NCBI RefSeq assembly: GCF_016865365.1
Contig: NZ_AP024469.1
Coordinates: 4,184,501 to 4,248,500 of the forward strand
From: Geobacter sp. SVR
Lineage (GTDB): Bacteria > Desulfobacterota > Desulfuromonadia > Geobacterales > Pseudopelobacteraceae
Length of the DNA: 64,000 bases
Direction of reading: 5' to 3'
The first letter of the stretch is position 1. Each line of letters starts with the position of its first letter. The position numbers were made by a program, and so were the translations under genes. This document shows positions 1 to 64,000 of this stretch, in pieces. Below the pieces are notes generated by a model. The model saw only the letters and a program-made list of their open reading frames with translations, had not been told where the DNA came from and made no database searches.

Positions 1-335
1 CTCTTGCTGTTTGAATATCAACTCCTGTGCCAATCCGCATATCGCAGCACAAACACCCGAAATAATTGGCCTTTAAGAGCAACATCCATTTTCGCAGGCA
101 TGGATCATTACAGAAAATCCCACAACAGATCCTGAAGCGTTGCCCAATATGCTTCAATGCTGAATATCCTTCACATCCGACGAATATTCTCCACCCGACC
201 TCCCCTTCCCGCATTCCCCTATCCCTCTTTGCGTGTAGAAACAAGAGGATACCATTTGGCATGTTTGTTGATGAAACAGGTCAACGTCTGGGTAACCGGA
301 GACGAGTCATGGCGACGCCATAAAGCGGAGAAGAG
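1..335. other. Leader region with no recognisable gene
   Basis: No convincing coding sequence is visible here; the short open frames have no family-like composition and no good ribosome binding site. Just upstream of the first gene a sigma-54-like element can be read at 256-272, with GG at 258-259 followed after ten bases by GA. The expected -12 dinucleotide is GC, so the match is imperfect. If it is real, the downstream sigma-54 regulator would itself be under RpoN control. The preceding gene lies outside the window. Confidence 0.35.
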
Positions 336-1691
336 ATGAAACATAAGATCCTGATAATCGACGACGATTCTTCATTGCGGCGGGTGCTGGAGTACAACCT
401 CCAGGAGGAGGGGTATGAGGTGCAGTCGGCCTCATCGGGTGAGGAGGGTCTTTACTGGCTGGGCCAATGCCAACCCGACCTCGTCATTACCGACATGAAA
501 ATGACCGGCATGGATGGGCTGATGGTGCTCAAGTCGATCAAGGAACGTTGGCCGGAGACATTGGTGATCATCATAACCGCCTTCGGGACGATCGATGTGG
601 CGGTGGCAGCCATGAAAGCCGGTGCATTCGACTACATCACCAAACCCTTCAACAGAGACGAACTGAGGTTGACGGTCCAAAGAGCCCTTCAGTTCAACGG
701 ACTGGCTGAGGAAAACCGGCGGCTGAAACACGAACTGTCGGATAAGGCAGATCTTCGCAGCATGATCGGCTCATCGCGGGCAATGGAGAAGGTGTTCGAA
801 CTTATCCGCAAAGTGGCCGACACGGAGGCATCGATCCTGATTACCGGCGAATCCGGCACGGGGAAAGAACTGGTGGCGCGCTCCATTCATGCCAGCAGTT
901 CCCGCAGGGATGCACCGTTCATCGCCGTCAATTGCGCTGCGATTCCCCACAATTTGCTGGAAAGCGAACTTTTCGGCCATACAAAGGGGGCATTCACCGG
1001 TGCGGTCAAGAACAAGCCCGGCAAGTTTCAGTTGGCAGAGGGGGGCACGCTTTTCCTGGATGAGGTGGGAGAACTACCGCTCGAACTGCAGCCAAAACTG
1101 CTCAGGGCGCTGCAGGAAAAGGAGGTAGAGCCGATCGGGGGTACACAGGTACAAAAAGTCGATGTCCGCGTGGTATCAGCCACAAACCTGGACACCGAGA
1201 AAGCCTTGATCGAAGGGACATTCCGCGAGGATCTCTATTATCGCTTATCCGTTATTCCCGTCAGCCTGCCGGCGCTCCGCGAACGGCGCAACGACATCCC
1301 GCTGCTGATCAGGCATTTCTGTCACAAGCTGGGGGGCCAAAAGGTCACCTTCGACAAAGAGGCCCTTGACGTATTATGCGCCTATGCATGGCCCGGTAAC
1401 GTGCGTGAGCTGGAAAATACGGTCGAGCGGCTACTGATCATGCGAAACGAGGACAGGATCGAGCGTGCGGATCTGCCGGAAAAGTTCCATCAGAACGTTG
1501 CTGCCGGCGGTGCAGTCTTGACCCTGCCCGATGAGGGATATTCGCTCGAACAACTGGAGCGGGAAATCGTTGTTTCGGCCCTAGAACGGAACTCTTGGAA
1601 CCAGTCGTCCGCAGCCCGTTTTTTACGGATCCCGCGGCATACCCTTATTTACCGGATCGAAAAGTACGGCATTGCCCTGCCGGGCAGATAG
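336..1691 (+). CDS. Sigma-54-dependent response regulator (NtrC family)
   Basis: A 451-residue, three-domain transcriptional activator. An N-terminal receiver (about 1-120) has the acidic cluster IIDDD and phosphoacceptor Asp53 in LVITDMKM. A central AAA+ domain carries Walker A GESGTGKE, the sigma-54 contact loop GAFTGA and Walker B TLFLDEVGELP. A C-terminal Fis-type helix-turn-helix is present (SSAARFLRIPRHTLIYRI). The protein is expected to hydrolyse ATP to remodel RNA polymerase-sigma-54 at -24/-12 promoters after phosphorylation by a partner kinase. No kinase gene is next to it inside the window; it may lie upstream. The ATG at 336 has a GGAG five bases upstream. The target genes cannot be told from the sequence. 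Confidence 0.95.
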   Translation: MKHKILIIDDDSSLRRVLEYNLQEEGYEVQSASSGEEGLYWLGQCQPDLVITDMKMTGMDGLMVLKSIKERWPETLVIIITAFGTIDVAVAAMKAGAFDYITKPFNRDELRLTVQRALQFNGLAEENRRLKHELSDKADLRSMIGSSRAMEKVFELIRKVADTEASILITGESGTGKELVARSIHASSSRRDAPFIAVNCAAIPHNLLESELFGHTKGAFTGAVKNKPGKFQLAEGGTLFLDEVGELPLELQPKLLRALQEKEVEPIGGTQVQKVDVRVVSATNLDTEKALIEGTFREDLYYRLSVIPVSLPALRERRNDIPLLIRHFCHKLGGQKVTFDKEALDVLCAYAWPGNVRELENTVERLLIMRNEDRIERADLPEKFHQNVAAGGAVLTLPDEGYSLEQLEREIVVSALERNSWNQSSAARFLRIPRHTLIYRIEKYGIALPGR

Positions 1692-1731
1692 CGGAGGGTA
1701 TTTGATGCGCCGTGTCCTTTGCCGTACCCTC

Positions 1732-2238
1732 TCAGCGGTCGAATCGTCCCCCGCAATCCCGTTGGTCGCCGCGGATCTTCTCCACCCCATGCCCGATTAC
1801 CGGCCAGACCGCCTCCAGGTTTTCGACCGCCCCCTTGGGGCTGCCCGGCAGGTTGATGATCAAGGACTGGTTGCGGATGCCGGCCACGGCCCGCGACAGC
1901 GATGCCATCGGTGTTTTTTCCAGGCTCCGCAGACGCATCAACTCACCAAGACCAGGTACCAGCCTGCTGCAGACCTGCATGGTCGCCTCGGGAGTCACGT
2001 CACGCGGCGAGACGCCGGTGCCGCCGGTGGTCAGGATCAGGTCGGCGATGCCCCGGTCGGCCCAATCGCTCAGCACCTCCACGACCCGGTCATACTCGTC
2101 CGGGATGATATCTGTCTGCACCGTCTGCACTCCCCGCTCGGCCATCCAGGCGGCCAGCGCCGGTCCACTGGTATCCACCCGCTCCCCGCGCGACCCCTTA
2201 TCCGATAGCGTCAAAATGGCTGCTCTGATCTCGCTCAA
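1732..2238 (-). CDS. mogA: Molybdenum cofactor biosynthesis protein, MogA/MoaB type
   Basis: A 168-residue protein of the MoCF-binding fold, which adenylylates molybdopterin before molybdate insertion. The hallmark GGTGVSPRDVTPEA motif and a C-terminal NLPGSPKGAVEN segment are both present. The open frame extends further upstream, but the likely start is a TTG at 2238 that overlaps the moaC stop by four bases. A GGAGG lies seven bases before it, and the protein from that start (LSEIRAAILTLSDKG) matches the usual family beginning. The gene is the last of a pilT-moaC-mogA run. MogA and MoaB are close paralogues, so the exact name is uncertain. Confidence 0.88.
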   Translation of the reverse strand: MSEIRAAILTLSDKGSRGERVDTSGPALAAWMAERGVQTVQTDIIPDEYDRVVEVLSDWADRGIADLILTTGGTGVSPRDVTPEATMQVCSRLVPGLGELMRLRSLEKTPMASLSRAVAGIRNQSLIINLPGSPKGAVENLEAVWPVIGHGVEKIRGDQRDCGGRFDR

Positions 2239-2732
2239 GGTTGATCCTCCCGCTTGTCTGCTTCCCGGCGATAAATGCCGCTCTTGCCCCCCTCTTTGTA
2301 CAACAGCCTGATATGGCCAATGGCGATCGACTTGTCGCTCCCCTTGCACATATCGTAGATAGTCAGGGCCGCCAGGCTGGCGCCTGTCATGGCCTCCATC
2401 TCCACTCCGGTCCGCTCGAAAGCCCGCACCGTGCACTTCACCATGATGCGACCGGAGGCCGCATTCGGCTCGAAATCGACAAAAACGGCATGCAGGGCCA
2501 GCGGATGGGAAAGCGGGATCAGCTCCGGCGTGCGTTTGGCAGCCTGGATGCCTGCCAGCCGCGCCACGCCCAGCACATCCCCCTTGGCAACGCCCCCGGC
2601 CTGGATGGCGGCAACCAACTCCGAGCTCATCTGCACCAGTGCTTCGGCAACGGCGGTGCGCATGGTCGGCTGCTTGGCCGATACATCCACCATCACCGCA
2701 TTGCCCCGCTCATCGAAATGATTGAAGTTCAT
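2235..2732 (-). CDS. moaC: Cyclic pyranopterin monophosphate synthase MoaC
   Basis: A 165-residue protein that, together with MoaA, converts the GTP-derived intermediate into cyclic pyranopterin monophosphate, the first step of molybdenum cofactor synthesis. Family signatures are visible: RLAGIQAAKRTPELIPLSHP and VEMEAMTGASLAALTIYDMCK. The ATG at 2732 (MNFNHFDERG) was preferred over an upstream in-frame start because GAGG lies seven bases before it and the N-terminus then matches the family. It begins 23 bp after the pilT stop and overlaps mogA by four bases, so the three are probably co-transcribed. moaA and moeA are not in the window. Confidence 0.95.
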   Translation of the reverse strand: MNFNHFDERGNAVMVDVSAKQPTMRTAVAEALVQMSSELVAAIQAGGVAKGDVLGVARLAGIQAAKRTPELIPLSHPLALHAVFVDFEPNAASGRIMVKCTVRAFERTGVEMEAMTGASLAALTIYDMCKGSDKSIAIGHIRLLYKEGGKSGIYRREADKREDQP

Positions 2733-2755
2733 ATCGTTACCTCGTCGGATCGAAA

Positions 2756-3844
2756 TCAATGCCCGCCTGCTGCCGGAGCAGCCGCTTCATGGGGCAGGAA
2801 CTGTTCGAACTGCTTCTTGTCGATGGCACAGCGGTAGGCCTCTTCGGGATTGACTCGCTGGGCCTTGAGCAGTTCCATCAGGTGCGTGTCCATCAGCTGC
2901 ATGCCCTCCTTCTTGCCAGTCTGCATGATGGAGGGGATCTGGAAGGTCTTGGCCTCCCGAATCAGGTTGGCGATGGCCGGTGTACCGAGCATAATCTCCA
3001 GGGCCGCTACCCGTCCCCTGCCGTCGGCGGTCTTGAGCAACTGCTGGCATACCACCCCTTTCAGCGACTCGGACAGCATGGCGCGCACCTGTTCCTGCTG
3101 ATCGGTGGGGAAGACATCGATGATACGGTCGATGGTCTTGGCGGCCGTGTTGGTGTGCAGGGTGCCGAACACCAGATGGCCGGTCTCGGCGGCGCTCATG
3201 GCTAATTGGATGGTGGTCAGGTCGCGCATTTCCCCCACCATGATCACATCCGGGTCCTCACGCAGGGCCGCCCGCAGGGCCGAGGCGAAGCTCTCGGTGT
3301 GCTCGCCGATCTGGCGCTGGTTCACGAGCGAGAGCTTGTTCTCATGTATGAACTCCAGCGGGTCTTCCAGGGTCAGGATGTGTTCCTTGCGGGTGGAATT
3401 GATCAGGTCCACCATGGCCGCCAGGGTGGTGGACTTGCCCGAACCGGTCGGCCCGGTCACCACCACCAGTCCCTTCTTGAACCTGGTCATGCGCAGCACC
3501 CCTTCCGGAAGTGCCAGCTGCTCCGCCGACAGGATTTTGCTGGGGATCATACGGAAAACCGCGGCAATGCCACGGTGCTGCATGAGGATGTTGCCGCGGA
3601 AACGGGCCAGCCCCTCCACGGAATAGGCAAAGTCGAGATCCTTGCTGGCCTCGAACTGTGCGCGCTGCTTCTCTGACAGGATCTCGAACAGGATGGCCTT
3701 CAGATCCTCATGTCCCAGCGACTTGAAGTTGAGGCGCACCATTTCCCCATGCAGGCGGAAGATCGGAGGATTGCCGGTGGAGAGGTGCAGGTCCGAGGCA
3801 CCCTCGTCCTTCATCATCTTGAACAACGCATCGATACGCGCCAT
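2756..3844 (-). CDS. pilT: Type IV pilus retraction ATPase PilT
   Basis: A 362-residue hexameric ATPase that powers pilus retraction. Visible motifs are Walker A GPTGSGKST, the Asp box LTLEDPLEFIH, the Walker B/His boxes GEMRDLTTIQLAM and GHLVFGTLHTN, and the C-terminal AIANLIRE that corresponds to the PilT AIRNLIRE motif needed for retraction (one residue differs). The open frame runs 59 codons further upstream. The ATG at 3844 (MARIDALFKMMKDEGASDLH) was chosen because GGAGAACCT precedes it and the N-terminus then fits the family. No other pilus gene is adjacent, and Geobacter relatives usually carry several pilT paralogues, so this could be a PilT-like paralogue. The 232 bp between it and dnaB contains no gene. 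Confidence 0.93.
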   Translation of the reverse strand: MARIDALFKMMKDEGASDLHLSTGNPPIFRLHGEMVRLNFKSLGHEDLKAILFEILSEKQRAQFEASKDLDFAYSVEGLARFRGNILMQHRGIAAVFRMIPSKILSAEQLALPEGVLRMTRFKKGLVVVTGPTGSGKSTTLAAMVDLINSTRKEHILTLEDPLEFIHENKLSLVNQRQIGEHTESFASALRAALREDPDVIMVGEMRDLTTIQLAMSAAETGHLVFGTLHTNTAAKTIDRIIDVFPTDQQEQVRAMLSESLKGVVCQQLLKTADGRGRVAALEIMLGTPAIANLIREAKTFQIPSIMQTGKKEGMQLMDTHLMELLKAQRVNPEEAYRCAIDKKQFEQFLPHEAAAPAAGGH

Positions 3845-4076
3845 AGGTTCTCCTGTTGGATTTCGTACTAGTACAGTCTGAATTCGTGACGCCGGACTAC
3901 CGGAGTACCTGAAAGAGCCGGGGCCCCAACGTCGCCCGGATGCGGCTTTCGTTGTATCGGCAGGCCCTCCGCAGAAACGTTCCATACCATCACGCTGCAA
4001 AGGCAGAGGCCTTTCAGGCACTCCGGCAGGGAGGCGTTGCGGATTCAGGAATATATACAGCCACCGCTCGAGACTC

Positions 4077-5456
4077 CTACACGTCGCTGCGCTCGCTCAG
4101 GTTCTCGAAGCGGGTATGCTCGCCGTAGAAGGCCAGCGGTACCGTTCCCAAGGCGCCGTTCCTCTGCTTGCCGATGATCACCTCGGCATTGCGGTCGTGG
4201 TTCTGGGTGCAGGAGCCGTCCCGCTTGCGGCAACTGTCGCAGTAGACCGCCTCGCGGTACACGAACATGATCACGTCCGCATCCTGCTCGATGGCGCCCG
4301 ATTCGCGCAAATCGCTCATCATTGGGCGCTTGTCGGCGCGCTTCTCCAGTTCGCGGTTGAGCTGGGACAGGGCAATCACCGGCACGTTCAGCTCTTTGGC
4401 AAGTGCCTTGAGCGAACGGGAGATGTCCGAGATCTCCTGCTGCCGCGATTCCACATTGGCGCCGCCGCGCATCAGCTGCAGGTAGTCGACGATGATCATG
4501 CCGATGTCGTGCTCGCTCTTCAGCCGGCGCGCCTTGGAACGCAGCTCCAGCACGGTGATGGCCGGCGTGTCGTCGATGAAGATCTTGGCATCGTGCAGGA
4601 TACCGGCCGCCCGCGTCAGGCGGGGCCAGTCCGAATCCTGGAAATGGCCCGTGCGCATCTTGCCGAAGTCGATCCGGGCCAGGGAGGCGAACAGACGCAT
4701 GACCAGCTGTTCCTTGCCCATCTCCAGCGAGAAGACCACCGACGGCACCCGGTTCTTGTTGCGCGGATCGGCGCTGGCATACTCGGCGATGTTGAGGGCC
4801 AGGGTGGTCTTGCCCATGGAGGGACGGGCCGCGATGATGATCAGGTCGCCCGGCTGGAAACCGGCGGTCATCAGGTCCAGGTCCACATATCCAGTCGGTG
4901 TACCGGTAACCAGTTCCTTCTTGGAGTGCAGGGTCTGCAGGATCTTGAAAGTTTCCTTAATGATCTCCTTGACCTGCACGTACTGGGGACGCATCTTGTT
5001 CTCGGAGATCTCGTAGATCTGCTTCTGGGCGATATCCAGCAGCTCATTGACGTCGGCCTGCTCCTCGTAGCCGCGGGTGGCGATCTCGGTGGCCACGCTG
5101 ATCAGCCGCCGGTTGATCGACTTTTCCTTCACGAGCTTACAGTAATAGGAGATGTTGGCCGCAGTGGGAACGTAATCCACCAAAGTGGCCAGATAGGCCG
5201 CTCCCCCCACCTCCTCCAACTCTCCCTTTTTCTTCAGCGTGGCGCTCAGAGTGATCAGGTCGCACGGCTCACGCTGGTCCGAGAGCAGCATCATGGCCAG
5301 GAAGATCTTGCGGTGACTTTCGCGGTAGAAGTCATCCTGGGTCAGCACTTCCAGCACCCGGTTGATGGCATCGTTATCGATCAGAATGCCCCCCAGGATG
5401 GACATCTCGGCTTCCAGGCTCTGGGGGGGCAGTTTATGCAGTTCAGCGGTACTCAT
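4077..5456 (-). CDS. dnaB: Replicative DNA helicase DnaB
   Basis: A 459-residue hexameric 5'-3' helicase of the replication fork. The N-terminal DnaB_N domain (LPPQSLEAEMSILGGIL onward) is followed by a RecA-like motor with Walker A ARPSMGKTTLALNIA, Walker B MIIVDYLQLM and the conserved LSQLNRELEKR segment. The length is normal, and the P-loop region, a frequent intein site in this family, is uninterrupted. The ATG at 5456 has GGAG nine bases upstream. It starts 15 bp after the aminotransferase gene, so it may share a transcript with the sugar-modification genes, an unusual partnership. Confidence 0.97.
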   Translation of the reverse strand: MSTAELHKLPPQSLEAEMSILGGILIDNDAINRVLEVLTQDDFYRESHRKIFLAMMLLSDQREPCDLITLSATLKKKGELEEVGGAAYLATLVDYVPTAANISYYCKLVKEKSINRRLISVATEIATRGYEEQADVNELLDIAQKQIYEISENKMRPQYVQVKEIIKETFKILQTLHSKKELVTGTPTGYVDLDLMTAGFQPGDLIIIAARPSMGKTTLALNIAEYASADPRNKNRVPSVVFSLEMGKEQLVMRLFASLARIDFGKMRTGHFQDSDWPRLTRAAGILHDAKIFIDDTPAITVLELRSKARRLKSEHDIGMIIVDYLQLMRGGANVESRQQEISDISRSLKALAKELNVPVIALSQLNRELEKRADKRPMMSDLRESGAIEQDADVIMFVYREAVYCDSCRKRDGSCTQNHDRNAEVIIGKQRNGALGTVPLAFYGEHTRFENLSERSDV

Positions 5457-5471
5457 TGGTCATACTCCGGT

Positions 5472-6635
5472 TTATCGTCTATGTGCTGCAATGGCTTCCC
5501 TGACCGCCTCAACTACATCCGCGGCGTCCTGATCGGTCATCCGGGGAAAGAGGGGCAGGGAGAGAATGCGCTGCGAGGCGTAACTGGCATTAGGCAGTTC
5601 ACTGTCCGGGACCGGCATGTTCTCGCGGTACCAGGCGTGATGATGGATGGCTTTGTAGTGCAGGCCGGTGCCGATATTGCGTTTTTTCAGCTCATCCATG
5701 AAACGGTCGCGGTCGATGGTCAAATGCTCGATCCTGACCAGCGGTGTATAGAGGTGCCAGGCATGGCGCTGCAGATAGGGGGCATAGGCGGGCAGGGCCA
5801 ATTCCTCCAGACCGGCGAACTCCCGGTTGTAGTATTCGGCGATCTCCCGGCGGCGGTCGATGAATCCGTCCAGTTTCGGCAGCTGATGGATGCCGAGGGC
5901 GGCCTGGATGTCCATCATGTTGTATTTGTAGCCCGGCAGCAGAATATCGTAGTTGGGTGTGCCGCTGGCGGCAAAGCGTTTCCAGGCCTCGCGGCTCATA
6001 CCGTGGAACTTGAGCAGCGAAATTTCCTCCGCCAGGCCCTCGTCGGCAGTGCAGACCATGCCCCCTTCGCCGGTAGTGATGTTCTTGTTGGGGTGAAAGG
6101 AGAAGATCGAGAGTGTGTCGAGGGAGCCGATCTTTCTGCCCTTGTACTCCGTGCCGGCCGCGTGGGCCGCGTCCTCGATCAGGGTCAGATCGTGTTCCCG
6201 CGCCAGCTCCAGGAGCGGGTCCATGTCGCAGGACTGACCGGCAAAGTGCACCGGAATGATGGCCCGGGTACGGGGGGTAATCTTTTTACGGATCTCTTCC
6301 ACATCGATATTGAGGGTGCCGGGCTCGATATCGGCCAGGACCGGTGTCCCGCCACAGAGGATGATCAGACTGACGGTGGAGGCAAAGGTCATGGGAGTGG
6401 TAATGATCTCATCCCCCTCCGAGATCTTCAGTGCCAGCAGCGTCAGATGCAGGCCGGCTGTGGCAGAGCTGAGCGGCACGGCGAACGGGGCGCCCACATA
6501 GGCCTTGAACTCTTCTTCGAAGCGCTTGACCTTGGGGCCGGTGGTGATCCAGCCCGATCTGAGGGAATCCACCACTTCGTTGATTTCGGCGTCGTCGATG
6601 GTGGGGGTTGAAAAGGGAAGGAAGGTTTCGCGCAT
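5472..6635 (-). CDS. DegT/DnrJ/EryC1-family PLP aminotransferase, ArnB-like
   Basis: A 387-residue sugar aminotransferase closely resembling UDP-4-amino-4-deoxy-L-arabinose transaminase ArnB. The beginning FLPFSTPTIDDAEINEV and SGWITTGPK correspond to ArnB segments, the PLP-binding lysine lies in FHPNKNITTGEGG, and IEDAAHAAGTEYKG and LPGYKYNMMDIQAALG are typical of the family. The ATG at 6635 (MRETFLPFS) was chosen over a TTG seven codons upstream. An ArnT-like transferase is encoded just upstream, supporting a role in adding an amino sugar to lipid A or another lipid. The rest of the arn set is absent nearby, so the true sugar substrate is not known. Confidence 0.87.
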   Translation of the reverse strand: MRETFLPFSTPTIDDAEINEVVDSLRSGWITTGPKVKRFEEEFKAYVGAPFAVPLSSATAGLHLTLLALKISEGDEIITTPMTFASTVSLIILCGGTPVLADIEPGTLNIDVEEIRKKITPRTRAIIPVHFAGQSCDMDPLLELAREHDLTLIEDAAHAAGTEYKGRKIGSLDTLSIFSFHPNKNITTGEGGMVCTADEGLAEEISLLKFHGMSREAWKRFAASGTPNYDILLPGYKYNMMDIQAALGIHQLPKLDGFIDRRREIAEYYNREFAGLEELALPAYAPYLQRHAWHLYTPLVRIEHLTIDRDRFMDELKKRNIGTGLHYKAIHHHAWYRENMPVPDSELPNASYASQRILSLPLFPRMTDQDAADVVEAVREAIAAHRR

Positions 6636-6670
6636 GGAGGTTAAAATTCCTTTCAATCAGTCTAGAACCT

Positions 6671-6967
6671 TCATTTTCTCAGCCTGCGTTTCCAATAGGT
6701 CGGACGGCGCTTTTGATGGGCAACCGCCACAATTACGAGTATTTCGCTTTCAACGGAATAGAGCACATTGAAGGGGAAACGGGGAAGCACCCACTTACGA
6801 ATACTTTTTCGTACGGTTTGAGCTGCCAGCGGGTTATCAAGAATGGCTAAAATGGCCTTATGCAGTTCGACAACGAATGCGATTCCAACTCCCGGGGCTT
6901 CGCTTTCGTAATAGCGAGCAGCCTCCCGAAGCTCTTTTTCCGCTTCCGGCAGAAATTCCGCCTTCAT
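6671..6967 (-). CDS. RelE/ParE-family toxin
   Basis: A 98-residue small basic protein with the ParE/RelE toxin layout. It begins MKAEFLPEAEKELREAARYYE, a helix with the FLPEAE...AARYYE pattern usual in plasmid-stabilisation toxins, and ends in the beta-strand core FPFNVLYSVESEILVIVAVAH followed by QKRRPTYWKRR. The ATG at 6967 overlaps the stop of the upstream antitoxin by four bases, the classic arrangement of toxin-antitoxin pairs. Whether it targets ribosome-bound mRNA (RelE) or gyrase (ParE) cannot be told from the sequence. Confidence 0.85.
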   Translation of the reverse strand: MKAEFLPEAEKELREAARYYESEAPGVGIAFVVELHKAILAILDNPLAAQTVRKSIRKWVLPRFPFNVLYSVESEILVIVAVAHQKRRPTYWKRRLRK

Positions 6968-7194
6968 GTCAATTCGGCGATTGTTCGACGGAACACGGAC
7001 TCTGCAGGAATTCCGCGTACCTTTCCTTGACGGTACCCGCAAAGCCGACGTTCTGCCTCGTCAAGCCATAGCCGCTCAAGTTCGGAATCGGAAGGGGTAT
7101 CCAGGCTCAGAAGGAGTCTTCCGGCCAGCTTTGCCCGTGCTTCAATTTCCAGCTCCATGACTGCCGCCTCGATCTGTTTCATGGCCTTTGGCAT
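6964..7194 (-). CDS. Addiction-module antitoxin component
   Basis: A 76-residue protein resembling the short 'addiction module component' antitoxins that accompany RelE/ParE toxins. It has an N-terminal helix (MKQIEAAVMELEIEARAKLAGRLLLSL), the DTPSDSELERLWLDEAERR segment, and a C-terminal part (GKVRGIPAESVFRR) that would wrap the toxin. The ATG at 7194 follows AAGGA with good spacing; a TTG six codons further upstream is less likely. Such antitoxins normally repress their own promoter; a candidate promoter lies 52 bp upstream. The pair is inserted between two envelope-sugar genes. Confidence 0.8.
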   Translation of the reverse strand: MPKAMKQIEAAVMELEIEARAKLAGRLLLSLDTPSDSELERLWLDEAERRLCGYRQGKVRGIPAESVFRRTIAELT

Positions 7195-7245
7195 AGATTC
7201 TTCCTTTTTCAAAGTAGCTGATAGCGATCTGGGGTCCCTGCTCTA

Positions 7246-7273
7246 TCTATACCTCAACTCACTCCTACGGCAA
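7246..7273 (-). promoter_or_regulatory. Candidate promoter of the toxin-antitoxin pair
   Basis: On the minus strand TTGCCG (7273-7268) and TATAGA (7251-7246) are separated by 16 bases, a plausible sigma-70 arrangement 52 bases before the antitoxin start. It lies in the gap between the glycosyltransferase stop and the antitoxin. This is a pattern match only. Confidence 0.35.
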
Positions 7274-7302
7274 AGCGGCAAGAAAGCGCGTTAAATTAAA
7301 CC

Positions 7303-9030
7303 CTAGCGGTTGCTGATCAACAGCCGCCTGCCCGACTCCCGCACGATCCGGGGAGGGGGGCTGAGCTGCGGCAGCAGTTCGTCCAGCTCCCTCTTTTTGA
7401 GAAACACCAGCAGCGGATCAGTGCCGCTCCACAGCTTCAGAAGGGCATTCCGATCGGGAAACCAGGCGGACTGGTCGCCCTGCTTGCTGCCGAACTCCAG
7501 TTCGTCCGGCTTTCCGGTAACCAGCACCCGCTGGCCGGTATACCACGAAATACCCTGCATGGGCCCAACGGTGACCATGCGGGTCTGCGGCGTGATCAGG
7601 GGCTTGGCGGCCTGCGCCAGCTCACGCGGCGATTCCGCTCCGGCAATGTACGGCATGATCAGCCGCGGCGCGAGGATATCCAGCAGAAAGCCCCCCAGGC
7701 ACAACGCCAGCAGCATCCGCCCCGGTTTTCGGTCGCCGGAAACAAGGCTTACCACCCCCTGGAGCAGGAAGAGTATCCCGATCGCCAGGCAGGCATGGCT
7801 TGAAATCTGCGGTGCATGCCGGACAAACTGGTTCAGCGAGTCTGCCAGGCGGGGCGCGTACCCGCCCAGCAGGGAAGCCACCTCCGGCAGGTTTGCATAG
7901 CACAGGGCCGCGATTCCCAGCAGGCTCAGCGTACAGCCGAGCGCCAGGGCGGCCAGCCGCATGCCCCGGCCGCGCCCCTCCGGCAGCCCGCTGAAACGGT
8001 GTGCGATCAGGATGGCCAGGGGCGGGAATATCGGCAGAATGTAGGGAATCAGTTTCGAGTTGGACTTGGAGAAGAACAGGAAAATCACTGCTATCCAGAT
8101 CAGCAGGTACAGACCGGCCCCGCCCCCCTGGTGGCCGCGCTCGCGCCAGGCCTTGGCCAGCGATCCCGGGATAAAGAAGGACCAGGGCAGCATGGTGGCT
8201 GCCAGCACCGGCACGAAAAACCAGAAGGGCTGATAGCGCCCATGTACGGCGCTGGTGAAACGCTCGAAATGTTCATGGATGAAAAAGAAATGGGCGAACT
8301 CGGGGTTGCGCAGCGAGACCGCAACGAACCAGGGGGCAGACACCGCCAGAAACAGCAGCAGGCCGCTGGCCAGGCGCATGCGCCCCAGCAGATGCAGGCG
8401 CCGGCCCAGCAGCAGATAGAGGAAAACGATACCGGCCGGAAAGACGATGCCGATCAATCCCTTGGACAGTACCGCCAGGGCGCAGAACAGGTAGAACAGA
8501 TACCACAGCAAAGGGCTCGTACGCCTGGTTTCGCGCTGGGCCGCCAGGATGAAGGCGCCTAAAGCGGCGGTCAGACAGAAGGTCAGCAGCATGTCGGTCA
8601 GGATGATGCGCGACTGCAGCACGAAACCGGCCGAGGTGCCCAGCAGGACGCCCGCCAGCAGCGCCGTGCGGCGGTCGTAAAGCTTGCGGGCCACCAGATA
8701 GCAGGTCAGCACCGTAAAGAGCCCGCACAGGGCCGAGGGAAGGCGTGCGGCAAACTCGTTCAGGCCGAACAGCTTGAGCGAAGCGGTGTTGAGCCAGTAT
8801 AACAGCGGAGGCTTTTCGAAATATTTGACGTAGTTGAGGGTCGGAGTGATCAGGTCGCCCCGCTCCAGCATCTCGCGCGGAATTTCGGCATAGCGCCCCT
8901 CGTCAGGATCGATCAGTGGCAATCCCCCCAGGAACTGCAGAAAGGGGATACCGAAAACCACTGCCAGGAGCAGCAGGTCGCGCAGCCAACCATCCCCCGC
9001 GCTGCGGGCATAACGCTTGAAATCTTTCAT
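7303..9030 (-). CDS. ArnT/PMT-family membrane glycosyltransferase
   Basis: A 575-residue GT-C polytopic transferase. The first periplasmic loop has the family hallmark DPDEGRYAEIPREML, whose acidic residues are catalytic in ArnT, followed by FEKPPLLYWL. About ten or more hydrophobic segments follow (for example LLLLAVVFGIPFLQFLGGL and GIVFPAGIVFLYLLLG), then a soluble C-terminal domain. ArnT-like enzymes transfer a sugar from an undecaprenyl carrier to lipid A; PMT relatives glycosylate proteins. The nearby ArnB-like gene favours an aminoarabinose-type donor, but that is inference. The ATG overlaps the stop of the U32-family gene by four bases, so the two are translationally coupled. Confidence 0.9.
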   Translation of the reverse strand: MKDFKRYARSAGDGWLRDLLLLAVVFGIPFLQFLGGLPLIDPDEGRYAEIPREMLERGDLITPTLNYVKYFEKPPLLYWLNTASLKLFGLNEFAARLPSALCGLFTVLTCYLVARKLYDRRTALLAGVLLGTSAGFVLQSRIILTDMLLTFCLTAALGAFILAAQRETRRTSPLLWYLFYLFCALAVLSKGLIGIVFPAGIVFLYLLLGRRLHLLGRMRLASGLLLFLAVSAPWFVAVSLRNPEFAHFFFIHEHFERFTSAVHGRYQPFWFFVPVLAATMLPWSFFIPGSLAKAWRERGHQGGGAGLYLLIWIAVIFLFFSKSNSKLIPYILPIFPPLAILIAHRFSGLPEGRGRGMRLAALALGCTLSLLGIAALCYANLPEVASLLGGYAPRLADSLNQFVRHAPQISSHACLAIGILFLLQGVVSLVSGDRKPGRMLLALCLGGFLLDILAPRLIMPYIAGAESPRELAQAAKPLITPQTRMVTVGPMQGISWYTGQRVLVTGKPDELEFGSKQGDQSAWFPDRNALLKLWSGTDPLLVFLKKRELDELLPQLSPPPRIVRESGRRLLISNR

Positions 9031-10256
9031 GGGTTCTTTTCGCGCCGGATCAGGTCAAAGGGCTCGACTTCGAAAGGGGGGCGCATCATGATGCGCTGAT
9101 TGGGGTTGGCCGCCTCCGCCTCCACGGCGTCTCCCAGCGGGTCAAGCACCGTCAGGCTGTCGATGCGCAGGCGGGACGACCGCAGGCCGGGTCCGATGAA
9201 CTCCAGTTCGTCCCCCACCTGGATGCGGTTGCGCACACCGATGACGGCAGCACCGTCGGAAAGCACCTCCTCCACCCGCCCCACGAATACATGGCTGCGA
9301 ATATAGGCCGAGTGGTACTCCTGCCCCACGTTGCGGGGCGCCCCGAATAGAAAGCCGGTGGTGTAGCCGCGATGACTGAGCTTGGCCAGTTCCTCCAGCC
9401 ACTCCGGCCGGCAGCGGTAGCCTTCCGGGTCGGCCCAGTACTCGTCCAGGGCCTGGCGATAGACCCGCAGCACCGAAGCGACGTAGTTGATGCCCTTCAT
9501 GCGCCCTTCGATCTTGAGGGAAGCCGCTCCGCTGGCGACGATCTCGGGCAGGTGTTCCAACAGGCAGAGATCGCGGGAGTTGAAGATGAAGGTGCCGCTG
9601 TCGTTCTCCATGACCGGGTAATACTCGCCCGGCCGCTTTTCTTCCACCAGGCGATAGTTCCAGCGGCAGGGGTGGGCGCACTCCCCCTGGTTGGCATCGC
9701 GCCCGGCCATGACGCTGGAGAGCAGGCAACGGCCGGAATAGGAGATGCACAGGGCGCCGTGCACGAACACCTCGAACTCCATGTCAGGGCAGCGCGCCAC
9801 GGTTTCGGTGATGGCCTCCAGGGTGGTCTCGCGGGCCAGGTTGACCCTGCTGACCCCCTGATTTCCCCAGAAACGGGCGCTACGCCAGTTGATGGTGTTG
9901 GCCTGGGTGGAGAGATGCAATTCGCGCTGCGGCGATATCTCGCGCACCAGGTCGATCACTCCCGGATCGGCCACAATATAGGCGTCGAACGGGAGCCGGG
10001 ACACTTCGGCCAGATACCGCTCCAGCTCCTGCAGGGCCGCATTGTGGGGATAGCTGTTAACGGTCAGATAGGCCTTGACCCCGCGACTGTGGCAATAGTC
10101 CAGTGCAACTGCCATCTCAGCCACACTGAAATTGTCCGCCAGGTTGCGCAGACCAAAGGCGGTCCCTCCCAGGTACACGGCATCGGCGCCGTAATGAATG
10201 GCGGTTTCAAGCTTTTCCATATTGCCGGCCGGCGCCAGCAGTTCGGGTTTTCGCAT
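9027..10256 (-). CDS. U32-family 'peptidase' (RlhA/TrhP-like RNA hydroxylation protein)
   Basis: A 409-residue member of family U32. It shows the conserved start PELLAPAGNMEKLETAIHYG, the central VHGALCISYSGRCLLSS and NQGECAHPCRW cysteine motifs and KIEGRMKGINYVA. Although named as peptidases, members such as TrhP and RlhA in Escherichia coli hydroxylate tRNA or 23S rRNA using prephenate and a possible iron-sulphur cluster. The conserved cysteines here agree with that. The subfamily cannot be fixed from the sequence alone, although the length and C-terminal extension resemble the tRNA-modifying branch. It is the first gene of the minus-strand run. Confidence 0.87.
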   Translation of the reverse strand: MRKPELLAPAGNMEKLETAIHYGADAVYLGGTAFGLRNLADNFSVAEMAVALDYCHSRGVKAYLTVNSYPHNAALQELERYLAEVSRLPFDAYIVADPGVIDLVREISPQRELHLSTQANTINWRSARFWGNQGVSRVNLARETTLEAITETVARCPDMEFEVFVHGALCISYSGRCLLSSVMAGRDANQGECAHPCRWNYRLVEEKRPGEYYPVMENDSGTFIFNSRDLCLLEHLPEIVASGAASLKIEGRMKGINYVASVLRVYRQALDEYWADPEGYRCRPEWLEELAKLSHRGYTTGFLFGAPRNVGQEYHSAYIRSHVFVGRVEEVLSDGAAVIGVRNRIQVGDELEFIGPGLRSSRLRIDSLTVLDPLGDAVEAEAANPNQRIMMRPPFEVEPFDLIRREKNP

Positions 10257-10336
10257 CAGGAAGGTTCCGGTTCTGAAATCAAGAGTTTGCGGGGTAGAGA
10301 TGGTACCATATTCACCCCCTATTTAAAAGCTTTCGC

Positions 10337-10367
10337 TTGACAAACCCCGGAGGAATGCTTTTACTAT
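10337..10367 (+). promoter_or_regulatory. Candidate sigma-70 promoter for the CpoB-like gene
   Basis: A perfect TTGACA at 10337-10342 is followed by TACTAT at 10362-10367 with a 19-base spacer, or TTTACT at 10360-10365 with a 17-base spacer. It ends about 30 bases before the ATG at 10396, in the divergent gap between the U32 gene and the lipoprotein gene. Confidence 0.4.
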
Positions 10368-10395
10368 TTTGAAACATCCGTCATATGGAGGGATT

Positions 10396-11124
10396 ATGCC
10401 ATCAGGTACCAGATGGAGCACCTGCGTCGTTATCTGTCTCACGCTCGCCGGCTGCGCTGCAGATGAGCTGGTGATCAAGCGCCAGGCAGAGGCGGAGGCG
10501 AAGCTCGAGTACCTGATTCAGGCCGACAAGAAGAGCGGGCAACGCCTTAACGAGCTCTCCGGCCAGATTCTGTCCCTGGAGGATCAGCTCAAGGGGTCGT
10601 CGGAACAGATCAGGCAGCTCCAGAGCACCATCCTGGAAGTGCGCGGCGGGCAGGACGAATTGAAGGCCCGGGTTGTCCTGCTTGCTCAACAGGCGGCTCC
10701 CAAGGTTGCAGTGGTCAACCAGGCCACAGCGCACAAAACAAAAGACAACGGTCCCCCCGGCGAATACGTCAAAGCATTCGGCCTCTACAGCACCAACCAC
10801 TTCACCGCCGCCATCGAGGCCTTCGAGGCGTTTCTCAAGAACTCTCCCGACAGCGAATACGCCGCCAATGCCTCTTACTGGATCGGCGAATGCTACTACA
10901 GTATGTCGGAATTGACCAAGGCGGCAGCAGCCTTCCAGAAAACGGTCGACGCATACCCTAAAAGTTCCAAGGCACCCGATGCCCTGCTGAAACTGGGCTA
11001 CACACTGACTACCCTCAAAGAGGGGGACAAGGCCACTGCCGCGCTGGAAAGCCTGATCAAGGGCTACCCCGGCAGCCCCGCTGCCGACAAGGCCCGGCAA
11101 AGACTGACCGCTCCTGAGCGGTGA
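10396..11124 (+). CDS. CpoB/YbgF-like TPR lipoprotein of the Tol-Pal system
   Basis: A 242-residue envelope protein with a lipoprotein signal (lipobox LAGC near residue 20), a coiled-coil stretch (about 30-90, rich in Gln/Leu/Glu) and C-terminal tetratricopeptide repeats (EYVKAFGLYSTNHFTAAIEAFEAFL, then YWIGECYYSMSELTKAAAAFQKTV and further). This is the layout of CpoB (YbgF), which links outer-membrane constriction to peptidoglycan synthesis. Known CpoB is periplasmic rather than lipid-anchored, but lipoprotein versions are usual in this group. The ATG at 10396 follows GGAGG. tolQRAB and pal are not in the window. Confidence 0.82.
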   Translation: MPSGTRWSTCVVICLTLAGCAADELVIKRQAEAEAKLEYLIQADKKSGQRLNELSGQILSLEDQLKGSSEQIRQLQSTILEVRGGQDELKARVVLLAQQAAPKVAVVNQATAHKTKDNGPPGEYVKAFGLYSTNHFTAAIEAFEAFLKNSPDSEYAANASYWIGECYYSMSELTKAAAAFQKTVDAYPKSSKAPDALLKLGYTLTTLKEGDKATAALESLIKGYPGSPAADKARQRLTAPER

Positions 11125-11217
11125 CGCCGCCCCACGGTAGAAACGGGAACATGGCAGCGGAAGTAAACGCCATGCCGGGGCTGGCCCAAACGCGATGATT
11201 CAAGAGGAGTAACCGAA

Positions 11218-12234
11218 GTGCATACCATGACAAACAGGTTGATCGCACGGTGTCTGACTGCACTGCTTCTTGCTCTGCCCTGCCTTGCGGTGGGGGCTGA
11301 CCAGGAGGAGCCGGCTGTCTACGTAATCAAAAAAGGGGACACGCTCTGGGGGCTTTCGGACCGGTTCATCAAAGATCCCGGCTATTGGCCTGAACTGTGG
11401 TCGAAAAACGGACAGATCACCAATCCGCACCGCGTCTATCCCGGCCAAAAGGTACGCGTCTTTCCCGACCGGCTCGAATTCGTGCAGGAAGGAGATCAGA
11501 AGTCAGTGGCCGCTGCCAGGCCCGAGGATGCCGTTCAGAACGTGACTGAAGAACAGCGATTCGCGATTCGCGGAAGCGAAGGCTATTTGATGGAAACCGG
11601 CATGAAGCCGTTCGGCTCCATCATCGGCGGCCATCATGACCGGATCATCATCGGCATGGATGACATCGTTTATACCGATATCGGCGCGGTCAACGGCGTC
11701 AAAGGGGGCGAAAAGTTCTCCATCTTCCGCGAGGAAGGGGCCATCAGCCACCCGGTGACCAACGAAATCATGGGCAGGAAGATCGTGCCTCTGGGCACGC
11801 TGCAACTGACCGATATCGAACAGACCGCCTCCCGGGCCATCATCACCAAGACCTTCAAGGAGATATCGCCGGGAGCCTATCTGCTCCCGTACCGCGATGA
11901 GCGGCGCCGGGAGGTGTCCCTCAAGATGCCGTCCCGCCAGTTGAAAGGCAATATCGTCGAGAGCTACAGCGGCACCACCACCATCGCCGCCGGTGATATC
12001 GTCTTTATCGACCTCGGCAGCGTCAATCTGGCGGAGCCGGGCAACATGCTCTACATCGTGCGGGATGTCGATCTTGACCGGCGCTATACCGAAGGACGCG
12101 GGGCCACCCTGCCCCAGGAACTGCTGGGGGCCCTGGTGATCCTGGAAACCGGGCGAAAAACCGCCACTGCTCTGGTCATCAAAAGCATCGACGCCATCTA
12201 CAAGGGCGACAAGATCGTCAGCCACACGAAATAA
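11218..12234 (+). CDS. Secreted LysM-domain protein
   Basis: A 338-residue exported protein. A signal peptide (cleavage near AVGA-DQ) is followed by one LysM domain (YVIKKGDTLWGLSDRFI to VYPGQKVRVF), which binds peptidoglycan glycans. A long C-terminal region of unknown function follows, made of short beta-rich segments (for example FGSIIGGHHDRIIIGMDDIVYTD). The GTG start at 11218 has GAGGAG eight bases upstream; an in-frame ATG nine bases later is too far from it. It lies 93 bp behind the CpoB-like gene, so a joint role in envelope maintenance is plausible. A clear terminator follows. Confidence 0.85.
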   Translation: MHTMTNRLIARCLTALLLALPCLAVGADQEEPAVYVIKKGDTLWGLSDRFIKDPGYWPELWSKNGQITNPHRVYPGQKVRVFPDRLEFVQEGDQKSVAAARPEDAVQNVTEEQRFAIRGSEGYLMETGMKPFGSIIGGHHDRIIIGMDDIVYTDIGAVNGVKGGEKFSIFREEGAISHPVTNEIMGRKIVPLGTLQLTDIEQTASRAIITKTFKEISPGAYLLPYRDERRREVSLKMPSRQLKGNIVESYSGTTTIAAGDIVFIDLGSVNLAEPGNMLYIVRDVDLDRRYTEGRGATLPQELLGALVILETGRKTATALVIKSIDAIYKGDKIVSHTK

Positions 12235-12253
12235 TACGTCCCAAGACAGCATC

Positions 12254-12283
12254 GACCGGCCTTACAGGGCCGGTCTTTTTTTT
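12254..12283 (+). terminator. Rho-independent terminator after the LysM gene
   Basis: A perfect 8-bp GC-rich stem, GACCGGCC (12254-12261) with GGCCGGTC (12268-12275), has a 6-base loop and is followed by eight T residues. Confidence 0.93.
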
Positions 12284-12319
12284 CAATCATCCGTTCGGCA
12301 TCAGAAAGGCTTGCACCCC

Positions 12320-13423
12320 ATGCCTTTATTCGACGAACACCCGGAAGCATTCTACTGGATCGGCCTCAAGGCGGTCGCCGGGGTTGGCAATGTGACGTTC
12401 CGGCGCCTGCTGGAGCGTTTCGACACCCCCCGGAATGCCCTGTACGCAAGCCGGGACGCTCTGACGGCGGTCAAGGGAGTGACCGACAGCGTGGCGGATG
12501 CGATCAGGGGCGACGCATGGCAACGGTTTGCCGAGCAGGAATGCCGGCAGCTCGCCACCAGCGGTGCACGCCTGCTGACCTTCACCTGCGGCGAATATCC
12601 GAAATCGCTGTTCGAGATTCCCGACCCGCCCCCGTTTCTGTACGTACGGGGCACCCTTCCGGCCGGCAAGCCCTGTATCGCCATGGTCGGTTCGCGCAGG
12701 GCCAGCACCTATGGCCTGCTGGCTACCGGCCGTCTGGCCGAGGCGCTTGCACAGCATGGTGTCGCAGTTGTCTCGGGCATGGCCCGCGGAGTCGACACCG
12801 CCGCACACAAAGGAGCCCTTTTGGCGGGTGGCAGTACGATAGGGGTGCTTGGCTGCGGCATCGACAGGATTTATCCCCCCGAGAACAATGCACTGTTCGG
12901 GGAGATGGCCGAAAAGGGCTGCCTGCTGTCCGAGTTCCCTCTTGGCTCGCTGCCGCTGGCCGAGAACTTTCCCCGCCGCAACCGGATCATCAGCGGGCTG
13001 TCGCAGGGGGTGCTGGTGGTCGAGGCGACCGAGAACAGCGGTTCGCTGATCACCGCCCGGTATGCCCTTGAGCAGGGCCGCGATGTCTTTGCCGTGCCGG
13101 GCAACATCAATACCGTCACCAGCCGCGGCAGCAACCGCTTGATCAAGGAAGGGGCCAAACTGGTGGACTGCGTTGAGGACATTCTGGAGGAGCTGCCCGG
13201 CTACAACACGCTATCCGGCGAAACATCCCCGGCGCCGCGCAGTTTCGCACTGACACCGCGCGAGGCAGCCATCTATGAAATACTGGCCCGTTCGCCGTTG
13301 CATATCGACGATATCATCAGCCAATCTGAATTGACAGCCGGGGACGTTTCCTCTATGTTACTTCACCTTGAACTCAAGGGCGCGGTAATTCCGCTGCCCG
13401 GCGCACATTACGCCATTTCCTGA
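12320..13423 (+). CDS. dprA: DNA-processing protein DprA
   Basis: A 367-residue protein that binds incoming single-stranded DNA during transformation and loads RecA. The Rossmann-like core shows VGSRRASTYG, SGMARGVDTAAHKGAL and the conserved NFPRRNRIISGLS; a C-terminal winged-helix domain is visible (LTPREAAIYEILARSP onward), and the N-terminal helices look like a helix-hairpin-helix. The ATG at 12320 is preferred to an upstream TTG because AAAGG sits ten bases before it. It directly precedes topA, 18 bp apart, an order common in bacteria. Its presence does not prove natural competence. Confidence 0.95.
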   Translation: MPLFDEHPEAFYWIGLKAVAGVGNVTFRRLLERFDTPRNALYASRDALTAVKGVTDSVADAIRGDAWQRFAEQECRQLATSGARLLTFTCGEYPKSLFEIPDPPPFLYVRGTLPAGKPCIAMVGSRRASTYGLLATGRLAEALAQHGVAVVSGMARGVDTAAHKGALLAGGSTIGVLGCGIDRIYPPENNALFGEMAEKGCLLSEFPLGSLPLAENFPRRNRIISGLSQGVLVVEATENSGSLITARYALEQGRDVFAVPGNINTVTSRGSNRLIKEGAKLVDCVEDILEELPGYNTLSGETSPAPRSFALTPREAAIYEILARSPLHIDDIISQSELTAGDVSSMLLHLELKGAVIPLPGAHYAIS

Positions 13424-13441
13424 ATTAAGGATCATCACCTC

Positions 13442-15763
13442 ATGTCCAAAAACCTCGTCATCGTCGAATCGCCCGCCAAGGCCAAAACCATCGAGAAGTT
13501 TCTCGGCCCCGATTACAAGGTGCTGGCCTCCTTCGGGCACGTCCGGGCGCTTCCCAGTAAACAGGGTTCGGTGGATATAGAAAACAATTTCGAGCCCAAG
13601 TACCACGTCCTGCCCGAAAGCAAGAAGCATATCGACGCCATCAAGAAGTCCCTCAAGGAGTCCGACCGGCTGCTCCTGGCAACTGACCCCGACCGCGAGG
13701 GAGAGGCGATTTCGTGGCACCTGCTGGCAGCCTTGGGCCTGGACAAGAAGAAACCGGCCGTGGACATCCAACGGGTGGTGTTCCATGAAATCACCAAGGA
13801 TGCCATCATCCACGCCATTCAGAACCCGCGCTCCATTGCCGGCGAACTGGTCGATGCGCAGCAGGCCCGTTCGGTGCTTGATTACCTGGTCGGCTTCAAT
13901 CTCTCCCCGTTCCTGTGGAAGAAGATCCGCTACGGCTTGTCGGCCGGCCGGGTCCAGTCGGTGGCTCTGCGCCTGATCTGCGAACGGGAAAAGGAGATCC
14001 AGGCCTTCAAGGAGCAGGAATACTGGACCATTGCCGCACGACTGGGGGTATCGCCGGGACAGGAATTCAAGGCCGGTCTGGTGGAGGTTGGCGGCAAAAA
14101 GCTCGGCAAATTCGACATCCCGGGCCAGGAGGTCGCGGAGGGCCTGAAGACGGCGCTCCAGTCCGGCAGCTATCAGGTGGCGAAGATCACCCGGACCGAC
14201 CGAAAACGCAACCCTGCCCCCCCGTTCACCACCTCGACCCTGCAGCAGGAGGCCTCGCGCAAGCTCGGCTTCTCGGCCAAGAAGACCATGTCGACCGCCC
14301 AGAAGCTGTACGAAGGTATCGATATTGGCGAAGGGGGCACCGTCGGCCTGATCACCTATATGCGTACCGACAGCGTCAACCTCTCGGCCCAGGCGCTGGC
14401 CGAGGCCCGCGATGTCATTGCGGCCGCCTATGGTCAAGAGTATGCCCTGGCCAAGCCGCGCATCTTTAAAACCAAGACCAAAAACGCCCAGGAGGCCCAC
14501 GAGGCCATCCGGCCGACCTATATCGCCAAAACTCCGGCGGAGCTGAAGCGGTTTCTGACCCCGGACCTGCATAAACTGTACGAACTGATCTGGAAACGCA
14601 CCGTGGCTTGCCAGATGGCCGAGGCACAGCTGGAACAGACCTCGGTCGATATCGCGGCAGACCTGGCCGGAGCGATTCCGGACGGACCGTTTGCTGGTGC
14701 ACGGGCCTGCGGCTTGCGGGCCGCCGGCACGGTCATCCGTTTTCCCGGTTTCATGAAGCTCTACATTGAAGGGCTGGACGATCAGGACGAGGAAAAGGAA
14801 GGACTGCTGCCCGCCATGAACGAGGGTGCCGCGCTCAAGCTGCACGAACTGCTGCCCGAGCAGCACTTTACCCAGCCCCCCCCCCGTTACACCGAAGCCA
14901 CCCTGGTGAAGACCCTGGAAGAGTTCGGTATCGGCCGCCCCTCCACCTATGCCTCGATCATGAACACTCTGTTGGAACGCAAATACGCCCGGCTTGACAA
15001 GAAGCGCTTCTTCCCCGAGGACGTGGGTATGGTGGTCAACGACCTGCTGGTGGCCCATTTCTCGCGCTACGTGGACTACAACTTCACTGCCGGATTGGAA
15101 GAGGAACTGGACCAGGTATCGCGCGGCGAGAAACAGTGGAAGCCGTTGCTGCGTGAATTCTGGGACCCCTTCATGACGCTGCTCAAGCAGAAGGAGGGAG
15201 AAGTCCAGAAGTCGGACCTGACCACCGAAGCCACCGACGAGGCCTGCCCCGAGTGCGGCAAACCGCTGGTGGTCAAACTGGGCAAGCGCGGCAAGTTCAT
15301 TGCCTGTTCCGGGTTCAAGGAGGGCTGTAAGTATACCCGCAACCTGGACGGCGACAAGGGAGCCGAGTCCGAGGAACCGGTGGTCTCGGAGGAAAAGTGC
15401 GACAAATGCGGCTCCCCCATGCTGGTCAAGGATGGTCGTTACGGCAAGTACCTGGCCTGCTCCGGCTATCCGGCCTGCAAGAATATCCAGCCCCTGGTGA
15501 AGCCGCGCGGCACCGGCGTGACCTGCCCGGAATGCAAGCAGGGGGAGCTGACCGAGAAGAAATCGCGCTATGGCAAGATGTTCTACTCCTGCAACCGCTA
15601 CCCGCAGTGCAAGTTCGCCCTGTGGGACCTGCCGGTGGAGCGTCCCTGCCCTAAATGCGGATTTCCGCTGCTGGTCAAAAAGGTCTACAAGCGCGAGGGT
15701 GAATTCCTGAAATGTCCTAAGGAGGGCTGCGACTTCAAGGAGGGGGGTAACCCCAAGAAGTAG
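13442..15763 (+). CDS. topA: DNA topoisomerase I
   Basis: A 773-residue type IA topoisomerase that relaxes negative supercoils. The Toprim domain starts [19 protein letters not shown] and carries the DPDREGEAI metal motif. The catalytic tyrosine lies in [11 protein letters not shown]. The C-terminal tail has four zinc-ribbon-like modules (CPECGKP, CDKCGSP, CPECKQG and CPKCGFP, each with a second cysteine pair), which bind single-stranded DNA and contact RNA polymerase in related enzymes. The ATG at 13442 has AAGGA upstream. It is probably co-transcribed with dprA and perhaps trmFO. Confidence 0.97.
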
Positions 15764-15810
15764 CACCGTGCAGACGACGCACACATCACCACCCACCAAT
15801 CCAATCAAAG

Positions 15811-17142
15811 ATGGTCCACGTGAATCCAGAAGCTCATTCCACACTTACTATCATAGGCGCCGGCCTGGCCGGCTGTGAGGCGGCCTGGCAGGCCGCCCAA
15901 CGCGGCGTATCGGTCACGCTGCACGAAATGAAGCCGGAGAAATTCTCCCCTGCCCATCACCTGCCCGGCCTGGCCGAGCTGGTCTGCTCCAACTCCCTGC
16001 GCGGCGACTCGCTCGACAACGCGGTGGGGCTGCTCAAGGAGGAGTTGCGCCGCTGCGATTCGCTGATCATGAAGGCGGCCGAAGCCACCCGCGTGCCAGC
16101 CGGCGGAGCCCTGGCCGTTGACCGGCAACTGTTCTCGGCCTACGTGACCGGGAAGATCAACAGCCATCCCCTGATTCGCCTGGAACAGGGCGAGGTCACT
16201 GCGCTGCCCGCAACCGGTATGGTCATCATCGCCTCGGGACCTTTGACCAGCGACAGCCTGGCTGAGACCATCACCGGCCTGACCGGTGACCGGCTGTATT
16301 TCTACGATGCCATCGCCCCGATCGTGGCGGCCTCTTCGCTGGACATGACCAAGGTTTTCGCCGCCTCCCGCTATGGCAAAGGGGATGGCGACGATTACCT
16401 CAACTGTCCGCTCGACGAAGAGAAGTATCGCCGGTTGGTGGATGAGCTGCTGGCGGCAGACAAGGTCCCGTCCCGCGATTTCGAAAAGATCATCCATTTC
16501 GAAGGCTGCATGCCGGTAGAGGAGATGGCGGCACGGGGGGTGGAGACACTGCGCTTCGGTCCGCTGAAGCCGGTGGGGCTGTGCGACCCGCGCACCGGCA
16601 CCGAGCCGCATGCCGTGATCCAACTGCGGGCCGAGAATCGCGAACGGACCATGTTCAACCTGGTCGGATTCCAGACCAAGCTGACCTGGCCGGAACAGCG
16701 CCGCGTCTTCAGAATGATCCCGGGGCTGGAGCAGGCCGAGTTCGTCCGGCTCGGTTCGATGCACCGCAACACATTCATCAATGCCCCGGCCCTGCTGCTG
16801 CCGACCCAGCAGCTCACGACGGATCCGCGCATCTTCTTTGCCGGACAGATCACCGGTGTGGAAGGATATGTCGAGTCCGCCGCCAGCGGTTTCCTGGCCG
16901 GACTTACGGCCGCGCGCCTGCTGCAGGACCAGCCGTCGCTGGTACCGCCCCCCGAAACGGCGCTGGGCGCCCTGATGGCGCACATCACCAATGCCGACGT
17001 GCGGCACTTCCAGCCGATGAACGTCAACTACGGGCTCTTTCTCGAACTGCCGGGGCGCATCAAAAAGAAGGAGCGGCGCCAGAAGCTGGCGGAACGGGCC
17101 CTGGTGGCGCTGGAGGAATGGCGGGCAAAGGTGGCTGCATAA
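15811..17142 (+). CDS. trmFO: tRNA U54 methyltransferase TrmFO (folate/FAD dependent)
   Basis: A 443-residue flavoprotein that makes ribothymidine at tRNA position 54 using methylenetetrahydrofolate. An N-terminal FAD-binding motif ([19 protein letters not shown]), the [17 protein letters not shown] segment and the [14 protein letters not shown] segment with its catalytic cysteine are all present, as is the C-terminal PMNVNYGLF motif. The ATG at 15811 has only a weak ribosome site; a GTG three codons later is an alternative. It follows topA by 47 bp, an order seen in many Gram-positive and deltaproteobacterial genomes. Confidence 0.95.
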
Positions 17143-17208
17143 TGCCGAGAGAAGCAACACCTGCCCTTGTGATTGGCGCTCCAATTGTATAGTATTAAGC
17201 TTGAATCT

Positions 17209-17354
17209 GTAACCCCACCTGTCCTCCCCTTAATCTAAGGGGAGGAACGCTTCGGAGCGGCTGTAATGGTAGTTTCGCCTGCAATTCTGACCATGCGTTC
17301 CCCCTCTTAGGATAAGAGGCCCCATCGAGCCTAAAGGGGACAGGGGGGAGTTAC
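17209..17354 (+). repeat. Intergenic MITE-like repeat, copy A
   Basis: A 146-bp non-coding element between trmFO and the Fe-S protein gene. Its ends are imperfect inverted repeats: GTAACCCCACCTGTCCTCCC at the left, and the reverse complement of the right end reads GTAACTCCCCCCTGTCCCC. Near the left end is a hairpin with a 10-bp stem (17223-17232 with 17236-17245). A second copy in opposite orientation lies at 58192-58335, with outer arms nearly identical and a diverged centre. No coding capacity and no obvious target-site duplication are seen. It behaves like a miniature inverted-repeat element or a REP-type sequence. Confidence 0.85.
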
Positions 17355-17388
17355 GAAGAGTTGTTGTATTGTAAGAAAGGTTTTCCAA

Positions 17389-18678
17389 GTGGAAGAGCAA
17401 ACACCCGACCCGATCAAACGGGTTGAAGACAAGTTGAAAAAATGCGTCAAATGTGGCGCCTGCCGGGCCAACTGCCCCGCCTTCACCGCCTTCGGACGCG
17501 AGCCGGCCGTGGCGCGGGGCAAGGTCGCCCTTGCCCAGCATCTGCTGAAAGACAACCTGGAACTGGACGACCAGACCTACCAGGCCATGTCCAAATGCCT
17601 GCTGTGCGGCAGCTGTGTCGAGAAATGCCCCAACGAAGTACCCACCGACGAGATCGTCATCGCAGCCCGCGAGGCCCTGGCGAAAAAACGTGGTCTGACC
17701 ACCTTTCATCAGGCGGTCGGCCAGGTCATCAAGAACCGTACCCGGATGAAAATGGGGGCCAGGATGGCATCGCTGCTCGGCCCTCTCTTTTTCAAGAAAG
17801 TACCCGAAACCTCCGGTCTGCGGCTGCGCTTCCCGCTGCCCTTCGTGGGTAACCGGCGGCACATCCCGGCCATTGCCGCACAGCCCTTCATGGATCGTCA
17901 CCCCGAAGTGATCCCCGGCGAGCCGGGAAAACCGCGTATCGTCTTTTTTGTCGGCTGCATGACCAATTTTGTCTATACCGAGGTAGGGGAAGCGGCCTTG
18001 GCGCTCTTCCGGCACCTGGGCTGCACGATCATCATCCCCAAGGGCCAGCAGTGCTGCGGCCTGCCCGGCATGTCCGGCGGTGACCTGAATACCGTGCGGG
18101 AACTGGCTGAAAAAAACCTGACCGAGATGGAGCGCTACGAGGCCGACTATGTCATGAGCGCCTGCGCTACCTGCGGAGGGGCCCTGCATCGGCTCTACCC
18201 GCTGGTAATCGGCAAACGAAATCCCGCACTGCGGACGCGCTTGGACGCACTGGCCGCTAAGACCGTGGATGCGGCGCAGCTGCTGCACAAGCTCGGTCTC
18301 GATCCGCAGCAGACCGGTGCGGGCGGGGACATCCGCATCACCTACCACGATCCCTGCCACCTGCGCACGCGCGGCATTACCAAACAGCCCCGCGAACTGC
18401 TGCGGGGAACACCCGGCACCGACCTGGCCGAGATGGAAGGGGCCGATCGCTGCTGTGGCTTGGGGGGCACCTTCAACGTCTATCACTACGGCTCCTCCAT
18501 GACCATCAACGAAGCCAAAAGCCGTGCAATTATCGCCACCTCTTCCCAGGCGGTGGTCACCGGATGTCCGGGCTGCATGATGCAGCTCTCCGACGGCCTT
18601 AAACAGCACGGTTCTTCCATCGAGGTACTGCATACCCTGCAAATCCTGGCACGCAGGCTGACTGATTCCAAACATTGA
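17389..18678 (+). CDS. (Fe-S)-binding oxidoreductase subunit, GlcF/LutA-like
   Basis: A 429-residue protein with two N-terminal 4Fe-4S ferredoxin motifs (CVKCGACRANCP and CLLCGSCVEKCP) and two C-terminal CCG domains (QQCCGLPGMSGG and DRCCGLGGTFN). This is the layout of GlcF, the iron-sulphur subunit of glycolate oxidase, and of related lactate-oxidising and HdrD-like proteins. No FAD-binding GlcD-type partner lies next to it, so the substrate cannot be named. The GTG at 17389 has AAAGG eight bases upstream. A repeat element occupies the gap just before it and may carry or disturb its promoter. Confidence 0.86.
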   Translation: MEEQTPDPIKRVEDKLKKCVKCGACRANCPAFTAFGREPAVARGKVALAQHLLKDNLELDDQTYQAMSKCLLCGSCVEKCPNEVPTDEIVIAAREALAKKRGLTTFHQAVGQVIKNRTRMKMGARMASLLGPLFFKKVPETSGLRLRFPLPFVGNRRHIPAIAAQPFMDRHPEVIPGEPGKPRIVFFVGCMTNFVYTEVGEAALALFRHLGCTIIIPKGQQCCGLPGMSGGDLNTVRELAEKNLTEMERYEADYVMSACATCGGALHRLYPLVIGKRNPALRTRLDALAAKTVDAAQLLHKLGLDPQQTGAGGDIRITYHDPCHLRTRGITKQPRELLRGTPGTDLAEMEGADRCCGLGGTFNVYHYGSSMTINEAKSRAIIATSSQAVVTGCPGCMMQLSDGLKQHGSSIEVLHTLQILARRLTDSKH

Positions 18679-18685
18679 TGCGCCG

Positions 18686-18720
18686 GCCCCAGGTCTGAAA
18701 CCCGGGGCTTTTTTCTTTTC
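18686..18720 (+). terminator. Rho-independent terminator after the Fe-S gene
   Basis: GCCCC (18686-18690) pairs with GGGGC (18704-18708), with additional GGT/ACC pairing inside the loop, followed by TTTTTTCTTTT. It lies eight bases after the stop codon. Confidence 0.85.
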
Positions 18721-18808
18721 CCCTCCCCTGCTCCAACCCCCTTTTTTATCTAAAATAAACTTTTTTTCGGGGCCTGTTTTGGCCTTTTTTATTCCCAATA
18801 AAATTATA

Positions 18809-18836
18809 TTGACAACACCGGGCAAATTGTATACAA
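18809..18836 (+). promoter_or_regulatory. Promoter with overlapping palindromic operator
   Basis: TTGACA (18809-18814) and TATACA (18830-18835) form a promoter-like pair with a short 15-base spacer. The -10 hexamer is inside a perfect 10-bp palindrome, TTGTATACAA (18827-18836), 42 bases before the XRE-cupin regulator start. A palindrome over the -10 is well placed for autorepression by that regulator. This is inference from position. Confidence 0.5.
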
Positions 18837-18878
18837 ACGCCGCAATCAAAACTGGTTATATTCCAGACAGGTGGCGGC

Positions 18879-19442
18879 ATGACGGATTTTAACATCGGGG
18901 CGAAAATCAAAAAACTCCGCTTGGCAAAGAAGCTTACCCTGCAGGCTGTCGCCAAGGAGACCGGTTTTTCCCCGGCTTTGATCTCCCAGATCGAAAACAA
19001 CAACGTCTCTCCCCCCATTGCCACGCTTTCGAAAATCGCCAAATTCTTCGATGTAAAAATCGGTATGTTTTTCGCCGAGGATGAAGAGGAATGCCGCTTT
19101 GAAGTAGTGCGCGCCAACGAGCGCAAGGCCATTCCCCGGGTTATTTCCCGGGCCGGCACCAGCCAGGGCTATTCCTACGAATCCCTCTCCTTTCACAAGC
19201 AGAACAAAAAGATGGAGCCTTTTCTGCTGACGGTCGCGGAAAAGGTTTCGGAAGAAAACACATACAGCCACGACGGCGAGGAATTCCTTTTCATCATGAA
19301 GGGCACTGCGGAGCTGCTGCTGGATGACCGGCGCATCACCCTCGACGAAGGGGATTGCGTCTACTTCGACTCTGCCCTCAGGCACCGCCTGCTTTCCAAG
19401 GACGGCGAAGAGGTCAAGGTATTGGCAGTGGTTGCACGATAA
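18879..19442 (+). CDS. XRE-family regulator with C-terminal cupin domain
   Basis: A 187-residue transcription factor. The N-terminal helix-turn-helix (IGAKIKKLRLAKKLTLQAVAKETGFSPALISQIENN) is joined to a cupin effector domain (HDGEEFLFIMKGTAELLLDDRRITLDEGDCVYFDSALRHRL). It lacks most of the metal-ligand histidines of cupin enzymes, as usual for sensory cupins, which bind small molecules. It sits immediately upstream of, and in the same direction as, the acyl-CoA carboxylase and mutase genes, so it may control them as well as itself. The ATG at 18879 has AGGTGG upstream. Confidence 0.93.
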   Translation: MTDFNIGAKIKKLRLAKKLTLQAVAKETGFSPALISQIENNNVSPPIATLSKIAKFFDVKIGMFFAEDEEECRFEVVRANERKAIPRVISRAGTSQGYSYESLSFHKQNKKMEPFLLTVAEKVSEENTYSHDGEEFLFIMKGTAELLLDDRRITLDEGDCVYFDSALRHRLLSKDGEEVKVLAVVAR

Positions 19443-19574
19443 GCTTCAGGCCCTCCCGCGGTTACCGGTCACTAATCCATCAAAAGAGCGCCTGCCTGGA
19501 TGAAGTGGGCAGACTCGAAATATCCCGACAATCAGTGCAGTTGCAAAAATCCACGTAGCGGAAGGATGGCAGGC

Positions 19575-21299
19575 ATGTCTCAAAAAGCGATTAAACCGTC
19601 ATTGAAGAATCCTTTTGATCCCCCCGAACAGGTCGAGTTCACCATTCCCGGAGAAATCCCCGGCAAGAAGGGTGGCTATGAAGAGGCCATGAAAGAGGGC
19701 CACGAGCTGATCCAGCGTCCGATCAAGTCGGTCAAGATCGAGCAGATAGAAAAGCAGCACTTCAAGAAACGCATGACCGTGTGGGAACGCCTGCGGGTGC
19801 TCTCGGACAAGGCCCCCAATGTCCTGTACCAGAACTGGGGCAAGAACCTTGACGGCGCTTCGCTCGTCACTGCCATTCTCAACATCGGCGGCCGCGACGT
19901 GGCTGTTTACGGCCATGACTTCACCGTACGCGCCGGATCGATCGACGCCACCAATGGCAGCAAGCTGGCCAAGCTTTTCAACATGGCCGGCGAAAAAGGC
20001 ATCCCGCTGATCGGCATGAACGATTCGGCCGGCGCCTTTGTACCGGCCGGCGTGGGGGGCCTGGACGGCTACGCCGAAGCCTTTACAGCCCTGCGCAAGA
20101 TCAGCGGCGTGGTTCCCTCCATCATGTGCATGTTCGGCTTCAACGCCGGCGGCGGCAGCTATCTGCCGCGCCAGGGCAGCTTCGTCATCCAGCCCAACGA
20201 GACCTTCTTTGGCCTGACCGGCCCGGGGGTCGTAAAGTCTGTCCTGGGTGAAGACATCACTCCGGAAGAGCTGGGTGGCCCCAAGGTGCACGGCAGGTCC
20301 GGCGTGGCCGACCTGACTGTTACCGACGAAGTGGCTGCCTTGCGGACCGCCGTGCGGCTGCTCTCCTACATCCCGGACAACAACAGCATCGGAGCACCGT
20401 TCCAGGAGACCAGCGATCCGCTGGACCGCAAGACCTGGGAGATCAACACCCTGCTGAAAAAGGCCTTCAATTCACCCACCGGTTTCAATACGCCGTTCGA
20501 TGTCTCCATCATTATTCAGCAGATCTGCGATCATGGCGATTATTTCGAACTGCAGCCAGAGCGTGCCAAGGAAGTCGTCACCGCCTTCGGGCGTCTGGGT
20601 GGCCAGGTGGTCGGTTTCGTGGCCAACAACTCCGCCGTGGCTTCGGGCCAGATCGACTGCGATTCAGCCGTCAAGATCGCCCGCTTCGTCCGTTTCTGCA
20701 ATATATACAATATTCCGATCATCTTCATGGAAGACACCACCGGCTTTCTGCCGGGACGCGAGCAGGAATCGCGCGGGATCGTCCAGGCCGGACGTTCCAT
20801 GCTCGACTCGATCGTGGACGTGCGCACCCCGCGCATCCTGCTGATCCTGCGCAATGCCTACGGTGGAGCCTATGCCTCCTATAACAACTATCCCACCGGT
20901 GCCGATCTGGTGCTGGCGCTTCCGACGACCCGTCTGGCAGTCATGGGGCCGGCCGGCAAGGAATTCGTTTACAAGGACGAATTGCGCAAGGTGCGCACTA
21001 CGGCAGCCGAAATGATCAAGAGCGGTACCAACGAGCGCATCAAGGCCGGCATGGAGGGTGATTCAGCCAAACGGGACGCCGAGAAGGAAGCCGCGGAGTG
21101 GCTGAAAGCACAGGAAGGGGCCCTCAACCAGCGCTACGAAAAGGAGCTGATGAACCCCAAGGAGGGTCTGGCTCTGGGATCGATCTCCTCTATCGTCATG
21201 CCGACCGATCTGCGCAAGGTGCTGGGAGAGAACATGTCTTTCCTGATGCGCCACTACAAGCCGGGGCCGATGATGGGGCCACAGCGGGAGTTCCACTAA
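19575..21299 (+). CDS. Acyl-CoA carboxylase carboxyltransferase subunit (propionyl-CoA type)
   Basis: A 574-residue carboxyltransferase of the PccB family, which moves CO2 from biotin to an acyl-CoA. Crotonase-fold signatures are clear: [48 protein letters not shown] in the N half, and [13 protein letters not shown] with [16 protein letters not shown] in the C half. The ATG at 19575 was chosen because GAAGG lies nine bases upstream; an ATG three codons earlier abuts the same site. The neighbouring biotin carboxylase, mutase and epimerase genes make propionyl-CoA the likely substrate, but substrate choice is not read directly. Confidence 0.92.
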
Positions 21300-21414
21300 G
21301 TCAGACGGTAAGTCCCCTTTTGCAAATTGGGGATTCAGGGATTCCCTTCTGTTCGGACATCGGAAATCCCCCTGGAATGTGATTCAACTTCGAATGAATT
21401 GGAGATAAAGACCA

Positions 21415-24294
21415 ATGAATGATCTTTACATGAACAACCCCCTGATTCACCGTGACCGCCGCCTCGGGAGATCCGCATCCGAGTGGGTCCGCTCCTTTGC
21501 CTGCGAAGATCTGAAACCTCTGATCGTCTGCCGCGGCCCGATCCGCAAGGAAGCCATGGATGTCTTCGAAGAAATGGGCATCGGGCACTACGGCATCCTG
21601 CTTTCGGAAAAGGATTCGATCGTATATGCGAATGCACTGGCCCCGGAACTGCGCCAGTTGACTGATTCCAACCGGGTTCACCGCGTACCCGATTACACCG
21701 GAGCCAGCAAGGAGGAGCGCGTCGAGCGCATCGGACAGATCATCCAGATCGCCAAGGACAACGGCTACGACTCCATCTTCGCCGGATACGGCTTCATGGC
21801 CGAGGACGAAGAGTTCGTGGCCGCCATCGAGAAGGCAGGGCTCAGCTTCATCGGCCCCAACTCGCGTACCCAGGCCGACGCGGGCAAGAAGGACGAAGCC
21901 AAGCGGACCGCACTGCAGGTCGGTGTCAGCGTCACCCCCGGCATCAACAACGTCACAGCCCGCACACTGGTTAAAAAATACGGCACTCGCGAGAAACTGC
22001 TTGGGCTGGTCAAAACGCATGATCTGGCGGTCGACGCCAAGGTGCTGAACGACAAGAAACTCGCGCTGGAGGACCTGGCGGACGAGATCCTGTATGTTTC
22101 CTATGAAAAGGGGCTTGATCTCTATACAATCGAGGAACTGTGCACCCAGGTGGAGGCCGAGGTGGTCGCCATGTTCAAGGAGTATCCGGGCAGCCGCATC
22201 CGCCTCAAAGCCATTGGCGGCGGCGGTGGTAAAGGGCAGCGCATCCTGGGTGGCGCACTGCTCACCCTGAAAAATCCGACCGACAGGCAGATCAAGGATG
22301 CAGCCGCCGAAACCCCGACGCTGGTGCGCGAGGTGCTTAACGAGGTCAAGGCCAATGGTGTGGGCGACAACAAGAACGTTCTGGTAGAGCTGAACATCGA
22401 GCAGACGCGCCACAACGAGATCCAGCTGCTGGGCAACGGCGAGTGGTGCGTTTCCTTGGGGGGGCGTGACTGTTCCTTGCAGATGCACGAGCAGAAGCTG
22501 CTGGAGATTTCGGTTACCCAGGAGAGTTTGGCTCTGGCGATCGATAAGGCCAAGAAAGCCGGGCGCAAAGCGGAAGTCAAGGCCCTGGAGAGCGACCTGA
22601 AAGTGCTCAAGCGGATGGAAGAGGATTCCACCAAGTTCGGCGTGGCCGTGGGACTCGATTCTGCCTCTACCTTCGAATGCATTGTCGACCGCGACCGCTA
22701 TTACTTTATGGAGGTGAATACCCGTATTCAGGTTGAGCACCGCGTTTCCGAACTGTGCTACAGCCTGAAATTCACCAATCCCAAGGACAAAAACGACTTC
22801 TTCATTGTCGAATCATTGGTGGAGGCCATGGCCCTCCTGGCCCGCCACAAGAAGCGTCTCCCCAAGCCGGAGCGCATCGCACGCTTCGGCGCCGGCGCCG
22901 AGGCGCGTCTCAACGCTACCGACTGTTCGCTTTCACCCCATGCCGGCGGCATGATCCGCTACTGGTCAAAACCGATCGAAGGTGAAATCCGCGACGACCA
23001 GGGTATCAGTCTGGTCAACCCCGATACCGGCATGTTCATGCGCTACAAGGTGGCCGGCGCCTACGACTCGAACATCGCGCTGCTGCTCACCAAGGGTGAA
23101 GACCGCCTGGAAAGCTACCGCCACCTTTCCCGGGTCCTTGGCAAGACCACCCTGCGCGGCACCGACCTTGCCACCAACCTTGAATTTCACTACGGCCTGG
23201 TCAACTGGTTCCTCGGGCAGAACGTCATGGCCAAGCCGACCACACGCTTCGTGGTTCCCTACCTGACCCTGGTGGGGCAGCTCAAAGAGGAAGCCAACAA
23301 GATCGATACCGTTTCCGCCTTCTTTCAGATGAAAAAGGCCTATGCCAAGCGGATGGCCGTGCAGTTCCCGGACGATCCGGCCGCCGGCAAGGCCATGTCG
23401 CAGATTCTCGATCGCAAGGGCACTCTGGTGACCCGGCCGATGGACAAACTGCTGAACGATCCCCACCTGCTTTCCGGGTGGCTCTCGATCAATCGTTCCA
23501 ACTTCAGTATCGTGAAGCACAAGGTCGTCTGGCACGACAATCCCTTCGTAATCCTGGCCGACACCTACGACTATCTCAACATGGCTTATGATTCCAAGGC
23601 CCCGGCCGCGGAAGTAATCTGGGATCACGACAACGACCTGCTGCAGAAAGGGCTGCGTTTCTACGGCACGCTGTCGGAGCGCTTCAAACTCGGCATGCAC
23701 GAGTTCGACAAGCTTTCCGCCCTGCTGGCAAAGGACAAGCCGCAGGGAGGTTTCAGCGTCGAAGAGTGGGACCTGATCCGCTCCTCGCATGTCGGCTACG
23801 AAGCAGGCCTGGAACTGCTCGGTATGCTGTTCCTGATCGCCGAGAACGTCAAATTCTGGGACTTCAAGGTTGAGGACGATCTGGAAGTCACCATTCCGGC
23901 CTCCCTGCATGATACGGAACTTCAGGCGCGCATGAAGAAGGTCCTGGTGCCCCCTCCCGCTACCAAGGCCGACGAGATCGTGGCTGTCTGTGGCGGGATG
24001 TATTACGGCCAGGAGGCTCCGGGGCTGCCTACGTTCGTATCGGAGGGCATGCATTTCGAGAAGGGCCAGGCGCTCTACATCATCGAGGTCATGAAGATGT
24101 TCAACACCGTGCGCGCCAGCTTCTCCGGCACCATCGACAAGATCATCATGCAGGGCAGCGACGGCACCATCGTTCAGAAAGGGCAGCCGCTGTTCAAAAT
24201 CACGCCTGACGAGAAGTTCATCGAAGTAGATCCGAAGATCGTTGAAAAGGAAAAACGCGAACGAACAGCCAAGTACCTCGAGGCGGTGCTGTAG
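21415..24294 (+). CDS. Biotin carboxylase/biotin carrier subunit with a large insertion
   Basis: A 959-residue fusion of biotin carboxylase and carrier protein, the alpha partner of the upstream carboxyltransferase. It has the N-terminal carboxylase fold (GYGFMAEDEEFVAAIEKAG), the ATP-grasp glycine loop AIGGGGGKGQR, RDCSLQMHEQK, EVNTRIQVEHRVSE, and a C-terminal lipoyl-like domain with biotinylation motif EVMKMF (Lys894). In typical enzymes the glycine loop is near residue 160; here it is near 268, so about 100 residues are inserted before it, including VKTHDLAVDAKVLNDKKL. A long middle region separates the carboxylase from the carrier. The ATG has GGAG ten bases upstream. The substrate is inferred to be propionyl-CoA from context. 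Confidence 0.88.
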   Translation: MNDLYMNNPLIHRDRRLGRSASEWVRSFACEDLKPLIVCRGPIRKEAMDVFEEMGIGHYGILLSEKDSIVYANALAPELRQLTDSNRVHRVPDYTGASKEERVERIGQIIQIAKDNGYDSIFAGYGFMAEDEEFVAAIEKAGLSFIGPNSRTQADAGKKDEAKRTALQVGVSVTPGINNVTARTLVKKYGTREKLLGLVKTHDLAVDAKVLNDKKLALEDLADEILYVSYEKGLDLYTIEELCTQVEAEVVAMFKEYPGSRIRLKAIGGGGGKGQRILGGALLTLKNPTDRQIKDAAAETPTLVREVLNEVKANGVGDNKNVLVELNIEQTRHNEIQLLGNGEWCVSLGGRDCSLQMHEQKLLEISVTQESLALAIDKAKKAGRKAEVKALESDLKVLKRMEEDSTKFGVAVGLDSASTFECIVDRDRYYFMEVNTRIQVEHRVSELCYSLKFTNPKDKNDFFIVESLVEAMALLARHKKRLPKPERIARFGAGAEARLNATDCSLSPHAGGMIRYWSKPIEGEIRDDQGISLVNPDTGMFMRYKVAGAYDSNIALLLTKGEDRLESYRHLSRVLGKTTLRGTDLATNLEFHYGLVNWFLGQNVMAKPTTRFVVPYLTLVGQLKEEANKIDTVSAFFQMKKAYAKRMAVQFPDDPAAGKAMSQILDRKGTLVTRPMDKLLNDPHLLSGWLSINRSNFSIVKHKVVWHDNPFVILADTYDYLNMAYDSKAPAAEVIWDHDNDLLQKGLRFYGTLSERFKLGMHEFDKLSALLAKDKPQGGFSVEEWDLIRSSHVGYEAGLELLGMLFLIAENVKFWDFKVEDDLEVTIPASLHDTELQARMKKVLVPPPATKADEIVAVCGGMYYGQEAPGLPTFVSEGMHFEKGQALYIIEVMKMFNTVRASFSGTIDKIIMQGSDGTIVQKGQPLFKITPDEKFIEVDPKIVEKEKRERTAKYLEAVL

Positions 24295-24343
24295 CAGGCT
24301 GTGATGAGGGGCTCCGCGGCATGCGCCCGCGGGGCCCGATCGC

Positions 24344-24370
24344 AAAGCATCCCCAGGGATGCTTTTTTTT
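24344..24370 (+). terminator. Rho-independent terminator after the carboxylase gene
   Basis: AAAGCATCC (24344-24352) pairs with GGATGCTTT (24357-24365), and the T run extends to 24370. It lies 50 bp after the stop codon, so the mutase and epimerase genes may be transcribed separately or at a reduced level. Confidence 0.87.
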
Positions 24371-24429
24371 CATCTTCAGGAGGAGACGCAAATCCCTCCC
24401 GCATATGAGTCAAAAAAACGGAGGTTGTG

Positions 24430-26085
24430 ATGAGCATTACAGACAAGACCAAAGAGTGGAACGAGACGGTCGTGGCCAAAAATATCGTGCGTTCTCCTGA
24501 GCGCAGGGAGAACTTCAGAACGACCTCGGACATCGAACTGGAGCGCTGCTTCACCCCTGATTTCGAGTACCCTGGTTACGAAGAAGACCTCGGTTTTCCC
24601 GGTGCCTATCCCTTCACCCGAGGCGTTCAGCCCACCATGTACCGCGGACGTTTCTGGACCATGCGCCAGTATGCCGGTTTCGGCACCGCCAAAGAATCCA
24701 ACGAACGCTATAAATACCTGCTGTCAGCCGGGCAGACCGGTCTTTCGGTGGCCTTCGACCTGCCGACCCAGATGGGCTACGATTCCGATGCCGCCATGAG
24801 CCAAGGGGAAGTCGGCAAGGTAGGCGTTGCCATCGACTCCCTTGCGGACATGGAGATCCTGTTTGACGGCATCCCCCTCGATACTGTCTCGACCTCCATG
24901 ACCATCAACTCCACCGCGGCCATCCTGCTCTGCATGTACATCGCCGTGGCCGAAAAACAGGGCGTTTCCGCCGACAAGATCTCCGGAACGATCCAGAACG
25001 ACATCCTCAAGGAGTACATGGCGCGCGGCACCTACATCTATCCGCCCAAGGAGTCGATGCGCATCATCACCGACATCTTTGCCTACTGCAAGGACCACGT
25101 ACCCAAGTGGAACACGATCTCCATCTCCGGTTACCACATCCGTGAGGCCGGCTCCAGCGCCGTACAGGAAGTGGCCTTCACCCTGGCCGACGGCATCGCT
25201 TATGTTGAAGCCGCCATCAAGGCGGGCTTGGCGGTGGATGAATTCGCTCCGCGCCTGGCCTTCTTCTTCAACGCCCACAACAACCTGTTCGAGGAGGTGG
25301 CCAAATTCCGCGCCGCCCGCCGCATCTGGGCCCGTATCATGAAGGAGCGCTTCGGCGCCAAGGATCCCAAATCCCAGATGCTGCGCTTCCATACACAGAC
25401 TGCTGGCTGCACGCTGACAGCGCAGCAGCCGGACAACAACATCATGCGCGTCACCATCCAGGCCCTGGCCGCCGTACTGGGGGGTACCCAGTCGCTGCAT
25501 ACCAACTCCCGTGACGAGGCTCTGGCATTGCCCACGGAAGACTCGGTCCGCATCGCCCTGCGCACCCAGCAGGTCATCGCCTACGAGTCGGGAGCAGCCG
25601 ATAGCATCGACCCCCTGGCAGGCTCGTTCCTGGTGGAGTCCCTCACCGATCAGATAGAAAAAGCCGCCCTGGAGTATATCGAGAAGATCGACCAACTGGG
25701 GGGTGCCGTGGAGGCCATCTCCCGCGGGTATCAGCAGAAAGAGATCCAGGATTCTGCCTATGCCTATCAGAAGGCCATCGAAAACAACGACATGGTCATC
25801 GTCGGCGTCAACAAATTCGCGGTCAAGGAGCCCGCCCCTTCCGGCCTGCTCAAGGTCAAGGAAGAGGTCGAAATTTCGCAGAAGACATCTCTGGCCCAGA
25901 TGAAGGCAGGGCGGGACAACGCTGCGGTGGCGGCTGCTCTGACACAGCTCGAAAGTACTGCCAAAGGTACCGACAATCTGATGCCGCATATTCTGGCAGC
26001 GGTTAAAACCTACGCCACCTTGGGTGAGATCGCCGATGTGTTCAGGAAGGTGTTCGGAAAACATACCGAGACGGTGGTGTTGTAG
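24430..26085 (+). CDS. Methylmalonyl-CoA mutase catalytic subunit (no B12 domain)
   Basis: A 551-residue TIM-barrel domain of the cobalamin-dependent acyl-CoA mutases. Family motifs include [54 protein letters not shown] and [21 protein letters not shown]. The protein ends before the DxHxxG cobalamin-binding domain, so it must pair with a separate small subunit, which is not encoded in this window. It converts (R)-methylmalonyl-CoA to succinyl-CoA or the reverse. The ATG at 24430 has CGGAGG five bases upstream. The epimerase follows 37 bp later. Confidence 0.93.
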
Positions 26086-26122
26086 ACCGGGCAACTACGC
26101 TTTATCCAGAAAGGGCTCTCCC

Positions 26123-26530
26123 ATGAAGCTTACGAAAGTCAATCATATCGGCATCGCGGTGAAATCTCTCGCGGAAGCGCTCCCCTTTTACCGGGACAAC
26201 CTGCGGATGGCCCTGCAGGGCATCGAGGAAGTTGTGGAGCAAAAGGTCAAAGTGGCCATGCTGGAAATCGGTGAGTCAAAAATCGAGCTGCTCGAACCGA
26301 TCACCCCGGACAGTCCCATCGCAAAGTTTCTGGAGAAGAATGGCACCGGCATTCACCATCTGGCCTATGAGGTGGAGGACATTGAAGCCGCCATTGCCGT
26401 GCTCAAGGCCGAAGGTTCACGAATGATCGATGAGACTCCGCGGAATGGTGCACACGGCACCCGCATCGCCTTTATCCACCCCAAAAGCAGTAACGGAGTA
26501 TTAACCGAGCTCTGCCAGTGTTCTCATTAG
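26123..26530 (+). CDS. mce: Methylmalonyl-CoA epimerase
   Basis: A 135-residue vicinal-oxygen-chelate protein that interconverts the (S) and (R) forms of methylmalonyl-CoA. Metal-ligand positions are visible in VNHIGIAVKSL (His), GTGIHHLAYEVEDI (His) and NGVLTELCQ (Glu). The ATG at 26123 has AAAGGG upstream. With the carboxylase and mutase genes it completes the propionyl-CoA to succinyl-CoA path, which can run towards propionate in Pelobacter-like fermenters or towards the citric-acid cycle in respirers. Confidence 0.95.
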   Translation: MKLTKVNHIGIAVKSLAEALPFYRDNLRMALQGIEEVVEQKVKVAMLEIGESKIELLEPITPDSPIAKFLEKNGTGIHHLAYEVEDIEAAIAVLKAEGSRMIDETPRNGAHGTRIAFIHPKSSNGVLTELCQCSH

Positions 26531-26622
26531 CGGTGTTCTTTCGCCTAGATACCACACAAACAATGTTTCATATTTTAATTCAATCTTTCCGGAGAGTTAT
26601 GATTTTAATGTATTTTTTCCGC

Positions 26623-26650
26623 TTGACAAACGTTTGATTTACTATATAGT
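26623..26650 (+). promoter_or_regulatory. Strong sigma-70-type promoter upstream of the porin leader
   Basis: A perfect TTGACA (26623-26628) is followed after 16 bases by TATAGT (26645-26650). It lies in the 460-bp gap between the epimerase and porin genes, about 340 bases before the porin ATG, so the transcript starts with a long leader (about 26657 onward). Confidence 0.75.
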
Positions 26651-26656
26651 GCGCAT

Positions 26657-26848
26657 AACTTTTTAGAACAGACCCTGAAACAAACGACCCTAGCGAGTAG
26701 CTAACCCATTGTTACATAGGCATTTTTTATGCCGCCCCTGGGAGCGAAGTAACTGTGAAAGGTTTCAGAATGACACTGAAAGTTATCTGCACGTTTATAC
26801 CCTTTGGCAGCCTTGATACATAAGGCTGCCAAAGGGTATTTGTGTTTT
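26657..26848 (+). ncRNA. Structured leader or small RNA upstream of the porin; class unknown
   Basis: This is the transcript expected from the promoter at 26623-26650. A closing stem is CTGAAAC (26675-26681) with GTTTCAG (26762-26768). Inside it GTTAC (26711-26715) pairs with GTAAC (26749-26753), and GGCAT (26719-26723) with ATGCC (26729-26733). The strand TTTCAG (26763-26768) could instead pair with CTGAAA (26776-26781), giving two exclusive folds just before an 18-bp terminator hairpin. That is the geometry of a riboswitch or attenuator, though a free-standing sRNA is equally possible. I compared it from memory with GEMM, cobalamin, TPP, SAM, ZTP and yybP cores and found no match. Confidence 0.5.
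26797..26848 (+). terminator. Long hairpin terminator in the porin leader
   Basis: A perfect 18-bp stem (26797-26814 with 26822-26839) has a 7-base loop and is followed by a T-rich run interrupted by two G residues. It lies 142 bases before the porin ATG. It could end a small RNA or act as a conditional attenuator. Confidence 0.75.
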
Positions 26849-26990
26849 GGGCACCGCATTATCGGAAGTCGTCATAATCTGTGCGAGGCAGAATCTACAG
26901 GAAAGGTGGTGGGAAAAAAGAAATATATTTTTTTGAAGCTGTCCCGTTAGCCGAATATGCAAGCATCTTATACAATTGAAGGAGGCACAC

Positions 26991-28544
26991 ATGAAGTTGA
27001 AGAAAACAGTTGCAATCGCAGCAGCAGCCAGCGCCCTGGCAGCAGTTTCCGTCCCGGCCATGGCCTTTGAGAATGAGTTCCACGGCACCTCCCGTCTTCG
27101 CTACTTCCTGTCGAACTATGAAAACGCCAATAAAGGGGGCGTTCTGTTGCCGTTGACCTCCGGAGCAATCAGAGGTCCGAATACCTCCGACACCACCGAA
27201 AACCTGAAGATGAACAACTACTTCGAGCAGCGTACCCGTATTTTCTACACCGCTAAAGCCAGCGACGATCTCAAGCTGGTAACCGGTTTCGAGATCGACT
27301 CGGTGTTCGGCGACAAGGCGCAGGGTGCGACCACAGCTGCGGGTTCTACAGTAAACGGTTCCACAGTAGTCGGTACCGGCAGGAATCAAGGTGGCGCCCT
27401 CGAGTCCGACACCGTTAACCTGGAGACCAAGTGGGTCTACCTCGATTTCAAAATCCCTTCCACTCCGGTACAGGTCAAAGCAGGTATCCAGCCTATCAAG
27501 GACCAGCTCAAAGGTGTCTTCTTTGATGCCGATATCGCCGGTATCCTGACCACCTCCAAAATCGGCGCTGCCACCGTCAATGCCGGCTACTTCCGCGGCT
27601 ATGACCAGTCCTTCTTCGGTACCAATCGTCCTTACGGCATGGACAACCTGAACCTCGGCCTCTTGGAAGGCAAGTTCGCCCTCTCCAAAGACCTGAATGT
27701 GGGTGCCGTCTACTACCTGTACGACGATTCCCGCGGTAGCGTAACTGGTGTTGCTGATGCTAACGGTACCAACACCAACCTTGGCAACGACTTCCAAGTG
27801 CACGTATTCGGTGTGAACGGCGACGCCAAGCTGGGCAAACTCTCCTTGAGCGGCTTTGCCGCCTATCAGTACGGCATCATAAAACAGTCCAATGCCAACA
27901 GCGCTCACCTGAACGCCTATGCCGCCAACGTGGCAGCCAAGGCTCCGATCGGCCCCGGTACCCTCAGAACCGCCCTGCTCGTGACCTCGGGCAATGGCCA
28001 GAGCGACACCCCTGCCAACGGCCACCTGAAAGGCTGGGTCAGCATCGATCAGAACCAGAATAATTCTTGGGCCGGCAATGCCAGCGCCGTCAACACCTAC
28101 AACGAGTCCGGCATGCTCCTGCTCAACCGTAATGCCGCCGCCAGCACCGGCACGACCGATACTTCCATCGTTTACAACACCGGCAACGGCACCAATCCGC
28201 TCAACGCACAGGGCGTCTACCTGGCCACTGTGGGCTACGATCTCAACATCACCCCCAAGTTCTACACCAACTTCAATGCCGGTGCAGCTTGGGCTGCCCA
28301 CACCAACAGCCTCAAGCCTGTTGACAAGGCAACTACCATGCAGAATGCCACCAACTACATGGCTACCGAGATCAATCTCGAGACCGGCTACAAGATGTAC
28401 GACAACCTGACTGCTAGCCTGCAGGCAGCCTACGTATTCCTGGGCGGTTACTACAAGAACTCTTCCTTCTACGGGACCCAAGCATCTCCCAAAGATCCGG
28501 AGAACCCCTACACCATCCGTACCAGCCTGATCTACAACTTCTAA
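26991..28544 (+). CDS. Outer-membrane porin, OmpJ-like
   Basis: A 517-residue exported beta-barrel protein. A signal peptide (MKLKKTVAIAAAASALAAVS, cleavage after AMA) precedes a mature start FENEFHGTSRLRYF. Alternating amphipathic strands run throughout, and the protein ends in an aromatic residue (SLIYNF), the usual barrel-assembly signal. The mature start and position beside methylmalonyl-CoA genes and hisZ-purA recall OmpJ of Geobacter sulfurreducens, an abundant porin needed for metal reduction; this is from memory and was not searched. GAAGGAGG gives a strong ribosome site for the ATG at 26991. Expression probably depends on the structured leader upstream. Confidence 0.8.
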   Translation: MKLKKTVAIAAAASALAAVSVPAMAFENEFHGTSRLRYFLSNYENANKGGVLLPLTSGAIRGPNTSDTTENLKMNNYFEQRTRIFYTAKASDDLKLVTGFEIDSVFGDKAQGATTAAGSTVNGSTVVGTGRNQGGALESDTVNLETKWVYLDFKIPSTPVQVKAGIQPIKDQLKGVFFDADIAGILTTSKIGAATVNAGYFRGYDQSFFGTNRPYGMDNLNLGLLEGKFALSKDLNVGAVYYLYDDSRGSVTGVADANGTNTNLGNDFQVHVFGVNGDAKLGKLSLSGFAAYQYGIIKQSNANSAHLNAYAANVAAKAPIGPGTLRTALLVTSGNGQSDTPANGHLKGWVSIDQNQNNSWAGNASAVNTYNESGMLLLNRNAAASTGTTDTSIVYNTGNGTNPLNAQGVYLATVGYDLNITPKFYTNFNAGAAWAAHTNSLKPVDKATTMQNATNYMATEINLETGYKMYDNLTASLQAAYVFLGGYYKNSSFYGTQASPKDPENPYTIRTSLIYNF

Positions 28545-28567
28545 TCCGATATTCATCGGATGCCTTG

Positions 28568-28597
28568 AGGGCGGGAGCAATCCCGCCCTTTTTTTTT
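28568..28597 (+). terminator. Rho-independent terminator after the porin
   Basis: A 9-bp stem AGGGCGGGA (28568-28576) with TCCCGCCCT (28581-28589) is capped by a GCAA tetraloop and followed by a run of nine T residues. It is very strong, as expected for an abundant transcript. Confidence 0.95.
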
Positions 28598-28654
28598 GAC
28601 ATGTTCTGCTGTTTTTGCCATAATCCGCGGGCATTTTCCATTTCCGGAGGAACA

Positions 28655-30139
28655 ATGTCCAGACTGACCGCCCTATCTGTCCTGCTGCCCGCCATATTGG
28701 CGGCGCAAATTTCGCACGCCGCCCCATTGCGGGTGTTTGTCGCCGAAATAAACGCGGTTGGCGTACAAAATCGCGATGAGATGAAGGCCACCCTGCAGAC
28801 GCTACTGGCCTCGCGCCTGAACGGCGAGCACATCGCTGCAGTCGGCAGTGCTTCGGAGGCGGATGCTGTCGTTACCGGCACGTATGTTACCATCGGCAAA
28901 GTTTTCAGTATCGATGCAACTGCAAAAGCCGCTAACGGCAAAATACTCACCCGCTCGTTCATCCAAGGGGAAAGCCAGGACGAGCTCATCCCGTCAATCG
29001 GTAAACTGGCAGAGAAACTGTCCGGCGAGCTGGTAAAGACTGCCGCCCCTTCTCCAACCGCATGGGCCCCATCGGCGGCTCCCTCATCAACCTCGGCTGC
29101 TTTTATAAAAAGCGATCAGCAGGCAGTCCGTGTCTCCGGCGGGGACTTCATAAAACCGCAGGATACCGTCCAAAATACCGGTGGCTGGACCAGCAAGCGC
29201 CTGAATGGCGCTGCCAATCTGGTCGCGGTCGGTAGATCCCTGGCTGATGGCGGCCGGGAGTTGTTCCTGGCCGAAGAGCGCCGTCTCGGTTTCTACCGGC
29301 AGGGGGCCGACATAAAGCTGGTTACCGAGGTGGAGTTCTCCAATGCAGAGAAGATCATCTCCCTAGACACTATGGAAGGTAACGATGGTGCCACGGAAAT
29401 CTACCTCACCGTCATCCGCGCCGATGAACCGGCTTCCAAAGTTTTTCGGCTTCAGGGAGACAAGCTGGTTCAGGTGGCAGAGAATCTGCCCTACTACTTC
29501 CGTGCCTTCAGTCCGGCCGGTGGCCAAAAGAAGCTTTATGCCCAGTCCGCCGGCCGTGACGACGATTTTTATGGCAGGGTTTACGAAGCAAAGCGTGCCG
29601 GTTCATCCGTTACGCTCACCAATCCTGTTTCAATGCCGCGCTACGGCACCATCTATACCTTCAACCAGTTTCGCGACAAGGATGGCAAGCTTTACTGCGT
29701 GGTCATCAATCCCGATAACTACCTCGTTGTTTACGACGAGCAGGGTACCGAACTGTGGCGCAGCAGCGATAAATTCGGCGGATCAGAGCTTTATTTCCAA
29801 AAGGATGATCCCGCCAATGTCCGCGTTACCGGCGACCGGCGCTGGATTTTCATGAATCAGCGTATCCAGGTTACCGCCGCCGGTGACGTACTTGTCGGCA
29901 AGAACGACGGCTTCTGGGTGCTTGGCAATGCCCGCTCCTACAAAAAAGGCTCCGTCTATTGCATGACATGGAATGGGTCGACTCTTGAAGAAAAGTGGCG
30001 GACCCGCGATACCCAGAATTACATGCCCGACTATTTCCTGGACGAAGGCCGCAATGAGCTGATGATCCTGCAGACCGTGCAGCGCTCCGGCATATCTACC
30101 CGCGGTGCATCATCCCTTGCCATCAGGAAGGTCGAATAA
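28655..30139 (+). CDS. Secreted protein with VCBS/FG-GAP-like C-terminal region
   Basis: A 494-residue exported protein of unknown function. A signal peptide (cleavage near SHA-AP) leads into an N-terminal alpha/beta domain (about 25-130; [35 protein letters not shown]). That domain resembles the TolB-N/FlgO-like folds that combine parameters into a lipoprotein-like effector. A linker rich in Pro/Ser/Ala follows. The larger C-terminal half has repeated beta segments (for example [39 protein letters not shown]) compatible with a beta-propeller of VCBS type. The ATG at 28655 has CGGAGG four bases upstream. It lies between the porin and hisZ. Confidence 0.7.
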
Positions 30140-30209
30140 AAATCGCCTCCTGTCCAACAAGATCTCTTCTGAACTCAATCAACGCAATTTCTGTCCAGCC
30201 TGGGATTCC

Positions 30210-32817
<2,608 letters not shown>

Positions 32818-32844
32818 AGCACAGATATCAGATCCTGCCACGCA

Positions 32845-32885
32845 AAAAGCCCCCTCCGGAGATACCCGGAGGGGGCTTTTTTTCT
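32845..32885 (+). terminator. Rho-independent terminator after purA
   Basis: A 14-bp perfect stem (32845-32858 with 32867-32880) with an 8-base loop is followed by TTTCTTTT. It also carries A residues on the opposite side, so it may work in both directions. Confidence 0.94.
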
Positions 32886-33004
32886 TTTGCACCGCAGGAA
32901 AAAAATCATGAATTGGTGACATACGATCTTCTGCGACTCGGTGGATAGGCAGGCAGATGCACTAGCCGCAACATCGCACGATGGGGTCCGGCTCCTCCAA
33001 CAGT

Positions 33005-36000
33005 CTATGTTTTTGTCGTTTTCGTCCGAGTAGCCCGTTTGACAGGTACTGCCTTTGCCGCCGGCTCGTTTACTTTCGGACCGCGTCCTGATCGCTTGCC
33101 TTTCCGGGGCGGCGCCACAAGTTGAAGAAACAGGGTGCCCCGGTATCCCGCATGACCGGCCTGTTCCGTAAGACGCTGCTCTTCACGGCATGCCGTGCCG
33201 AGCCGCACGGCAATTGTGCGCGGCGCCGGCTGTTCGCTAGAGCGGTCCACGAGGCGTACAATCAAAAGCCACTGCAGGAACTGTTCGAAGCGTTCCTTGT
33301 TGAACCACACCACTCCGCCGCTCTCGTGCACCACCAGGTATTCCCGGCAGGCGGGCGTGCTGAAGGCGGATTTGAGTACCACGGCGATTGAGCTCCGGAT
33401 ATCGTCGCCGCAGGCCAGCAGGGCGCGCAGGAGTTGCACCGTATCGCTGGCAGCCGGAATCTCCTCCTGCACCAGCAGCTGCTCGATAGAGTGATCCAGG
33501 CCGAAGTGATCCAGCGTATCGGGTCGAGCGTCATGCAGCAGCAACCAGCCGATCAGCAGCCGCATGCCGGCGGCAGAGTCAACCTGCTCCCGTGTGAGAG
33601 CTTGCCAGTGCCGAACATCCACAGCCTTGAACGACATGGCAAACAGGCTGTCAAGAAAGGCAAGTACATGCCGGATGCGTTCCAGTTTTGCCGCAATCCC
33701 GGACGCCGTACTACCGGTCTGGGCCGTAAGAATTGACAGGAAGCGCTGGGCCGAGTGAATCAGGGCCTGCTCAGCCGCCGAATCCGGGGGAGCACCAGCC
33801 GCCGCTACCCGTTCCAGCACCTCCTTGAACGCGGCGTTGAGCGACGCATAACGCACTTGTCGGCGTTCGACTTCGAGATTTGCAGCGCCACGTCCTGCCA
33901 GCGCCGCGCACAACCCGCTCCAGGTGCCCTCGCCGTCGTCGTGGATCTCCCGGAAGTCGACGAAGACAAAGAACTGGTACTCTCCCAGTTCGGCGTACAA
34001 TCCCTTTTCCGCCAGTTCGGCTCCCGAACGCAGATATTCCAACCCGGTGGCAACATCCCTGAAGGAATAATACACAGCCGGGCCCGGGGAAATTCCCAAA
34101 GCCCCGGCCAGGGTAGTGCTTCGCAGTTCCGTATCGCCACCGGTCCCTTTGGCGGCAAATGAAACCGATTCTCTGATCCATCCTGCCGTTGTATCGTAGC
34201 GATTGTGGTACAGCACCAGGGCGCGGTGATCGCCTGCCCGATTGCTGTAGGCGAAGACATTCTCATCCACGTCGCTCCCAGCGCGGAAATCATAAAGCAC
34301 GAAATCGGCCGAACCCGAAAAAAGCCAGCGCCGGCGCAGCAAGGGAAAGATCCACATCTCATGCCCGCGCACCAGCCCCTGGTCGACCGGCTCATCCCAG
34401 TAGGCTCGCTTGTATTCCATGCCATATTTTTCGTGCAATCCCTCCACCTGACCATGGCCGAACATCGGCAGCCCCGGCATGGTGACCATCATTACGCACG
34501 CGCCAAAGTATTTCCCCTGGGTACCGAATTGCTCGACAGCGGTCCTCTCGTCCGGGTTGTTCATGAAATTGACGAAGCGCTTGAGGACCTCGTGATTGAA
34601 TTCGAGCACATTCCTGATTGTCTGGCGGTACTTGGCGTTTTCCTCCATCTTCAGCATGTTCATGAAAGCGCTGTTATAGACGCGATGCATACCCAGCGTC
34701 CTGACGAAGTAGCCCTCCATCATCCAGAAGGCTTCGGCTAGGAGCAACGTTCCGGGGGCCTCACGAGCCACACGGTCGACGACCTCGCGCCAGAACTCTA
34801 CCGGAAAGAGCGCATCGAACTCTTCACGGCTCATGCCATGCTCGGAACGGGAGGGAATCCCCCCTCCCAGGCCCCGCACCGGGAACCAGAGGCGCTGGTA
34901 ATGCTTTTTGGCCAGGGTCATGGCTGCATCGAAACGGATGATCGGAAAGTTGCGGGCCACGTGCAGGATGGTCTGAATGGTGGCCTCGCGCACCTCCGGC
35001 AGCAGATAGTTGAGCTGGGCCGTATCGTTCCAGGGAATACTGGTGCCGTCGTTGCCGTGATACATGTAGCGGATCCGTCCGGTACTCCGCTCGATATACC
35101 GGAATACCACGGCAGCCTCGGTTTTGGTCCAGTAGCCATCCTCAATCTGGATACAGATTTCGGGGGAGCGGGACAGGTCCTCGCCATCAAACTGATAGGT
35201 GGGAAAGGGGGGATAGTCGGTCTGAACGAACCAGTCGGGATGCTGGAGCATCCAGCGCGAGTAGATGCCGGTATGGTTGGGGACCATGTCGCTGGCCAGG
35301 CGGATACCGTGCCGGGCGGCGCGTTCCCGCAGGTTGGCGAGCGCCTCCCAGCCCCCCAGATCAGCGGCGATTTCGTAGTCGTACAGGGAGTAGGCCGAAG
35401 CAAGCGCATCGGGGTTGCCGCACAACTGCTTGATCCGCTGCGAGGCGGGTGAACGCTCCCATATGCCTATCAGCCACAGTCCGCTGAAGCCGGCGGCTTG
35501 CAGCCGCTCGAGTTCGGCCTCCGGTATCTGGTCAAGTCGGTCGATGGGATAGCCGTAGCGGCGGCTGAGCTGATCCAGCCAGACATACACCATCTTGGCC
35601 AGCAGAACCACATTGGACATCCAGTCCGCGTCCGCGGAAAACTGCTCATATTCCAGGTAGTCATAGCCGCCGAAGATCGAACTGCCGTCAACGCCCCCTC
35701 CGCGGGCCGTGCCGCCTTTCCCGAATTCCAGAACAGGGGGGGGGCCGGGAGGGCCACCCCAGGCCCGTTCCCGTTCTTCCTCCAGCAGCAGGTCAAAGGC
35801 ACCGGTCAGTTCTTCCAGCATTTCCGCAGGCAGCAGCGAGCTCCAGTGAGAGCGGATGAACTCCAATTGCCCGGCAAGCGAGCCGGGTGAAGCCTTGACC
35901 GGCGCCCACAAGGCCTCGGCCAGGGTGAGCCCCAGCTTGCTCAACACGGGACCGTTGGCCAGAGTCGCGGTGAGGCCGTCCACCAGGAGTGGATAGCCTG

Positions 36001-36541
36001 AGTCGGCGGCAATCAGACCGCTGTCATCGAGTATCTCCCGGAAACTGTCGACGGCCTGATTGTGTGCAGCAATCCGGATCAACAGCAGCTCCCGCAGAAC
36101 CGAGCGTTTTCGATCCGCGGCAATCGTGCCGTGATTGAGCCAGCCCCCGGGGTCGATCATCCCCGACAAGACCTCTCCGGGAGGGAACAGGTGCACAAAA
36201 CTTCCGGCTACCCCCTCAAGTGCGGCAGCATCGATTCCGCTCCGCCCGAGCGCGTCCGTCAGCAGGCCGGGCGACTCTTCCTCGGCAATCACATCGATTA
36301 CGTAGCGCTGGATTTTCTGGAGGGTTGCAAACAGATTGAGATGGGAGGCGTGCACCGGCGCCGGGGCATCGGGGCGCTGCCGGTTCAATTTCAGGGCAAG
36401 CTGGCGATAGAAGATGATGGCCGGAAGCCCTCGTTCGACGATCGAACGGGAAACAGCTCCCAGCTCAAGCGAGCGCCAATGCCGGGCAGATATCTGGATG
36501 ACGTGGAGAAAGTACGGCAACGTACTGTGCTGTCGAGTCAT
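33005..36541 (-). CDS. Very large GH13 alpha-amylase-family protein
   Basis: A 1178-residue cytoplasmic-looking glycosidase. A non-GH N-terminal part of about 300 residues and a long C-terminal part flank a GH13 barrel. Visible catalytic segments are region I SDMVPNHTG (near 422), region II IIRFDAAM with the nucleophile Asp (near 536), region III LLLAEAF with the acid/base Glu (near 601) and region IV FMNNPDERT (near 661), where Pro replaces the usual His before the third Asp. The C-terminus is Lys/Arg-rich. The role may be in glycogen, trehalose or glucan metabolism, but the substrate cannot be read. The ATG at 36541 has GGTGG upstream. No other glucan gene is adjacent. Confidence 0.82.
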   Translation of the reverse strand: MTRQHSTLPYFLHVIQISARHWRSLELGAVSRSIVERGLPAIIFYRQLALKLNRQRPDAPAPVHASHLNLFATLQKIQRYVIDVIAEEESPGLLTDALGRSGIDAAALEGVAGSFVHLFPPGEVLSGMIDPGGWLNHGTIAADRKRSVLRELLLIRIAAHNQAVDSFREILDDSGLIAADSGYPLLVDGLTATLANGPVLSKLGLTLAEALWAPVKASPGSLAGQLEFIRSHWSSLLPAEMLEELTGAFDLLLEEERERAWGGPPGPPPVLEFGKGGTARGGGVDGSSIFGGYDYLEYEQFSADADWMSNVVLLAKMVYVWLDQLSRRYGYPIDRLDQIPEAELERLQAAGFSGLWLIGIWERSPASQRIKQLCGNPDALASAYSLYDYEIAADLGGWEALANLRERAARHGIRLASDMVPNHTGIYSRWMLQHPDWFVQTDYPPFPTYQFDGEDLSRSPEICIQIEDGYWTKTEAAVVFRYIERSTGRIRYMYHGNDGTSIPWNDTAQLNYLLPEVREATIQTILHVARNFPIIRFDAAMTLAKKHYQRLWFPVRGLGGGIPSRSEHGMSREEFDALFPVEFWREVVDRVAREAPGTLLLAEAFWMMEGYFVRTLGMHRVYNSAFMNMLKMEENAKYRQTIRNVLEFNHEVLKRFVNFMNNPDERTAVEQFGTQGKYFGACVMMVTMPGLPMFGHGQVEGLHEKYGMEYKRAYWDEPVDQGLVRGHEMWIFPLLRRRWLFSGSADFVLYDFRAGSDVDENVFAYSNRAGDHRALVLYHNRYDTTAGWIRESVSFAAKGTGGDTELRSTTLAGALGISPGPAVYYSFRDVATGLEYLRSGAELAEKGLYAELGEYQFFVFVDFREIHDDGEGTWSGLCAALAGRGAANLEVERRQVRYASLNAAFKEVLERVAAAGAPPDSAAEQALIHSAQRFLSILTAQTGSTASGIAAKLERIRHVLAFLDSLFAMSFKAVDVRHWQALTREQVDSAAGMRLLIGWLLLHDARPDTLDHFGLDHSIEQLLVQEEIPAASDTVQLLRALLACGDDIRSSIAVVLKSAFSTPACREYLVVHESGGVVWFNKERFEQFLQWLLIVRLVDRSSEQPAPRTIAVRLGTACREEQRLTEQAGHAGYRGTLFLQLVAPPRKGKRSGRGPKVNEPAAKAVPVKRATRTKTTKT

Positions 36542-36675
36542 TGGTGATCCACCCGTGGCGTGTGTTCAGCAGGATGTTGAAACTGGCGGGGGCTTGTCCG
36601 CTGTGTCCGGACCCTCATGCCCCCTGAACTCATTCATGCGGTGAATGGACGGTGGGTATTTACAGTGTCATAAGA

Positions 36676-38562
36676 CTATTGCTGCTTCGCGGCGCCGCTC
36701 TTGGCGGCCTTGGCCTTGGAGGCTCCCGACTTGGCCTTCTTCTTGCCGCTTTTGCCCTTCTTGGAGCGCGAGGATTTCAGCTTCTTGCTGACTTTTCGCG
36801 GTTCAGGATTGAATTCGTCGCGGATGTTGTTCAGCAGGACAGTGGCTTCCTCGAGATTGGGATCTGCCTTCCTGGCAGCCTCCAGGGCCTCCTTGGCCTC
36901 ACTGATGCGGCCGGTCTTCATGTACAGCCGCCCCAGGGCATTCAGGGAACGGGCATGGTCGGGCCTGATCTCGGTAGCCTTTTTATAACTGGTTATGGCA
37001 CTTTCGTAATCTTTCCTGAATTCATAGATCAGGCCCAGCTTGTAATGATTGTTGGGGTCGTCCGGGAACAGTTCTACCGCCCCTTTGAGCAGATCGGTGA
37101 TTTCATCGTACTGCTTGTTCTTGACATAGATCGATACCAGCGCGTTGCGGGCTTCCACATCGTCCTTCTGCTGAGCCAGCACCTTTTTGTAGTGCTCCTC
37201 AGCCTTGTCGTTCATACCCTTGGATCGGTACAGCGGGGCTATTTCCCGGTGGACGTCGATATTGTCGGGCGAATTTTTGAGCACCGCATTGTAGGCATCG
37301 ATGGCGAGGTTGACTTCCTTGTTCTTTGCGAATATCCGCGCCAGCTTAAGCTGGATGTCGGGGCTGTCGGGCTTGAGCCGAAGAAACTCGCTGTACTGCT
37401 CCACGGCCTCCTGGTAAAAACCGCGGGTGTTCCAGATATCGGCTAGCCTCAGGTGCGCATCGGCATTGTCCGGCTTGACCTGGATAGCCTGTTTGTAGGA
37501 TACGACCGCTTCATCGAGCTTGCCGTTCTTCTCGTACAGTATACCAAGGTTCTGATAAACGTCACTGCTGGTACTGTTGCGGTAGGCCGCTTCCCTGTAG
37601 GCGGCAATGGCTTCGTCGTTCTTTCCGGAAAGGCGGTAGAGATTTCCGATCTTCTCGTAAATTTCGGCGGCCTTTTCAGGCGAGTCTTTTAGCGAGGCCT
37701 TGAGGGACTCGATGGCGGCATCGGAATCCTGCGGATCATTGCCGCGCGTCTGAACCGAGGCTATCACCGCCGACTTACCCTTGCCCTTGCCTCCCAGCAG
37801 ATACTGGTATTCAGCCTGCTTTGCATCGCCTTTCTTTTCGTAAATGCCGGCCATCATCAGGTGGGTTTCACGGTTCTGAGGATTAACGGCCTCGGCTTTT
37901 TTGAGCTCGTCGAGAGCCCTGTCAAGATCATCACGGCCGGAAAAGATCGCGGCCATGCCGATCCGCGCCTTTTCCTGGTTCGGGTCGGCCGTTACGGCCC
38001 GCTGGTATTCTTCCAGCGCCTTGTCCGTAAGCCCGGTGGTCAGGTAGATCTCCGCCAGGCTCACGAAGATGTCGGCCTCATTGGGCAATTGGCGTCCTGC
38101 CTCGCCCAAGTGGTAAACTGCCAGGGAATATACCTTGCGGTCTGCCAGAATACGTCCCATGGCCTTATGGTAGCGGGGATTGGAGACGGAGGAGAGGCCG
38201 CGGGCCAACTGGACCGATGCTTCATCCTGCATTCCCTTCTGCGCATACAGTAATCCCAGATTGCCGCTTGCCAGGGGAAATGAGGGCTGTTGCTGCAGCG
38301 CCTTACGATACAGATTGATGGCACCATCCACATTCCCTACCCGTTCGAGCTGCAATGCCGCCACGTACAGCCCCGGAGCACCGTCGGGACACAGCGAAAG
38401 AACTTCGGCCTCCTTCTGGCGCGGCCCATTCTCGCTCGAATTCTCCATCTGTCTGACCGTTTCCATCGCGTCCTTGCAGGCATTTCCACCAAACCCCCAC
38501 TTGAAACCGCATAAAAACAGGACAGCGCTCAACACCAGGCAATATGAAAGAATTTTTCGCAT
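36676..38562 (-). CDS. Exported tetratricopeptide-repeat protein
   Basis: A 628-residue protein. The N-terminus (MRKILSYCLVLSAVLFLCGF) is a signal sequence with a cysteine, although the preceding residues do not make a standard lipobox. The rest is almost entirely 34-residue TPR units, at least a dozen, with repeated patterns such as NLGLLYAQKGMQDEA, NLGILYEKNGKLDEAV and ALGRLYMKTGRISEAKEAL. It ends in a strongly basic Lys/Ala/Ser tail. It probably scaffolds protein complexes in the envelope. The ATG at 38562 has GAGGAA upstream, and a good minus-strand promoter lies just before it. Confidence 0.88.
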   Translation of the reverse strand: MRKILSYCLVLSAVLFLCGFKWGFGGNACKDAMETVRQMENSSENGPRQKEAEVLSLCPDGAPGLYVAALQLERVGNVDGAINLYRKALQQQPSFPLASGNLGLLYAQKGMQDEASVQLARGLSSVSNPRYHKAMGRILADRKVYSLAVYHLGEAGRQLPNEADIFVSLAEIYLTTGLTDKALEEYQRAVTADPNQEKARIGMAAIFSGRDDLDRALDELKKAEAVNPQNRETHLMMAGIYEKKGDAKQAEYQYLLGGKGKGKSAVIASVQTRGNDPQDSDAAIESLKASLKDSPEKAAEIYEKIGNLYRLSGKNDEAIAAYREAAYRNSTSSDVYQNLGILYEKNGKLDEAVVSYKQAIQVKPDNADAHLRLADIWNTRGFYQEAVEQYSEFLRLKPDSPDIQLKLARIFAKNKEVNLAIDAYNAVLKNSPDNIDVHREIAPLYRSKGMNDKAEEHYKKVLAQQKDDVEARNALVSIYVKNKQYDEITDLLKGAVELFPDDPNNHYKLGLIYEFRKDYESAITSYKKATEIRPDHARSLNALGRLYMKTGRISEAKEALEAARKADPNLEEATVLLNNIRDEFNPEPRKVSKKLKSSRSKKGKSGKKKAKSGASKAKAAKSGAAKQQ

Positions 38563-38597
38563 GAGTGCTTCCTCGAAAGGTTCTGTAGTGGCGGGTG

Positions 38598-38626
38598 AGT
38601 ATACATGCGTTCTGACATAAATTCAA
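38598..38626 (-). promoter_or_regulatory. Promoter of the TPR protein gene
   Basis: On the minus strand TTGAAT (38626-38621) and TATACT (38603-38598) are separated by exactly 17 bases, about 36 bases before the ATG at 38562. The gap is divergent, with the HDOD gene on the other side. Confidence 0.6.
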
Positions 38627-38712
38627 TGATCTAGGCTAATATGCTTTGTTTATTGGTACGTTTAGGCTAGAATGCGGGGAAGTTTACGGATTCGATCCAT
38701 CAGGAGCAGGGC

Positions 38713-39561
38713 ATGAAACAGGACCTTGAGCAGCTTATCATGAACGCCAGTGATCTGCCGACCATACCGGTAGTGGCAACCAAGGTGCTGCAACTTATCG
38801 AGAATGAAGAAACGAGCACCGAGGAACTGGCCAGGGTGGTGGAATCGGACCCTGCCGTAGCCGCCCGCGTGTTGAAGATATCCAATTCATCCTTCTATGG
38901 CTGCCAACGCCAGATTCATACCCTTTCCCACGCAATCACCATGCTCGGCTACAACACGCTGAAAAGCCTGGTCGTGGCGGCTTCGGTGAAGCAGGTTTAC
39001 AAACCCTACGGCCTGACCGAAAAAATGCTGTGGGAACACTCATCCGGGGCGGGACTGGCCGCACGGATCATTGCCAATGCCAACAGCCTGATCAATGAAG
39101 AGGAGGCTTTTCTGGGGGGCCTGTTTCACGACATCGGCAAGATCATCATGAACATCATGTATAATCAGCAATTTCAGATGGTCATGCAAATAACTTATAA
39201 CGAGGGAATTTCCTTCGAGGATGCTGAACAGCAGGTATTTTCCTATGCCCATGCCGATGTGGGCGCCCTGGTGATCAAGAAATGGAATTTCCCCGAGATA
39301 CTGATGAATACCGTGCGCCTGCATCATACGTTCGACTTCAACGAGAACGAAGATCCGTACTTGGTCAAGCTTACCTGCGTGGTGGGACTGGCGGATCTTT
39401 TCTGCAAGAAGATCGGCATCGGTCTGCGGCACCCGGACAGCGCTCTCGTACTGCACGAGTCGCTGCCTGCCCGGCTGCTGAAACTGGACGAGACCCGTCT
39501 CGACTCCATGCTGGCCACGTTCGAGCATGTCTACGCCCTGGACAAAACCTTCTACAGCTGA
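38713..39561 (+). CDS. HDOD-domain signalling protein
   Basis: A 282-residue protein made almost wholly of one HDOD domain. It begins LIMNASDLPTIPVVATKVLQLIE, continues through VVESDPAVAARVLKISNSSFYG, and retains a FHDIGK histidine-aspartate pair (near residue 139) that many HDOD proteins lose. No receiver, GGDEF or EAL partner domain is attached. HDOD proteins act in signal pathways for motility and stress, often without catalysis. The ATG at 38713 has AGGAG upstream. A possible promoter TTGTTT/TAGAAT with 16-base spacing lies at 38646-38673. Confidence 0.92.
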   Translation: MKQDLEQLIMNASDLPTIPVVATKVLQLIENEETSTEELARVVESDPAVAARVLKISNSSFYGCQRQIHTLSHAITMLGYNTLKSLVVAASVKQVYKPYGLTEKMLWEHSSGAGLAARIIANANSLINEEEAFLGGLFHDIGKIIMNIMYNQQFQMVMQITYNEGISFEDAEQQVFSYAHADVGALVIKKWNFPEILMNTVRLHHTFDFNENEDPYLVKLTCVVGLADLFCKKIGIGLRHPDSALVLHESLPARLLKLDETRLDSMLATFEHVYALDKTFYS

Positions 39562-39748
39562 CGCCCTTTAATCCTCTGCCCACATGGGCACCAATCAGGT
39601 TCGAGCCTCTCCCGCAGTCTCCAAATCACGTTACAGGAATGCCCTTTCCCTTTTTTCCCGGACGACGCTCTTGTCGACCACACTGCGGAAACGCGCCCCA
39701 TCCCGCGTTCAAACCAGGGAACACTGCCAGCCCAAATCAAGATGTAAA

Positions 39749-39777
39749 TTGATTTTTTAAACCCGCAAATATATAAT
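39749..39777 (+). promoter_or_regulatory. Promoter of the def-fmt operon
   Basis: TTGATT (39749-39754) and a perfect TATAAT (39772-39777) are separated by 17 bases and lie 32 bases before the def start codon. Confidence 0.75.
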
Positions 39778-39809
39778 CACTCTTTAAATCAGTCCCGAGG
39801 AAGTCCATT

Positions 39810-40325
39810 ATGATTCGCAAAATTCTTACATATCCGAATCCTGAGTTGAAAAAAAAATCGAGTCCCGTGACCATTATCACCGAAGCTGTCCGCGAACTGG
39901 CCAGGGACATGGCGGAAACCATGTATGATGCGCCCGGTATCGGCCTGGCCGCCCCCCAGATAGGCGTTCATCAGCGGGTAATCGTGATCGACACCGCTGA
40001 AAAGGATCAGGCCGAGGGGCTGATCACCGCCATAAACCCCGTCATAGTCCATGCAGAAGGAGAGGCCTACGAAGAGGAAGGGTGCCTGTCGGTCCCCAAG
40101 TATGCCGCCAATGTAAGGCGCCACGCCAAAGTGGTGGTCAAGGGACTCGACCTGGAAGGCAACGAGCAGACCTGGCGGGCCGAAGGGCTGTTGGCGATAG
40201 CTTTTCAGCACGAAATCGATCATCTCGACGGCATTCTTTTCGTTGACCATCTCTCGCCGCTCAAACGCGATCTGTTTCAGCGCAAGGCCCGCAAGATGAT
40301 GGAAGACGCCGGGGAGGAACGATGA
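39810..40325 (+). CDS. def: Peptide deformylase
   Basis: A 171-residue metalloenzyme that removes the formyl group from nascent proteins. All three hallmark motifs are present: GIGLAAPQ, EGCLSVP (metal-ligand Cys) and QHEIDHLDG (two metal-ligand His and the catalytic Glu). It overlaps fmt by four bases, the usual def-fmt arrangement that couples formyl addition and removal. Confidence 0.98.
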   Translation: MIRKILTYPNPELKKKSSPVTIITEAVRELARDMAETMYDAPGIGLAAPQIGVHQRVIVIDTAEKDQAEGLITAINPVIVHAEGEAYEEEGCLSVPKYAANVRRHAKVVVKGLDLEGNEQTWRAEGLLAIAFQHEIDHLDGILFVDHLSPLKRDLFQRKARKMMEDAGEER

Positions 40326-41278
40326 CCGGCTGGCGAATTATCTTCATGGGCACTCCCGATTTTGCCTGCCCCACGCTGCAGACCCTGATCGAACGCAAGG
40401 AGAATCTGGTGGCAGTGGTCACCCAGCCCGACCGCCCCAAGGGGCGTGGTCAGAAACTGATGCCGCCGCCGGTCAAATCGCTGGCGCTGCAGCACGGCAT
40501 CCCGGTTCACCAGCCGCTCAAGGTGCGCGACCCCGCCTTTATCGAACTCGTGCGAGAGCTACGGCCCGACCTGGTGGTAGTGGTGGCTTTCGGCCAGATT
40601 CTCCCCAAGGCATTCCTGGATATCCCGCCCCAAGGCTGCGTCAATGTACACGCATCCCTGCTGCCGGGCTACCGCGGTGCAGCCCCTCTCAACTGGTGCA
40701 TTATCAACGGCGAGAGCCAGACCGGCGTCACCACCATGCTGATGGATCCCGGGCTTGACACCGGACCGATGCTGCTCAAAAGCGCCACCCCCATCGACGA
40801 AAACGAAGACATCCTCCAACTGCACGACCGCATGGCCGTCATGGGGGCCGACCTCCTAGCGGAAACGCTGGACAGTCTCCGGGCAGGAGCAGTGACTCCC
40901 GAAATCCAGGATGAAAGCCTTACCTGCTACGCTCCGCTGCTCAAGAAGGAGGATGGACTGATCAACTGGTGCCGGGATGCACGCTCCATCCACAACCAGG
41001 TCCGCGGCCTGGCTGCCTGGCCGGTGGCCCATACCTACCTGGAGGGCCAGCCGCTCAAAATCTACCGGACCCGTGTCGCAAACGGCTCCGGTCTGCCCGG
41101 CACGGTTCTCACGGCAGCACGCGGAGTGCTCGAGGTGGCCTGCCTCTCCGGCAGCCTGAAAATAGAAGAGCTCCAGCTGGCCGGCAAAAAACGCCTGGAC
41201 AGCATCAGTTTCCTGGCCGGCTGTCCGGTCATGGAGGGTTCGGTGCTGGGAAGCATGACGGAGACCGATCCATCGTGA
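40322..41278 (+). CDS. fmt: Methionyl-tRNA formyltransferase
   Basis: A 318-residue enzyme that formylates initiator Met-tRNA using 10-formyltetrahydrofolate. Visible family segments are MGTPDFACPTLQTL, QPDRPKGRGQKLMPPPVK, and the catalytic loop NVHASLLPGYRGAAPLNW with the Asn-His pair, plus a C-terminal OB-like domain. It starts in an ATGA overlap with def, and its own stop overlaps the GTG of the DUF116 gene. Confidence 0.97.
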   Translation: MTGWRIIFMGTPDFACPTLQTLIERKENLVAVVTQPDRPKGRGQKLMPPPVKSLALQHGIPVHQPLKVRDPAFIELVRELRPDLVVVVAFGQILPKAFLDIPPQGCVNVHASLLPGYRGAAPLNWCIINGESQTGVTTMLMDPGLDTGPMLLKSATPIDENEDILQLHDRMAVMGADLLAETLDSLRAGAVTPEIQDESLTCYAPLLKKEDGLINWCRDARSIHNQVRGLAAWPVAHTYLEGQPLKIYRTRVANGSGLPGTVLTAARGVLEVACLSGSLKIEELQLAGKKRLDSISFLAGCPVMEGSVLGSMTETDPS

Positions 41279-42069
41279 CACACAAGACCGATATCACCAC
41301 ACCGCCGCGCAAACGGCTGTTCATATCCCTGATGGGCTTCACCTGCCTGATTTTGGTGGGCATCATCTTTCTGGCCTGGTGGATTCCCAACCGCGGCCTG
41401 GCCAACATTCATCCCAATCTGCCCCATATCGTCGGCATCATCGTGGCAGCTCTTTCGGGGGTGGCGATCTTCGGCACCGGACTGCTGGTTCTGACCACTG
41501 CTCTGGGCAAGGACATCCTGTTCACACGCTTCATGCGCCTGATCGTGATCAAGTTCCTGCTGCCGATGATAGAGGCGGTCGGCCGCTGCCTCGGATTGAA
41601 CAAGGATGCCATTCGCCAGTCCTTCATCGCCATGAACAACAGTCTGGTCATTTCACAACGCCAGAAAGTCAGCCCGGACCGGATTCTGGTACTGCTGCCC
41701 CACTGCATCCAGCTGTTCGACTGCGAGATCAAGGTGACCGGAGACATCAACAAGTGCGTGCAATGCGGGCGCTGCGACATCAAAGGGCTGGTGGACATCG
41801 GCGCCAAGTACAAGATCGACATCTCTGTCGCCACCGGCGGCACCCTGGCCCGCAAAGTGATCGTGGAAAAGCGCCCCAAGCTCGTCCTGGCCGTGGCCTG
41901 CGAGCGGGACCTTACCTCGGGCATCAAGGATTGCTACCCACTGCCGGTAATCGGTATCCTCAACGACCGCCCGTTCGGCCCCTGCTTCAACACGAGTGTT
42001 GATGCCGCCAAAATCGACGCCGCCCTGAGTCAGATCATCACGCCTGGCAAGAGCGGTGAGTTTCCATAA
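41275..42069 (+). CDS. DUF116-family membrane protein with cysteine motif
   Basis: A 264-residue protein. Two N-terminal membrane segments (LFISLMGFTCLILVGIIFLAWW and LPHIVGIIVAALSGVAIFGT) are followed by a cytoplasmic domain with KCVQCGRCDIKGLVDI and further conserved cysteines (CQ, ACERD, PCFNTS), which suggest a metal or iron-sulphur site. DUF116 genes often follow def-fmt in this lineage; their function is not known. The start is a GTG overlapping the fmt stop (GTGA), consistent with translational coupling. CGGAG lies eleven bases upstream. Confidence 0.85.
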   Translation: MTHKTDITTPPRKRLFISLMGFTCLILVGIIFLAWWIPNRGLANIHPNLPHIVGIIVAALSGVAIFGTGLLVLTTALGKDILFTRFMRLIVIKFLLPMIEAVGRCLGLNKDAIRQSFIAMNNSLVISQRQKVSPDRILVLLPHCIQLFDCEIKVTGDINKCVQCGRCDIKGLVDIGAKYKIDISVATGGTLARKVIVEKRPKLVLAVACERDLTSGIKDCYPLPVIGILNDRPFGPCFNTSVDAAKIDAALSQIITPGKSGEFP

Positions 42070-42141
42070 AGCGCCATGCCCCCCCTCACAGTCCCTTCCT
42101 CCCCCGCCCCCTGCCCGAGCCATCTCTGAGGACATCCCGGA

Positions 42142-43740
42142 ATGAACGGCACCCGCGTACTTATTATCGACGACGAGCCGATGGTCAGAAGCTCACTGGC
42201 GATATTCCTGGAAGATATCGGTTGCCATGTACTGCAGGCGGGCCATGGCAGCCAGGGGCTTGATATTTTCTTTCGAGACCGGCCGGACCTGGTCCTCACG
42301 GACCTGCGCATGCCCATACTGGATGGCTTCGGCGTAGTCGAGCGGTTGGCGGCCGAGGCGCCCGAAATTCCGGTGATTGTCGTTTCCGGTATCGGAAACA
42401 TCCGCGAGGCGATTCATGCCATGCACCTCGGGGCATGGGACTATATCAGCAAACCGCTGGAAGAACTGGAAGAGCTTGAAATCACGGCCCGGCGCGTGCT
42501 GGAACGCGCCCGACTGCTGAAGGAGAACAGCGACTATCGCCTGCGTCTGGAGGATCTGGTCAGCCAACGCACCCGGCAGCTTGCCGAGAGCGAGCAGCGC
42601 TTCCACCAACTGTTTCTGCAACATGACGACGCCATTTTATTGTGCCGCGGCGGCAAGCTGGAGATCTTCGAGATGAACCGGGCGGCATGCACCCTGTTCG
42701 GCTACACCGGCCGAGAATTGATACAGGGCGGGCTTCCGCTCGTTATCGCTCCCGAGGAACTGCCGATGGTTTCGGCGGGATTGGCGGGGCTTTCGGACGG
42801 CGATATTTTCCTGCGCGAACAGATATCTGCCATAACAAAGGACGGTTCCCGGCTGACAGTTTCCATCAAGGGCTGGCGGGTCGTTTACGATGGCACGGTG
42901 ATGCATTACTGCTCCATGCGGGACATGGGCGCAAAGATACGGGCCCAGCAGGAAGCCCGCCTGGCGCATTCCCGGCTGATTCAGGCCAACAAGATGTCAT
43001 CCCTGGGGCTGCTTGTCTCAGGCATGGCCCACGAGATCAACAACCCCAACAATTTTATCGGGGTAAATGCCGCTCTCTTGCAGGACATCTGGGGCGATAT
43101 GCGCCCGTTGCTGACGGAACAGGGCCGCGATCAGGGCATCACCCTGGGGGGGCTTGCCCTGGATGATGCGGCAGAAACGGGCGCCGGCCTGATAGCCGGC
43201 ATCATACGCGGGTCGGAGCGGATCGCTGCGGTGGTTAAGGGGCTGAAAGATTTTTCCCGCAAAGATCCTGCCGGCCTTGAAGGGGTGATCGACATCAGGC
43301 GCGTGATCAGCGATGCCCGCACCATTCTTGACCACCATATCCAGGCCCGCACCGATCATTTTGAGATCGACTGTTCCGATGATCTCCCCAGCGTGCGCGG
43401 CAGTCAGCAGCAGATCGAGCAGGTGCTGATCAACCTTCTGATCAATGCCCTGCAGGCCCTTCCCGACAGGAGCCGCGGCGTGCGTGTCTCGGCGAGCCAC
43501 GATGAACCGGCATCCGAAGTACTGCTGGCGGTCAACGATCAGGGCTGCGGCATGGAAGCGGATACCCTTTCCAAACTGACGGAGCCCTTCTTCTCCACCC
43601 GCATCAGTGAAGGGGGCACCGGCCTCGGACTCACCATCAGCTCCACCATCATCCGCGACCATGGCGGTACCCTTTCGTTCCTTTCCGAACCGGGCACAGG
43701 GACGGTTGCAACCGTGCGCCTGCCTGCGGAGCGCCCATGA
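42142..43740 (+). CDS. Soluble hybrid histidine kinase: receiver-PAS-HisKA-HATPase
   Basis: A 532-residue kinase with an unusual N-terminal receiver (about 1-120, phosphoacceptor Asp54 in LVLTDLRM), a coiled linker, a PAS domain (about 150-270) and a kinase core with the phosphorylated His in SGMAHEINNPNNF and ATP-binding motifs DQGCGM and GGTGLGLTIS. There is no membrane segment, so it senses inside the cell or receives phosphate from another kinase. Its stop overlaps the start of the sigma-54 regulator by four bases, so the two are an obvious cognate pair. Confidence 0.92.
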   Translation: MNGTRVLIIDDEPMVRSSLAIFLEDIGCHVLQAGHGSQGLDIFFRDRPDLVLTDLRMPILDGFGVVERLAAEAPEIPVIVVSGIGNIREAIHAMHLGAWDYISKPLEELEELEITARRVLERARLLKENSDYRLRLEDLVSQRTRQLAESEQRFHQLFLQHDDAILLCRGGKLEIFEMNRAACTLFGYTGRELIQGGLPLVIAPEELPMVSAGLAGLSDGDIFLREQISAITKDGSRLTVSIKGWRVVYDGTVMHYCSMRDMGAKIRAQQEARLAHSRLIQANKMSSLGLLVSGMAHEINNPNNFIGVNAALLQDIWGDMRPLLTEQGRDQGITLGGLALDDAAETGAGLIAGIIRGSERIAAVVKGLKDFSRKDPAGLEGVIDIRRVISDARTILDHHIQARTDHFEIDCSDDLPSVRGSQQQIEQVLINLLINALQALPDRSRGVRVSASHDEPASEVLLAVNDQGCGMEADTLSKLTEPFFSTRISEGGTGLGLTISSTIIRDHGGTLSFLSEPGTGTVATVRLPAERP

Positions 43741-45161
43741 GCGAGCAGACCGGATCAAGCGGTGCAGCTTCCCCATTCAGCGTCCTCCTGGTGGATGACG
43801 AGCAGGATGCGCTCTACGGCTATTCGGCCATGTTCCGCGGGGCCGGATTCACCCATGTTCTGACTGAAACCGACAGCAGGAGAGTGCTTGCGCTCATGGA
43901 AGCGCAGCCGGTTGATCTGGTGGTGCTCGACCTGCAAATGCCCCATCTGGGCGGATTCGAGCTGCTTACCCGCATCCGGGAGAGACATCCCCAGGTTCCG
44001 GTCATCATCGTCACCGCCGCCAATGAGCTCGACATGGCGGTGGCCTGCATGAAAGCCGGGGCTACCGACTATTTCGTCAAGCCGGTGGAGAAGAGTCGCC
44101 TTGTCGGCAGTGCCCGGCGCACGTTGGAAACGCACGACCTGCGCACGCAGCTCGACCGCCTGAGAAGCAGCTTGCTCGAGGAAGACGCCTGCCAACTGGA
44201 CGCCTTTAACGGGATAGTCACCCGTTCCGAACGCATGCGGCGCATATTCCAGTATCTCAATGCCGTGGCCTGCAGCCCGCAGCCAGTGATGGTCACCGGT
44301 GAAACCGGCACCGGCAAGGAGTTGGCAGCCCGGGCCGTCCATGTCGCCAGCCGGCGCAGCGGCGCCTTTGTTGCCGTCAATCTGGCCGGCCTGGATGATC
44401 AGATATTCAGCGACACGCTCTTCGGGCACCTGAAGGGCGCCTTCACCGGTGCCGACCACAAGCGCGACGGGCTTATCGCGCGAGCCGCAGGAGGCACGCT
44501 CTTCCTGGACGAAATCGGCGACCTGCAACCCGGTTCCCAGGTAAAACTGCTGCGGCTGCTTCAGGATGGCGACTATTTTCCGCTCGGTTCCGATATCCCC
44601 CACCGCTGCGATGCCCGAATCGTCGCTGCAAGCCACCACGACCTGAACGGGCTCCAACGGGAGCACAGATTCCGCCCGGACCTGTATTACCGGCTGTGCA
44701 CCCACAAGGTCCATCTGCCGAATCTTGCGGAGCGGAGCGAGGACATTCCCCTGCTGCTGGCCCATTTCCTGACGGAAGCCGCCCGCGATATGAATCGGAA
44801 GGTGCCCACCCCCCCGCCCGAACTTGTCCGCTACCTGCAGTCCTACGCCTTTCCGGGCAATGTCCGCGAACTGCGCTCCATGGTTTACGACGCAGTTGCG
44901 CAGCATTCCCGCGGCATGCTGTCGATGGAAAGCTTTCTGAGCTCCATCGCGAGCGCTACCGAAGCCGCCGCTTCGCCCCAGGGGGACCGGGATAACGTCC
45001 TGCGTTTTCCAAATAGCGCCCTGCCGACACTGAAGGAGGCGGAAGAAGCTTTAATCGCCCAGGCCATGCGGCTTGCCGAGGGCAATCAGGGACTGGCGGC
45101 CCGCTACCTGGGCATCACCCGCCAGGGACTCAACAAGCGGCTTAATCGACCGAAGAGCTGA
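43737..45161 (+). CDS. Sigma-54-dependent response regulator
   Basis: A 474-residue activator: receiver (phosphoacceptor Asp65 in LVVLDLQM), AAA+ domain with Walker A GETGTGKE, a complete GAFTGA loop and [11 protein letters not shown], and a C-terminal Fis-type helix-turn-helix ([20 protein letters not shown]). It is translationally coupled to the soluble kinase upstream. The -24/-12 promoter in the gap just downstream, before the chemoreceptor gene, is a natural target, which would make this a local sigma-54 circuit. Confidence 0.94.
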
Positions 45162-45342
45162 TCACCTTCTTCCGCAGCGCACCCCTGCAACGACGGTTGC
45201 CTCCCGACATCCGGCTGCACCCGCGCCACGCCCCGCACGCACGTCCCTGGCGCCGCATCCCTATCCGAACCGCGCAACAAACGTCGCACCCCTCCAGACC
45301 GCCCGAATCGTGCAAGCAACTGTAACTGCTCCGCTTATGCAT

Positions 45343-45359
45343 TCGGCACGCCTTCTGCT
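45343..45359 (+). promoter_or_regulatory. Sigma-54 (-24/-12) promoter before the chemoreceptor gene
   Basis: TCGGCACGCCTTCTGCT has GG at 45345-45346 and GC at 45357-45358, exactly ten bases apart, and matches the consensus TGGCACG-N4-TTGC at nearly every position. Transcription would start near 45370, giving a leader of about 49 bases to the ATG at 45419. The gap of 257 bp has no other gene. The preceding gene encodes a sigma-54 activator. Confidence 0.75.
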
Positions 45360-45418
45360 TTGTTCCTTGCCACATCTAATGACGTGCCGGATACACACCC
45401 TGGAGGAGAGTACCCATT

Positions 45419-47113
45419 ATGACCAGCCGGAAAGACACCTTGAGCTTTGGAAAAAAGATCCTGATCCTGGTCCTCGCAAGCAGCTTCGGGCTGGCTGCTG
45501 CAACCAGCGGCATTGCAATGAAGCAGTTCTTCAGCGCCTACCGGGAATTCTCGCAGTCGTACCGAAAATCGCTCTTCTCCGACTTCGATATACAGGCCAG
45601 ACAGCAGGTTGAGCTTGCCGTGAGCATGCTACAACGGATTTACGAGCGGCATCAAAAAGGGGAAATGTCGCTGGAAGAGGCCAAGACCTTGGGGGCTGAC
45701 GTCATCCGCAATCTGAGGTACGGCAAGAATGGGTATATCTGGGCCGACACTACCGAAGGGGTGAATGTGGCCATGCTCGGCAAGGCGGTGGAAGGCACCA
45801 ACCGCCTCGACACGCAGGACGCCAAAGGCAAATACCTGATACGGGAGATCATCAAGGTCGCACAACAGGGGGGAGGCTACACCGATTACTGGTTTCCCCG
45901 GCCGGGAGGCACGAGCGCCCTGCCCAAGCGATCCTACTCACAGCTCTTCCAGCCTTTCGGATGGGTGCTCGGTACCGGCAACTACGTCGACGACCTCGAG
46001 GCGCTGGCCGCGAAGGCGGAAGAGGCGAACCGCAAGCAGTTATGGCACGGTTTGTACCAGATCCTCGTGGTGATGGCGGTCCTTTTGATCGGCCTCTCGG
46101 CCCTGTCGTACTTTGCGACGCGGCGCCTGTTGCTCCATATCGGTACCGATCCCGAAGAACTGGCGGAGATCACGCGCCAGGTTGCTGCCGGCGACCTGAC
46201 CATGAAATTCGAGCAGGGCAAGACCGGTATTTACGAGGCCATGCGCCTGATGGTGCTGCAGTTGCGCCAAGTGATGGAAAATGTCAACCGTTCTTCCGGC
46301 GAAGTCTCGACAGCCTCCCTGCAGTTGCATGCCACATCAAAACAGATGGCAGCCGGCACCGAAGAGGTGGCCAGCCAGGTTGCAACCGTGTCCACCGCCG
46401 GAGAAGAAATGGCCGCGACCTCGCACGATATTGCCAACAATTGCATCGCTGCCGCGGACACCTCCCGCAATGCCGGCGAACTTGCCGCCACTGGCTCCGC
46501 CATCGTGCACCAGACGGTGGAGGGGATGAACCGTATTGCCGAGCGGGTCAAGCAGACCGCCCGACAGGTGGAAGGACTCGGAAAACGCTCGGACGAGATC
46601 GGTGCGATCATCGGCACCATCGAGGATATTGCCGACCAGACCAATCTGCTGGCGCTGAATGCGGCCATCGAGGCGGCCAGGGCCGGCGAGCAGGGGCGCG
46701 GCTTTGCAGTGGTTGCCGATGAAGTCCGGGCCCTTGCGGAGCGCACAACCCGCGCCACCCAGGAGATCGCCGGGATGATCAAGGCCATCCAGGGCGAAAC
46801 CCGCCAGACCGTGGCTTCCATGGAAGAAGGGGTCAGCGAGGTCGAGGCCGGCACTGTCGAAGCCTCGGAATCGGGTAATGCGCTGCAGCAGATTCTGGAC
46901 CAGATCAACAACGTTACCGGCCAGATCAATCAAATCGCCACGGCAGCCGAACAGCAGAGCAGCACCAGTCGGGAGATCAGCAACAACGTGCACCAGATCA
47001 CCGACATCATTCAGCAGACGGCCAAATCGACTCAGGAAACAACTGAAGCAGCCAACGTTCTATCGCGACTGGCCAGCGACCTTGAGGAAATGGTCCGCCA
47101 TTTCAAGCTGTAA
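45419..47113 (+). CDS. Methyl-accepting chemotaxis protein with a periplasmic Cache domain
   Basis: A 564-residue receptor. One membrane segment near residues 12-35 is followed by a periplasmic single Cache domain (about 45-195; [23 protein letters not shown] and [11 protein letters not shown] are typical). A second membrane segment ([18 protein letters not shown]) follows, then a HAMP-like linker and a signalling domain whose hairpin tip reads [37 protein letters not shown]. Single Cache domains often bind small carboxylates. There is no CheR-tether pentapeptide at the C-terminus. GGAGGAG precedes the ATG. It is predicted to be sigma-54 controlled and is followed six bases later by a histidine kinase gene. 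Confidence 0.95.
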
Positions 47114-47118
47114 CCAAC

Positions 47119-48414
47119 GTGCAAAAGGCCTCAAAGAGCGAGGCGCCGTACCGGTGCGCACATCGTGGATCACCCTCCGGCCGACGGGATGGTTGCCTGG
47201 AAAACTCGGCCCTCGATTTCGAATACGGACAGGACGCGGAACCGGTGGAGGAGATCAAGCGGCTCAAGGCTACCCTGGCCGATATCATCGACTCGCTCCC
47301 CTCCATCATCCTGGTGGTGGACCGAGAGGGGCGGGTCAACCTGTGGAACGGTAAGGCCGAGAAATTTTCAGGTATTCCTTCGATCGATGCCTGCGGCCGG
47401 CTGGCGGAAGCGCTGCTGCCGCAATTCTCTCCTCATCTCCGGCATGTTCCCGAAGTGATCGACCGGGAACAAACGACCTGGCATGAAAAATCCCTGCTGT
47501 ACCTCGGCAATGACCGCCGTTTCTATGACGTCCAGATCTGCGCCATGCTTTCCGAGGGGGCCGGGCGGGCCGTGGTGCGCATCGATGACGTCACGGAGCA
47601 GGCCCGTATCGAGGAGATCATGATTCAGACCGAAAAGATGGCGATGGTCGGCGGGCTGGCAGCGGGCATGGCCCACGAGATCAACAACCCCTTGGGCGCC
47701 ATCATGCAGCAGGCCCAGAATATCGAACGCCGCATCTCCCCCACCCTCCCGGCCAATCTGGAAGCGGCGCGCCAGGTGGGCGTCAGCCTGGATGCCGTCC
47801 GTGCCTACCTGGAAAAACGGGGCATTACCGGCTTCATCAGCCAGATCAGGGAGGCAGGTTCACGCACATCCAGGATCATCACCAACATGCTGCATTTCAG
47901 CCGCAAAAGCGACGTCTTGACCGAATCGATCGACCTGGCTGCGATTGTGGATCAGACCCTGGAGCTGGCGGCCAACGATTACGATCTCAAGAAAAGCTAC
48001 GACTTCAGGCACATTGAGATAGTGCGGGAGTATCATCCGGACATGCCGTCGGTGGTGGTGGCAGTGCTCGAGATCAAGCAGGTCGTCCTGAACATCATCA
48101 AGAATGCCGCCCAGGCCATGGCGGAATATGGACCGGAGGAGCCGCGGATTACCGTGCGGCTGCGCAGGGAAGCGGAATCCGCGGTGATCGAAATCGAGGA
48201 TAACGGCCCTGGCATGGAAAAGGCCATCCAGCATCGCATCTTCGAACCGTTTTTCACGACCAAACCGGTCGGCGCAGGTACCGGGCTGGGACTGTCGGTT
48301 TCTTACGCCATCATCACCAATCGACACAAGGGTCAGATCGAGGTCTGCTCACACCCCGGCCGGGGTTCCCGCTTCACCGTAAAGCTGCCCATCAGCAGAA
48401 AGATGGCATGCTGA
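47119..48414 (+). CDS. PAS-domain sensor histidine kinase
   Basis: A kinase of up to 431 residues without membrane segments. It has a PAS domain (SLPSIILVVDREGRVNLWNGKAEKFSG onward, about 58-170), the phosphorylated His in AAGMAHEINNPLGAIMQQ, and ATP-binding motifs NIIKNAAQAM, DNGPGM and GTGLGLSVS. The GTG at 47119 has a poor ribosome site and the first 40 residues look unlike the family; another GTG near 47244, just before EEIKRLKATLAD, is a possible true start. It lies between the chemoreceptor and a receiver-GGDEF-EAL protein, its likely partner. Confidence 0.87.
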   Translation: MQKASKSEAPYRCAHRGSPSGRRDGCLENSALDFEYGQDAEPVEEIKRLKATLADIIDSLPSIILVVDREGRVNLWNGKAEKFSGIPSIDACGRLAEALLPQFSPHLRHVPEVIDREQTTWHEKSLLYLGNDRRFYDVQICAMLSEGAGRAVVRIDDVTEQARIEEIMIQTEKMAMVGGLAAGMAHEINNPLGAIMQQAQNIERRISPTLPANLEAARQVGVSLDAVRAYLEKRGITGFISQIREAGSRTSRIITNMLHFSRKSDVLTESIDLAAIVDQTLELAANDYDLKKSYDFRHIEIVREYHPDMPSVVVAVLEIKQVVLNIIKNAAQAMAEYGPEEPRITVRLRREAESAVIEIEDNGPGMEKAIQHRIFEPFFTTKPVGAGTGLGLSVSYAIITNRHKGQIEVCSHPGRGSRFTVKLPISRKMAC

Positions 48415-48475
48415 ACCGGCTCTTGACCCCGACCTGATGCACGACACCGGCCCCCGGCAAAAAGGAGAATCAGCC

Positions 48476-50659
48476 ATGACCATGGCTTCCAAGCCGCTTC
48501 TCTTGGCAATCGACGATGAAGAGTCGATTCGAGGCAGTCTCTCGGCCTTTTTCGAGGATTGCGGCTTCAGTGTACTGGAGGCAAGCGACGGCTGCCAGGG
48601 ATTGCAGATGGTCCGGGAACAGCGTCCCGACCTGGTTATCACCGACCTGCGCATGCCTCACCTGGACGGGTTGGAAGTCATCGATGCCGTTCGCAGGCTG
48701 GACGATAATCTGCCGGTAATCGTGCTCTCCGGTACGGGAGTGCTGACGGACGCCATTCAGGCACTGCGCAGGGGCGCCTGGGACTACCTGGCCAAACCTA
48801 TTCACGACATGGTGGAGCTGGAACTGATCGTCAAGCGGTGCCTTGAGCAAGCCCGCCTGGTGCGCGACAACCGCACCTGCCGCGATAATCTCGAACAGCT
48901 GGTGGCCGAACGGACTGCGGAACTCCGCAAGCTCTTTACCGCAGTGGAGCAAAGCGCCAACAGCGTCGTCATCACCGATGCAGACGGCGTCATAGAGTAC
49001 GTCAATCCCAAGTTTGCCGAAACCAGCGGCTATTCCTTCGCAGAGGCCAAAGGGCGCAATCCGCGCATTCTCAATACCGGCATGCATCCCCCTTCATACT
49101 ACCGGGAACTGTGGGGCACGCTCCTGGCCGGTCACGAATGGCGGGGTGAATTCTTCAACAGGCGCAAGAACGGCGAGCATTACTGGGAAAGATGCGGCAT
49201 CGCCCCCATCCGGGACGAGACCGGCACTATCACCCATTTCGTTGCCATAAAGGAGGACATAACCGAGCGCAAGGAATATGAGGAAAAACTCTTTCAACAG
49301 GCCACCCATGACTCCCTGACCGGTCTGCCCAACCGTTATCACCTGCAGTCGCACCTGGAACTGCTGGTGAACTCCATCGACCGGGAGAAGGACCGCCTCA
49401 GCCTGGTGCTGCTGGATATCGACAACCTGAAATTCATCAACGACACCTTTGGCCACGAATTCGGCGACAATCTGCTGCGGGAGGTCGCCCGGCGGCTTCT
49501 GAAGGCCTGCGGAGACCACTGCTTCGTAGCTCGTTTCATGGGGGACGAATTCGTAGTGGTGCCGCCCCTGACGAGCGGCAAAGGCAGTGCGCAGGAGCAG
49601 GTGGAGCGGGCAAGAAAAGCCATGGACAGGGTATTCGTGATCAACGGGAAAGAGGTGACAACAACCATCAGTATCGGCATCGCGAGCTATCCCGAAGACG
49701 GCGAATGCGTGGCAAGCCTCCTGAAAAATGCCGAATCGGCCATGTTCCAGGCCAAGAAAGGGGGCAAGAACTCGGTCGTTTGCTATACCCGCGAGCTCAA
49801 CCACCGCCTGATGGAACGCTTCGACCTGGAGAACAGGCTGCACCGTGCACTGGAAAATGATGAATTCAGCCTGCACTACCAGCCCCAGATCAGCCTGCCG
49901 ACCGGCAGGATCGTCGGCATGGAGGCGCTTTTGCGCTGGACCCCCGAAGGCCGCGGTCCGGTATCACCGGCGGTATTCATCCCGTTGTTGGAGGAGAGCG
50001 GACTGATCGTGGCGGTGGGAGAATGGGTATTGTGGCAGGCCTGCAGACAGTGCGTCCAGTGGCAACGGGCCGGGCTGCCGCTACGGCTCTCGGTGAATAT
50101 TTCGGCACTGCAGTTCATTCGCAGCGACCTGGGGCGGACCATCCGGAAGGTTCTGGCGGAAACCGGCCTCGATCCCCGGCTGCTCTGCCTGGAACTGACC
50201 GAGAGCATGGTCATGATCGACAATGACCAGGCCATTGCCACGATGGAATCGCTGACCGCTACCGGAGCAGTGCTGTCGCTGGACGATTTCGGCACCGGAT
50301 ATTCATCCCTGGCCTATTTGGGCCGGCTTCCGATCAACGAGCTCAAGATCGACCAGTCTTTCATAAAAAAGATGCTGACCAGCAGAACCGCAGCCACCGT
50401 GGTCAACACCATCATCGCCATGGGCCAGGAACTTGACATGGAGCTGGTTGCGGAGGGGGTCGAGACGGATGAACAGTTGACGTATCTGCTCGACCGGAAC
50501 TGCACCGTGATGCAGGGCTACCTGTTCAGCCGACCGCTGTCAGCGGAGCAGTGCGCATCTTTCGTGCAGGAGTGGGAGCTGCCGGCTCCACTGACCGGCA
50601 TCGCGCCCGGTCGTTTCAACTACCCGGTTGAAAGGACCGTGCCCCGGTACGCGGTCTGA
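48476..50659 (+). CDS. Receiver-PAS-GGDEF-EAL cyclic di-GMP protein
   Basis: A 727-residue protein: receiver (Asp57 in LVITDLRM), PAS with PAC (about 150-275), GGDEF domain and EAL domain. The cyclase signature reads FMGDEF (Met355 instead of the first Gly), so synthesis may be impaired. The EAL domain keeps MEALLRW, LELTES, DDFGTGYSSL and IDQSF, so cyclic di-GMP hydrolysis is more likely. The ATG at 48476 has AAAGGAG upstream; an earlier GTG-like start is less likely. It forms the output end of the signalling block with the kinase just upstream. Confidence 0.93.
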   Translation: MTMASKPLLLAIDDEESIRGSLSAFFEDCGFSVLEASDGCQGLQMVREQRPDLVITDLRMPHLDGLEVIDAVRRLDDNLPVIVLSGTGVLTDAIQALRRGAWDYLAKPIHDMVELELIVKRCLEQARLVRDNRTCRDNLEQLVAERTAELRKLFTAVEQSANSVVITDADGVIEYVNPKFAETSGYSFAEAKGRNPRILNTGMHPPSYYRELWGTLLAGHEWRGEFFNRRKNGEHYWERCGIAPIRDETGTITHFVAIKEDITERKEYEEKLFQQATHDSLTGLPNRYHLQSHLELLVNSIDREKDRLSLVLLDIDNLKFINDTFGHEFGDNLLREVARRLLKACGDHCFVARFMGDEFVVVPPLTSGKGSAQEQVERARKAMDRVFVINGKEVTTTISIGIASYPEDGECVASLLKNAESAMFQAKKGGKNSVVCYTRELNHRLMERFDLENRLHRALENDEFSLHYQPQISLPTGRIVGMEALLRWTPEGRGPVSPAVFIPLLEESGLIVAVGEWVLWQACRQCVQWQRAGLPLRLSVNISALQFIRSDLGRTIRKVLAETGLDPRLLCLELTESMVMIDNDQAIATMESLTATGAVLSLDDFGTGYSSLAYLGRLPINELKIDQSFIKKMLTSRTAATVVNTIIAMGQELDMELVAEGVETDEQLTYLLDRNCTVMQGYLFSRPLSAEQCASFVQEWELPAPLTGIAPGRFNYPVERTVPRYAV

Positions 50660-50718
50660 ATTCGCGTACTTTTGCTGCGCAAGAAGCCTTTCAGGCAGGA
50701 AGCGGAGGCGGGGATGAC

Positions 50719-50967
50719 TTACTCAACCTCGTCCAGCATGTTCAACGCAAAATTCTTGGCCCGGCCGGATGGTGCGATGATGCCGTAGGCGATCGCCTCA
50801 CGCAGTTCCTCCCTGGTGGCCCCTGCTTCCTTCGCGACCGCGAAGTGCTTCTTCAGTCAGGTGGGGCAACCGACGGCAATGGCGCAGGCCACCCGGATCA
50901 GTTCACGCGTCCTTACATCCAGGACCTCTTCGTACTCATAATCGAGTATCTTCTTGCGCAGTTTCAT
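50719..50967 (-). CDS. AhpD-like selenoprotein with CxxU redox motif (TGA = Sec)
   Basis: An 82-residue protein of the AhpD/carboxymuconolactone decarboxylase family, read through an in-frame TGA at 50859-50857 (codon 37). The motif is Cys34-Pro-Thr-Sec37, matching the CxxC peroxidase centre of AhpD, in the context VACAIAVGCPT-U-LKKHFAVAKEAG. The reading frame continues with family-like sequence after the TGA (ATREELREAIAYG, NFALNMLDE) to a TAA. The ATG at 50967 overlaps the glnE stop (ATGA) and GGGAGGG lies just upstream. A SECIS-like hairpin follows the TGA, and SelB is encoded at 60983. A nonsense mutation is the alternative, but all these features argue against it. Likely role: thiol-dependent peroxide reduction. 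Confidence 0.85.
50830..50859 (-). promoter_or_regulatory. Candidate bacterial SECIS element
   Basis: On the minus strand the UGA (50859-50857) is followed after 17 bases by a GGUC apical loop (50839-50836) closed by a perfect 6-bp stem, CTTCGC (50845-50840) with GCGAAG (50835-50830). SelB-binding SECIS loops of formate dehydrogenase mRNAs also carry GGUC, and the usual UGA-to-loop distance in bacteria is about 16-37 bases. The bulged U of the E. coli element is not evident. Confidence 0.7.
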
Positions 50968-53900
50968 TCCGCCCTCCCTTTGTCCAACCGTGCGCCCATC
51001 ACCCTGTCGTAACAGTCGCGTATTCTGCCGGTGATCTCCTCGTAGTCGCTGATCAGCGCGGAACCGGGATTCTTCAGGCGGGGATCGTACCCCAGCCGGA
51101 GGGCCAGCTTGTTCAGGTAGCCTGCCGGACCCGACAAATCGCTGACCGAGTAGTCGTGAATGATGCGCAGCCGGTTCTCCAGTTTGCGCAGGAACTTGTA
51201 TCCGGAAACCAGCATGGCGGCATCCCCTTCCGGCAGCAACCCCAGGGTGCCGGCCTCCTTGAGCGCCACGACCGTGCTGGTGGTGCGTACTTCCGGGTAA
51301 TGCCAGCCATGGCGGAGCTGCAGGTACTGGGAGATGAATTCCACATCCACCATGCCGCCGCGGCCTGTCTTGATATTATAGCTGTCAGCCGTTTCTTTGG
51401 CCAGTTCGTGCTCCATGCGCATGCGCAGGCGATGGATTTCGCTGCGCCCCTCTTCCTTGATGGACAGGCCGTACACGGTCTGGCGGATGATATCCTGCAG
51501 CTGACCTGCCAGCACTTCGTCGCCGAGTACCACGCGCGCCTTGGTCAGGGCCTGGCGTTCCCATATCTGGGCCTCCTTGCGATGATACTCCAGAAACGAA
51601 TCCAGGGAGGTCACCAGGGGCCCGGCATTGCCTGACGGTCGCAGGCGCGTGTCGATCTTGTAGACGTATCCTTCGCGGGTCTGCATGGTCAGGATCGAGA
51701 TCATCTTCTGGGCCAGCTTGGCGAAATACTCGTGATTGGTGATCTGCTTTTCGCCATCGGTACAGCCTTGATGATCGTAGACAAAGATGATGTCCAGATC
51801 GGAGTGGTAGTTGAGATCGCCTCCCCCCATCTTGCCCATGCCGACGACCGCCAGATTCGCCCCCAACACGTCCCCGTCAGCCCGATAGGTGGGCTGACCG
51901 AAGCGCTTCAGCTCCTGAACTCCCAACCGGTAGGCGCTTTCCAGGCACGCTTCGCTCAGCAGGGTCAGCTGACTGGTGGTCTCGCTCTGTCCCAGCCGCC
52001 CCTGGATATCGTTCAGGCCGATCCGCAGGAATTCCTCGTTCCGGTAACGCCGCAGCACGTCAAGCTGTTCCTCGAAATGCTCGGCCTGTTCCAGCAGCCC
52101 CGTCAGTTCCTCCGACAGTTCTGCGCGGCTCTTGACCGTAGCGGCGTACCCGCGGGTCACCAGGCTGTCCAGCAGCTCCGGGTGCCCGATCAGGATCTTT
52201 GAGAGGAAGGCCGACATGCCGAACAGCGACACCAGCAGTTTCAGCGTCTCGCGGTTCTCGGCCAACAGCGCATAGTAGGACGAACGGGTGCCGATGACTG
52301 CCAGGAAGCGCTCCAGGTTGGCCAGGGCCATGTCCGGGTCTGGGGACTCGAACAGCTCCTGCACCAGCAACGGCGAGATCTTTTCCAGCAGGCGGCGGTT
52401 GCGCTCGGTCAGGTTGCCCTTGGCAGGGCCGTTGCGCAGGGAAAGCAGGTTGGCATAGGCACGATCCACATCCTCGAACCGCCGCTCGGCCAGCATGTCC
52501 TTGACCAGGTCGGGATCGGCATTGTGATCGAGAAAAAACATCACTTCGGGGTTCAGGTCCTGCTGCAGCTTCTCGTCACGGGCGTGGAACAGGGTGCCGT
52601 AGATGGAGGAGACATTGCGGCGATGCTCCTCCAGCACCTCACGGAAGCGGTCCAGTCCGTTCGGCCTCAGAAAGCCGCTGCGCCGAGCCAGGGCCAGCAG
52701 TTCGTCCGGTTTGCCCGGCAGATTGTGGGTCTGCCGTTCCTGCACCACCTGGATGCGGTGCTCCACCGTGCGCAGAAAGCGGTAGGCGCCGGAGAGCTTG
52801 CGGTGGTCGTCCTCTGAAATCAGGCGGGCTTCCAGCAATGTATCCAGCGCCTTGAGAGAATTGCGCTCGCGCAGTTTCGGGTTCTTGCCGGCATAGACCA
52901 GCTGCAGCGCCTGGATGAAAAATTCGATCTCGCGGATGCCTCCCCGCCCCAGCTTGAGATTGGTCTCCCCTTCCCGCGAGCGGGTCAACGAAGCATCGAT
53001 CTTCTGCTTCATGGTCTTCATATCCTCGATCAGATTGTAATCGAGGTATTTGCGGTATATGAAGGGATGCAGGGTCCGCAGCAACTGTTCTCCCAGCTCC
53101 AGCGAGCCGGCAACGGGCCGCCCCTTGAGCATGGCGGTGCGTTCCCAGGATTGTCCCCAGGACTCGTAATAGATCTCGGCCGAGCGCAGGGAAACCGCCA
53201 TATCCCCGGACTTCCCCTCGGGGCGCAGCCCCACATCCACCCGAAAGACAAAGCCGTCCTCGGTTACCTGGGAGAGCGCCTTGCTGATCATCTCCCCCAG
53301 CTTGTTGAAAAACTTGTGCAGGGAGATCACTCCTTTGGGAGTGCCGGAGCCGTTGGCAATGCCGCTGGTCTCTCCCCGGTCCGACTCGTAGAAATAGATC
53401 AGGTCTATGTCCGAAGAGAAATTCAGCTCATTGCCGCCGAACTTGCCCATGGCTATGACGGTCATTTCCGCCTCGTGCGGCCCGTGTTCGGCCTGCACCA
53501 GCGGCACCCCGAATTCGCGCACCAGGCAGCGGCGGCACGATTCATAGGCAACCTGCAAGGCGGCGGCCGCCAGACTGGAAAGCTCGCCGGTCACCTCCTC
53601 CAGGGGCGCCAGACCACACAGGTCGCGGGCCGCGATACGCAGAATCTCGGCCCGTTTGAAACAACGCAGAAGCTTCATCAGCGCGGCGAAATCGGCCTGA
53701 TCGTCCATCTGGCTGCGCAGAACAGCCAGCATCTCGTCTGGCATGCGGGAGATATCGATCCCGTTCTCGAGATAGAGCCAGTGGAAAGCGGTGGGGTCTT
53801 TGAAGATCAGATTGACCAGGAAGGGGGAGGACCCGCACAGCAGCACGAACTGGGCGAGCCGCTTGCGGCGGTTGGCCACTGCGGCCAGATCTTCAGGCGG

Positions 53901-54152
53901 AATGACCCCGGCCAGACGCTCGAAGGCATTCAGCGCCATGTCCGGCGAAGGGGTCAGCAGCGCATTGACGACAATGCGGTGGAGGGTTTCGGTGGAGAAA
54001 TACTGCCAGGTCAGCGCGATATTAGCGGCCGAACGGGCGCCGTACTGAAAACCGTGCGCCTCCAGGAATACGGCCAGTTCCCGTTCGCGCGCCTCAGCCT
54101 CGCTGACAGCCATTATGCGGTGAAATTCCTGCGAGAAGCGTTCGACGTGCAT
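50964..54152 (-). CDS. glnE: Bifunctional glutamine synthetase adenylyltransferase/deadenylylase
   Basis: A 1062-residue protein with two nucleotidyltransferase domains that add and remove AMP on glutamine synthetase, tuning nitrogen assimilation. Both catalytic centres are visible: MGKFGGNELNFSSDIDLIYF in the N-terminal half (adenylyl removal) and MGKMGGGDLNYHSDLDIIFV in the C-terminal half (adenylyl transfer), each with the DxD pair. The frame extends 14 codons upstream to a TTG; the ATG at 54152 (MHVERFSQEFHRI) with GGAA upstream was preferred. Its stop overlaps the start of the AhpD-like selenoprotein gene. Confidence 0.95.
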   Translation of the reverse strand: MHVERFSQEFHRIMAVSEAEARERELAVFLEAHGFQYGARSAANIALTWQYFSTETLHRIVVNALLTPSPDMALNAFERLAGVIPPEDLAAVANRRKRLAQFVLLCGSSPFLVNLIFKDPTAFHWLYLENGIDISRMPDEMLAVLRSQMDDQADFAALMKLLRCFKRAEILRIAARDLCGLAPLEEVTGELSSLAAAALQVAYESCRRCLVREFGVPLVQAEHGPHEAEMTVIAMGKFGGNELNFSSDIDLIYFYESDRGETSGIANGSGTPKGVISLHKFFNKLGEMISKALSQVTEDGFVFRVDVGLRPEGKSGDMAVSLRSAEIYYESWGQSWERTAMLKGRPVAGSLELGEQLLRTLHPFIYRKYLDYNLIEDMKTMKQKIDASLTRSREGETNLKLGRGGIREIEFFIQALQLVYAGKNPKLRERNSLKALDTLLEARLISEDDHRKLSGAYRFLRTVEHRIQVVQERQTHNLPGKPDELLALARRSGFLRPNGLDRFREVLEEHRRNVSSIYGTLFHARDEKLQQDLNPEVMFFLDHNADPDLVKDMLAERRFEDVDRAYANLLSLRNGPAKGNLTERNRRLLEKISPLLVQELFESPDPDMALANLERFLAVIGTRSSYYALLAENRETLKLLVSLFGMSAFLSKILIGHPELLDSLVTRGYAATVKSRAELSEELTGLLEQAEHFEEQLDVLRRYRNEEFLRIGLNDIQGRLGQSETTSQLTLLSEACLESAYRLGVQELKRFGQPTYRADGDVLGANLAVVGMGKMGGGDLNYHSDLDIIFVYDHQGCTDGEKQITNHEYFAKLAQKMISILTMQTREGYVYKIDTRLRPSGNAGPLVTSLDSFLEYHRKEAQIWERQALTKARVVLGDEVLAGQLQDIIRQTVYGLSIKEEGRSEIHRLRMRMEHELAKETADSYNIKTGRGGMVDVEFISQYLQLRHGWHYPEVRTTSTVVALKEAGTLGLLPEGDAAMLVSGYKFLRKLENRLRIIHDYSVSDLSGPAGYLNKLALRLGYDPRLKNPGSALISDYEEITGRIRDCYDRVMGARLDKGRAE

Positions 54153-54273
54153 GACCGTTCCATGAGGTAGAGTGTCGAGCAACGACTGTGGCAATTACAC
54201 AGAGGGGCGAGCAGCCGGACACCTCTGCTTCCTCGTTTCACCAATCCGGATACCGGCTTATCCAGGAATCAGC

Positions 54274-55314
54274 TCAGCGCCCCGCAATTTTGCGCAAACC
54301 GGCGCAGTAATCGCCGCTGACGATCCCGTTTTCGGTGATGATGGCGGAGATATAGCGCGCCGGAGTCACGTCGAAGGAGGGGTTGCGCACCTTTATGTTT
54401 TCAGGGGCTATATTGGCGCCGCGGATATGGGTAACTTCAGAGGCCGGGCGCTCCTCGATCGGAATCCGGCTGCCGTCGCTCAGCGATAGGTCGAGGGTCG
54501 AGACCGGTGCGGCCACGTAAAAGGGGATATTGTTTTCCCTGGCAAGCACGGCCACCGAATAGGTGCCGATCTTGTTGGCCGTGTCGCCGTTGGCGGCGAT
54601 ACGGTCTGCCCCGACCACGCAGCAGGTGATCTCTCCGCGCTGCATGAAGAATCCGGCCATGTTGTCCGAAATCAATGTGGTGGGAATGCCTTCCTTCATC
54701 AGTTCCCAGGCGGTCAGCCGGGCCCCCTGCAGCCAGGGGCGCGTCTCGTCCGCAAAGACCTGGATGTTTTTGCCCGCTTCATGGGCAGCCCGGATCACCC
54801 CCAGCGCCGTACCGTAACCAGCCGTGGCCAGGCCGCCGGCATTGCAGTGGGTCAGGACCGTGGCCCCGGCCGGAATCAGGGTGGCCCCCCACTTGCCGAT
54901 GTTGCGGCAGATGGTCTGATCCTCTTCTTCGATGCGGATGGCCTCATTTTTGAGAATCTCGCGGATCTGGTCCAGCTTCTTGTCCCGGTTGGCCTCGGCC
55001 ACCCGCTTCATGCGCTCGATCCCCCAGAACAGGTTGACGGCCGTGGGGCGGGTGCGGGCCATCACATCGCAGACATTTTCCAACTGGCGGAAAAAGGATT
55101 CATGCGTATCGGCGATGATCTCGCGGGCTCCCAGGGCGATCCCCATGGCCGCAGCCACGCCGATGGCCGGGGCGCCGCGGATGACCATGCCACGGATGGC
55201 TTCGGCCACATCCTTGTAATCGGCATAGGTATTGTAGATCTCCTCGCCCGGCAGACGGGTCTGGTCGATCATGATCACGGTGTTGTCGCGCCATTCGATG
55301 GTGCGGAAGGACAT
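54274..55314 (-). CDS. mtnA: Methylthioribose-1-phosphate isomerase
   Basis: A 346-residue enzyme of the methionine salvage path, converting 5-methylthioribose-1-phosphate to the ribulose form. The family marks are [17 protein letters not shown], the catalytic cysteine in [18 protein letters not shown] and the catalytic Asp in [21 protein letters not shown]. The ATG at 55314 has AAAGGAG ten bases upstream. The other mtn genes are not in the window. glnE follows after about 120 bp. Confidence 0.96.
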
Positions 55315-55478
55315 GGCTGGCTCCTTTGAATCGATTGCTGCGGTTGCATCGGGTCTTTATTTGTAGCACGGAGCCGTTGTCGCAAGCAATCTTTTCTCCC
55401 TCCATCCGGTTGACCGAAGGCGCAATTCAGCTGTGATTACCGGAGGTTGCAGCACAGCCGGCCACCCGTCGTTTTTGC

Positions 55479-55508
55479 TTGCCGGTTCGCGTCCGGCACT
55501 GCTATAAC
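55479..55508 (+). promoter_or_regulatory. Candidate promoter of the small ORF-DinG unit
   Basis: TTGCCG (55479-55484) and TATAAC (55503-55508) are separated by 18 bases. The -10 ends only six bases before the ATG of the 39-residue ORF, so transcription would start at or just inside it. If this is the promoter, either a nearly leaderless message is made or the small ORF is not translated. Confidence 0.3.
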
Positions 55509-55514
55509 GGGAAC

Positions 55515-55634
55515 ATGAGTACAAGCGGTAGCATTTCTGAAACAAATGCACGTTCGATTGACATTACCCCCGAGAAACAGTTGCCATCCCCGTTTCCTCC
55601 CTTGTCTCGTCTGTGGAACATGAACAACCCATGA
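55515..55634 (+). CDS. 39-residue ORF overlapping the helicase start
   Basis: A short open frame (MSTSGSISETNARSIDITPE and further to ...NMNNP). A GGGAA lies just upstream, and its TGA overlaps the ATG of the JAMM-DinG gene (ATGA). That helicase gene otherwise lacks a clear ribosome site, so translational coupling from this ORF would explain its expression. The peptide itself has no recognised similarity and may have only a regulatory role. The candidate promoter abuts it, which weakens the case. Confidence 0.4.
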   Translation: MSTSGSISETNARSIDITPEKQLPSPFPPLSRLWNMNNP

Positions 55635-58168
55635 ATCGATATTTTACCAATGACGCCCTGCTGCTGATGCGCCACGAGATAGAACTGGCCGGCGGCAACG
55701 AAGTCTTCTTCATCGGCCGCACCAATCTGGACGGGATTGTCTGCGAAGTAGAGACCATTGCCCGCGGCAGCAAAAATGCGGTTCCGGCCATATTGTCCCG
55801 CGCCGTTGGCGGAGACGTGGTGATTCACAATCATCCCTCCGGCGACCTGACCCCTTCGGCAGCCGATATGGATATCGCCTCTGTGGCCGGCAATCAGGGC
55901 ATCGGCTGCTCCATCGTGGATAACGGCTGCACGCGCTGCTACCAGGTGGTGACCCCTTTTATGGAGAAGAAGGGAGAGCTGCTTTCACTGGACGAGATCA
56001 GCCGGATCTTCGGTGCCGAGGGGGTACTGGCTGTCAATCTGAAGGGTTTCGAACAGCGCGACGAACAGATGCGCATGGCCTTTGCCGTGTGCGAAGCCTT
56101 CAACCGCAACCGCGCCATACTGGTTGAGGCCGGCACCGGTACCGGCAAATCCCTGGCCTACCTGATCCCGTCGATCCTCTGGGCAGTCCGCAACAACGAA
56201 CGGGTGGTAATCTCCACCAACACCATCAATCTCCAGGAACAGCTGATCCGCAAGGACCTGCCCTTCCTGTCCCGCCACGCACAGGTCGAGTTCAAGGCGG
56301 CCCTGATCAAAGGGCGCAGCAATTACGCCTGCCTGCGCAAGCTCGAAAATGCCGAGGCCGAGCCGAGCCTGTTCCCGGATGAGTCCGCCTCGGAGCTGAC
56401 CGCCATCATCGAGTGGAGCAAGAGTGCCGGAGACGGCTGCCGCAGCGACCTGACCTTCATCCCCCATGCCGGGACCTGGGAGGAGGTCTGTTGCGAAGCC
56501 GACCAGTGCGGGCGTTCACGCTGCAAACACTTCAACCGCTGCTTCTTCTACCGGGCACGGCGCGAAGCCTCGGCCGCCCGGATACTGGTCGTCAATCACG
56601 CCCTGCTGCTGTCGGACATCGTGCTGCGCAGCGAAACCGGCTACGACGCCACCGCCATCCTGCCACCCTTCACGCGCCTGATCTTCGACGAGGGACATCA
56701 CCTGGAGGATGTAGCCACCAGCCATCTGTCGCAGGTGATCTCGCGCGGCGGCATCCTCAAGCAGTTGCACCGCTTGGTGCCGGCCAAGGCTGCCCGGGCC
56801 GGACTGCTGACGATCGTATCCAACCGCCTGGCGCGCGACCTGCCCGAGGCGCAGGAGGCACTTTATATCGAGCTTTCGGGGCTGTTGGAAACCCATCTGT
56901 TGCCCAAGGCACATGACCTGGCTGCCAGGACCGATGCGACCATGGACTGGCTGGCGCTGGCGGTCGAACAGGAAACCGGCAGCGCCGCGGGGAGGGAACA
57001 GAAGCTGCGCATCACGCCAGCGGTGGAAGGGAAAGCATTCTGGCAGGAATGCCGCCAGCGCCTGCACAGCCTCTCCGACGCCGTCGCGGATTACACCTCG
57101 GCCCTGCGCAGCCTGTTGCGGCGCTGCGAAGCACTTCCGGAAAAGCTGCGCGAACGCCTGTCCGACCAGCTCGTGGATATCGCCGGAATCGAACAGCGTC
57201 TGCAGGCCGTGGTGGAAGGGTTTCTATTTTATACCGCAGGGGCCGAAGGGTTTTGCCGCTGGATCGAAGTCAAGCGCGGCTCGCGCGGCCTGCAGGCAAG
57301 GCTGTGCGCTGCACCGCTGGACATCTCCGGACAGGTCAAGCAGACGATCCTGGACCGGCTCAAGACCATTGTTGTCACCTCGGCCACTCTGACGGTAGGG
57401 GGGCAATTCGAATACCTGAAAAAACGGACAGGTTTCGGACTTTTGGAAACCGCCCGCCTGGATGAGCTGCAGCTGGCCTCTCCCTTCGACTACGGCTCAC
57501 AGGTGTTCGTGGCGGTGCCGGACGACATGCCCGAGCCGACCGCTCCCGGCTTCAGGGAGGCGCTGGAGCGGCGGGTTCTGCAGGCGGTGACCATTTCACG
57601 GGGGGGCGCCTTTATCCTGTTCACCTCTTATGACCTGCTGAACAAGGTCTATACGGCCCTGGCACCGGAACTGGCCCGGCTGGGGCTGACGGCGCTGAAG
57701 CAGGGTGAAACCGGTCGCCATGCGCTGCTGGCACGCTTCCGCAAGGAGCACAATGCAGTACTGTTCGGTACCGATTCGTTCTGGGAGGGTGTGGATGTGA
57801 AGGGGGATGCCCTGCGGCTGGTGATCATCGCCCGCCTGCCGTTCCAGGTGCCGACCGAGCCGGTCCAGCAGGCGCGGGCCGAGCAGATCCAGTCATTAGG
57901 AGGCGATCCCTTCCGGGACTTCTCGATACCCCAGGCAGTGATCAAATTCCGTCAGGGATTCGGCCGGCTGATCCGCAGCCGGGACGACCGGGGTGCGGTC
58001 CTGATTCTGGACCGGCGGGTGACCACCAAGGGCTATGGCAGGACTTTTCTGCGATCTCTGCCCGATACGGAGCTGGTCAGGGGTGAGTCCGGGGAGGTGT
58101 TCAGGCGGATGGAGGGGTTTTTCAACCAGAAATCGTGTGCCACAGAGGACACAGAGAAAGGCAGGTAG
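55631..58168 (+). CDS. JAMM/RadC-type metalloprotease domain fused to DinG/XPD-like helicase
   Basis: An 845-residue fusion. The N-terminal domain (about 1-125) has a complete JAMM/MPN+ zinc motif, HxHx10D (His66, His68, Asp79 in HNHPSGDLTPSAAD), as in RadC-like proteins. It is followed by a DinG-type superfamily 2 helicase with Walker A EAGTGTGKS (near 170), a cysteine cluster for a 4Fe-4S site (CCEADQC, CKHFNRC), DEGH box, FGTDSFWEGVDVKG and QGFGRLIRS. The helicase half probably unwinds R-loops or damaged DNA 5'-3'. The role of the protease half is unknown. The last residues (KSCATEDTEKGR) come from a repeat-like sequence. The ATG at 55631 fits the family; a GTG six codons upstream is possible. 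Confidence 0.9.
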   Translation: MNRYFTNDALLLMRHEIELAGGNEVFFIGRTNLDGIVCEVETIARGSKNAVPAILSRAVGGDVVIHNHPSGDLTPSAADMDIASVAGNQGIGCSIVDNGCTRCYQVVTPFMEKKGELLSLDEISRIFGAEGVLAVNLKGFEQRDEQMRMAFAVCEAFNRNRAILVEAGTGTGKSLAYLIPSILWAVRNNERVVISTNTINLQEQLIRKDLPFLSRHAQVEFKAALIKGRSNYACLRKLENAEAEPSLFPDESASELTAIIEWSKSAGDGCRSDLTFIPHAGTWEEVCCEADQCGRSRCKHFNRCFFYRARREASAARILVVNHALLLSDIVLRSETGYDATAILPPFTRLIFDEGHHLEDVATSHLSQVISRGGILKQLHRLVPAKAARAGLLTIVSNRLARDLPEAQEALYIELSGLLETHLLPKAHDLAARTDATMDWLALAVEQETGSAAGREQKLRITPAVEGKAFWQECRQRLHSLSDAVADYTSALRSLLRRCEALPEKLRERLSDQLVDIAGIEQRLQAVVEGFLFYTAGAEGFCRWIEVKRGSRGLQARLCAAPLDISGQVKQTILDRLKTIVVTSATLTVGGQFEYLKKRTGFGLLETARLDELQLASPFDYGSQVFVAVPDDMPEPTAPGFREALERRVLQAVTISRGGAFILFTSYDLLNKVYTALAPELARLGLTALKQGETGRHALLARFRKEHNAVLFGTDSFWEGVDVKGDALRLVIIARLPFQVPTEPVQQARAEQIQSLGGDPFRDFSIPQAVIKFRQGFGRLIRSRDDRGAVLILDRRVTTKGYGRTFLRSLPDTELVRGESGEVFRRMEGFFNQKSCATEDTEKGR
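58137..58162 (+). repeat. Repeat-like tail sequence inside the helicase 3' end
   Basis: GTGCCACAGAGGACACAGAG and the bases after it match, from memory, a short repeat type often found between genes in many bacteria (CCACAGAGGACACAGAG family). Here it encodes the final residues of the helicase, an EDTEK-type tail commonly seen where such repeats enter a coding end. No second copy was found in this window. Confidence 0.4.
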
Positions 58169-58191
58169 TCAACAGGCAGGCCTGTCGGTTC

Positions 58192-58335
58192 GCAACTCCT
58201 CCTGTCCCCTTTAGGTCCTATGGGTCCTCTTATCCCAAGAAAGGGAACGTCCTATCAGGGTTTTTGCCGGAAGTTCTGCCATCGTCACTCCGGAGCGTCC
58301 TCCCCTCAGATTAAGGGGAGGTCAGGTGGGGTTAC
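58192..58335 (-). repeat. Intergenic MITE-like repeat, copy B (inverted relative to copy A)
   Basis: A 144-bp element whose reverse complement aligns with 17209-17354. The outer arms are nearly the same (GTAACCCCACCTGACCTCCC against GTAACCCCACCTGTCCTCCC; CCTAAAGGGGACAG at the far arm in both), while the centre is diverged. It fills the gap between the helicase gene and the minus-strand membrane-protein gene. Its end overlaps the last codons and stop of that membrane-protein gene. Confidence 0.85.
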
Positions 58336-58810
58336 TATTCTTCATGCGCTTTTTTGCGCTGAAATTGAAGCACTGGAAATAGGTCAAGCACATCAGCAGG
58401 AATGAGAACAGGGTGACGGCCAGCACCTGGGTGGCGCCCGGCGCCTTTTTGGCATCCGGGATCATGGTGACAAAAATCAGGAAAAAGACCACTGCGCTGA
58501 ACTTCCACAGATCTCCCAGCAGACGCTTCTTCCTCAGGGCCGCCACTGTTTCCGAAGTGATGCCGGTGGCGCAGCCCTCGATCTCGATGCCGGCATCGCG
58601 CCAGGCCAGCCGGTAGATCGGATAGATCGTAAGCAACTGGATCACAATGGTGGCGATGATGCTAGACATGAACTTTTCGGGCTTGCCCAGGAGCGCAAAG
58701 TTGTTCTGGAAGATGAATGCCACGTACACCAGCAGACATGCCAGCAAGGCCTGGACGACGCGGTAGATCAGCATGGTGCGGTTCAATTTTTTGAAGTCGA
58801 AACTGGACAT
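58322..58810 (-). CDS. Small four-helix membrane protein of unknown function
   Basis: A 162-residue protein with four predicted membrane segments (LIYRVVQALLACLLVYVAFIF, IIATIVIQLLTIYPIYRLAW, FSAVVFFLIFVTMIP and VLAVTLFSFLLMCLTYF). I do not recognise a family. The ATG at 58810 (MSSFDFKKLN) has GGAG ten bases upstream; a closer ATG sits too near the same site. The final residues Asn-Pro-Thr and the TGA stop lie inside the MITE-like repeat, so the native C-terminus may have been replaced. The gene is divergent from the downstream histidine kinase. Confidence 0.75.
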   Translation of the reverse strand: MSSFDFKKLNRTMLIYRVVQALLACLLVYVAFIFQNNFALLGKPEKFMSSIIATIVIQLLTIYPIYRLAWRDAGIEIEGCATGITSETVAALRKKRLLGDLWKFSAVVFFLIFVTMIPDAKKAPGATQVLAVTLFSFLLMCLTYFQCFNFSAKKRMKNSNPT

Positions 58811-58957
58811 TGTGTTCATTCTCCGGTGCACTCTCTGATTGCGCTGCAAACGCCCAGCGGTTATAACAGAACATCCGGGCGCTGCGCAAGCACTCAAAAG
58901 GCTGCCGGCCCATTCCTGTCCCTGCCGTTGCTGAAGCGGCAGCCCCCTGGGAGATCA

Positions 58958-59893
58958 ATGAAGCTGCTGCGGAAAATAATCCATCCGGTCATGGCGCTGA
59001 TCGCCATCCAGTTGGTCTGGATCACCCTGGTGATTTTCTGGATCTACTGGTTCGTCGGCAAACACCACGAATTCCGTGAACTGGCCGAAAAATACCATCC
59101 CGAGCTGGTGGGCAGGAGCTTCAATTGGCTGGTGATGGTCGAAGGGCTGGTCATGCTGGCGGTCATCCTGGCCGGCGTCTATATCATCTTCGTTTATTGG
59201 AACCGTCAGTCCAATCTCTATGCCCAGCAACGCACCTTCATCTCCCAGGTCACCCATGAGCTGAAATCCCCGCTGGCTTCGATCCAACTGCACCTGGAAA
59301 CCATCCGGCTGCGCCACCCTGCCGAGGAAAAGCTGGATGCCTTTGTCTCCACCATGCTGGCTGACACCGAACGTCTGCACTACCTGATCAACAATCTGCT
59401 GATGGCCGCCCGCCTCGAGCAGCGCCGCAAACCGGCCGAGCGGCGCCTGACCGACATCAGCACCCTGGTAAAGGAACATGTCGAACGGGAGCGGTTGAAT
59501 CTGCCGCTGGGGGGCAGTATTCTGATGGAAGCAGAGAGCGGTCTCAAGGCCATGGTCGACCCGGAGGAAATCGGCATGGTACTGCGCAACCTGTTCGAGA
59601 ATGCCGTGCTGTACTCCCCGGAAAGCCCCGACATCATGGTGCGGCTGGTACGGAGCGGCAAATCCCTGAACCTGGCTGTCCAGGACAAGGGGCGCGGTCT
59701 TGAGGAAAAAGAATTGAAGAAGGTCTTCGAGATGTTCTACCGCGTGCATCAGCCGGGTGAAAACGTGCGCGGGACCGGCCTGGGACTGTACATCATCGAT
59801 ACCATCATCCGCGGCTACGGCGGAACGGTCACCGTTGCCAGCAACGGGCCCGGCACGGGCAGCACCTTTACGATCACGCTCCCTGCAGTGTAA
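58958..59893 (+). CDS. Membrane sensor histidine kinase
   Basis: A 311-residue kinase with two membrane segments (VMALIAIQLVWITLVIFWIYWF and LVMVEGLVMLAVILAGVYIIFVYW) and only a short extracytoplasmic loop of about 35 residues. The kinase core has the phosphorylated His in QVTHELKSPLASIQ, NLFENAVLYS, DKGRGL and GTGLGLYI. The ATG at 58958 has GGGAG four bases upstream. It is paired with the OmpR-type regulator gene 14 bp downstream. The small loop suggests sensing within the membrane or of envelope state. Confidence 0.93.
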   Translation: MKLLRKIIHPVMALIAIQLVWITLVIFWIYWFVGKHHEFRELAEKYHPELVGRSFNWLVMVEGLVMLAVILAGVYIIFVYWNRQSNLYAQQRTFISQVTHELKSPLASIQLHLETIRLRHPAEEKLDAFVSTMLADTERLHYLINNLLMAARLEQRRKPAERRLTDISTLVKEHVERERLNLPLGGSILMEAESGLKAMVDPEEIGMVLRNLFENAVLYSPESPDIMVRLVRSGKSLNLAVQDKGRGLEEKELKKVFEMFYRVHQPGENVRGTGLGLYIIDTIIRGYGGTVTVASNGPGTGSTFTITLPAV

Positions 59894-59907
59894 CGGAAAG
59901 GGAAAGT

Positions 59908-60612
59908 ATGGACACCGACAAGCCGCACATCATGCTGGTCGAGGACGAGATCCATCTGGCGCGGGGCATCTGTTTCAACCTCGAAGAAGAAGGCTGCCGC
60001 GTCAGTCATTTCGAGAGCGGCGAAAAGGCGCTGGACGCCCTCGAAATGGAGCACTTCGACCTGGTCATCCTGGATGTGATGCTGCCCGGCAAGGATGGCT
60101 TCGAAGTTTGCAAGGCCGTGCGCAGCCTGGATGCACGCGTGCCGATCCTGATGCTGACCGCGCGCTCCGAAGATGCCGACCGGGTCAGCGGCCTGGAAAG
60201 CGGTGCCGACGACTATCTCACCAAACCCTTCAACCTGATGGAGTTCCTGCTGAGGGTTAAAGGCATGCTGCGCCGCTCCTCCTGGTACCGCCCCGATCCG
60301 GTGGAAGAGGGCTACAGCTTCGGCGACAACGAAGTCTACCTGCTCTCCTACCGCGCCAGGACCGCGCAGGGGGAGATCGACCTGACCGAGATGGAGGTGC
60401 GTGTCCTGTCGTTGTTTTTCCGCAAGGAGGGGGAAATCGTTCCCCGCAGCGAACTGCTGGAATCGGTCTGGGGGTACAGCTCCGACACCGAAACGCGTAC
60501 CCTTGACAATTTCGTCATGCGCCTGCGGCGCTATTTCGAGCCCGACCCGGGCAAGCCGGTTCACTTCCAGACCGTGCGCGGCGTCGGCTACCGCTTCAAT
60601 CGCAAGCGTTAG
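59908..60612 (+). CDS. OmpR/PhoB-family response regulator
   Basis: A 234-residue regulator: receiver with phosphoacceptor Asp56 in LVILDVMLPGKDG and the conserved Thr and Lys (MLTARSED, YLTKPFN), then a C-terminal winged helix ending in RTLDNFVMRLRRYFE and VRGVGYRFNRKR. It is the cognate partner of the kinase just upstream. The downstream small membrane protein and selB may be in the same transcript. Confidence 0.95.
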   Translation: MDTDKPHIMLVEDEIHLARGICFNLEEEGCRVSHFESGEKALDALEMEHFDLVILDVMLPGKDGFEVCKAVRSLDARVPILMLTARSEDADRVSGLESGADDYLTKPFNLMEFLLRVKGMLRRSSWYRPDPVEEGYSFGDNEVYLLSYRARTAQGEIDLTEMEVRVLSLFFRKEGEIVPRSELLESVWGYSSDTETRTLDNFVMRLRRYFEPDPGKPVHFQTVRGVGYRFNRKR

Positions 60613-60656
60613 CTCCTCCGGGCTGGCCTTCTCAAATCACATCCGAAGGATCTTAC

Positions 60657-60986
60657 ATGGATCAATTTCATCTGCCGCTGTTCCTGCTGAACACTCTGCT
60701 GGTGCTGTTGGACGCCTCTCTCGGCTTTTTCCTGGCTCCGCGCCTTTTATCGCTCTTCAATCCCGATGATCCCGAGGCCGGCGCGAGCGTGGCACGTTCC
60801 ACCCGCCGTCTCCTGCCGGCCATCGTGGCGCTGTACATGTTCTTCAACTGCCTCGGATACTTTCAGGCCCGCCCGGCCTACCTGCTGACAGTCTGCGGTC
60901 TGATCCTGACCGATCTGGCACTGCAGTTGCTGTTGCGCCGCAAGGCGCGCAGATTCGAGACGGATCAGGGGGACGAGCACCAGTGA
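60657..60986 (+). CDS. Small membrane protein overlapping selB
   Basis: A 109-residue protein with about three membrane segments ([40 protein letters not shown] and [19 protein letters not shown]) and a charged C-terminal tail. I do not recognise a family. The ATG at 60657 has GAAGGA upstream. Its TGA overlaps the GTG start of selB (GTGA), so the two are translationally coupled, which is an odd partner for a translation factor. Confidence 0.78.
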
Positions 60987-62893
60987 AACACCTGATCCTC
61001 GGCACGGCCGGACATATCGACCACGGCAAGACCTCTCTGGTCAAAGCCCTGACCGGCACCGACACCGACCGTCTCAAGGAGGAGAAGGCGCGCGGCATAA
61101 CCATCGAGCTGGGGTTTGCCCATTTGCAGCTGCCGGGGGGTGTCCGTTTCGGGATCGTGGACGTGCCGGGGCACGAAAAGTTCGTGCGCACCATGGTAGC
61201 CGGCGTGGGTGGCATGGACCTGGTCATGCTGGTGATCGCGGCTGACGAGGGCATCATGCCCCAGACCCGCGAACATCTCGATATCCTGCGGCTCCTGGGG
61301 GTCAAAAGCGGATTGGTGGCATTGACCAAGCGCGACATGGTCGACAACGACTGGCTGGAACTGGTGACCGAAGAGGTGCGCGAATTCGTGGCCGGAACCT
61401 TTCTGGAGCAGGCCCCCATCTGCGCGGTCTCTTCGAAGACCGGCGAAGGACTGGACTGGCTCAGGGAAGAACTGGAGCGCCTGGCCGGCGAGGTGGCCGA
61501 AAAGCGCCGCGAAGGGCACTTCCGCCTGCCGGTCGACCGGGTCTTCACCATGCCCGGTTTCGGCACGGTCGTGACCGGTACGCTGCTGGCCGGCGAGATA
61601 ACAGTGGGAGATGAACTGGAATTGCTGCCCGGGGAACGCCAGGGCAGAGTGCGCGGCATCCAGGCTCATGGCACCAGTACCGACAAGGGGCTGGCCGGCC
61701 AGCGCCTGGCCGTCAATCTGCAGGGCATCGACCTGTCCGAGGCCCACCGCGGCGATGTGGTGGTGCCCCGGGAGACCTTCCGGGCCACCCGGGCGGTGGA
61801 TGTGCGCCTGGACTACCTTTCCTCGGCTCCGCGGCCGCTGAAGCACCGTTCCACGGTACGTCTGCACTCGGCCACCTACGAGGTGCCGGCCCAGGTGATC
61901 CTGCTGGACCGCGACGCCCTGCAGCCGGGAGAGAGCGCCTACGCCCAGCTGCGCCTGAAGGAACCCGCGCTGCTGCTCTCCGGCGACAGTTACATTCTGC
62001 GGGCCTTTTCGCCCCAGGTAACCGTTGGGGGGGGCATTACCCTCGATCCGTTCCCTCCGCACCGCCGCAGGCGGAGCGCCGATGCGCTGGCCCTGCTCGA
62101 AGCGCTGGATACTGCAGAACACCAGCGCACCCTCGGGCTGATCATCGGCCAGAGCCTGTTGTCCGGCATCGGCCACGACGAGCTGCTGCTGCGTGCCGGT
62201 ATTTCCCGCAAGGTGGCCGAAGCGGCCCTGTCGGCGCTGCTCGGCTCGGGCGAGGCCATCCAGGTGATACGCGAACCGCGGATTTTTCTGGCACGAGAGG
62301 CGTTCGACACTCTGAAAAAAGGCCTGCTGGAGGAAGTGGCGGCATTCCTGTCCGCAAATCCGCTCAAGGCAGGCATGGGCAAGGAGGAGCTCAAGACCCG
62401 TCTGCCCAGACGGAGCGACCCGCGTTTCTTCACGCCGCTGCTGGCTGCCCTGGAGCGGGATGGGACGGTGGTGTCCGACCGGGAGATCGTCAAACCGGCC
62501 GGCCGGACCATTGGTGCCGCCATTGCGACCGACGGCCTGGCCGCCAGAATCGCTGCCTTTCTGCAGGAAAAAGGGATCGAGCCCCCCACCATCAAGGAGA
62601 TCATGGAGCGCTTCCGCTGCGACGAAAAGAGTGTGCGCGACAACCTGGCCCTGCTGACCAGGAACAACGACGCGGTACGCATCTCCGGCGATCTGTTTTA
62701 TGCCACGGCTGCCTTGGATGGCCTGCGGGAGAAACTGGTGGCGCTCCTGAAGGACAAGGGTGAAATCACCCCTCCCGAGTACCGCGATGTGACCGGCCTG
62801 TCGCGCAAGTTCCTGATCCCGCTCCTGGAACATTTCGACGGCGAGAAGGTGACCATCCGGGTGGGTGACAAGCGGATGCTGCGGAAGCGGTGA
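60983..62893 (+). CDS. selB: Selenocysteine-specific elongation factor SelB
   Basis: A 636-residue GTPase that brings Sec-tRNA to UGA codons by binding the SECIS hairpin. G motifs are [30 protein letters not shown] and TKRD. Domains II-III follow, then the C-terminal string of winged helices (for example [71 protein letters not shown]) that bind RNA. The GTG start overlaps the small membrane gene. It shows that the organism makes selenoproteins and supports reading the TGA at 50857-50859 as selenocysteine. selA, selD and selC are not in the window. Confidence 0.97.
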
Positions 62894-62960
62894 AACAAGC
62901 GTGCCGCCGACCGATCGAGGGGCAGATTTCGAATAAATGCGACTTGCAAGGAACACATAA

Positions 62961-63116
62961 ATGACTACATTATCCTTGCGACCACCCGACGACCTGAAGC
63001 ACGAGATTGAGGTCAGGCTTCGTCGACAGCGGTTCATGGAGGCCAGCCTCAGGGTGCGCGGCGAGAGCACGCGGATAAACGCCGAATTCGAAGCCATCGA
63101 GGACGCCCCGCAGTAA
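62961..63116 (+). CDS. 51-residue ribbon-helix-helix antitoxin-like remnant
   Basis: A short ORF beginning MTTLSLRPPDDLKHEIEVRL, which resembles the start of ribbon-helix-helix antitoxins (TTLSLRLPDDL pattern). After about residue 25 the sequence loses that character, so this may be a decayed or frameshifted antitoxin. AAGGA lies nine bases before the ATG, and its TAA shares a base with the ATG of the glycosyltransferase gene (TAATG), so it may still be translated. No toxin gene is beside it. Confidence 0.5.
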   Translation: MTTLSLRPPDDLKHEIEVRLRRQRFMEASLRVRGESTRINAEFEAIEDAPQ

Positions 63117-64000
63117 TGGAACCTTCCGGTAATCCTTTTATTCCCACAGCCATCGCCGCCTACTTCGCCAAGCGCGCCGTATCCGCCCCCTGGCACATCA
63201 CCGAACCCCCAGCCGGAATATTTCACGGCGCTGTGGTCATCCCCAGCCTGGCGGAATTGCAAAACCTGCCCCGCACCCTGCATTCGCTGGCTCAAAACCC
63301 GCCCGACCTGCTGGAGCGCTTCCTGATCCTGGTAGTGGTCAACCAGCGCGGCGACGCCTCTCTGGAAGAACAGGCCGACAACCAAACCACGCTGACCACG
63401 CTGCCGCAGTGGCGACAGCGGTACGGCCTGACAAACCTGTGCTGGGTCGATGCCGCCTCCCCCAGCTGCGAACTGCCCTTAAAGCAGGGGGTGGGGCTGG
63501 CACGCAAGATCGGGCTCGATCTGGCCCTGTCGCACCTGGACTATCGCGATCACGATCCGCTGCTGGTCTGCCTGGATGCCGACACGCTGGTGCAGCCCGA
63601 CTATCTGGAGGCTATTGTCCACCACTTTGCCGTTGCAACTGCCGGCGGAGCCTGCCTTCCCTTTCGGCATCAACCGGCCGCAACGCCGCAGGGGCAGGCT
63701 GCCATCGACCGCTATGAGCTGTTCTTGCGGGTCTATGTGCAGGGACTGGAGCTGGCCGGCTCCCCCTATGCCTTTCATACCGTGGGGAGCGCCATGGCGT
63801 GCCGGGCTTCGGCTTATGCCGCAAGCGGCGGGATGAACCGGCGGCTGGCGGGTGAGGACTTCTACTTTCTGCAGCAGGTGCACAAGACCGCCGGTGTAGC
63901 CCCGCTCTCCGGCACGGTCGTGCACCCCTCGCCGCGCTCCTCGCACCGGGTCCCTTTCGGCACCGGCCGCGCGGTGGGGGACATGCTGGCCAAGGGCAAT
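63116..64000 (+). CDS. Glycosyltransferase family 2 protein (3' end cut by the window)
   Basis: The first 295 codons of an open frame that runs off the window edge. A GT-A fold is suggested by VVIPSLAELQNLPRTLHSL, the LVCLDADTLVQPDY segment (DxD-type metal site) and AGEDFYFLQQ (the acidic ED pair typical of family 2). Both fit a nucleotide-sugar-dependent transferase; donor and acceptor are unknown. The ATG at 63116 overlaps the TAA of the small antitoxin-like ORF, with GAGGA eleven bases upstream. Confidence 0.8.
   Translation, partial: MEPSGNPFIPTAIAAYFAKRAVSAPWHITEPPAGIFHGAVVIPSLAELQNLPRTLHSLAQNPPDLLERFLILVVVNQRGDASLEEQADNQTTLTTLPQWRQRYGLTNLCWVDAASPSCELPLKQGVGLARKIGLDLALSHLDYRDHDPLLVCLDADTLVQPDYLEAIVHHFAVATAGGACLPFRHQPAATPQGQAAIDRYELFLRVYVQGLELAGSPYAFHTVGSAMACRASAYAASGGMNRRLAGEDFYFLQQVHKTAGVAPLSGTVVHPSPRSSHRVPFGTGRAVGDMLAKGN

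Follow-up and report, generated by a model that had tools for sequence, protein, structure and literature searches.

A UGA-containing AhpD-like gene overlapping glnE in Geobacter sp. SVR as a predicted member of a catalogued selenoprotein family, with a constrained hairpin downstream of the UGA codon

In the genome of Geobacter sp. SVR, a short reading frame abutting glnE is interrupted by a single TGA, which raises the question of whether the locus holds a broken gene or an intact one in which UGA is read as selenocysteine and, if the latter, what its product would do. We analyzed this locus within a 64,000-nucleotide stretch of DNA (hereafter the window) and by comparison with related genomes. 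The frame runs on the minus strand from an ATG at 50967-50965 to a TAA at 50721-50719 and spans 82 codons, with its single in-frame TGA (50859-50857) at codon 37, so that read-through translation gives a C34-P-T-U37 motif. Its start codon shares the four letters ATGA with the glnE stop (TGA, 50966-50964), and directly upstream of the ATG lies a ribosome-site-like stretch, AGGGAGGG; the identity of glnE itself is upheld by NCBIfam NF008292. Because of the 4-nt overlap, co-transcription of the two genes is likely in this genome. An earlier, sequence-only reading had described an 82-codon frame with one TGA whose start overlaps the glnE stop, and both its coordinates and its description are correct, the minus strand being a detail that it left unstated (Table 1).

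Table 1. Coordinates of the UGA-containing gene, its predicted decoding elements and associated genes in the window.
Feature	Position	Strand	Remarks
GSU3128-family (NF041047) AhpD-like selenoprotein gene (predicted)	50719..50967	-	82 codons plus stop; C34-P-T-U37
UGA codon 37, predicted to be read as selenocysteine	50857..50859	-	TGA at the aligned codon in 86/86 family loci
Putative SECIS core hairpin, CUUCGC-GGUC-GCGAAG	50830..50845	-	starts 11 nt past the UGA; apical loop 17 nt past the UGA
glnE (glutamine synthetase adenylyltransferase)	50964..54194	-	stop overlaps the selenoprotein gene start by 4 nt
selB, selenocysteine-specific elongation factor	60983..62893	+	TIGR00475, 353.8 bits (cut-off 242.25)

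The read-through protein scores 57.8 bits against the Pfam CMD profile PF02627 (cut-off 23, E 1.1e-15) and 156.3 bits against NCBIfam NF041047, the "GSU3128 family (seleno)protein" (curated cut-off 110, E 1.6e-46), where the alignment spans residues 1-81 of the 82 in the protein and positions 1-82 of the 84 in the profile. Given these two matches and those found in multiple genomes, the frame lies far beyond chance, and the AhpD/CMD assignment made in the sequence-only reading is borne out. NF041047 membership follows from the score above the cut-off together with a CxxU motif whose UGA occupies the second redox position. Judged by these comparisons, the gene is a genuine and mostly ordinary member of an already catalogued family of Geobacter-type bacteria. 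Table 3 of a 2006 survey (PMC1794560) credits both Geobacter sulfurreducens and 'G. uraniumreducens' with a selenoprotein entered as "distant AhpD homolog"; the same homolog is given as CxxU in a 2022 review (PMC9312934), and NF041047, again with CxxU, is tabulated in a 2026 review (PMC13188914). A set of predictions from 2005 (PMC1242214) further contains a carboxymuconolactone decarboxylase entry in G. sulfurreducens, which is probably the same gene as the distant AhpD homolog. The earlier description of the selenoprotein as 'hidden' must therefore be given up, as the family is both curated and present in the selenoprotein lists of 2006, 2022 and 2026.

What would such a protein do? Its structure model has a mean pLDDT of 95.3, and the top Foldseek matches are of the CMD type (5dik, 1vke, 1p8c, 3bey and the RclX structure 7y4r); no PDB entry is matched by Foldseek at E <= 0.001 (best 3.2e-03, probability 1.00), and the best PDB match by sequence is 3bey at 1.2e-08. 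An alignment of 34 proteins shows no variation at E22, C34, residue 37 or H41, whose spacing reproduces that of Glu118, Cys130, Cys133 and His137 in Mycobacterium tuberculosis AhpD, four of the five residues in the relay described for that enzyme (PMC3141380). The position of the fifth, His132, which the same source describes as not absolutely conserved, is occupied by Thr in the window protein, by T, D, A or V across 86 family loci, and by H in three distant relatives. The combination of a CMD fold with the Glu-Cys-Cys/Sec-His relay residues marks the protein as AhpD-like. We propose, with high confidence, that the gene encodes an 82-residue NF041047 selenoprotein of AhpD/CMD fold, with Sec placed at the UGA by means of a downstream hairpin and with redox cycling between C34 and U37. 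In such a scheme SelB, loaded with Sec-tRNA(Sec), would decode the UGA at codon 37 under the guidance of the hairpin in codons 41-46; the resulting thiol/selenol pair would most likely alternate with a C34-U37 selenenylsulfide, activation of the selenol may be aided by E22 and H41, and the reaction itself would probably be the reduction of either a hydroperoxide or a partner's disulfide.

The last step is where the proposal branches. Given its fold and its E-C-U-H set of residues, thiol-peroxidase activity appears plausible. The selenoprotein could instead serve a partner peroxiredoxin as its disulfide adaptor or reductase, in the way that AhpD works with AhpC, or be an enzyme that does not handle peroxide at all, an alternative to which we assign a probability only slightly short of one half: AhpD has been described as a disulfide adaptor and the peroxidase activity of the AhpD-like PA0269 is weak (PMC3141380), yet no peroxiredoxin was seen beside the gene, either among 10 neighboring ORFs from four loci compared with Pfam or in the rest of six loci read by eye over the first 70 residues. 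Peroxidase and disulfide adaptor are accordingly rated about equally likely, and no assay of an NF041047 member was found in the open-licence literature. In one distant relative (L112), a stretch upstream and on the same strand (566-4605) carries flavodoxin, rubrerythrin and NADPH-dependent FMN reductase, neighbors that give a weak hint of peroxide defence.

The redox chemistry proposed above presupposes that the UGA is a sense codon, and it is here that the comparison across genomes is most informative. A match at E <= 1e-33, with exactly one TGA each time, is found in 44 of 57 genomes, that of strain SVR being among the 57. Two collections, with some genomes present in both, together provide 86 family loci (family match at E <= 1e-20) comprising 72 distinct sequences; TGA encodes the fourth residue of CxxU in every one of them, with motif variants CPTU (56), CPDU (25), CPAU (2), CPVU, CQTU and CRTU (one each), and it stands at codon 37 in 80 loci and one codon later in six that carry a one-residue insertion. 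The claim that Sec takes the second redox position in a CxxU motif is thus supported. A scan of named genomes gave 46 loci, of which 42 belong to the family; the remaining four (L077-L080) encode distant CMD proteins that have Cys and intact frames. One family member (L057) has an altered C-terminus. Class-wide, 136 of 277 genomes exceed the NF041047 cut-off with a total of 137 matches, all with TGA, and none of 14 control genomes matched; a further, sub-cut-off match in G651 covers profile positions 1-32 only. A phylum sample of 395 genomes includes 16 that exceed the cut-off, each of them with TGA, against none of 14 controls, and a search of plasmids at E <= 1e-10 returned no match to the family. 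No Cys form over the family cut-off occurs in the 277 class or the 395 phylum genomes; weak CMD matches with open frames (L077-L080 and phylum matches of at most 50 bits) are tentatively taken as other CMD subfamilies and not as Cys forms of NF041047.

These data bear directly on the possibility of a pseudogene or truncated protein, in which the TGA would be a real stop with decay beyond it. Translation table 11 does end the frame at codon 37, and the ORF list has no entry of 60 aa or longer there; nonetheless, in the 34 aligned proteins the part beyond the TGA is conserved much as the part preceding it (invariant: H41, A43, A45, K46, G49, A50, E54, A60 and N72), and the frame is kept through the TGA in 137 of the 137 class matches over the cut-off, with TGA as the only stop in 136, which makes this explanation very improbable. 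Decay after codon 37, named in the sequence-only reading as what would speak against it, is not what the relatives display. One genome (G568; C107 and C112) has two family copies, of which one bears an additional in-frame TAG and is possibly a decaying duplicate. At the level of sequence, the comparison shows the UGA to be kept as a sense codon.

A second line of evidence concerns the RNA downstream of the UGA. Codons 41-46 (CAC TTC GCG GTC GCG AAG) fold into a 6-bp stem capped by a GGUC loop. The SECIS model given in PMC13188914 has a stem of 4-16 bp, a loop of 3-9 nt with a G in its first two positions and located 16-37 nt past the UGA; the window gene agrees with its geometry (6 bp, GGUC, 17 nt). 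A limit of -7.5 kcal/mol has been published for the folding energy. Of the 72 distinct family members, 71 can form the 6-bp stem, as can all five distant relatives considered below; the standard hairpin obeys the loop-G rule in 66 of the 72, and in six of the 72 it has no G in the first two loop positions. The one member devoid of the standard stem (L094, in G003) has a different 8-bp hairpin with a GGCA loop (-14.3 kcal/mol).

Folding energy by itself is ordinary. The bare stem reaches -7.1 kcal/mol, -8.4 with 6 nt of 3' flank and -11.4 for the first 48 nt; the folding z-score over 50 nt is +0.57, and 144 of 200 shuffled sequences match or better the native fold. In a strict stem-only scan at -7.5 kcal/mol, 12 of 72 members pass at the UGA and up to 24 of 72 pass elsewhere, at positions from 99 nt before to 78 nt after it, and such an energy-based scan fails to single out the UGA. 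An Rfam scan of the 64-kb window gave no matches at gathering scores. Since neither energy scan nor z-score discriminated, the case for a SECIS element rests on wobble conservation, assessed over 61 testable codon columns in 50 representatives that share less than 90% nucleotide identity. Columns 46, 45, 42, 41 and 44 occupy the top five places in codon conservation, and 41-46 is the highest-ranking window of six codons; the codon for F42 is TTC in 50 of 50 representatives, as compared with 42 TTT and 30 TTC for F73 in the 72 distinct members. With the wobble bases of codons 41-46 frozen and the remainder of the gene drifting, the comparison of sequences shows the hairpin after the UGA to be constrained beyond its protein code, and the gene offers a clean case of a putative SECIS element made visible through its frozen wobble bases.

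The decoding machinery is likewise in place. In addition to selB, the genome of strain SVR has selA (602.8 bits), selD (373 bits) and tRNA-Sec (77.8 bits), all over their cut-offs; its selD (C1:3639376-3640299, L096) carries an in-frame TGA and probably encodes a selenoprotein too. SelB is over its cut-off in 54 of the 57 genomes and tRNA-Sec in 52. Among the 44 carriers of the gene the corresponding counts are 43 and 42: no SelB exceeds the cut-off in G028, a genome 52% complete, and no tRNA-Sec does so in G009 and G023, which are 98% and 66% complete. Of the 13 non-carriers, G005 and G025 are without both, G013 is without tRNA-Sec, and the other ten have both; Sec decoding therefore does not imply the presence of this gene. 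That the UGA is read as some other residue, Trp or one inserted by a suppressor, is a notion to which the comparative nature of the case for Sec lends some room, but the full Sec machinery in this genome, its near-constant company with the gene among the carriers, the alignment of the residue with a redox Cys of AhpD and the frozen hairpin at SECIS distance render it highly improbable. A sequencing error of TGC or TGT, for which a single-base difference would suffice, can be dismissed as practically negligible, since all 86 family loci, drawn from two collections, carry TGA at the corresponding codon.

Is the gene then tied to glnE? An inferred link between nitrogen control and redox defence had been part of the sequence-only reading, and it is not supported by the comparison. 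glnE lies directly upstream in 20 of the 44 carriers, all from the window's own family, where the two genes overlap by up to 4 nt or stand up to 82 nt apart, and was not found within 1.5-3 kb upstream in the other 24. Flanks in other lineages vary (by Pfam, L046 has a MatE transporter and dihydrodipicolinate synthase there, L074 a cytochrome and GreA/GreB), and no conserved neighbors were recognized there (six loci read by eye over the first 70 residues; the 10 ORFs of four loci compared with Pfam differ). With an adjacency that is lineage-specific, we dropped a functional link between selenoprotein and glnE and consider the nitrogen-redox connection not worth pursuing on present evidence. As to the wider surroundings, about 10 kb separate selB and the selenoprotein gene in the window, and at least seven further genomes of the family (G001, G004, G007, G014, G019, G026 and G029) have the two 9-12 kb apart, as a shared synteny block. 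The window also encodes, at 55613-58168 on the plus strand, an 851-aa DinG/YoaA-like helicase in which a short RadC-like match lies close to the N-terminus, and an ORF near the selenoprotein gene of L061 has a similar-looking start.

The DNA after glnE was also inspected for traces of the gene in genomes without it. No remnant was seen after glnE in 11 non-carrier loci read by eye over about 1.5 kb downstream (at most 130 codons per forward frame), L099 and L108, where the contig ends after glnE, standing outside this reading; tblastn of the protein against all 13 non-carrier loci at E <= 10 gave chance-level matches only (best E 1.9 over 9 residues). Five phylum members outside the class (G335, G176, G204, G354 and G295) score 65-71 bits, below the cut-off, with TGA in a CxxU motif; all five keep the CUUCGC/GCGAAG stem (L111-L115, match around 5001), and identity with the window protein is 41-46% in the four included in the alignment. 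The NF041047 family is thus apparently more ancient and more widespread than its model implies and, as far as examined, Sec-only. A CMD protein in L116 (G347, 1875-2060) has Cys-Asp-Pro-TGA with a different downstream sequence and is possibly a separate CMD selenoprotein.

Because no Cys form was found over the cut-off, no recognizable remnant follows glnE in the non-carriers, and UGA and stem persist in divergent relatives, we tentatively entertain a Sec-obligate AhpD family, in which there may be mutual constraint between the hairpin in the RNA and protein residues 41-46, Sec-to-Cys change would be blocked and loss would proceed by deletion; we hold this to be possible, if somewhat less probable than its contrary. 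The absence of a Cys form from the searched genomes provides a useful test of why some selenoproteins stay without reversion to cysteine. It represents, along with the five divergent relatives retaining UGA and stem, a small addition to what was known of a predicted selenoprotein family that comparative genomics now backs and for which we found no biochemical study in the open-licence literature.

How, finally, does the window protein compare with known systems? With the NF041047 family, the distant AhpD homolog of earlier lists, it agrees in score (residues 1-81), CxxU motif and Geobacter-type hosts; nothing essential differs, the glnE overlap being a feature of the Geobacter sp. SVR gene. 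It has an AhpD-type domain in common with NF041537 (ArsM-AhpD), NF045649 (MduS), TIGR04169 and NF041238, of which NF041537, MduS and NF041238 are stated to have CxxU in PMC13188914, but these are separate families: the window protein scores far under the cut-offs of NF041537 (36.4 vs. 510), NF045649 (36.5 vs. 380) and TIGR04169 (29.3 vs. 120), and NF041238 is absent from its NCBIfam profile matches. With the Mycobacterium AhpD and PA0269 AhpD-like hydroperoxidases it shares both the CMD-type fold and the E-x11-C-x2-(C/U)-x3-H pattern, whereas it differs from them in its predicted Sec in place of the second Cys, in a His132 position that is not conserved, and in consisting of a single short domain of 82 residues.
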